Of a stretch of DNA of 35,767 nucleotides, positions 1 through 35,767 are shown piece by piece. The notes beneath the pieces were generated by a model. It did no database searches. It saw only the letters and a list, made by a program, of their open reading frames with translations, and was not told the DNA's origin. The stretch lies in assembly GCA_030693045.1 (NCBI GenBank), contig JAUYBU010000398.1, forward strand, positions 1-35,767, given 5' to 3'. Source of the stretch: Bryobacterales bacterium (lineage in GTDB: Bacteria; Acidobacteriota; Terriglobia; Bryobacterales; Bryobacteraceae). Each line of letters starts with the position of its first letter. Positions within the stretch are counted from its first letter, which is position 1. The position numbers were made by a program, and so were the translations under genes.

Positions 1-87
1 GGTGCGGCCTTGACAGGACCCGGCCGCGATGCGATGAGACGCTCTCCTGACAAGAGGGAATGGCGGGATTTGCTCTGGCACGCGCGC

Positions 88-135
88 GCAACCGGAACTT
101 TCTACTTTGCTGCAACCGGAACTTTCTATTTTGCT
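88..135. repeat. Two tandem 24-bp direct repeats (GCAACCGGAACTTTCTAYTTTGCT), possibly the repeat-bearing end of an IS element
   Basis: 88-111 and 112-135 are identical except for one C/T difference. The region ends in ...TCCGACA (reverse complement TGTCGGA...) at 141, which resembles an IS terminus. Confidence 0.6.
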
Positions 136-299
136 CCGACAGCGCGCCATGTCTCTCTTGCCTGCGAGACGCCAATGTGATAGGTTACGCCCAAGGGTTT
201 GGTTGAGGATCGGCGCCCCTCACGTGAGTGGGAGCTAAAACCGTATCCAACCGATCCGCTCGACCGCGGCGAGGGTCGTGATTTGGAAAGAAGGAGTCC

Positions 300-3200
300 A
301 TGAAACAATTTTGGCGAGTCGCATTGTGCTTGGTCGTTTTTGTGATGTCCGCCCTGGGACAGGCCGCCCGGACGGGGACGCTGGTCGGAACCGTGACCGA
401 TCCCGCGGGAGCGCTGGTTCCCGGCGCCAGGGTGACGGTCACCAACGTCGAGACCGCATTTGTCTCCAACGCCGTGACCAATGAAGAGGGCGCTTACTAC
501 GTTCCGTTCCTCAACGTCGGAATGTACGAGCTGAGAGTGGAAGCCGCGGGGTTCAAGGCTTTTGTCCAGAAGGGCCTTCAACTCCGCGCCGCGGAAGTGC
601 CGCGCATCGACGTGAAGCTCGAAGTCGGCGCAACCAGCGAGTCCGTCCAGGTTACCGGCGCGGTGCCGTTGCTGGAGACCGAAACCTCACAGGTGAGCCA
701 GACCGTCGAGTTCCAGGCCATCCAGCGGCTTCCCATTATGCAGATGAAGGCCCAGCGCATCCTCTACTATGTCGAGGGCCTGCAAATCCGAGGCGCCGAC
801 GCCAGCGTGGTGGGTCAGGCCTCCAGCGCGATCGGATTCACCCTGGACGGCGTCAGCGCCAAGACTTCCGTCCGCGACGCGATCGGCGACACCAACACCA
901 GCGTCCAGCCGGCCCTGGACGCGCTGGCCGAAGCCAAGGTTTACACCACCGGGGCCCCGGCCGAACTCGGTCACGCTTCCGGGGGCATCCTGGCGTTCAC
1001 CTACAAGAGCGGAACCAACGATCTGCACGGCTCGATGGAAGACCGCTGGACCAACAAAGACATGACCCACCGCGGCTACCTCGAGCAAGGCACCCGCAAG
1101 AACCCGATCACCTTCCACCAAGGGGTAGCAACGATCTCCGGCCCGCTGGTTCTGCCCAAGATCTACAACGGCCGGAACAAGACGTTCTTCCTGTTCGCCT
1201 ACGGCCGGCACCACGAGAAGACCGACGAGCCACAGGTGGCAACCGTGCCGGATCCGGGAATGCTGAGCGGAGACTTCAGCTTCCAGCAGGCCGCCGGCGG
1301 CGGCTATCCGATTTACGACCCCAAGTCGATTCGTCAGTCCGGCGCCACCTGGACCGCGGATCTGTTCCCGAACATGCGCGTTCCCATCAGCCGGTTCGAT
1401 CCCGTGGTCGTGAAATTCCTGGATCTGAAGCCTTGGGCGGAAGCAAATAATGCGGTGGGAACCACCTATACCCGCACGGGCCCCGTCAATAACTTCCTCG
1501 GCACGACGATCTATCGTTCTTATCGCAGCCGGTACGATACCAAGTTCGACCACCAGATCAGCCCGAAGAACAAGTTCTTTGTTCGTAACTCCTGGAACCG
1601 GCACCGCCAGTTGGGCCGCATCAACGTCTACGTCAACAATCGCGTGCTGGACAGCGCCGCCAACGGCTTCGGGCGGCCGAATCCGATCGACCAGCGGAAC
1701 TGGGCCTTTGCCGACTACCATACCTTCGGACCGACGCTGCTGAACGAACTGCGGCTGGGCTACGGGGTGCGCGTCAGCACCATTTCCCCGCCTTCGGTTG
1801 GCGGGGACTGGGCCCAGAAGCTGGGGATCCCCAACGTAGGCGGAGAGAACTTTCCAAGCTTCGGGCAGTACGGCATCGGCCCCGGGGCCTATTCGAAGGA
1901 CGTCAACGAGGATGTGACCTTCCAGAACAACGTGACCAAGGTGATGAGCCGGCACACCATCAAGTTCGGCTATGAGCTGATCCGAACCCGCGAAAATCAC
2001 GTCGATCAGGTATTGCCATCCGGCAACTACAGCTTCACCACGGGCGGCAGCGGGCTGCCCTTCACTCCCAATACGGGCAACTCATTCGCCTCGTTTGTGC
2101 TGGGCTCGGTCAGTTCGGCCACTTACACTCAGCAGTTATGGAATCGGCTGCCCCGCTGGTGGAGCCATTCGGGTTACATCCAGACCGATTGGAAGGCCAG
2201 GCCCAACCTGACGTTCAACCTGGGAGTACGCTACAGCCTTGAGACTCCGTTCAAAGACAAGTGGAGCCATCAGTCGCAATTCAGTCCCAGCGTGGCGGAT
2301 CCGCTGATCGGTAAGATGGGCGCTATCACTCATCCCCAGGGTGCGCTCTACCGCACTGACAAGAATAACTTCCAGCCTCGTGTCGGGCTGGCCTGGACCT
2401 TCAATCCGAAGATGGTGTTCCGCGGCTCGTTTGGCGTGCTCACGCAGGACCTGATGCCCACCGCCGGCTTCCAGGAATACGCCTCCACCGCCGTCGTGCA
2501 ACAGGTGACGGGCGATCCCCGGCCCGCGTTCTACCTCTCGCAAGGGCCTCCCAGCCGCAACTTCGTTCTCAACCCCGACGGAACCTCTCAGTTCCTCGGC
2601 ACCAACTACAGCGGCCGTGGCGCCACCTTCATCGATCCCGACCTGCGGATGCCGTACATCATGAATTGGTCCGCCAGCGTTCAGACTCAGTTGGGTCCGA
2701 CCTGGCTTGGCGAACTCCTGTACCAGGGCTCGTCGGGCGTGCGCCTGACGGGAAGCCCGAATATCAATCAGTTGGCTAAGTCGTACTACGATTCGACTGA
2801 CCTGACGCTGCTCAACGCCGTGTATTCGGCTACTCAGAACTACAGGCCCTATACTCAGTTCGGTGGCATCTCCCTGGTGACCAATGCCGGACATAACACC
2901 TACCACGGGTTCACCACGCGGGTTGAGAAACGATACGGGCCGGACGGACTTACCCTGAACGCCCACTACACCTGGAGCAAGAACCTTTCGGGCGGGGCGG
3001 GCGACGGCTGGCAGTATTACAACTGGAGCCTCACCAAAGCTCCCACCAGTTTCGACACCCGGCACCGGATCATCGTGCAAGGAGTGTACGACCTGCCGGT
3101 GGGCAAGGGCCGAAAACTCTTGAGCAGTGGCGGCCCGCTAAGCCACATCGTGGGCGGTTGGAACGTGGCCGTGATCGAGACCCTTCAATCCGGGCCGGCG

Positions 3201-3659
3201 GTCACGTTCGGTTTCGCCGGTAGTCCCAACAGGTACCTGCCTGGTCCCTCGCGACCCAATCAGCTTGTGCCCAACGATCAGGTCAAGGTGCCGGACTGGA
3301 GCATGGGACCCAACCGCTTCCCGCAGAACGCGCAGGACCCGCTCTACAAGATCGGCTCCTTCGCCTATCCGGCTCAGTTCACCTATGGCTCACTCGGAGG
3401 CGGCACAACGCGCGGGCGTTGGCTGCTGTGGCCGCAGTACTCTTTGTCGAAGAACTGGGCGATTGAGCGGTTCCGGTTCACCCTGCGCGTGGACGCGAAC
3501 TCGCTCCCGACGCGGCTGATGGCCACCACGCCGGATACGACCGTGAACCTCAGCAGTTCGGCGACCTTCGGGAAGTTCGGTCCGCAGACCAGCTCCAGCT
3601 ACTCCACTATGGGAGGGCTTAACGGCCAGATCATTATCAGCGGCCGCTTCGAATTCTGA
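300..3659 (+). CDS. TonB-dependent receptor, Oar-like, with N-terminal carboxypeptidase-regulatory-like domain
   Basis: Signal peptide, then GTLVGTVTDPAGALVPGARVTVTNVETAFVSNAVTNEEGAYYVPFLNVGMYELRVEAAGFK; long beta-barrel-like remainder ending in ...SGRFEF. AAGGAG Shine-Dalgarno before ATG at 300. Confidence 0.9.
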   Translation: MKQFWRVALCLVVFVMSALGQAARTGTLVGTVTDPAGALVPGARVTVTNVETAFVSNAVTNEEGAYYVPFLNVGMYELRVEAAGFKAFVQKGLQLRAAEVPRIDVKLEVGATSESVQVTGAVPLLETETSQVSQTVEFQAIQRLPIMQMKAQRILYYVEGLQIRGADASVVGQASSAIGFTLDGVSAKTSVRDAIGDTNTSVQPALDALAEAKVYTTGAPAELGHASGGILAFTYKSGTNDLHGSMEDRWTNKDMTHRGYLEQGTRKNPITFHQGVATISGPLVLPKIYNGRNKTFFLFAYGRHHEKTDEPQVATVPDPGMLSGDFSFQQAAGGGYPIYDPKSIRQSGATWTADLFPNMRVPISRFDPVVVKFLDLKPWAEANNAVGTTYTRTGPVNNFLGTTIYRSYRSRYDTKFDHQISPKNKFFVRNSWNRHRQLGRINVYVNNRVLDSAANGFGRPNPIDQRNWAFADYHTFGPTLLNELRLGYGVRVSTISPPSVGGDWAQKLGIPNVGGENFPSFGQYGIGPGAYSKDVNEDVTFQNNVTKVMSRHTIKFGYELIRTRENHVDQVLPSGNYSFTTGGSGLPFTPNTGNSFASFVLGSVSSATYTQQLWNRLPRWWSHSGYIQTDWKARPNLTFNLGVRYSLETPFKDKWSHQSQFSPSVADPLIGKMGAITHPQGALYRTDKNNFQPRVGLAWTFNPKMVFRGSFGVLTQDLMPTAGFQEYASTAVVQQVTGDPRPAFYLSQGPPSRNFVLNPDGTSQFLGTNYSGRGATFIDPDLRMPYIMNWSASVQTQLGPTWLGELLYQGSSGVRLTGSPNINQLAKSYYDSTDLTLLNAVYSATQNYRPYTQFGGISLVTNAGHNTYHGFTTRVEKRYGPDGLTLNAHYTWSKNLSGGAGDGWQYYNWSLTKAPTSFDTRHRIIVQGVYDLPVGKGRKLLSSGGPLSHIVGGWNVAVIETLQSGPAVTFGFAGSPNRYLPGPSRPNQLVPNDQVKVPDWSMGPNRFPQNAQDPLYKIGSFAYPAQFTYGSLGGGTTRGRWLLWPQYSLSKNWAIERFRFTLRVDANSLPTRLMATTPDTTVNLSSSATFGKFGPQTSSSYSTMGGLNGQIIISGRFEF

Positions 3660-3714
3660 GTGACCGGCCGCGGGCTGGCGGAATTGCGACAGAGAGGAAC
3701 CACTAACTCCACCC

Positions 3715-4386
3715 ATGTTTATAGGCCACTTTGCCGTGGGGTTCGCCGCCAAGCGGGCGGCGCCCAGGACGTCACTGGCGATCCTGCTGGGCTCGGCGTC
3801 CCTGATCGACCTTCTGTTCCCCCTCTTCTTGCTGCTGGGCTGGGAGCGGGTCTGGTTCGAATCCGGATCCAATCCTTTCACCCGAGCGAGTTTCTTCTAC
3901 CCGTTCTCGCACAGCTTGGCGGCTACGGTTGTCTGGGCGATCACGGCTGCCTCGATCTACTGGGCAGTTACTCGGTACCGGGCTGGCGCGGTTGTGGCGG
4001 GACTTGCGGTCCTGAGTCACTGGGTGCTGGATGCCATCAGTCACAAGCCGGACATGCCGCTGTATCCAGGCGCGTCGCCCCTGGTGGGCCTCGGCTTGTG
4101 GTATTCGGTGACGGGCACCGTGATCGTCGAGGGATTGATGTTCGCGGCGGGAGTCTGGATCTACGCCGCCATCACGCGCCCCCGGAACCGCAAGGGCGCT
4201 TACGGCCTCTGGTCGTTCGTCGCGCTGATGGTCCTTTTGTACGTGGCCAATATCTTAGGCCCGCCGCCGCCGGACTCGTCGGCGGTGGGATGGGTCGGCC
4301 TCGCGTTTGGCTTGCTCCTCCCCTATGTCGCCTGGTTCGACCGGAATCGCGAGGTCACCTTGCGCGGTCCGGATCCTATAAAGTAG
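3715..4386 (+). CDS. Integral membrane protein, YdjM-like putative metal-dependent hydrolase
   Basis: Multiple hydrophobic segments with conserved-looking GHFAVGF, LIDLLFP, PFSHSL and LSHWVLDAISHKPDMPL His/Asp motifs. Confidence 0.6.
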   Translation: MFIGHFAVGFAAKRAAPRTSLAILLGSASLIDLLFPLFLLLGWERVWFESGSNPFTRASFFYPFSHSLAATVVWAITAASIYWAVTRYRAGAVVAGLAVLSHWVLDAISHKPDMPLYPGASPLVGLGLWYSVTGTVIVEGLMFAAGVWIYAAITRPRNRKGAYGLWSFVALMVLLYVANILGPPPPDSSAVGWVGLAFGLLLPYVAWFDRNREVTLRGPDPIK

Positions 4387-4933
4387 TCAGGCCGCTCGGC
4401 GGCGCCAGGAGGCGCGCGGCGTTCTCGTCGGCGTATGCGGCGACGATCTCGCCAAAGTAGACGCGGTGAAAATCTCCCCGCGGATAGAACTGGTCGACGA
4501 TGGCCTGTGTGATGGCCGCGGGCACAAGGTCGTTGCGGTGCACCGCGCGGCACTCGTAATGGACGACGCACTGCTCGATGATGGGCGCCCGCACGTGGCG
4601 CGACGGCGCGGCCTTCAGACCGCTGTCGGCGAACTTGTCGCGGTCGCGGCCCGAGACTTTGCCGCAATACGCCACCGCCTCCGCCAACTCGCGCGGCGGC
4701 ACGTTAACGGTGAAGTCCGGGATCTCCTCCAAACGTGAATAGCTGTGCCGCGACGGCCGTACCAACACTATCATGATGGGCCGCGCCCAGATGGAGCCGA
4801 TAGTGGCCCAGCCAATAGTCATGACGTTCGGCTTACCGGAGGCATCGGCCGTTGCCAGCAGCAGGCCATCCTCGTGCAGCCGGCGCATCACGTCGGGAAA
4901 GTAGTCGGTGTAGCGAATGGTGAGTTTCGGCAT
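4376..4933 (-). CDS. Flavin reductase-like (FMN-binding split-barrel) protein
   Basis: MPKLTIRYTDYFPDVMRRLHEDGLLLATADASGKPNVMTIGWATIGSIWARPIMIVLVRPSRHSYSRLEEIPDFTVNVPP...CGKVSGRDRDKF. Start placed at the internal ATG (4933), not the longest ORF start. Confidence 0.75.
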   Translation of the reverse strand: MPKLTIRYTDYFPDVMRRLHEDGLLLATADASGKPNVMTIGWATIGSIWARPIMIVLVRPSRHSYSRLEEIPDFTVNVPPRELAEAVAYCGKVSGRDRDKFADSGLKAAPSRHVRAPIIEQCVVHYECRAVHRNDLVPAAITQAIVDQFYPRGDFHRVYFGEIVAAYADENAARLLAPPSGLTTL

Positions 4934-5060
4934 GGAGTGCAGTCTCCGGCTGAAGAAAAGCCTACCACGACTCGCCTCCCACCGTGCTGCCACCCCGCGG
5001 AATCCCGGCGCGGCGCGACCCTGAAGACCGGGCACAAGACGCCGCGGCGGATCGAAGCGC

Positions 5061-5112
5061 TGGTATAACATTGTAAAAAAGTAATACTTGATGGCCAGTG
5101 GTATACTATTGT
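5061..5112 (+). promoter_or_regulatory. Candidate autoregulatory operator of the AbrB/PIN module: two near-identical 14-mers
   Basis: TGGTATAACATTGT (5061-5074) and TGGTATACTATTGT (5099-5112), 12/14 identical, 38 bp apart. The odd palindrome AAGTA-A-TACTT (5079-5089) lies between them. All lie just upstream of the SD/ATG at 5127. Confidence 0.45.
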
Positions 5113-5126
5113 CGGGAGGTACCCAT

Positions 5127-5360
5127 ATGAACCTTATGCACACCCGGGCGACAGTCAAGGGACAGGTTCTCATCCCGGTGGCACTTCGCCGCAAGTACGG
5201 CATCACGAAGGGCACCCGGATATCCATAACTGAAGAGAAGGGCCGCATTGTTCTTCAACCGATTACGCGGGACTTCATCCACAGTCTGATGGGAAGCCTG
5301 AAAGGCACCGGCGCGCTTGAAGAACTGATGGCGGACCGCCGGCGCGAAAGGGATCTCTGA
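5127..5360 (+). CDS. AbrB/MazE-type (SpoVT-AbrB fold) antitoxin
   Basis: MNLMHTRATVKGQVLIPVALRRKYGITKGTRISITEEKGRIVLQPITRDFIHSLMG; GGGAGG SD upstream of ATG 5127. Confidence 0.85.
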   Translation: MNLMHTRATVKGQVLIPVALRRKYGITKGTRISITEEKGRIVLQPITRDFIHSLMGSLKGTGALEELMADRRRERDL

Positions 5361-5765
5361 GTGTCGCCTCCGTTGTTGGTGCTCGATAGCTGGGCCGTGG
5401 TGGCTCTGTTGGAGCAACAAACTGCGGCAGCCACGGTGGCAGAACTATTCGCGGACGCACACGCGAACCGCCGTGTTCTATGGATGACGACAGTCAACCT
5501 CGGCGAAGTCTGGTACATCCTGGCCCGCAGGAAGTCCGAGGAAGTCGCTGATCGAGAGCTAGCCAAGTTGATTGAAATCGGCATTCGCGTCGCCGACGTG
5601 GATTGGGAATTGACGCGGCGGGCCGTGCGCCTGAAGACGAAATACCGTCTCGCTTACGCCGATTGCTTCGCCGCCGCGCTGGCTCAGCAACTGCGGTGCA
5701 AGGTGGTCACGGGCGATCCGGAGTTCCGGCAGTTGGAAAAGGAAGTGAAGGTTCAGTGGCTCTGA
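5361..5765 (+). CDS. PIN-domain toxin (VapC-like)
   Basis: LLVLDSWAVVALLE...TTVNLGEVWYILAR...YRLAYADCFAAALAQQL...VVTGDPEFRQLE; GTG start immediately after the antitoxin stop (TGAGTG). Confidence 0.9.
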   Translation: MSPPLLVLDSWAVVALLEQQTAAATVAELFADAHANRRVLWMTTVNLGEVWYILARRKSEEVADRELAKLIEIGIRVADVDWELTRRAVRLKTKYRLAYADCFAAALAQQLRCKVVTGDPEFRQLEKEVKVQWL

Positions 5766-5779
5766 GCCTTCAGCTCAGA
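5761..5779. terminator. Perfect 7-bp stem hairpin between convergent vapC-like and mqnC genes
   Basis: TCTGAGC-CTTCA-GCTCAGA; both stop codons (5763-5765 + and 5770-5772 -) lie inside the hairpin. No strong U tract. Confidence 0.4.
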
Positions 5780-6804
5780 AAGTAGGTGCGGTAGAGCGTG
5801 TCGCGCTGCTTGGGGACGAAGCCGGCGTCGCGGATGATGCGCCGCAGTTCTTCCTCCGAGGCCCGGTGGTGCACGCCGGCGGCCGACACCACGTTCTCTT
5901 CGATCATGATGCTGCCCACATCGTTGGCGCCGAAGCGCAGGGCAAGTTGGCAGGTCTTCAACCCCTGCGTCACCCAGGAGGCCTGAAGGTTCACGATTTC
6001 CTCCAGATACAGCCGCGAAATCGCCAGCGTCTTCAGGTATTCCACCGCCGTCGCCTCTTCGCGGACCAGGCGGCCGAGCGCCGTATTCTCGCGCTGGAAG
6101 GTCCACGGGATGAAGGCCGTGAACCCGCCGGTCTCTTCCTGAAGCCGGCGGACCGCTTCCAGGTGATTCATCCGCTGCTGGATGGTTTCGCCGCAGCCGA
6201 ACATCATGGTCGCCGTGGTTCGCATGCCCAGTGCGTGAGCGACGCGATGCACTTCAATCCACTCGGCGGCCGTGCATTTCAGCCGGCTGATGCGACGCCG
6301 CACGTCGTCGTCCAGGATCTCGGCGCCGCCGCCCGGAATGGAATCCAGGCCCGCGTCGCGCAACCGCGCGATAGTGTCGCGCAGGCTCACGCCGCTCACT
6401 TCGGCGATGTTCAGGATCTCGGGCGACGAGAAGCAGTGCAGCCAGATCCGCGGAAAGCGTTCCTTGATCGACCGCAGAAGATCCTCGTACCACTCGATCT
6501 TCAATTCCGGGTGCAAACCGCCCTGCATGAGCACGCCCGTGCCGCCCAGTTCGATGGTTTCCCGGATCTTCCGGAAGATGACTTCCTTCTCCAGAACGTA
6601 GCCTTCCTCGTGGCCCAGCGGGCGGTAGAAGGCGCAGAAGGTGCAGTACTCCGAGCAGAAATTCGTGTAGTTGATGTTGCGGTCGATGATGTAGGTGACC
6701 ACGCCTTCCGGATGCAGCCGGCGTCTAACGGCGTCCGCCGCCATGCCGATGCCGATCAGATCCGGGTCGGCGAACAGATCCAGCGCTTGTTCCCTGGTCA
6801 TCAT
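5770..6804 (-). CDS. mqnC: Cyclic dehypoxanthine futalosine synthase (radical SAM, menaquinone futalosine pathway)
   Basis: DRNINYTNFCSEYCTFCAFYRPLGHEEGYVL (CxxxCxxC radical SAM motif), GVLMQGGLHPELKIEWYEDLLRSIKERFP, LDSIPGGGAEIL. Confidence 0.9.
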   Translation of the reverse strand: MMTREQALDLFADPDLIGIGMAADAVRRRLHPEGVVTYIIDRNINYTNFCSEYCTFCAFYRPLGHEEGYVLEKEVIFRKIRETIELGGTGVLMQGGLHPELKIEWYEDLLRSIKERFPRIWLHCFSSPEILNIAEVSGVSLRDTIARLRDAGLDSIPGGGAEILDDDVRRRISRLKCTAAEWIEVHRVAHALGMRTTATMMFGCGETIQQRMNHLEAVRRLQEETGGFTAFIPWTFQRENTALGRLVREEATAVEYLKTLAISRLYLEEIVNLQASWVTQGLKTCQLALRFGANDVGSIMIEENVVSAAGVHHRASEEELRRIIRDAGFVPKQRDTLYRTYFLS

Positions 6805-7655
6805 GCGGACCTCGCTCCGGACGTCTCAAGCATTCCATATTCGCGCGCATAGCCGAGGAAACGATCGAGACCTTTCCGTTCGCCGTCGCCGAACTCCAGC
6901 ACGACGTTGCGGGCGAAGTACTCACGAACCAGCGATTCCTCAAAGCCGCGGCTGGCGGCCTCGCTCGAGATGATCTGGTCCAGGCGCTCCATGCCGAAGC
7001 GAAGCGAGTCCAGGAAGGCTTCGGCGAGTTCCGGCGAAGCATAGCCCGGGCGGGCGGCCCAAACGGCGAAAACCATCGGCAGGCCGGTCATTTCCCACCA
7101 CTCGGCGCCGAGGTCGAGCGTGCGGTGCGGCAAGGCGCCGGGGTCGATGCGGAGCGCCGAGTCGCCGATCAGCAGGGCGGCGTCGGCCCGGGCCAGCATT
7201 TGGTCGAGATCCGGGGAGTGGCTCAGGAACTCCGGTTCGACGCCGTAGCGGCGCGCCAGGATGATGCGAGCCAGCGCGACCGAGGTCCGGGAACTGGAAT
7301 CCGTCGCCAGCGTGCGGATCATCCCGGGCGGGAGCTTCGAAACCAGCAGAATGCTGCGGACGGCGCCGCGCGAGGCAATTCCACAGCCCGGCAGAGGGTC
7401 CAGGCCAAGCCGCGCGGCTTCTATCGCCGGCACGATCCCGACATCGGCCGTCCCGGCGGCTAGGCGGTCGGCGCATTCCGACGGCACACAGAAGCTCAGA
7501 TCGAACTGGTCGCGCTGGCGGCCGTGGAGCAGGCCCCAGACCAGGGGAACCGTGTTCAGAAAGCTCACCGCGCACACACGCAGCGGCGGAATGAGAGGCG
7601 TCAGGGTGCTCAACGCCCAGTGTAACCCGGAAACGTAGGTGCAGACCGGATCCAC
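6801..7655 (-). CDS. mqnA: Chorismate dehydratase (futalosine pathway)
   Basis: LRVCAVSFLNTVPLVWGLLHG...VPSECADRLAAGTADVGIVPAIE...; 4-bp overlap with mqnC. The true start may be internal. Confidence 0.85.
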   Translation of the reverse strand: MDPVCTYVSGLHWALSTLTPLIPPLRVCAVSFLNTVPLVWGLLHGRQRDQFDLSFCVPSECADRLAAGTADVGIVPAIEAARLGLDPLPGCGIASRGAVRSILLVSKLPPGMIRTLATDSSSRTSVALARIILARRYGVEPEFLSHSPDLDQMLARADAALLIGDSALRIDPGALPHRTLDLGAEWWEMTGLPMVFAVWAARPGYASPELAEAFLDSLRFGMERLDQIISSEAASRGFEESLVREYFARNVVLEFGDGERKGLDRFLGYAREYGMLETSGARSA

Positions 7656-7868
7656 CTACACCCCACCCCTACCACACCCGCCGGGAAGCAGACTTCTTCC
7701 CTCAATGCCATCCGCCACGGCCTTCTCGCCAAGTGCGTCGTCCTGTCCAACGAGTCCCGCGAGAACGGCGACAATTAGAATTCGAGCCGGCGGCCCCGCC
7801 GAACGGCTTGCCGCCGTCGCCCTCCTCCGCCAAAACCTCTATCCTTGTGATATTCATCCGCGAGGGTC

Positions 7869-7897
7869 TTGACAATACCTGAAGTCGAACGTATGAT
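7869..7897 (+). promoter_or_regulatory. Near-consensus sigma70-type promoter for the TetR-efflux operon
   Basis: TTGACA (7869-7874), 17-bp spacer, TATGAT (7892-7897); predicted start of transcription about 7904, ahead of ATG 7927. Confidence 0.7.
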
Positions 7898-7917
7898 TGA
7901 ATGGTACGAGTGATTCA
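7898..7917. promoter_or_regulatory. Candidate TetR-family operator (inverted repeat TGAAT-N10-ATTCA)
   Basis: TGAAT 7898-7902 and ATTCA 7913-7917, directly abutting the -10 box and covering the likely transcription start. Confidence 0.4.
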
Positions 7918-7926
7918 GGCAAACGT

Positions 7927-8556
7927 ATGAACCAAGTTGACACGAAGACTAGAATCCTTGATGCCGCCGAGCGGTTGTTCGCCGAAAACGGCATTGCAGC
8001 CACCTCGCTGCGGGCAATCACGGCGGCGGCGGGAGCGAACCTGGCAGCCGTCAACTACCATTTCCAGTCCAAAGAGGCCCTGATCCATGCGTGCTACTCG
8101 CGGCGTCTGGGACCGGCGAACCAGGAACGTCTGGAGATGCTCGACGTCTGCCAGGCGCGAGCGGGCGACGGTGCGCCGGCGCTCGACGAAATCATGGACG
8201 CCTTCGTCGCGCCGGTCCTGCTCGGATTTATGGGGACTCCGTTCACGGCGCTGATGGGGCGGATGTATGCGGAGCCCGGGGACTTCGCGCGGCGAGTTGT
8301 CGGCGTGCACATAGGTGAGATCGCCCGGCGGTTCAGCGCGGCGCTCCGGCGCGCGCTGCCTGGATTGACGGAAGAGGATTTGTTCTGGAGAATGCATTTC
8401 TCGGTCGGCGCCCTGGCGCACACGCTGGCCGGGGGAAAGCTGCTGGAAATCTTGTCGCAAGGCAGGTGTACGATGGGCGACGTCCAGGCGATCCGAAAAC
8501 GGATGGTGGCGTTTTTGTGCGCTGGACTGCGGGCTCAGGCATCGGAGAACTTATGA
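7927..8556 (+). CDS. TetR/AcrR family regulator, CecR-like
   Basis: TKTRILDAAERLFAENGIAATSLRAITAAAGANLAAVNYHFQSKEALIHACYSRRLGPANQERL; followed by an efflux operon with YbhGFSR-like order. Confidence 0.85.
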   Translation: MNQVDTKTRILDAAERLFAENGIAATSLRAITAAAGANLAAVNYHFQSKEALIHACYSRRLGPANQERLEMLDVCQARAGDGAPALDEIMDAFVAPVLLGFMGTPFTALMGRMYAEPGDFARRVVGVHIGEIARRFSAALRRALPGLTEEDLFWRMHFSVGALAHTLAGGKLLEILSQGRCTMGDVQAIRKRMVAFLCAGLRAQASENL

Positions 8557-9878
8557 GACCGGTATTACTTGTGTTCGTCGCGGCCGGCTTAGCGGTGGCC
8601 CAGCCGGCCGTGATGCGGCTGGGGTTGAAGGAAGCCGTCGATCTGGCGCTGGCGCCGGACGGCAACGCGCGCGCCCGCATCGCGGCCGAGATGGTGCGGC
8701 AGGCCCAGGCGCGCTCGGCGCAGGCCCGGGCAGCGCTGCTGCCGAATGTCGATGCCTCGATGGTCACGCAGAATCAAACTCGCAACCTGGCGGCCTTCGG
8801 CATCCAGATCCAATTGCCCATCCCGGGTTTTCATTTTCCCGAGCTGGTCGGCCCGTTCAGCACCCTGGACCTGCGCGCCTCGGCCACTCAGAGCGTTTTC
8901 GACATCAGCGCCATTCGCCGGTATCAGGCCTCGCGCGCCGGCCTGACCGCGGCCAGGGCGGAAAGTGACGCCGCGCGCAACCAGGTGACCGACGCCGTGG
9001 CGCGCGCCTACCTGGCGGCGCTGCGGGCGCGCGCGGCGCTGGAATCGGTGAAGGCCAATCTCACCGTGGCGGAGTCGCTGCTCAAGCTGGTGCGGTCGCA
9101 AAAGGCCGCGGGTACGGGCACCGGCATCGAGGTGACGCGCGCCGAGGTGCAGTTGGCCAACGAACGGCAACGGTTGCTGGTGACGGAAAATGAGGTCGCG
9201 CGCGCGGACCTGCAACTGCTGAGGCTGATCGGGTTGAACCTGGGCACGAAGATCGCGCTGACCGACACGCTGGGCTACGCGCCGATGGATCCGATTACCA
9301 TCGACGCCGCCCGGGAACTGGCCCGCCGGTCGCGTCCGGAGCTGAAGGCGCAGCAGGGGCGCGAAGAGTCGGCGCGGCTGAGCTATAGCGCGGCCAGGCT
9401 CGAACGCGTCCCGACGCTGGCGGCCTTCGGCGATTACGGGACCATCGGCGGCGGAATCGACCGCCTGCTGCCGACGCGCAGCTATGGCCTGGCGTTGCGC
9501 GTCCCGCTGTACGACGGCGGGCGGCGCGATGCGCGGCGCGCCGAGGCGGCCAGCACTTTGCGCCAGGAGCAGATCCGCACGAAGGATATGGAAGCGCAGG
9601 TCGAACTCGAAGCCCGCCTGGCGCTGGAGGCCATAGAATCGGCCGGCGGCCAGGTGCAGACCGCGGCCGAGGGCCTGAAGCTGGCCGAGAACGAGCTGGC
9701 GCAGGCGCGGCGGCGCTACGAGGCCGGCGTCACGACCAGCCTCGAGACCACCGACGCCCAGGCGCGGCTGGAGCGGGCGCGAGAGAACCGGATCGCGGCG
9801 CTGGTGTCCTACAACGCGGCGCAAATCGACTTGAACACGGCCCTGGGCCGGGCCCAGGAGTTCCAGGGCGGCCGGTAG
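8553..9878 (+). CDS. TolC family outer-membrane efflux protein
   Basis: Signal peptide MRPVLLVFVAAGLAVAQ; LKEAVDLAL..., long amphipathic helices, LGLNLGTKIALTD, RRYEAGVTTSLETTDAQARLERARENRIAALVSYNAAQIDLNTALG. ATGA overlap with the regulator stop. Confidence 0.9.
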   Translation: MRPVLLVFVAAGLAVAQPAVMRLGLKEAVDLALAPDGNARARIAAEMVRQAQARSAQARAALLPNVDASMVTQNQTRNLAAFGIQIQLPIPGFHFPELVGPFSTLDLRASATQSVFDISAIRRYQASRAGLTAARAESDAARNQVTDAVARAYLAALRARAALESVKANLTVAESLLKLVRSQKAAGTGTGIEVTRAEVQLANERQRLLVTENEVARADLQLLRLIGLNLGTKIALTDTLGYAPMDPITIDAARELARRSRPELKAQQGREESARLSYSAARLERVPTLAAFGDYGTIGGGIDRLLPTRSYGLALRVPLYDGGRRDARRAEAASTLRQEQIRTKDMEAQVELEARLALEAIESAGGQVQTAAEGLKLAENELAQARRRYEAGVTTSLETTDAQARLERARENRIAALVSYNAAQIDLNTALGRAQEFQGGR

Positions 9879-9896
9879 CCGCCAAAGGTGAGTCGC

Positions 9897-11078
9897 ATGA
9901 GAAAGAAAATCATCCCCGTGGTTCTGATTGTCGCGGCCGTGGTGGCGGCCGCCCTGTGGCGGTCCGGCGCTTTCCGCGGCGTTCCGACGGACCGCATCCT
10001 GCTATCCGGCAACATCGAACTCACCGAGGTCGACGTGGCCTTCAAGACGCCTGGCAAGATCGTCGATCTGCGCGCGGTGGAGGGCGACGCTGTGAAGAAG
10101 GGCCAGTTACTGGCGCGGATCGATCCGGATCAGTTGCAGAAGACGCGCGGCGCGAACGAGGCGGCGGTTACTGCCGCCAGCTCGGGACTGACGCAGCTTC
10201 GCACCGCGATCCTATACCAGAAGGAAGCCATCGGCGGCGATCTCGACTTGCGCCAGGCCGAGTTGCGGCAGGCCGAGGCGCGGCTGGGGGAGATGCTGGC
10301 CGGCAGCCGGCCGCAAGAGATCCAGCAGTCGCGCGCCATGGCCGCCGAGGCGCGCACGGCGCACGAGCAGGCGTCGCGGGATTGGGAGCGCGCGCAGACG
10401 CTGTATAAGAACGAGGACATCTCGACCGCGCAGCGCGACCAGTTTCGCGCGCGCTTCGACCAGACCGCGGCCGCGCTGCGCCAGGTGGAACAGCGGCTGG
10501 CGCTGGTGGTAGAAGGGCCGCGCAAAGAGGAAATCGAGATCGCCCGCGCGCAGGTGGATCGGGCCAAGGCGGCGCTGCGGCTTTCGCGCGCCGCGGGTCT
10601 GGACCTGCGGCGTCGCGAAGAGGAGGTCGAAGCGCGCCGCGCCGACGTCGACCGGGCGCGGGCGCAGTTGGCGGTTCTCGACTCGCAACTCGGCGACACC
10701 TCGGCCGTTTCGCCCATCGACGGCGTCGTGCTGGTGCGCTCGTCCGACCCGGGCGAAGTGGTCGCCGCCGGCGCCTCGGTGCTTAAACTCGGCGACATGG
10801 ACCGGCCGTGGTTGCGCGGCTACATCAGCGAGCGCGACCTGGGGCGCGTGAAACTGGGCCAGAAAGTTCGCCTGCGGACGGACTCCTATCCGGGCAAGGA
10901 CTACTGGGGCCGCGTCTCGTTCATCGCCTCCGAGGCGGAGTTCACGCCCAAGCAGATCCAGACGCCCGAAGAGCGCGTGAAGCTGGTCTATCGCATCAAG
11001 ATCGACGCCGACAACCTGCACCGCGAGCTGAAATCCAACATGCCGGTGGACGCCGAGATCCTCCTCGAGAGCAGGTGA
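9897..11078 (+). CDS. HlyD-type membrane fusion protein (YbhG-like)
   Basis: N-terminal TM; LSGNIELTEVDVAFKTPGKIVDLRAVEGDAVKKGQLLARID; coiled-coil; SPIDGVVLVRSSDPGEVVAAGASVLKLGDMDRPWLRGYI. Confidence 0.9.
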   Translation: MRKKIIPVVLIVAAVVAAALWRSGAFRGVPTDRILLSGNIELTEVDVAFKTPGKIVDLRAVEGDAVKKGQLLARIDPDQLQKTRGANEAAVTAASSGLTQLRTAILYQKEAIGGDLDLRQAELRQAEARLGEMLAGSRPQEIQQSRAMAAEARTAHEQASRDWERAQTLYKNEDISTAQRDQFRARFDQTAAALRQVEQRLALVVEGPRKEEIEIARAQVDRAKAALRLSRAAGLDLRRREEEVEARRADVDRARAQLAVLDSQLGDTSAVSPIDGVVLVRSSDPGEVVAAGASVLKLGDMDRPWLRGYISERDLGRVKLGQKVRLRTDSYPGKDYWGRVSFIASEAEFTPKQIQTPEERVKLVYRIKIDADNLHRELKSNMPVDAEILLESR

Positions 11079-11080
11079 CC

Positions 11081-11821
11081 ATGATCCGCGCCGAAAATCT
11101 CACGCGCCGCTTCGGCAACCTCGCAGCGGTCGAAGGTCTGAACCTGGAGATCGCGCGCGGCGAGGTATTCGGCCTGGTCGGCCCCGACGGCGCGGGCAAG
11201 ACCACCACGCTGCGCATGTTCACCGGACTGCTCGACCCGACCGAGGGCCGCGCCTGGGTGGCGGGCCACGACGTGGCGCTTGAGACGCAGGCCGTGAAAG
11301 ATCGCATGGGCTACATGGCGCAGCGCTTCGGCCTGTATGGCGACCTGACCGTGGAAGAGAACATGGTCTTCTACGCCGACCTGTTCGGCGTCACCGGCAG
11401 CGAGCGCGACCAATTGATGGCCCAGCTTCTTCGCATGACCCGCATGGAGCCGTTCCGCGGCCGGCCGGCGGCGAAACTGTCCGGCGGCATGAAGCAGAAA
11501 TTGGCGCTCATGTGTACGCTGCTCCATCATCCGGAGGTTCTGTTTCTCGACGAGCCGACCAACGGCGTGGACCCGGTTTCGCGCCGCGACTTCTGGGTGA
11601 TTCTCCACGATCTGGTCGCGCGCGGTCTCACCGTTTTCATCACCACCGCGTATCTGGACGAGGCCGAGCGCTGCGACCGGGTGGGATTGATGCACCGCGG
11701 ACGCCTGATCCGCTGCGACACGCCGGCCGCGCTCAAGCAGTTGGCCGGCGGAGATTCGCCCACGCTCGAAGAAGCGTTTATCGCCGAGATTCGCAAACAG
11801 GAGGCCGCCGCGCGTGTCTGA
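11081..11821 (+). CDS. ABC transporter ATP-binding protein (corresponds to the N-terminal half of YbhF)
   Basis: GLVGPDGAGKTTTLRMFTGLL (Walker A), LSGGMKQKLALMCTLLHHPEVLFLDEPTNGVDP. Confidence 0.92.
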   Translation: MIRAENLTRRFGNLAAVEGLNLEIARGEVFGLVGPDGAGKTTTLRMFTGLLDPTEGRAWVAGHDVALETQAVKDRMGYMAQRFGLYGDLTVEENMVFYADLFGVTGSERDQLMAQLLRMTRMEPFRGRPAAKLSGGMKQKLALMCTLLHHPEVLFLDEPTNGVDPVSRRDFWVILHDLVARGLTVFITTAYLDEAERCDRVGLMHRGRLIRCDTPAALKQLAGGDSPTLEEAFIAEIRKQEAAARV

Positions 11822-12554
11822 GCCAACTGTCGTTACCGACGGCCTGGTGAAGCGCTTCGGAGATTTCGTGGCGGTGGACCACGTGTCGCTCAAGGTCGCC
11901 GGCGGCGAGATCTTCGGTTTTCTGGGACCCAACGGGGCCGGGAAGTCCACCACCATCCGAATCCTTTGCGGACTGCTGGCGCCCACCGGGGGGCGCGCTA
12001 CGGTCAGCGGCTTTGATGTCGCGCGCGATCCGGAATCGGTGAAGAAGAACATCGGCTACATGTCGCAGAAGTTCTCGCTTTACGACGATCTGACGGTGGA
12101 GGAGAACATCGAGTTCTTCAGCGGCGTCTACGGCGTTCCTCGCGAGCGCCGCGCCGAGCGCCGCGACTACGCGCTGCGCATGGCGGGTCTGGAAGAGAAG
12201 CGCGAGAGCATGACGCGCCTGCTGGCCGGCGGCTGGAAACAGCGGCTGGCGCTGGGTTGCGCGATCCTTCACGAACCGCCGATCCTGTTTCTGGACGAGC
12301 CGACTTCGGGCGTCGACCCCATCGCGCGGCGCATGTTCTGGGACCTGATCTACCAGCTTTCCGCCCAGGGCCACACCGTCTTCGTGAGCACCCACTACAT
12401 GGACGAGGCCGAGTACTGCCATCGGCTGGCGCTAATGTACCGCGGCAAAGTGGTTGCCCTCGGTTCGCCCGCCGAACTCAAACAGTCCGCCGGCCTGGCG
12501 ACGATGGAGGAAGTTTTCGTGTCGGTCATCGAGCGGGAGGAGGCGCGGCAATGA
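11814..12554 (+). CDS. ABC transporter ATP-binding protein (corresponds to the C-terminal half of YbhF)
   Basis: GFLGPNGAGKSTTIRILCGLL, LAGGWKQRLALGCAILHEPPILFLDEPTSGVDP; overlaps the preceding gene. Confidence 0.92.
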   Translation: MSEPTVVTDGLVKRFGDFVAVDHVSLKVAGGEIFGFLGPNGAGKSTTIRILCGLLAPTGGRATVSGFDVARDPESVKKNIGYMSQKFSLYDDLTVEENIEFFSGVYGVPRERRAERRDYALRMAGLEEKRESMTRLLAGGWKQRLALGCAILHEPPILFLDEPTSGVDPIARRMFWDLIYQLSAQGHTVFVSTHYMDEAEYCHRLALMYRGKVVALGSPAELKQSAGLATMEEVFVSVIEREEARQ

Positions 12555-13687
12555 TCAGCTTCCGCCGCACGCGCGCCGTCGCCCGCAAGGAGTTTCTGCA
12601 CATTCTCCGCGACCGGCGCAGCCTGATCGCCGCGCTGGCGATGCCGCTGCTGCTGCTGATGCTGTTCGGCTACGCGCTGACGCTCGACGTCGACCGCATT
12701 CCGACCTACGTCTACGATCAGGATGGCAGTCCCGAAAGCCGCGACTTGATCGAGCGGTTCCGCGGCTCGCACTACTTCGACGTCCGCGCCCTGGCCGGCA
12801 GCCGCGCGGTAATCGAGCGGGCCATCGACCGTAACGAGGTTTTGCTGGGCGTGGTCATCGCACCCGATTTCGGCAAACACCTGGCGGCCGGGCAGGAAGC
12901 CGGCGTCCAGTTGCTGGTCGACGGCAGCGACTCGAACACGGCGTCGATCGCGCTCAACTACGCCGAAGCGCTGGCGCTGGCCTACTCGGGAGAACTGCGC
13001 TCGAGGGCCATGAACCGGCGCGGCGGCGGCGAACTCAAGGCCCCCGTCGAGCCGCGCGTCCGGGTCTGGTACAACAGCGAGCTCAAATCGCGCAACTTCA
13101 TCGTGCCCGGGCTGATCGCCGTGATCCTCATGATCATCGCGGCGTTGCTGACGTCGCTGACCATCGCGCGGGAATGGGAATCGGGCACCATGGAGCAGCT
13201 TCTTTCGACGCCCGTGCGCCCGGTCGAGCTGCTCTTCGGCAAGCTCTCGGCCCACTTCGCGCTGGGCATGCTGGACATGGCGATCGCGCTCGGCGCGGGC
13301 ATCGGGATCTTCGACGTTCCGATGCGCGGCAATGTGCTCATGCTATTTGCCGCCAGCGCCATCTTCCTGTTCGGCGGGCTGTGCTGGGGTGTTTTCCTGT
13401 CCGCCGTGGCGCGCACGCAATTGCTGGCTTACCAGGCGGCGGTCATCACTACCTTCCTCCCCGCCTTTCTGCTGTCGGGCTTTGTATTCGCCATCGAAAA
13501 CATGCCCTGGGTGGTGCAACTGGTGACCTACATCGTGCCGGCGCGATACTTTGTGACCATTCTGAAAGGCATCTTCCTCAAGGGCGTGGGGCTGCACGTT
13601 CTCTGGCCGGAGATGTTGTTCCTGGTGGCGTATGCCGTGGTGTTGTTTGTGATCGCCGCGAAAAAATTGCGGCAGAAGGTGGCGTAG
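12551..13687 (+). CDS. ABC-2 type permease (YbhS-like)
   Basis: MISFRRTRAVARKEFLHILRDRRSLIAALAMPLLLLMLFGYALTLDV...REWESGTMEQLLSTPVRPVELLFGK; ATGA overlap with the upstream ATPase. Confidence 0.9.
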   Translation: MISFRRTRAVARKEFLHILRDRRSLIAALAMPLLLLMLFGYALTLDVDRIPTYVYDQDGSPESRDLIERFRGSHYFDVRALAGSRAVIERAIDRNEVLLGVVIAPDFGKHLAAGQEAGVQLLVDGSDSNTASIALNYAEALALAYSGELRSRAMNRRGGGELKAPVEPRVRVWYNSELKSRNFIVPGLIAVILMIIAALLTSLTIAREWESGTMEQLLSTPVRPVELLFGKLSAHFALGMLDMAIALGAGIGIFDVPMRGNVLMLFAASAIFLFGGLCWGVFLSAVARTQLLAYQAAVITTFLPAFLLSGFVFAIENMPWVVQLVTYIVPARYFVTILKGIFLKGVGLHVLWPEMLFLVAYAVVLFVIAAKKLRQKVA

Positions 13688-13690
13688 GCG

Positions 13691-14848
13691 ATGTGGGAGA
13701 GAATCTGGGAGATCGTGCGGAAGGAGTTGCGGCAGACTCTGCGCGAGCCGCGCATGCGCGCGCTGCTGATCGGGCCGCCGCTCATTCAGTTGATCGTTTT
13801 CGGCTTCGCCGTGAACCTGGACGTCGAAAACAGCGCCATCGCCTGGATGGACCAGGACGCGACCCCGGCCAGCCGCGAGCTGCGGTCGCGCTTCACCGCC
13901 TCGCGTTATTTCCAGGTGGTCAAGGAGCCGGCCAGCGACCTGGAAACGCAGGAGGCGCTGGATCACGGGCGCGCGCAAGCCGTGGTCCGGATTCTGCCGG
14001 GCTTCGCGCGCGATATCGCCCGGGGCCGCGCGACATCCGTGCAGATCCTGATTGACGGCACCAACTCGAATACCGCTGCCATCGTCGCCGGCCAGGCCAG
14101 CGCGATCGTCAACGGTTACTCCGCCGACCTGCTGCGCGGCCGGATGCGCGAGAAACTCGTGGCCGCCACCACCGCCTCCGGCGGTCCGGTCACGTTCGCG
14201 ATTCCCACCGTCAACGTGCGCAGCCGCGTCTGGTTCAACCCGGAATTGAAGAGCCGCGTCTACTTCGTTCCCGGGGTGATCGTCAACATCATCATGCTGG
14301 TGACGGTGATGCTGACGGCCATGGCCATCGTGCGCGAAAAGGAAATCGGCACCATGGAGCAGTTGATGGTGACCCCCATACGCCCGTTCGAGCTGATCAT
14401 CGGCAAGACGCTGCCGTTCGCCGGCGTCGGCCTGATGAACATGCTCATGATCACCGTGGCGGCGCTCTTGGTTTTCAACGTTCCCCTCCGCGGGAGCGCA
14501 CCGGCGCTGCTGGTTTCGACCATCCTGTTCCTGATGACCACGCTAGGCACCGGGCTGTTCATCTCCACGATTTCGCAGACCCAGCAGCAGGCCATGATGT
14601 CGTCGTTCTTCTTCTTCCAGCCGGCCTTCATGCTGAACGGCTTCGCGTTTCCCATCCGCAACATGCCCGAGCCGGTGCAATGGCTGACCTGCTTGAACCC
14701 GGCGCGCTACTTCATGGACATCGTGCGCGGTGTCTTTTTGAAGGGGACCGGTTTCACGATCCTGTGGCCGCAGATGTTGGCGCTGGCGGCCCTCGGCGTG
14801 ACCATCCTGCTGCTGGCCGCGCTGCGCTTCCACAAGCGCCTGGATTGA
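13691..14848 (+). CDS. ABC-2 type permease (YbhR-like)
   Basis: EIVRKELRQTLREPRMRALLIGPPLIQLIVFGFAVNLDVENSAIAWMDQD...REKEIGTMEQLMVTPIRPFELIIGK. Confidence 0.9.
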   Translation: MWERIWEIVRKELRQTLREPRMRALLIGPPLIQLIVFGFAVNLDVENSAIAWMDQDATPASRELRSRFTASRYFQVVKEPASDLETQEALDHGRAQAVVRILPGFARDIARGRATSVQILIDGTNSNTAAIVAGQASAIVNGYSADLLRGRMREKLVAATTASGGPVTFAIPTVNVRSRVWFNPELKSRVYFVPGVIVNIIMLVTVMLTAMAIVREKEIGTMEQLMVTPIRPFELIIGKTLPFAGVGLMNMLMITVAALLVFNVPLRGSAPALLVSTILFLMTTLGTGLFISTISQTQQQAMMSSFFFFQPAFMLNGFAFPIRNMPEPVQWLTCLNPARYFMDIVRGVFLKGTGFTILWPQMLALAALGVTILLLAALRFHKRLD

Positions 14849-14857
14849 GGCGGGACG

Positions 14858-17800
14858 CTACCGCCGGCGTGTGGTTCCGGCCGCGGGGTCGCCTTCGGCC
14901 GGCTGGAAGGCGGTTTTGACGGTGTAGCGCCCGCTGGCCGGACGGGCGGAGGTGACGAAGATCACGAAACTTCCGGGCGTCACGCCCACGCTGAGGCGGG
15001 CGATGGCGTCCTCACCCGCGATGGCCGCTTCGGCCACCGGCTGGCCCTCGGCGTCGCGCAAGGAAACCACGGGAACGAACTCCGCCGAGGACAGCTCGAT
15101 CCGGAGCGTGCCGGCGGCGGTGACGGCGACCTGGTAGCGGTGAACGAACGCATCCGACGCGCTACCCGGCAGGAGGTCGCTCAGCGCGCAGTCTCCGGAC
15201 GCCAGCGTCCCCTCCACCGTCTCCTCCAGCCCGATCTCCCTAACCGGGCAGGAGAGCGGCGCCACGGTTTGGAAGCTGGTCTTCAGGTTGAACGCTCCGG
15301 TGGTCAGGCCCGACGAACGCGCGACCAGGATGTACTCTCCCGGGCTTACAGTTGCGTTGAGGAGGCTTCTGCCCGACACGCCGGCGGCGGCGCTGAAGGC
15401 GACGGAGCTGAAGTTCGACCGATACAAAGCGACCTGCGGCGTGAACGCGGAAGCGCTCATCTCGGCCCCCAGCGTTCCGCGCTCCCCGACCACCACCTTG
15501 TACTGCGCCGCGTAAGAATGGTCCGTGCTGTTCGGAACGATGTCCTTACCGCGGCAGCCGCCGTGGTCGAAGGTTCCGGCCGCCGTGTCGCCCAGCCCGA
15601 GCGCGCGCGCCGCGCAGTCGGGCGCCGGCGCGTCCTGAATCCGGCTGCGGAAGGTGAACGCTCCGGCGCCGGCTGAACTGGCGTAGACAATGTACGGGGC
15701 CGGGTCCACGGTTGCAACAATGCGCGCCACCGAACCGCGTTGAGTCTTATTCGAGGCGATCATTCTCGACTCGGCGTCGTTCAGCCCGAGGGCCGGATCG
15801 AGAGTCGGGGACTCCATCTCGAGCGTCAGAACGCTTCGCCGGGGCGCGGTGATGCGATATAGGCTCACCGACGACGCGTCGGAACTGGGCGCCACCAGGT
15901 CGAGCATGAGGCAGTTCATGTCGCTGAGGGAACCCTGTGCGGTGGCGCCCGGGGCGATGTCGACAACCGGACACCCGGCTCCAACCATGGCCCGGAACAG
16001 GCTTTTCAGCGTGTAAGTGCCGGTTTGCGCTCCCGCCGAACTGGCCCAGACCGTGTACTCGCCTGGATTGAGACTGACGTTCAACTTGGCGCTGCCGCGA
16101 GTGGAACCGGACGCGGAGGCCAACTGCGAGGACCGCGAGTCGTAAACCGTGATCCGGGGCGTGAAGTCCGAGGAGGCGAGGTCCAGCGACAGCACCCCGC
16201 GCTGCGGCAGGGTGACGCGATAGCGGTCGACGTAGGCGGTGTCCGAACTGGGCCGCACCAGGTCCACCATCCGGCAGTCCGAGGCGGAAAGCGTCCCAGC
16301 CGCGGAGCCGACCAGAGCCAGATCCGCCGCCGGACAGGCCGGAGCGGATGCCGGGCGGAAGGAGACCGTCAGGTTGTACGTCCCGGTCTTCGCATCGGCC
16401 GCCGAGGCATGGATGAAATACGTGCCGGGGTTCAGGCTGATCATGAGCCGGGCGCTCTTGCCGCCGCCGCTGTTGTTGTCGCTGCCGATGAGAGAGAGGT
16501 TCTTGTCGTAAAAGGAAACGAAGGCGTCGAGATCGGCCGAGACCATTTCGACGGTGAGGGCGCCGGCCTCGGCGAGGGTGATCCGATAGGAATCCAGAAG
16601 CGCCGTGCTGGAACTCGCCGGAAAGACGTCCAACTGGCGGCAGCCGGCCGCGCCGAGGCTGGCCGATACCGTGTCGTTCAAGGCCAAGTCCCGCACCGGG
16701 CAAGACCGCGGCACAAGATCCTGGATGGCAGTCGTCAGGATGTACGACCCAGTCCGTGCATAGGACTGGGTGGTTCCGAGGCCGCGCACCTCGATAGCAT
16801 AGACGCCCGGGCTGACTCCGGCCTCGATGCGCGCGCTGTTGGCGCCGCCCTTCGCCTGCCCGGTGGAAACAACCGCGCCGGCCGGGTTGAGCAGCCGCAA
16901 GGCAGCCTCGAGAGGGAACGTGGCTTTCAGTTCGAGCGTCAACAGGCCGCTCCGCTCCACTTTCAAGGTATAGTTTAACTGCGGCGAGTCGTCTACCGAC
17001 GGGATGGTCCGGTCCGCCACGCGACAGCCGGTCGCGAGCAGCTCGCCGCTCGCGGCCTGGCCCGGGATCAGGGCGCGCGCCGTGCAGTCGCGCGGCGCCT
17101 CGAAGGTCGCGCCCAGGCTATACTCTCCCACGTACTCGCCGTGGGCGCGGATGTAAATGTAGTAGTTGCCCGGCTCGACACTGGCGAGGATCTTCGCTGC
17201 CGGTTGGCCGCCCCAGTGCTGTTTTGAGGCAAGCTGACGCCCCTGCCGATCGAACAGCTCGAGATAGGCCACAAACCAGGTGGAACGCGAGCTGAGGGTG
17301 AACTCCATCACTCCGCGAGTGGTCGGCGAGACCATGAAGGAATCGGTCACCGAACGGTCCGTACTGCCGGTCACGATGTCCATATAGCGACAGCCCGTCG
17401 GATTCAGGACATAGTCGAGCGGGGGGACGTTGAAGCGCAAGGTACGAACACTGCACTGTCCCTGGTTGCTGGTTTCGAAGGTGGCCGTCAACGTAAAGGC
17501 GCCCGTCCCAAACGACGACTGGGCGCGGAGATCCAGAACGTAAGCGCCCGCAGCGAGGCTCACTGTGAGCGTCAGCTTGATGCCTTCGAACTCCTGTCTC
17601 ACGCCGGCGACCTCGCGGTTGGCGGAATCGTAGAGGCGGGCGGACACATAGCCCGAGTCGATGAGCGCCGACGTAACGTTCACGGTCACGGTTCCGCGTT
17701 CCTGGACGGTGATGCGGAAACGCTCGGCCCCGGCCGCGTTGGTGGAGAACATCTGTAGATCGAGTACGCGGCAGGCGGACTTGGAAAAGTCGCCACTTAC

Positions 17801-18274
17801 GGCGCCGCCGAACTTCAGGTCGGGAATGGGACATGCCCCGAGCGGTCCTAACTTCGCGGTGAGCCGGAACGCCCCGGTTGCCGAACCCCAGGATGTTGCC
17901 GCGATAATGTAAGTCCCGGCCGAGAGGCTCACGGAGCTTCTGGCGAAGTTGATGTGCGCGTAGTCGGCCTGATACATGATCCGGTTGCCCCGCGAGCCGA
18001 GTACGAAGAATGCCGGCGAATAAGACGACGAATAGAGTTCGACCGAGAGAACGCCGGGTTGCGTCAGCGTGAAACGGTACTGGCGGATCAGGGTATCGGG
18101 ACTTTCCGAGACCATGTCGCCGGTGGTGAAGCAGCCAGGCCGGGATAACTCGCCCTCCACGGTCTGCCCGGTCGCGGTGGGCTGGATGTCCACGACCGGA
18201 CAGTTGGTTCCGGACTGCGCTCCGGCCACGGAGGTAAGCGCAAGAAGGAGAACGATGAGGCGGAGACGGGTCAT
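14858..18274 (-). CDS. Large secreted protein made of nine PPC-like (pre-peptidase C-terminal-like) beta-sandwich repeats
   Basis: Signal peptide MTRLRLIVLLLALTSVAGAQ; repeated pattern C-P-x-x-D-L ... G-x-L-x(4)-C-R-x-x-D ... Y-R-(V/I)-T-L ... G-x-L-x-L-E ... PG-x-Y-x-(I/V)-x-A ... G-x-(Y/F)-x-L. No recognisable catalytic domain. Confidence 0.8.
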   Translation of the reverse strand: MTRLRLIVLLLALTSVAGAQSGTNCPVVDIQPTATGQTVEGELSRPGCFTTGDMVSESPDTLIRQYRFTLTQPGVLSVELYSSSYSPAFFVLGSRGNRIMYQADYAHINFARSSVSLSAGTYIIAATSWGSATGAFRLTAKLGPLGACPIPDLKFGGAVSGDFSKSACRVLDLQMFSTNAAGAERFRITVQERGTVTVNVTSALIDSGYVSARLYDSANREVAGVRQEFEGIKLTLTVSLAAGAYVLDLRAQSSFGTGAFTLTATFETSNQGQCSVRTLRFNVPPLDYVLNPTGCRYMDIVTGSTDRSVTDSFMVSPTTRGVMEFTLSSRSTWFVAYLELFDRQGRQLASKQHWGGQPAAKILASVEPGNYYIYIRAHGEYVGEYSLGATFEAPRDCTARALIPGQAASGELLATGCRVADRTIPSVDDSPQLNYTLKVERSGLLTLELKATFPLEAALRLLNPAGAVVSTGQAKGGANSARIEAGVSPGVYAIEVRGLGTTQSYARTGSYILTTAIQDLVPRSCPVRDLALNDTVSASLGAAGCRQLDVFPASSSTALLDSYRITLAEAGALTVEMVSADLDAFVSFYDKNLSLIGSDNNSGGGKSARLMISLNPGTYFIHASAADAKTGTYNLTVSFRPASAPACPAADLALVGSAAGTLSASDCRMVDLVRPSSDTAYVDRYRVTLPQRGVLSLDLASSDFTPRITVYDSRSSQLASASGSTRGSAKLNVSLNPGEYTVWASSAGAQTGTYTLKSLFRAMVGAGCPVVDIAPGATAQGSLSDMNCLMLDLVAPSSDASSVSLYRITAPRRSVLTLEMESPTLDPALGLNDAESRMIASNKTQRGSVARIVATVDPAPYIVYASSAGAGAFTFRSRIQDAPAPDCAARALGLGDTAAGTFDHGGCRGKDIVPNSTDHSYAAQYKVVVGERGTLGAEMSASAFTPQVALYRSNFSSVAFSAAAGVSGRSLLNATVSPGEYILVARSSGLTTGAFNLKTSFQTVAPLSCPVREIGLEETVEGTLASGDCALSDLLPGSASDAFVHRYQVAVTAAGTLRIELSSAEFVPVVSLRDAEGQPVAEAAIAGEDAIARLSVGVTPGSFVIFVTSARPASGRYTVKTAFQPAEGDPAAGTTRRR

Positions 18275-18335
18275 ATGCGCACGCTACGTTGGCATGAGTG
18301 TATCACAGCCGGTTTCGGCCCGCTACACCGCTGGC

Positions 18336-19766
18336 CTAACTGTCGCCGGCTTGGCGTTTGGCTTCGCGCGCCTGCTTCATGATGGGGCCGTAAACGTCCT
18401 TGTCGAAGGGCGGGCAGCCGGTGGGGAACTGGCCCAGCGGATGATTCTTCCCCCGCATCAAGTAAGTGCAGTAAGTGAGTGTCTTGCAGACCCGCAGTTC
18501 GTCGAGTTCGCCTTTCTCAAGCGCGTCGGCGGCATAGTCCGGGTAGGCCAGCACGCCGCGTCCCAGGCCCATGATGCGGATGTTGCCGTCGGCGACGTTG
18601 CGCGCGCCGGCGTTGATGGCATACTTCTGCAACCAGCTATAGCCGGTCCCGACCATGGGCAGATCGGGGAACGCGCGCTGCAACTCGCCCGCGATGCGGA
18701 AGTGCCGGTCCACGCCCAACAGCGGATGCTCGGGCGGTTCGTAGTTGCCCTCGTCGGGCTTTTCGAACGGCCGGCCGATGTGCGGGTTGTAGTAGGGCGA
18801 GCCGGCCGAGACGTTCAGCAATTGGATGCCCCACTGTTGGAACCACGCGACGGCTTGCTTAACCTCACTCAGGTCCTCGCGCAGTGGATCGTTCGGATCG
18901 ACGCCGAAGCCCCACGGGTAAGGTATTGGATGGCCCACCGGCCTGCCGATGCCGGTTTCCGGGTCGCGCTCGTACGGGATGGAGTCGAAGCAGCCCAGGC
19001 GCATGCACAAAATCAGCCGGCCGCCAAAGCTGGCGCGGATCTTGCCGAGCACGTTGCGCATGAACCGCGTGCGGTTGGCGAGCGAGTCCCCGTAGCGCCC
19101 CTCCCGCGTCTTGGCGCCCATCAACTCGCTCAGCAGATAGCCGTGCGTGACTTTGAGGTCGATGGCCCGGAAGCCGGCTTCCAACGCCAGGCCCGCGGCC
19201 TCGACGTATTGGTCCTCCAGCCGCTCGAGTTCGTCGTCGGTGATGACGGGGTAATCCGCCGGCGTCGCGGTCTTCCGGTCGATCAACGGGTTGTGATAGG
19301 CGATGATGCGGCGCGGATGGCTGTAGCGGCCGGAGTGCGTGAGTTGCAGCGGGATGAGCAGATCGTCGGCCCCGCCCCAACGCTCCAGATGTACGGCCAG
19401 CATCCGGTCGTGGAGCCGCGCGAAGTCGGAAACGGTGTCCCTGTTGATCCACACCTGGCGCGGGTTGACCCGGCCTTCCTGGCAGATGGCGGTGGCCTCG
19501 AACCAGATCAGCTTGACGCCGCCGGCGGCGAAGCGCTCGTAGCGCCGCCAGGTCAGCTCGTCCGGACGCCCGTCGAGCGTGGCGTCGCAGCCCTCCATCG
19601 GATGTGTGGCGAGCGAATTCCCGAGGGTGAAGGAGCGCAGAGCAACCTTGCGGGCCAGCGCCTGCTTCACTTCCTCCCGGCCGGGCTCGAGCCGTACGTG
19701 CGTCGCGCCGAGCCGCTCAGCGCTTTGCCGCAGATCCTCCAGCGTCTTGTACGTGAAGTTCCGCAT
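18336..19766 (-). CDS. Old yellow enzyme-like NADH:flavin oxidoreductase
   Basis: SFTLGNSLATHPMEGCDATLDGRPDELTWRRYERFAAGGVKLIWFEATAI...FRAIDLKVTHGYLLSELMGAKTREGRYGDSLANRTRFMRNVLGKIRASFGGRLILCMRLG. Start at 19766 (MRNFTYKTL) is uncertain. Confidence 0.8.
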   Translation of the reverse strand: MRNFTYKTLEDLRQSAERLGATHVRLEPGREEVKQALARKVALRSFTLGNSLATHPMEGCDATLDGRPDELTWRRYERFAAGGVKLIWFEATAICQEGRVNPRQVWINRDTVSDFARLHDRMLAVHLERWGGADDLLIPLQLTHSGRYSHPRRIIAYHNPLIDRKTATPADYPVITDDELERLEDQYVEAAGLALEAGFRAIDLKVTHGYLLSELMGAKTREGRYGDSLANRTRFMRNVLGKIRASFGGRLILCMRLGCFDSIPYERDPETGIGRPVGHPIPYPWGFGVDPNDPLREDLSEVKQAVAWFQQWGIQLLNVSAGSPYYNPHIGRPFEKPDEGNYEPPEHPLLGVDRHFRIAGELQRAFPDLPMVGTGYSWLQKYAINAGARNVADGNIRIMGLGRGVLAYPDYAADALEKGELDELRVCKTLTYCTYLMRGKNHPLGQFPTGCPPFDKDVYGPIMKQAREAKRQAGDS

Positions 19767-21231
19767 CTTCTTTTTCCCGCTTCGGCAGCAGCGCAATCGA
19801 GACCGCGCTCAGCAACGCCACCACGAACACAACGCCCATGGCGATGGCGTAGCTGCCGAAGTTCTCCCGCAGCAGCGAAACGAAGTACGGGAACCAGGTC
19901 TGCGCGATGGTGTTCACCGGCAGGATGATGGCCATGCAGCGGGCCAGCGAGTTGACGCCGAACTGCTCGGCGGCCATCAGCGGGATCAGCATGTAGTCGG
20001 CGCCCATGGCGAAGCCGAACAGCAGGGCGAAGATCCATGGCGTGGCGGGCGGGGTGACCGTCATCAGCAACAGCGGAATGGTCAGCGCCGACAGGAAGTA
20101 GCTTATGGTCATGACCCACTTCTTGTTGAACTTGTCGGAGAAGGCGCCGATCAACAGCCGGCCGCCGATGCTGGACGCCAGAATGATCATCGACGCCGCG
20201 CGCCAGGTGGAGTTGAGCAGCTTCTGGAGCCAGGCCAGCAACTGCTCGAGCGCCTTGCGCACGCCGTCCTGTTCGGGCTCGGCCACGCCCTGCCGCTGCG
20301 CCAGGGAGCGGAACTCCTCGGGGTTCTTGGCGGCCTTGGCCAGCTCGGCCTGACGAATGCCGGTGGAGGCGATGTAAGGGCCGAGTTGCTTCAGGTCCTC
20401 GACGGTCTTGTCGGTGGCCGGGTCGGTAAGGCCGTCCCGCGCCGCGAAGGTCCGGGCCCGCTCGGGAGTTCTTACGTTGGCGTCGAGCTGGTCCTGGAAC
20501 ACGAACTTCATGTGGAAGTTCACCGCGCCGATGGAGCCGATGGAACAGGCGCTGCCCGCCACCAGCAGCCAGAAGGAGTAGCGATGCACCAGATACTTGT
20601 AGCTGTGCGAGGCGACCGAAATCTCGGCCGGCGGCGTTTCGGCGCCGTCGGGATATTGCCCCTTCTCGGCCGGTTTGTCGCGCAGCACCAGGATGGCCAG
20701 CGGCCAGGCCAGCAGCAGCAGCGCGCCCATCACCATCAGGGCCTGCCCAGGGGTCAGGTTCTCGGTCAGCGGCTTCACCATGAAGGAGCCCGTGAACCCG
20801 ATCAGGCCCACGCCTACGTACACCACGCCCATGGCCTTGCCGCGGTTCTTGCGAAACCACTGCGCGATGATGATCTGGTGCGGAATGGGCCCGGACAGGA
20901 TGTAGCCCACGGTGTAGACGAACCACAGCCCCCAGTAAACATAGATGCTGCCGTTCATGTTGCCGAAGCCCAGGAACGCCAGGCAGGTCAACCCCGTTCC
21001 GACCAGGATCAGCTTGCGCGGGCTGAAGCGGGGGATGATGATGGGCCCGATCCACAGTGTCAGGATCGCAGCCAGAGGGAAGCCGAAGGTGATCTGGGCC
21101 TTAGACCAGCCATAGGTCTTCTCAAAATAGTCGTAGAAAAACGAAATGTTGTAATACGGCAGGCCCACCGACAGCCCGAAGGTGATGAACGCGGCTGCCG
21201 TAACCCACCAGCCGTAGAAGGACTTTTTCAT
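19717..21231 (-). CDS. MFS transporter, OFA (oxalate/formate antiporter)-like
   Basis: MKKSFYGWWVTAAAFITFGLSVGLPYYNISFFYDYFEKTYGWSKAQITFGFPLAAILTLWIGPI...AQWFRKNRGKAMGVVYVGVGLIGFTGSFMVKPL; 12-TM-like hydrophobic pattern. Confidence 0.85.
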   Translation of the reverse strand: MKKSFYGWWVTAAAFITFGLSVGLPYYNISFFYDYFEKTYGWSKAQITFGFPLAAILTLWIGPIIIPRFSPRKLILVGTGLTCLAFLGFGNMNGSIYVYWGLWFVYTVGYILSGPIPHQIIIAQWFRKNRGKAMGVVYVGVGLIGFTGSFMVKPLTENLTPGQALMVMGALLLLAWPLAILVLRDKPAEKGQYPDGAETPPAEISVASHSYKYLVHRYSFWLLVAGSACSIGSIGAVNFHMKFVFQDQLDANVRTPERARTFAARDGLTDPATDKTVEDLKQLGPYIASTGIRQAELAKAAKNPEEFRSLAQRQGVAEPEQDGVRKALEQLLAWLQKLLNSTWRAASMIILASSIGGRLLIGAFSDKFNKKWVMTISYFLSALTIPLLLMTVTPPATPWIFALLFGFAMGADYMLIPLMAAEQFGVNSLARCMAIILPVNTIAQTWFPYFVSLLRENFGSYAIAMGVVFVVALLSAVSIALLPKREKEDAELHVQDAGGSAAKR

Positions 21232-21328
21232 TCCGTAGCGGTCTCCTTTGGGAGTGTTGACTCTTCCCTTATATCACAGCGCGCACACGGCCCTGGGTCC
21301 CCGGCTGCTAGAATGGAACGAGCAATCG

Positions 21329-22108
21329 ATGTCTTCGCCCACCGACCCCAGCCGCTTGTCCTTGCGGGAATTCGCCGAGAAGTTCGCGGACCAGATGGTT
21401 CCGCTGACCAATACGTTCTCCTACTTCTCGCTGGCCGTGCGGCTGAGCGAGGATGATACGCGGGAGTATCTTAACGAGCCGATCGCGGCGCTGCCTCCGG
21501 GAGTGGCGGCGGCCATGCCCAAGGTGTCGATTCTGCTGGCTCCGCACCTGGAGCGGTCTAACGGCAAGGAGAAGCAGGTTCAGGATTACCTGTCGGTGGA
21601 GAAACCCGCGGAGGGCCGCTCGCGGCTGTCGAGTTCGATGGAGCTGGCCGGGGGCGCGGCGCTGCTCGCCTTTGCCCTCAAAGACCAGGATGTGGCCGAC
21701 TACCACTACGCCTTCTATCGGGAGATCGCCGCGCTGCTGGCCGGCCGCTGGAATCAGGAACACCAGACCCAGTATTTCAGCCTGCTGCGCGAGGAACTGG
21801 GCGCCAACGTCCACGGCGAGGTGGATGAGGCGAGCTGGCATTTGAAGCAGGGGCTGCTGCGCCGCCAGACCAACCTGCGGCGCGAGACCAAGGCGTTCTG
21901 CGAGTACGCGCAGCAGTCGTTTGTCGACACCCTGACACTGTATCTGCACGGCATTTGCTGCGACATCGACGTCGACACCGGGCCGCGGCAGCTTCCCAGC
22001 CGCTTTCTGCGCCGGCGCCTGGTGCTGCTGGAATCGCTCTATCCGCCCCCCGAAGGATACGCGGTGTTTCCCGAAGAACTGGGCGCCGCGCCCGAACCGC
22101 GCCAGTAA
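21329..22108 (+). CDS. Hypothetical protein, probably soluble
   Basis: Complete ORF with internal ATG at 21329 (MSSPTDPSRLSLREFAEKFADQMVPLTNTF...), preceded by GAACGAG. No recognised family. Confidence 0.6.
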   Translation: MSSPTDPSRLSLREFAEKFADQMVPLTNTFSYFSLAVRLSEDDTREYLNEPIAALPPGVAAAMPKVSILLAPHLERSNGKEKQVQDYLSVEKPAEGRSRLSSSMELAGGAALLAFALKDQDVADYHYAFYREIAALLAGRWNQEHQTQYFSLLREELGANVHGEVDEASWHLKQGLLRRQTNLRRETKAFCEYAQQSFVDTLTLYLHGICCDIDVDTGPRQLPSRFLRRRLVLLESLYPPPEGYAVFPEELGAAPEPRQ

Positions 22109-22214
22109 CGGCTGGCCGGTCCCGGCTGTCGGATCTGTCGATCTTTCGGCGGGGGCGCCAATTTATCCGCATTTTCCGTGATATCCGGCCGATAAGTCCA
22201 TCATAGGAGCCACA

Positions 22215-23993
22215 ATGAAACGGTCGGTGAAGTTCTGCGCCGCTTGGGCGGCGTTCGGGTTGTGCACGGCGGGAATGGCGCAGACAGTGCCTGCGATCAC
22301 CGCGACTCCGGTGGCGCTGTCGTTCAGCTACCAGATCGGAGCGCTCACGCTGCCGGTGGCGCAGGCGCTGGCGATCAAGCGCAGCCCGGCCGGAACGGCG
22401 CTGGACTTCACGGTCTCGGTGCCGGGCACGGCGCCCTGGCTCATCGTGACCCCTTCCACGGGCAAGACCGGGACTTCGGTCAGCGTCCGGGTCAACCCGA
22501 CGTCGCTGCCGGTCGGGGCTTACGCGGCGGATGTGACGATAAGTTCCGGCACCTCGGATCCGGCGGTAATCCCGGTGTCGCTGGCCATCAAGAACCCGCC
22601 TCCCAAGATGACCCTGGCGCCGACCTCGCTCCCGTTCACCTACGTGACCGACCAAAGCCTGCCGGTGGACCCGCAGACCATGACCGTGGCGACCGACGGC
22701 GAGCCCCTGTCGTTCACGTCCGCCGTAAGCGGCGGCACATGGCTTGCCGCCACGCCGGCGCTGGGCATCGCCGTGGCGGGCAGTCCGGTAACGCTTACAG
22801 TTTCGGTGACCACCACCGGGCTGCTGCCGGGTTCCTATAGCGGAAAGATTACGCTGACTTCGGCCAACGCGTCCAATAAGTCGGCTTTTGTCACCGTGTT
22901 GCTGACCGTGGCGCCGGGGGAGGCCGTGGTCACTTCCATCTGGCCGAGCGCCGCGCCGATCGGTTCCAACGATCAGACCATCACGATTCGCGGCAACCAC
23001 CTCTTCAAGGCCAGCCTCGTGCAGGCCGGCACGACGACGCTGACCATCACCTGGATCTCGACGGATACGATGCTGGCGGTGATTCCCAAGGCGTCGTTGC
23101 TGTCGGCAACCGGGCTCGGCGTGAGCGTCACCAACACCGGGCAGTCGGCTTCCGTCCCGGACGTCAACAGCACCTTCACCGTGACGCCGCTAGGCCCTCT
23201 GATCCAGACCGTGGGCGCGAGCGTGGGCGTGGTCAACGCCGCCAGTTTCAAGATCGACAGTCCGAAGCCCCTGATCGCGCCCGGAGAGATCCTGTCCATT
23301 TTCGGCTCCGGGCTCGGCCCCACCGTGCTGGTATCCTCCGTTCCGACCAGCGGCGTCTTTCCAACCACGGTCGGAACGCCCGCCGCCAAAGTCGAGTTTG
23401 GAACGGCTTCCGGCTCTCCTCCCGTTTGCGGTACGTGGCTCGCGGCGCCGATTATTTTCGCGCAAGCCAACCAGATCAACGCCGTCGCTCCCTTTGCGCT
23501 GACATCGGCGGCGGGCCAGTGCCTGCGCGTCACCTACAACAGCATCGCGTCGGCGGCGGTGACGTTTAACGGCGTTACCGCCAACCCGGGACTGTTCACC
23601 GTCGATTCGTCCGGGCGCGGGCAAATCGCGGCCTTCAACTACGACGCCGTAAAGGGCTATTCGCTGAACTCGGCTGCTAATCCGGCGCCCAAGGATTCAA
23701 TTGTCGTGCTCTACGGCACCGGCGGCGGCGTCACCAGCCCGCTGCCGACGTCCGAAGGCCAGGTCATCCCCACCACCGGCACCGTGCCGACGGTCGTGGG
23801 AGTGCCTACCCTCACCATCGGCGGCGAGGCCGCCAGCGTGCTGTCGATTACGGCCGTCCCAGGCTCGATTGCGGGCCTGATGCAGTTGAACGTCACGGTG
23901 CCCTCGACGGTCAAGACGGCCAAGGACGCGGCCGTGGTGCTGTCGATCGGCGGACAATCTTCCAGCGCCTTCGGGACGCTGGCCGTGAAGTGA
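22215..23993 (+). CDS. Secreted protein with two BACON-like modules, an IPT/TIG-like module and a Solibacter-type (TIGR03437-like) C-terminal domain
   Basis: Signal peptide; repeated '...APWLIVTPSTGKTGTSVSVRVNPTSLPVGAYAADVTISS' type modules; VTSIWPSAAPIGSNDQTITIRGNHLF; VGVVNAASFKIDSPKPLIAPGEILSIFGSGLGP...VPSTVKTAKDAAVVLSIGGQSS. Confidence 0.8.
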   Translation: MKRSVKFCAAWAAFGLCTAGMAQTVPAITATPVALSFSYQIGALTLPVAQALAIKRSPAGTALDFTVSVPGTAPWLIVTPSTGKTGTSVSVRVNPTSLPVGAYAADVTISSGTSDPAVIPVSLAIKNPPPKMTLAPTSLPFTYVTDQSLPVDPQTMTVATDGEPLSFTSAVSGGTWLAATPALGIAVAGSPVTLTVSVTTTGLLPGSYSGKITLTSANASNKSAFVTVLLTVAPGEAVVTSIWPSAAPIGSNDQTITIRGNHLFKASLVQAGTTTLTITWISTDTMLAVIPKASLLSATGLGVSVTNTGQSASVPDVNSTFTVTPLGPLIQTVGASVGVVNAASFKIDSPKPLIAPGEILSIFGSGLGPTVLVSSVPTSGVFPTTVGTPAAKVEFGTASGSPPVCGTWLAAPIIFAQANQINAVAPFALTSAAGQCLRVTYNSIASAAVTFNGVTANPGLFTVDSSGRGQIAAFNYDAVKGYSLNSAANPAPKDSIVVLYGTGGGVTSPLPTSEGQVIPTTGTVPTVVGVPTLTIGGEAASVLSITAVPGSIAGLMQLNVTVPSTVKTAKDAAVVLSIGGQSSSAFGTLAVK

Positions 23994-24013
23994 CAATGTG
24001 ATGTAAATGGGTT

Positions 24014-24031
24014 CACGGCCTGAAGGCCGTG
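24014..24031. terminator. Perfect 7-bp stem / TGAA tetraloop hairpin between convergent genes (bidirectional terminator or REP-like unit)
   Basis: CACGGCC-TGAA-GGCCGTG at 24014-24031, between stops at 23993 (+) and 24043 (-). Confidence 0.55.
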
Positions 24032-24042
24032 GCACTCACTGG

Positions 24043-27000
24043 TTACCAGTTCAGGCGGATCGCCAGTTGCACCCGGCGCGGGCTGCGCGCGCCGGTCGGC
24101 TCCAAAAACAGCGGGTCGACCTGCTCACCCTGCGCGCTGAATCGCGCCGCGGTGGACAGCGCGGAGAACTGGGTGTGGTTGAACGTGTTGTAGGTCTCCA
24201 GCCGCAGTTGCGCCGTCAGCCGCTCGTACATCTTGAAAAGTTTGTACATCGAAATGTCCCAGTTGTGGATGCCGTGGTTGCGCAACACGCCCACTCCCAG
24301 GTTTCCCCAGGTTCCGCGCGCGGGCCTGCCGAATCGTTCCTTCGGCGCGGCGTTCGGGTCGAGCACGTCCATGCGCGCGCTTTCCGACGGTGTCCCGGTG
24401 ATGTCCTGGCCATCGACGGTCGAAAAGCCCGGCGTGAACGGACTGCCCGTCGAGAACCGGCTGATGCCGGCCAGTTCCCAGCCGTCGGCGACCAGGCCCA
24501 GTGCCTTCAACCCGTACCGCTTGCCGGGTTTCGGAAGCGTCCAGGTGTAACGCAGCGACGCCACGTGGGTCAGATCGTAGGACAGCGGCCCGTAATTTCG
24601 CCGGCGCGCCGGGTGAAAGGCGCTGACCGTCGTCGTGTTCGTGCTGGCCGTGCCGAGCGCCTTCGAAAAGCTGTACGAGAAACCCAACATAACGCCGCGC
24701 GTCATGCGGCGGTTGAAGCTCGCCAGCAGCCCGTTGTAACTTGAGGTCGAGCCGAATTCGACCAGGTTGATATCGGCGTAACCCTGATACGGCCGCAGGA
24801 AGTTGATGGGCAACGCGCGCCTGGTGGTCGGGTCCATGTTCTCCGGATGCTCATCCATGAATCGCGCGCCCGCGGGCACCGGATTGATGTTGCGTTCCCA
24901 GAGCAGGTGCCGCGAGATCGAGCCGGCGTAGGAAACATCCAAAATCATGCCGCGCGACAGTTGCTGCTGAGTGCCGAAGCTGAAGTTGTAGGTGACGGAG
25001 CTGGGCTGATGGCCGTGCATCGACACCATGGTGCCGCCTGGCGCCAGCAGCGCCTGTCCTTCGGTCGCCAGCAACGTGTCGAACGTGCCGAAGTAGACGG
25101 TGGGCGTATACTGCCCCGGCGGGTTCGGCAGCGAGCGGATGATGGCGTTGGCCGGGATGCGGTCGTAGAAGACGCCTCCACCGCCGCGGACAGCCGTGCG
25201 CCCGCGTCCGAACGGGTCCCACGCAAAACCGAATCGCGGCGCCACGCTCAGCCAGTTCTGTGTGTAGAGCGAACGCGCCGCGCCGTTGACGCCGCCTACA
25301 ATCATGCCGATAGCCGGGTCTCCCACGCCGGGAACATAGGTGCCGATCAGCGCCTGGTTGTAAATGGCGCCGGTGCCCGGATCGACCGCGACTTTCGCGC
25401 CTGTGGCGTCGAAGGCCGGCCGCAGGAGCACCGGCGCCCCGGCCGGATCGTAGAGTGATGGAAGGAAGGCGGAGACGAGCTTGCGCACGTCGTAGTGCGG
25501 ACCGTGGTGGTAGAAGCGAAGCCCGTAGTCCAGAAGCAGCCGCGGCCGCGCGCGCCAGGCGTCCTGCACGTACCACTCCAGGTTGGTGAACCGGAACTGG
25601 CCTTCCGGCCGCGAAGTCGGCTCGGCGTAGCTGTAATAGATCCCCATCAGCGCGTTGGAGTAGGGGTGGTAGGAGTCGATCGGATTGTTCGTGTCGCGGT
25701 CGAAGCGCAACGTGCCCCGCACCGGAATGGGCGTGTTGCGCTCCACCTTGCGCGTGCGCTCGACGTAGAGGCCGAACTTCCAGGAGTGCGTGCCGGCGAT
25801 TTTGCTCACGTTGTCGACGAAACTGAAAATGGCGTTGGCGTTGTAGTAGGGCAGACCCGTAGCCAGCGACGGATTCGCGTAGTTGCTGACGCCCGAAAAA
25901 CTCATGTTCGGAATGAGGCCCTCGGGGTTGTTCCGCGGATACCATTGAGGAACGTCGATACCGGTGCCCTTGCGGCTCACGCGCTCGGAAGACTCGGGGT
26001 AGTAGTCGCGCGTGTTTTCGCTTGCGCCGAAGATGAATTCGTTGAAGACGGTCGGCGACACCGTGGTGGTGGTGTGCAGCGCGGCGCCGCGCCCCGGCTG
26101 GTGAAACACGATCGGCACCAGGGGGAAGTTGACGCTGCCGTTGGCCGTCGACCCGAACACGGGTCTCTGTTCGTCGCCGTTGCGGCTCACCCGCACGTAC
26201 AGTTGAATGTTCTGCCGCGGCGAGTAATCGACGCGCGCGGTCTCGGAGCTGCGCGGATACGGCGCGCTCATCTGCGAGATGTAGTTCCACTGGTAGCGGC
26301 GCGATGGTGCGGGATCGACGAAGTTGGGCAGCGGGAACAGGTTCAGCACATTGACGCCGATGGGGTTGAATCGGCTCGCCGGCACGCGGTTGCCGGGAAA
26401 CGCCGTGCGGCCGGCCAGGGGGTCGTAGACGGTCATGATCCGGCTGTTGACGTCGTAGGTGGCCGAAAAGTCGCCGCCGCGCTCGGCCGCCGTCGGAACG
26501 CGCACGGTGCGCGCCGGATAGGTCACCAGTTGCCGCTGGAACTCCTGCGACCAGAAGAAGAAAAGCTTGGAGCGGTCCGAATTGAACCTGCCGGGAATCC
26601 AGATCGGGCCGCTGAGAGTGTAGCTGGCGATGTTGTAGCGATAGCGCGGCCGTTGGAGGCCGTTGCGGTTGTTGAAGAAGTCGTTCGCCGAAAAACTCTC
26701 GTGGCGGTAATACCAACCGGCCGAGGCGCGGAACTGCCTGGCGCCCCCGCGCGTGATGATGCTGATGGTTCCGCCCGAGTTGCGCCCGTGTTCGGCGGCG
26801 TAATTGGACATCAGCACCTTCACTTCGCCCAGCGAATCCATCGACGGCATGTAATGGACCGTGCCGTTGGCGCCGGTGTCGAGGTTGGTCACGCCATCGA
26901 CGGTCATGTTCTTCGAACTCGACCGGCCGCCCAGGATGAAGATGTTCTGGATCGAGTTCGGCGCCGGCGCATCACGGCTGTCGGCCATGTCCACCACCCC

Positions 27001-27477
27001 GGCCACCAATCCGACGGCGTCCATGAAATCGCGCCCGCGTAGCGCCATGCTCTCGATCACTTCGCCGGTCAGCACGCCGGCCTTTTCCGAAGAACCCAAC
27101 TGCACCGGAGCGGCCTCGGCGGTCACGGTCACGCTCTCGGTCACTTCGCCCACCGTCATCACGATCGCGCCGAGCGAGCGCTGGTCGCCCGAGTTGAGCG
27201 CAATGCCATTCTGCTGGTAGCGCTTGAAGCCGGGCGCGGCGACGCTCAAGGTGTAGGTGGCGGCCGTGAGGTCGGGGAACGAGAAGAAGCCGGAGGCGTT
27301 GCTACGGGTGGTCCGCAGGAATCCGGTCTGCTCGTCCGTCAGCAGGACCGGGACCCCCGGCAGCACGGCCTGGAGCGTATCTTGCACCGTGCCCGAGAGC
27401 GAGCCGGAAACGTTCTGCCCGAACCCGGCGGACGCCGCCAGCACGAACAATACTGCTTTCGCAACAGTCTGTTTCAC
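24043..27477 (-). CDS. TonB-dependent receptor, Oar-like
   Basis: From a GTG start at 27477: VKQTVAKAVLFVLAASAGFGQNVSGSLSGTVQDTLQAVLPGVPVLLTDEQTGFLRTTRSNASGFFSFPDLTAATYTLSVAAPGFKRY...; C-terminus ...RRVQLAIRLNW. The longest ORF runs to 27636, but the signal peptide argues for the later start. Confidence 0.88.
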   Translation of the reverse strand: MKQTVAKAVLFVLAASAGFGQNVSGSLSGTVQDTLQAVLPGVPVLLTDEQTGFLRTTRSNASGFFSFPDLTAATYTLSVAAPGFKRYQQNGIALNSGDQRSLGAIVMTVGEVTESVTVTAEAAPVQLGSSEKAGVLTGEVIESMALRGRDFMDAVGLVAGVVDMADSRDAPAPNSIQNIFILGGRSSSKNMTVDGVTNLDTGANGTVHYMPSMDSLGEVKVLMSNYAAEHGRNSGGTISIITRGGARQFRASAGWYYRHESFSANDFFNNRNGLQRPRYRYNIASYTLSGPIWIPGRFNSDRSKLFFFWSQEFQRQLVTYPARTVRVPTAAERGGDFSATYDVNSRIMTVYDPLAGRTAFPGNRVPASRFNPIGVNVLNLFPLPNFVDPAPSRRYQWNYISQMSAPYPRSSETARVDYSPRQNIQLYVRVSRNGDEQRPVFGSTANGSVNFPLVPIVFHQPGRGAALHTTTTVSPTVFNEFIFGASENTRDYYPESSERVSRKGTGIDVPQWYPRNNPEGLIPNMSFSGVSNYANPSLATGLPYYNANAIFSFVDNVSKIAGTHSWKFGLYVERTRKVERNTPIPVRGTLRFDRDTNNPIDSYHPYSNALMGIYYSYAEPTSRPEGQFRFTNLEWYVQDAWRARPRLLLDYGLRFYHHGPHYDVRKLVSAFLPSLYDPAGAPVLLRPAFDATGAKVAVDPGTGAIYNQALIGTYVPGVGDPAIGMIVGGVNGAARSLYTQNWLSVAPRFGFAWDPFGRGRTAVRGGGGVFYDRIPANAIIRSLPNPPGQYTPTVYFGTFDTLLATEGQALLAPGGTMVSMHGHQPSSVTYNFSFGTQQQLSRGMILDVSYAGSISRHLLWERNINPVPAGARFMDEHPENMDPTTRRALPINFLRPYQGYADINLVEFGSTSSYNGLLASFNRRMTRGVMLGFSYSFSKALGTASTNTTTVSAFHPARRRNYGPLSYDLTHVASLRYTWTLPKPGKRYGLKALGLVADGWELAGISRFSTGSPFTPGFSTVDGQDITGTPSESARMDVLDPNAAPKERFGRPARGTWGNLGVGVLRNHGIHNWDISMYKLFKMYERLTAQLRLETYNTFNHTQFSALSTAARFSAQGEQVDPLFLEPTGARSPRRVQLAIRLNW

Positions 27478-27506
27478 TACTCTATTTAACCACCTTCGCG
27501 CTGGCC

Positions 27507-27512
27507 TATAAT
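27507..27512 (+). promoter_or_regulatory. Perfect -10 box TATAAT upstream of the alpha/beta hydrolase
   Basis: TATAAT 21 bp before ATG 27533; no convincing -35 box at 17 bp. Confidence 0.35.
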
Positions 27513-27532
27513 GGGCTTTCGCGAGGCCCGCC

Positions 27533-28552
27533 ATGCGCGCTCTGCTACTGCTGACCACGACCGCAATCTGCTGCGCCGCCGAATCCTGCCGCACGGCGAC
27601 GGATGCTTGTCTGGAGTTGATTCCGATTGCCAACAACCTGAAGATCGCGGCCTATCGTTCGCATTCGCTCTCGACGGCGCAGCCGAATCTGGAGCGCGCC
27701 GTGATTGTGATTCACGGAACCAATCGCGACGCCGACCGCTATTACACGGGCCTGGTCGCGGCCGCTGAAAAGGCCGGCGCCATCGAAAAGACGCTACTGA
27801 TTTCGCCCTACTTCCGAGGCAAGGACCGCGGCTGCGATGACAAGGTGGCGGCCGGCGAGCTGTACTTCACCTGCAACGGATGGAAATACGGCGATTCGGC
27901 GGTCAACGCGAAGGACATTTACTCGTTCACGGTCACCGACCGCCTGGTCCGGATGCTCGCCGATCGCGCGAAGTTTCCGAAGCTCCGCGCGATTGTGGTG
28001 GTGGGGCACTCGGCGGGCGGCCAGTTCCTCCAGCGCTACGCCGCCGGGACCCGGATCGACACGCAAGTGCGCGTGAGCGTCCGTTTCGTCGTGATGAATC
28101 CGTCCTCCTACATGTATCTGGACGCGAAGCGGCTGGCCAAAGGCGCGACCTGTTCCGAAAACGGAACCTGCACCGGGCCGTTCCAGGTGGAGGGCGCCGC
28201 CGACGGCTGCCCCTCTTTCAACCAATACCGCTACGGCATCGAGAACCTCGCCGGCTACTTGGGCCGGACGACCGGCGGAGAGATCCGGAAGCGCTTCCCG
28301 AAGAAGGATGTGGTCTACCTGGTTGGCGAGAAGGACGTCGATCGGAACGATCCGAGCCTGGACAAGAGCTGCGAATCGATGAAGCAGGGCGCCTTTCGCC
28401 GCGAGCGCGGCACCATTTTCTGGAACTACATGAAGTCGCTCTACAAAGCCGGGCACGGCTTTGGAATTGCGCCGGGCTGCGCGCACAACGGCGGCTGCAT
28501 GCTGGCCTCCGAGCCGGGATTGCGGGCGTTGTTCGACAGGAAACAGCAGTAG
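27533..28552 (+). CDS. Secreted alpha/beta hydrolase
   Basis: Signal peptide MRALLLLTTTAICCA; RAVIVIHGTNRDADRYYTGLV, AIVVVGHSAGGQFLQRYA (GHSAGG nucleophile elbow), GHGFGIAPGCAHNGGCML. Confidence 0.8.
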   Translation: MRALLLLTTTAICCAAESCRTATDACLELIPIANNLKIAAYRSHSLSTAQPNLERAVIVIHGTNRDADRYYTGLVAAAEKAGAIEKTLLISPYFRGKDRGCDDKVAAGELYFTCNGWKYGDSAVNAKDIYSFTVTDRLVRMLADRAKFPKLRAIVVVGHSAGGQFLQRYAAGTRIDTQVRVSVRFVVMNPSSYMYLDAKRLAKGATCSENGTCTGPFQVEGAADGCPSFNQYRYGIENLAGYLGRTTGGEIRKRFPKKDVVYLVGEKDVDRNDPSLDKSCESMKQGAFRRERGTIFWNYMKSLYKAGHGFGIAPGCAHNGGCMLASEPGLRALFDRKQQ

Positions 28553-28581
28553 CACGCGGGCAATGTGGCGCGACGGAGACC

Positions 28582-28612
28582 TGGTTCCATTGTGGTGCCA
28601 ATAATGGTACCA
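28582..28612. promoter_or_regulatory. Candidate RHH operator: three TGGTNCCA palindromes at 11-12 bp spacing
   Basis: TGGTTCCA 28582-28589, TGGTGCCA 28593-28600, TGGTACCA 28605-28612. The last sits inside the perfect 12-bp palindrome AATGGTACCATT (28603-28614). Confidence 0.6.
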
Positions 28613-28629
28613 TTGTGGCGAGGCATGCC

Positions 28630-28878
28630 GTGGCGAACCTGACGATCAAGGAAGTCCCTCCAGCCGTGCACGACGATCTGCGACAGTTGGCGCGGGCACA
28701 GGGCAAGAGCCTGAACGCCTACATTTTGTCGGTGCTGGAGGATGACGTGGCGGAGCGCGCCCGGCGTCGCCGCATGCGCGAAACAAGGGAGGAGTTCGAG
28801 AAATTCCTGGTGACTCTTCCGCGGATGAGCGACAGCACGCGACTGATCCGCGAGGATCGCGACCGCCTGAGCCGATGA
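28630..28878 (+). CDS. Ribbon-helix-helix (Arc/MetJ, FitA-like) antitoxin
   Basis: From GTG 28630: VANLTIKEVPPAVHDDLRQLARAQGKSLNAYILSVLEDDVAERARRRRMRETREEFEKFLVTLPRMSDSTRLIREDRDRLSR; immediately upstream of and overlapping the PIN gene. Confidence 0.8.
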   Translation: MANLTIKEVPPAVHDDLRQLARAQGKSLNAYILSVLEDDVAERARRRRMRETREEFEKFLVTLPRMSDSTRLIREDRDRLSR

Positions 28879-29297
28879 GCCGGCCATCGTTTGTCGTCGA
28901 CGCGAGCGTGGCCGCGAAATGGGTACTCCCCGAACCGAGGAGCCAGCAGGCGCGGCGGCTTCTGCGACGGTATCAGGAGGAAGAGATCGATCTGGTGGCC
29001 CCGCACCTGCTCCTGGCGGAGGTGGGCAACGTCCTCTGGAAGAGGGTGCGGAGGCAGGAACTGACGGCCGCGGACGCCCGGATCTGCTACCGCAGGCTAC
29101 TCGACGACAGTCCGATTTTGCTCGACGACCCGAATACGCACACCGCCGCGCTGGAACTGGCATTGGTGCACGGTCGAACCGTGTATGACAGTCTCTACGT
29201 AGCGCTGGCGCTGGAACGGCGCTGCGGCCTGGTCACCGCCGACGAGCGGCTCTACGCCGCGCTTCACCCGGCCTATTCGTGGATTGAACTGCTCTGA
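28875..29297 (+). CDS. PIN-domain toxin (VapC/FitB-like)
   Basis: SFVVDASVAAKWVLPE...LVAPHLLLAEVGNVLWKR...VHGRTVYDSLYVALALERRCGLVTADERLY; ATGA overlap with the antitoxin. Confidence 0.92.
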   Translation: MSRPSFVVDASVAAKWVLPEPRSQQARRLLRRYQEEEIDLVAPHLLLAEVGNVLWKRVRRQELTAADARICYRRLLDDSPILLDDPNTHTAALELALVHGRTVYDSLYVALALERRCGLVTADERLYAALHPAYSWIELL

Positions 29298-29370
29298 CCG
29301 GCATCAGACAAGGTCCAGGACTTCACGGACCGCGGCCGGAATAAATGGACCATACCAGGCTGACGCATTT

Positions 29371-30600
29371 TTAGAGGGAAAACGTGTGGAACACGTAGAG
29401 GTAGGTTGGCCGGAGCGCCGGCATGGTGTGGTTGATGAATCCACCTTTGAATAGGTGGCCGTAGCCGGCGCCGAATTGGAAGTGGCTGTACTTGTAGGTG
29501 GCGAATACATCGGCCTCCTGGCCCACGTGGCGGCCCGCCGCGCCCGCGGCCGAGTGCGCGATGGAGCGGCCCGAGCCGTTGTAGAGCGAGTCGCGCGCGC
29601 TGGCCAGCCAGAAACTGTTGTACATGAAGTTAAGCGCCAGGCTCCTGGTCAGACCCCAGGCGCCCAGGGAGCGCGTGTTGTGGATGTTGCGCCAGCCGAA
29701 CAGGTCCTGATGGCCGAACTTATCGTGATTGGCGGGATAGAGTTGGTCGAATGTCCCGCTGCGCGAAGAGTTGCGGGGATCATCCGTGCCCGAGGCGAAC
29801 TTGTATTCGCCCGAGAGATCCAGTGTCCGCCTGCCGAGGGTCCAGCGGCGGCTGAGCGAGCCGAACCACGCGCCGGCTCGATGTTTGGCCGGGCCCACCT
29901 TGCCCGTCTGTAGCGCCGCCTCGACGCTGAACCTGGACCCGGCGGCAAACGGCCCGGCCAGCCGGAAGCCGAACGTGTTCACGCCCAGTTTGACCGCCCC
30001 CGGTTGGTTCAGGTCGTGGCGCAGCAGGTACACATCGAGCAGGTTCTTCCGGTGGAAATTCGGGAACGCATTGTAAGTTCCCCAGATGCGGTCGCCCAGC
30101 ACGGGACGGTTGAACTCGCCGATACGGACCTTCACCGGCGACACCATCAGCGCTTCCAGCCGCGCCTTGGGCAGCCGGTAGTAGAAGCGCGCGTGATCCC
30201 AGGTGCGCGACAGGTTGTTCCATTGCGGCGATCCGATCAGACGCGCCTCGCCGTAGTTGAGCATCATTCGCCCGGCCGTCATGCCGAACCCCGACTTGCG
30301 TTCGCCGAACATCTCGACGGAGGCTTCCTGCAAATCGATTGGATCCCGAACCGTGTTCGGCGCGCCGTGCCCGTACCAGGGGGCGCGGGAGTCCTGCGCC
30401 ATCGCCGACAGTCTCAGCCACTCCGCCGCCCGCAGGCTTACGCCCACGCGCGTGCGCGCAAGGCCATAGCTCCTGCCGTCGCGCGATTCGTAGCGGACGC
30501 GCTGCTCGAAGGTCAGCTTCACTGGGCCGAGGTCCGGAAACTGAGAGAAGGCGGCAGATGGGCCGATGGCCGCCAGCAGGAGGGCATTCGCCAGCCGCAT
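29371..30600 (-). CDS. Alginate-export-like outer-membrane beta-barrel protein
   Basis: Signal peptide; VKLTFEQRVRYESRDGRSYGLARTRVGVSLRAAEWLRLSAMAQDSRAPWYG...; DVFATYKYSHFQFGAGYGHLFKGGFI; C-terminus ...YVFHTFSL. Confidence 0.7.
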   Translation of the reverse strand: MRLANALLLAAIGPSAAFSQFPDLGPVKLTFEQRVRYESRDGRSYGLARTRVGVSLRAAEWLRLSAMAQDSRAPWYGHGAPNTVRDPIDLQEASVEMFGERKSGFGMTAGRMMLNYGEARLIGSPQWNNLSRTWDHARFYYRLPKARLEALMVSPVKVRIGEFNRPVLGDRIWGTYNAFPNFHRKNLLDVYLLRHDLNQPGAVKLGVNTFGFRLAGPFAAGSRFSVEAALQTGKVGPAKHRAGAWFGSLSRRWTLGRRTLDLSGEYKFASGTDDPRNSSRSGTFDQLYPANHDKFGHQDLFGWRNIHNTRSLGAWGLTRSLALNFMYNSFWLASARDSLYNGSGRSIAHSAAGAAGRHVGQEADVFATYKYSHFQFGAGYGHLFKGGFINHTMPALRPTYLYVFHTFSL

Positions 30601-30603
30601 GGC

Positions 30604-31251
30604 TTATTTTCTCGCCAGCCAGGCCAGGAACAGCCCGTCGGGCTCGACGTCTTCCCAGTAGGAGATGAAGCGGCTGGAGACCTCGCCGCAGTGACGCGCC
30701 AGCAGCCGTTCGAGTTCCTCGCGCCGGAACCAGCGCTCCCATTCCGGGGTCTTCAGACGGCCCCAATGTTCGGCGTTCTTGTCGATGATCGCGATGCGGC
30801 CGCCGGGGCGGACCACGCGGCACATCTCGGCGACGGCGACATCGACTTCGACGGCATGCTCGAGCGATTCGGTCGCGTAGGCGGCGTCGAACGACGCGGA
30901 AGCGAACGGCAGCGCGGTCATCGAGCCAAGGACCGGCTCGACGCCCGGGGGAACCGAGCGCAGCATCGCCTCGGCCAGATCGAGCGCGACGACCTGGACG
31001 CCGGGGTGACGTTCTTTCACCACGCGCGCAAACCGCCCCTTGCCGCAGCCGACGTCGACGACGCGCCCGCCGGCCAGCGGACCCAGGTGTTCGAGAATCA
31101 GTTGAACGTGATAAATGCGAGGATCGATGGTGGAGGGGAAATGCTCCTCGTCGCGCGCGGCTTCCTCGAACGAACCGCGGATCCGCCGGCGCAGATCCGC
31201 GGTCAGCTCAAGTGGTTTCGGGCGCCCGAAGAAGCGGGAAAACAAGCTCAC
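30604..31251 (-). CDS. Class I SAM-dependent methyltransferase
   Basis: RVVDVGCGKGRFARVVKERHPGVQVVALDLAEAMLRSV...LPFASASFDAAYATESLEHA...MCRVVRPGGRIAIIDKN. GTG start at 31251, 2 bp after the PFK stop. Confidence 0.88.
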   Translation of the reverse strand: MSLFSRFFGRPKPLELTADLRRRIRGSFEEAARDEEHFPSTIDPRIYHVQLILEHLGPLAGGRVVDVGCGKGRFARVVKERHPGVQVVALDLAEAMLRSVPPGVEPVLGSMTALPFASASFDAAYATESLEHAVEVDVAVAEMCRVVRPGGRIAIIDKNAEHWGRLKTPEWERWFRREELERLLARHCGEVSSRFISYWEDVEPDGLFLAWLARK

Positions 31252-31253
31252 GC

Positions 31254-32435
31254 CTAAGCCTTGGTGAGGAAGATGGGCAGGCCGAGCTTGCCGGTGAACT
31301 TGGGCCGGTAGCGTTCGGTGCAGTAAGCCTCCCCGATGTCCACCTTGCGTGGCCCCAGCTTCGGGTCGGGAATCTCCGACAGCTTGAAGCAACCCTTAAC
31401 GATCGCCGTCATGAAGCCGCTCTTGCCCTCGGCCAGCGCGTCGAGCGCCATGTTGCCAAAGGTGGTGGCCACCATCTTATCGACGAAGTCCGGCTCGCCG
31501 CCGCGCAGGTCGTAGGTCAGGTCGCTGATGACGGTCTCCTGCTTGGATCTCTTCTTGATTTCCTCGCTGAACGATTCGGCGACGCTCATCTTCTTGCGGT
31601 GGCCGAAGGCGTCCGGGTCGCCGTATTCCTGGACCACGTAGCCTTCCCAGGAAGCGCCTTCGCTCAGCACCACCATCGAGTAATTGCTCGGGTTCTTCTT
31701 CTTGTCCTTGAGCAGCAGTTCGACCATTCGGTCGAGGTCGAAGGCGTATTCGGGAATGCCGCAGCGCACGTCGGTGACGTAGGCCGTATAGAGCGACGTA
31801 TAGCCGGCGTCGCGCCCGAAGACACGGAAGACGCCGATGCGCTCGTGCGAGCCGACGGTGGAACGCTGCCGATTGATGGCCGAGGTCGCGCGGGAAATGG
31901 CCGTCGAGAAGCCGATGCAGTATTCGGTATTGCGGACGTCGTTGTCCATGGTCTTCGGAATGGCGATGACCTTGACGCCTTCTTTGTGCAGCCGCTCGGC
32001 GTAACTCAGCGTGTCGTCGCCGCCGATGGCAATCAGGTACTCGATGCCGAGCTTTTCCAGATTCTTAAGGACGGCCTGGGTGATATCGAAGACCGTGGAA
32101 GTGACGTTCTTCTTGGTGAACTCGCTCTTCGGGTAGTCGTCCGCGATCAGGAACGAGGGAACCGTCTTCATCTTGGCCGGGTTGGTGCGGCTGGAGTGCA
32201 GGAACGTGCCGCCGGTGCGGTCGATGGTGCGGGTGTTCACGCGATTCAGCGGCAGGACGTAGGTCGCTTCGCTGGCCGGATCGTCCAGGTTGAGGTGCGT
32301 CAGACCTTCCCACCCCTTGCGGATGCCGGTGACCTCGAAGCCCAGGTCGCTGCCGCCATAGACCACGCTCTTAATCACGGAATTCAGGCCCGGCACGTCG
32401 CCGCCGCCCGTCAAGATGCCAATGCGCTTTACCAT
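31254..32435 (-). CDS. 6-phosphofructokinase family, predicted diphosphate-dependent
   Basis: RIGILTGGGDVPGLNSVIKSVV, YLIAIGGDDTLSYAERLHKEGVKVIAIPKTMDNDV (GGDD and PKTMDND); SD AGGAG; TATAAT on the minus strand at 32469-32474 is a likely -10. Confidence 0.9.
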   Translation of the reverse strand: MVKRIGILTGGGDVPGLNSVIKSVVYGGSDLGFEVTGIRKGWEGLTHLNLDDPASEATYVLPLNRVNTRTIDRTGGTFLHSSRTNPAKMKTVPSFLIADDYPKSEFTKKNVTSTVFDITQAVLKNLEKLGIEYLIAIGGDDTLSYAERLHKEGVKVIAIPKTMDNDVRNTEYCIGFSTAISRATSAINRQRSTVGSHERIGVFRVFGRDAGYTSLYTAYVTDVRCGIPEYAFDLDRMVELLLKDKKKNPSNYSMVVLSEGASWEGYVVQEYGDPDAFGHRKKMSVAESFSEEIKKRSKQETVISDLTYDLRGGEPDFVDKMVATTFGNMALDALAEGKSGFMTAIVKGCFKLSEIPDPKLGPRKVDIGEAYCTERYRPKFTGKLGLPIFLTKA

Positions 32436-32655
32436 GAATACTCCTGAGGAAAATTGGGGCTCGACTGTATTATATCGTCTGGAGGCGACGCCTTTCAGCC
32501 GCTCCGGGTTTCGGAAGGCAAGCGAGCCGCGGAATGGCCCGGATGGGGTGGGGCGGCGCGGCGCCGGCGATTGCAGGAGCGGCCTGTCGAGCCGTGCCCC
32601 GGGCGCGGATACGCGTTCCGTTTCGTGTCACCATAGTCATAGCGAGGAGCGCATC

Positions 32656-32922
32656 GTGATCGATGCCAAAAACGCCGTACAGATCGCAAAGCAGCAGGCA
32701 GCCGGCATGCTCGACCAAGGCTCCACCAAGCTGGAGGAGATCGAGAGGGATGTCTATAAGACTCGCGACATCTGGAGCATAACGCTCAGTTTTCCACGAG
32801 ATCTGAATCAGGTGTCGGCAATAGCACGCCTCGGAATGGACCCGCTGCAGTACAAGCGTTTTCTGATTGATGTCGAGACCGGCGACCTGGTTGCAATCAG
32901 GCTGCGTGAAGTAGCCTTCTAA
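32656..32922 (+). CDS. Small (88 aa) PepSY-like protein, candidate partner of the downstream PIN gene
   Basis: From GTG 32656 with GAGGAG SD: VIDAKNAVQIAKQQAAGMLDQGSTKLEEIERDVYKTRDIWSITLSFPRDLNQVSAIARLGMDPLQYKRFLIDVETGDLVAIRLREVAF; the W-x-ITL ... FLIDVETGDLVAIR pattern resembles PepSY. Confidence 0.65.
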   Translation: MIDAKNAVQIAKQQAAGMLDQGSTKLEEIERDVYKTRDIWSITLSFPRDLNQVSAIARLGMDPLQYKRFLIDVETGDLVAIRLREVAF

Positions 32923-33056
32923 TGAGTTCCGTTGACCCCTGGCTTGGCCCGGACAGCCGGGCAGGGCTGCTGATAGACACGAATCTTCTCGTGCTGTTTA
33001 CTGTCGGCACGGTCAACCGCCGGCGCATCGAGAACTTCAAGAGAACGCGTCAATAC
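32922..33056 (+). pseudogene. PIN-domain gene, 3'-truncated
   Basis: MSSVDPWLGPDSRAGLLIDTNLLVLFTVGTVNRRRIENFKRTRQY is a PIN N-terminus (LLIDTNLLVLF). The frame then runs into unrelated sequence and the palindromic repeat. TAATG overlap with the upstream gene. Confidence 0.65.
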
Positions 33057-33143
33057 ATTGGACACGATCAAAACGATTGCCATCCTGCAAGAGCCGGAGA
33101 TGCCGAGTGCTCGTCAGGAAATAGCCGTTCCATGCGGAAAGTA

Positions 33144-33202
33144 CCGCTTGCTGACGCGCGCGGCTCAGTAGGAGTTTCCGAGCCGCGACCGTCAGGAAGC
33201 GG
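33144..33202. repeat. Large imperfect palindrome, Acidobacteria 'ADARGSV / LPDGRGS' intergenic repeat
   Basis: Arms CCGCTTGCTGACGCGCGCGGCTC (33144-33166) and GAGCCGCGACCGTCAGGAAGCGG (33180-33202), 20/23 paired around a 13-nt loop; translates as PLADARGSVGVSEPRPSGSGC (+) and PLPDGRGSETPTEPRASASG (-). Confidence 0.8.
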
Positions 33203-33311
33203 GTGCCCGCACTTGCGAGCACGTGAATTGGAATGAACGGCACTTGGCCGGACAAGGCGCATGGCGGCACACGCGGGTCTGTCCTGGACCTGAATGCCGC
33301 GGGCAACACAC

Positions 33312-33755
33312 TCAGCCGCCCAGCCCGTCGACCTTGACCTCGACCGGGATGCCGTCGCGGATGCTGGCCGTGACGGTGCAGAAGTCCTCGAACAGATCCA
33401 GGCATTCTTTCGCTTTTTCGCGAGTGGCGGCGTCGATCTCCGGGCTGAGCCGGACGTGGATGCCGGCGACGCGCAGCCGCTTGTTCTGGTTGCGCGCGAT
33501 CCGCACCTTGACATCGGCGTGGACCTTGCCGAGCGCCACGCCTTTACGGGTGGCGCAAAACACAAGGCTCGCCGCCAGACAATTGCCCACGGCGGCGGCC
33601 AGGATTCGCGACGGGTTCGGCGCCTGGTCCTGGCCCAGCGGGGGCGGTTCGTCCATCACCAGCTCGGGGTAGTGCGGCTTGTCGAACCGCGTTCGAAAGA
33701 CGTAACCCTGTTCGCGATCAATCGAAATCGAGAATTCGTGAACGGTTTCGCTCAT
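33312..33755 (-). CDS. OsmC family protein
   Basis: PSRILAAAVGNCLAASLVFCATRKGVALGKVHADVKVRIARN...LDLFEDFCTVTASIRDGIPVEVKVDG; two redox-type cysteines. Confidence 0.85.
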   Translation of the reverse strand: MSETVHEFSISIDREQGYVFRTRFDKPHYPELVMDEPPPLGQDQAPNPSRILAAAVGNCLAASLVFCATRKGVALGKVHADVKVRIARNQNKRLRVAGIHVRLSPEIDAATREKAKECLDLFEDFCTVTASIRDGIPVEVKVDGLGG

Positions 33756-33786
33756 TTGCCTCCAGCATAGCCGACAACGGAAAGAG

Positions 33787-33805
33787 GGGTTGGGCGGCCG
33801 AACCC
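33787..33805 (-). terminator. Candidate terminator hairpin downstream of tssK
   Basis: Minus strand GGGTTCGGCCGCCCAACCC followed by CTCTTTCC; 5-bp outer stem plus 2 inner pairs and a short T run. Confidence 0.35.
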
Positions 33806-33810
33806 GTTTC

Positions 33811-35166
33811 CTACATTATCTCGGGGAGCAGGATCACCAGCTCCAGTTGCGGGTTCGGGAAATCGCCGGGGACGTAGGCGGCCAGATTGCGGGCGCGGCC
33901 GATGGCTTCCCAGGCCACACCGGATTGGCTCAGGCTGAAGTACTGGCTGTTCAGTTTCACCGGTATGGAGCTGGGCGGCTTGGGCGTATGGACCATCTGC
34001 ACGCCGGGCAGGGCGTGGTTCACCAGGTGCTCGATATGATCGGCCGAGCACACCTTGACCAGGAACGGCGCCTTGCTGATGAGATCCGCCTCGCTGAGGT
34101 CGGCGCTCATGGCCAGGTACAGCCTGGTGTTCTTGAGGTACTTCTCCTCGGCCAGCGAGGTGCCGAAAATGTGGGGCTGCACGTACTTCAGCGGCAGGGA
34201 AACGAAGTTGCTGGGCACCACCGTATCGAGCAGGGTCCGGACCTTTTCATCGAGATCGGTGAAACACGGCGACAGGTCGTCGTGGTCGTACGTGGGCAGG
34301 TCGCGCGGATGGACTTTCAGAGCGAAAGTCGTCAGCGCCCCGGCCAGCGAGAGCATGCTCTCGTAGAGCGCTACCGGGTGCCCGCGCCGCGTATCGAACA
34401 GGTGCTGGAACATGGGGAAATGCGTGTTGATGGTGTAGAGCAGCCAGAAATTCGCGATATCCGAGGTGCCGAATTCGGCCAGGCTCAAGTTCTTCTGCCG
34501 CCTGGTGCCGGCCAGTTGGCTGCTCTTGGCGGCCAGGATCTCGACCAACCGGCGGGCGATGGCCACCAGGTAGTCGCTCGCGCTGAAGTCCAGCAGCGGC
34601 GGAACGAAGGTGGGATCGAGTTCGAAAAGTCCGGCGGCGGTCTTGTTGACGCGCGCCACGCGCAGCGCCGAGCAGGTCTGGCGCGATTCGCCCTCCACCA
34701 GAAAGCGGAAGTTCTTGCGCGCCACTTGCACCGGCTTTTCGGTCTTGCCCGTGTTCTCGTCACGCAGCATCGCCACGTCGGTGAGATAGCGCGTGTCGGC
34801 ATCGCTGGCGGGCAGGGAAACATTGAGCCCCCGGTCCCGGTAGTGGGGAACCGCCAGGTAGATATCCATTGTCTCCTGATCGGGTTCGAGGAACTCGGCG
34901 AGCGGCTTGGGAGCGGGCCCGGGATCGGAATTCGGGATGTCGAAAAGCAATCCGTCGGAGAAGATCCCCGACGCCTGCGCGAGCGAAAAATACCCGGCCG
35001 CAAGCGCTTCGTGGTCCACCCGCAACTCGCGGAATCCCCAGGGCGCGTAAGACAGCGACCCCAGGTGGAACTGAAGCGTATTCTCCAGGTACAGGTCCTG
35101 ACTCTGGAGATACTGCGGATTCAGGAACGTGCCTTTCATCCAGATGACCGGCTGCAAGCGCCTCAT
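33811..35166 (-). CDS. tssK: Type VI secretion baseplate subunit TssK
   Basis: LQPVIWMKGTFLNPQYLQSQDLYLENTLQFHLGSLSYAPWGFRELRVDHEALAAGYFSLAQASGIFSDGLLFDIP...ANFWLLYTINTHFPMFQHLFDTRRGHPVALYESMLSLAGALTTF...LPEIM. Confidence 0.9.
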   Translation of the reverse strand: MRRLQPVIWMKGTFLNPQYLQSQDLYLENTLQFHLGSLSYAPWGFRELRVDHEALAAGYFSLAQASGIFSDGLLFDIPNSDPGPAPKPLAEFLEPDQETMDIYLAVPHYRDRGLNVSLPASDADTRYLTDVAMLRDENTGKTEKPVQVARKNFRFLVEGESRQTCSALRVARVNKTAAGLFELDPTFVPPLLDFSASDYLVAIARRLVEILAAKSSQLAGTRRQKNLSLAEFGTSDIANFWLLYTINTHFPMFQHLFDTRRGHPVALYESMLSLAGALTTFALKVHPRDLPTYDHDDLSPCFTDLDEKVRTLLDTVVPSNFVSLPLKYVQPHIFGTSLAEEKYLKNTRLYLAMSADLSEADLISKAPFLVKVCSADHIEHLVNHALPGVQMVHTPKPPSSIPVKLNSQYFSLSQSGVAWEAIGRARNLAAYVPGDFPNPQLELVILLPEIM

Positions 35167-35414
35167 GGGTCCTCACTTATCGCGATCTCTACGTTAGCAA
35201 ATACGGGGCGGTAACGCCAGACACTCGCCCGCTTCAGGTCGGACCGCCGCGGGGGCGCCCTTTGGGCCAAGTGCCGACCCTGTGGCGGGCGCCCACCCTG
35301 TGGGCAGTGGCTCAGACGGATCTTCCCCCGGCGAATGAGCGAGCTGTTGCCTGTATGTATTTGGGCGGATGGGAGTTACTCGCTCGGGGCGACGAATTGC
35401 TCCTGCCTACGGCG

Positions 35415-35767
35415 TCACTTCTTGGGCAGGCTGACCCCGAGCGCCGCAAGAATCTCTTTCTGGCGTGCATCGGGATTTGGCAGGCGAGTCAGCTTGGTCT
35501 TCTCGTCAATCTGATATTCCAGCAGGCACAGCCGGCTGAGCGCCGCCAGCGCATCGCCGACCGTCAAGGCGTACGGATCGGCGTCGGTGGTCCCGACGGC
35601 CGCTTGCAGCCGCCGCTCTATTTCGCGGCTGAGTTTCAGGGCCAGCATGCAGCAGAACACATGGCCCCGTGTCCTGCTCTCTTTACGCACAAACACCGGC
35701 CGCACTTCCAGCAGCCCGGTCTTCAGTTGCCGGAAGTCGCGCTCCACTTTCTGCAAGCTCACGTAGT
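35415..35767 (-). mobile_element. C-terminal part of an IS1634/IS4-like transposase, continuing past the right edge
   Basis: YVSLQKVERDFRQLKTGLLEVRPVFVRKESRTRGHVFCCMLALKLSREIERRL; the frame is open to the window end. Confidence 0.8.

Follow-up and report, generated by a model that had tools for sequence, protein, structure and literature searches.

We put at about 60% the probability that the window, by which we mean the whole 35,767-nucleotide contig analysed here (Bryobacterales bacterium, GenBank assembly GCA_030693045.1, contig JAUYBU010000398.1), carries a copy, now decayed, of a mobile module of two genes, and that the module when intact acts in the manner of a type II toxin-antitoxin or immunity pair. 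The module couples a small PepSY-like protein to a VapC-like PIN-domain protein. This reading draws on the operon and its conservation, the correlated divergence of the two products, their predicted folds and the catalytic residues retained in intact relatives, and also on the patchy spread of the module, its absence from this site in a congener and those loci at which it lies inside anti-phage operons.

The first gene of the module is intact and occupies positions 32656..32922 of the forward strand, opening with GTG at 32656, running for 88 codons and closing with TAA at 32920-32922. The gene is supported by its open reading frame, by homologues that share its start residue and by an AlphaFold2 model with a pLDDT of 92.7. 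Direct reading of the sequence places a Shine-Dalgarno-like GAGGAG (32644..32649, forward strand) 6 nt 5' of the GTG, and at the other end the motif TAATG (32920..32924, forward strand), where the stop codon of the small gene and the start codon of the PIN gene share one base; the ATG at 32922 begins the PIN-domain N-terminus LLIDTNLLVLFTVGTVNRRRIENFKRTRQY. The strong Shine-Dalgarno sequence, GTG start, 88-aa reading frame and TAATG overlap claimed in the initial annotation are thus all present at these positions. Nor is the pairing a matter of chance, since the nearest intact relative, from the same family (genome G014, locus L010), has the same coupled arrangement: its 159-aa PIN protein, which shares 79% identity with the window PIN across the conserved start, is joined through an ATGA overlap to a preceding protein of 91 aa that has 60% identity with the 88-aa protein.

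The second gene survives in the window only in pieces. Homology searches of genomes and tblastn with intact relatives delimited a 5' remnant of 45 codons (32922..33056, forward strand), beyond which the frame continues to 33236 without homology. About 40 codons, the second catalytic residue among them, are absent after codon 45, and next, out of frame, comes a piece of the gene's central part at 33058..33114 of the forward strand (tblastn; the end is approximate and the alignment starts at about 33034), in which KTIAILQEPEMPSAR aligns with KETLTILREPEMPSVR of the L073 PIN at E = 9e-6 and the L070 PIN is matched at E = 8e-5. The C-terminal half is missing, and of the four catalytic residues only the first aspartate is retained; the three that are gone include the last two aspartates. 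Abutting the broken gene at about 33102..33203 is a dispersed repeat, roughly 100 bp long, which a search of the source genome with window positions 33057-33300 located at more than 40 sites; one of its reading frames gives the peptide PLADARGSVGVSEPRPSGSG. The truncation at about 45 aa that had been proposed for the toxin is thereby upheld and refined into a gap of some 40 codons, an out-of-frame remnant and then a repeat. The nuclease of this copy is dead, and its small gene is still open. Measured against relatives, the window small gene has a dN/dS of 0.12 to 0.33, a value that mostly reflects earlier history.

The pair lies between a PFK gene and an OsmC gene; the draft genome spans 6.48 Mb and contains 64 Pfam PIN matches. 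In the only other sampled genome of the genus (G001), the aligned PFK- and OsmC-bearing flanks are 22 nt apart, and the window segment 32458..33318 is missing (blastn/tblastn of L121 against the window). This difference represents either a gain in the lineage of the window or a clean loss in the congener.

The pair is real and widespread and is not local to the window. We assembled 70 PIN-anchored loci, 66 from a scan with the PIN alignment (one genome per species) and 4 from a plasmid search, and at 68 of them the PIN gene directly follows the small gene on one strand. At the other two loci the PIN gene either is broken or begins 213 nt from a contig end. Offsets between the two genes fall mostly between -20 and +10 nt, short overlaps or gaps being usual among relatives. 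Record titles place the PIN loci in about a dozen phyla, with assignments that come mostly from metagenome bins and may be wrong in single cases; they name Acidobacteriota, Nitrospira, Nitrospinota, Chloroflexota/SAR202, Latescibacterota, Gemmatimonadota, Alpha- and Gammaproteobacteria, an Electronema, Bacteroidota (Spirosoma), Planctomycetota, Myxococcales and Verrucomicrobia, together with cyanobacterial plasmids. Many of the genomes at loci L020-L062 resemble marine sponge symbionts, judging by bin names only. The reading as a phage-borne module was rejected, neither a phage collection nor viral contigs having yielded a match. The distance matrices of the small protein and the PIN protein are correlated (Mantel r = 0.81 over 64 pairs; permutation maximum, 0.20). 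Most close pairs show dN/dS values well under 1 in both genes, and the small protein generally changes faster than the PIN.

The association also holds when it is approached from the small gene. Within the class to which the window belongs, a small-protein profile matched 31 of 399 genomes, distributed over 17 of 136 genera, and a PIN gene or its remnant lies right downstream at 29 of 30 small-gene-anchored loci; at the thirtieth, a degenerate PIN start can be read downstream. Merging this set with a PIN-anchored search of the same 399 genomes gave 38 loci. Both genes are intact at 26 of these; at five, including the window, the small gene is intact and the PIN is broken or lost; both genes are broken at five more; and a PIN fragment stands alone at one. 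The reverse state, an intact PIN with no small gene, was seen once, in a PIN that begins 213 nt from a contig end. Decay of the toxin before the antitoxin would fit this 5-to-1 excess, a weak excess that is too small for significance. The module is mobile and patchily distributed, as seen in its presence in 31 of 399 genomes, the empty site of the congener and the plasmid copies.

The second protein is about 150-165 aa long across the family and is VapC-like, as the initial annotation had held in assigning it a PIN domain, with the catalytic residues kept in intact relatives. Under the Pfam PIN model PF01850 the closest intact relative scores 23.5 bits against a cut-off of 23.6, and 16 of 47 members match at E <= 0.1 (best, 2.9e-9). 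A model of the intact G014 protein (pLDDT 93.4) found clear structural matches in VapC21, FitB and archaeal VapC-type proteins, including PAE2754; a search by sequence gave no convincing match to a solved structure. Four acidic residues, D12, E65, D114 and D132, are nearly invariant among the intact relatives, and their order and motif suggest that they form the PIN catalytic quartet. PADLOC holds no model for either gene, and NCBIfam no family apart from a single weak VapC match; surveys of defence systems that depend on PADLOC will therefore miss the pair.

The small protein was harder to place. None of the families in Pfam, NCBIfam or PADLOC matched the 88-aa protein, which bears out the earlier remark that it has no AbrB, RHH or Phd signature, and a check for membership in a known antitoxin family assigned it to none in those three collections. 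The AlphaFold2 model, built with 52 aligned relatives, has the order helix-strand-strand-helix-strand-strand. Among PDB structures, Foldseek gave its most convincing pairings with two PepSY-type proteins, YpmB (2GU3) and CD1622 (4EXR), at a probability of 1.00, with TM scores of 0.60-0.61 and E-values of 0.13-0.23; ranked by E-value, unrelated enzymes that superpose poorly stand higher than these two. The Pfam PepSY model PF03413 leaves the window protein unmatched and gives the G014 protein 16.8 bits against a cut-off of 24; it weakly matches 7 of 52 members (best E, 7e-4), and members scored individually fall below the cut-off. The PepSY-like character first suggested for this protein thus appears to hold at the level of the predicted fold (AlphaFold2, Foldseek) but lies under the Pfam cut-off. 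No convincing match to a solved structure was found by sequence, and a viral fold library gave weak matches at most. Neither a signal peptide nor a hydrophobic segment was detected, the highest 19-residue hydropathy mean being 1.46. Residues E27, E28, T43 and K67 are invariant.

These properties bear on the most conventional account of the locus, an ordinary VapBC operon with a divergent DNA-binding antitoxin that has escaped recognition. Gene order, gene sizes and the overlap all match VapBC, but the predicted fold is a PepSY-like alpha-beta-beta-alpha-beta-beta arrangement, unlike AbrB, RHH, Phd or HTH, and no antitoxin of Pfam, NCBIfam or PADLOC was matched, leaving this account very improbable. 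In its specific form, with a hidden AbrB, RHH or Phd antitoxin, it was ruled out by the family scans and the predicted fold. An alignment of seven upstream regions revealed no conserved operator ahead of the small gene, and since the small protein also has no DNA-binding domain, autoregulation of the operon is unsupported. Two classical VapBC pairs are present elsewhere in the window, both on the forward strand: an intact AbrB-like antitoxin adjoining a 134-aa PIN toxin at 5088-5765, and, at about 28700-29297, an RHH-type antitoxin reading NLTIKEVPPAVHDDLRQLARAQGKSLNAYILSVLEDD that overlaps a 140-aa PIN toxin.

Outside the class of the window the association is looser. Among 16 small-gene loci from other classes of the phylum, nine have a PIN (six intact, three broken) and seven, from three lineages, have none; for six of these seven genomes, no PIN of the module's family rises above threshold anywhere. 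The proposal that the small protein is always linked to a PIN was ruled out by this survey. Four of the PIN-less loci (L159-L162), in genomes of one family, carry small genes with a dN/dS of 0.05-0.07, and at two of the four a coiled-coil/membrane protein is encoded slightly downstream. In two loci of one genus (L167 and L169) the small gene is coupled instead to a small membrane protein with two segments, AINHGDAL...VPYLVSTFSSVGA, which matches no Pfam family and presumably resembles NrtS. One of the seven small genes stands alone. Of the six genomes from the family and the genus, five have no PIN of the module's family that passes the threshold at any site. The small protein, then, is not tied to a PIN everywhere, and the strong purifying selection on some PIN-less homologues indicates that it can have another job. 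The coupled pair that had been suggested thus stands as a conserved operon (68/70 and 29/30 loci), but not for those acidobacterial homologues that lack an adjacent PIN; the initial annotation had named such homologues as evidence against its proposal, and they speak in part against it.

Such homologues could mean that the small protein serves several partners as a general regulatory or ligand-binding domain, and that the PIN is a non-toxic RNA-processing nuclease whose activity or stability it supports. The purifying selection on the PIN-less genes (dN/dS 0.05-0.07) and the coupling to a membrane protein in one genus favour this, whereas the sparse, patchy spread and frequent decay of the PIN are unlike those of a needed processing enzyme and the PIN model resembles VapC toxins; on balance we regard this account as improbable. 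A difference between proteins with and without a PIN lies near the C-terminus. Of 95 aligned proteins accompanied by a PIN or a PIN remnant, 91 retain arginine R84, against one of seven PIN-less proteins (L170); the other six have cysteine (four), histidine (one) or no aligned arginine (one) at this position. This points to R84 as a candidate contact with the PIN, through a correlation that rests on two lineages and two independent losses.

Another set of loci places the pair in anti-phage operons. In two Gemmatimonadota bins (L046 and L048) it is flanked by HmaB and HmaC, which are the Hma-system methylase and ATPase; at L058 it adjoins HmaB, and at L062 a type IIG enzyme. On Nostoc and Allocoleopsis plasmids a DUF1156 methyltransferase comes after the pair, and two of these plasmids also encode a DUF499 ATPase upstream. 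At L046, L048, L058, L175 and L176 the pair lies within Hma or DUF499-DUF1156 operons, in two unrelated groups. At other loci most neighbours are housekeeping genes, and Hma and DUF499-DUF1156 core genes are absent around the pair at the window locus.

A 2026 survey (PMC12839542) treats the Hma and DUF499-DUF1156 systems as BREX-related and describes PIN endoRNases as less common auxiliary, or back-up, effectors of BREX and related systems; its text mentions no PepSY-like partner for the PIN. The pair might accordingly be a back-up effector of Hma or other BREX-related operons, in which the small protein, as sensor or adapter, would activate the PIN RNase in infection instead of being a classical antitoxin of the addiction type. 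The positions beside HmaB and HmaC (L046, L048, L058), on the DUF1156/DUF499 plasmids and beside the type IIG enzyme (L062) would all suit such a role, as would the auxiliary PIN effectors of the survey, but the neighbours at other loci are mostly housekeeping genes and those in the window are PFK and OsmC, and we hold this explanation to be possible but rather unlikely. It and a toxin-antitoxin role are not mutually exclusive. A broader possibility, less likely than not, is that a PepSY-like domain was recruited in the cytosol as a nuclease gatekeeper of a new class; the portable PIN and PepSY-like module would serve as a stand-alone toxin-antitoxin in many phyla and as a plug-in effector of Hma or BREX-related defence operons, its small subunit having also been domesticated in some acidobacteria for a task independent of the PIN.

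In the type II toxin-antitoxin or immunity reading that we prefer, the small protein would be translated first, bind the PIN protein and keep its metal-dependent nuclease site closed, with the near-invariant C-terminal arginine R84 possibly contributing to the closure. The PIN would be freed to cut RNA once the small protein was lost or when phage attack gave a signal. Binding, toxicity, neutralisation, the RNA target, the trigger and the part played by R84 are steps that we infer.

As judged from its sequence, the PepSY-like partner of the PIN belongs to no described antitoxin family. None of the open-access journal articles searched named PepSY together with the PIN domain, and none of those naming PepSY together with antitoxins looked relevant, though the pair may have been described elsewhere before. 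Few toxin families are as abundant as the PIN toxins, and a widespread PIN partner with another fold and no DNA-binding domain, at times embedded in anti-phage operons, would, if the proposal is true, bring a novel means of controlling such nucleases.

Several known systems invite comparison. With the Hma and DUF499-centred BREX-related systems the pair shares its position among methyltransferase and ATPase genes at some loci, but it is not a core component of them and is absent from the PADLOC models. With PepSY domain proteins (PF03413) the small protein probably shares a similar alpha+beta fold, and it has weak profile similarity to them; typical members differ from it, the small protein being a single cytosolic domain with no signal peptide or membrane segment. 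The antitoxins treated in the section of Makarova et al. (2009) on PIN-associated antitoxins are RHH, AbrB, PHD, COG2442/DUF433, COG2886, COG2880, COG1753 and MerR, and the families discussed there are DNA-binding or related to DNA-binding folds. In those families too a small gene is coupled to a PIN gene, but the present small-protein family does not figure among them. In organisation the module resembles VapBC and FitAB: an overlapping two-gene operon with the small gene first, a catalytic quartet, a mobile and patchy distribution and a PIN fold nearest to VapC21, FitB and archaeal VapC-type proteins. From these the module differs in having a PepSY-like partner without a DNA-binding domain and a longer PIN protein, of about 150-165 aa.
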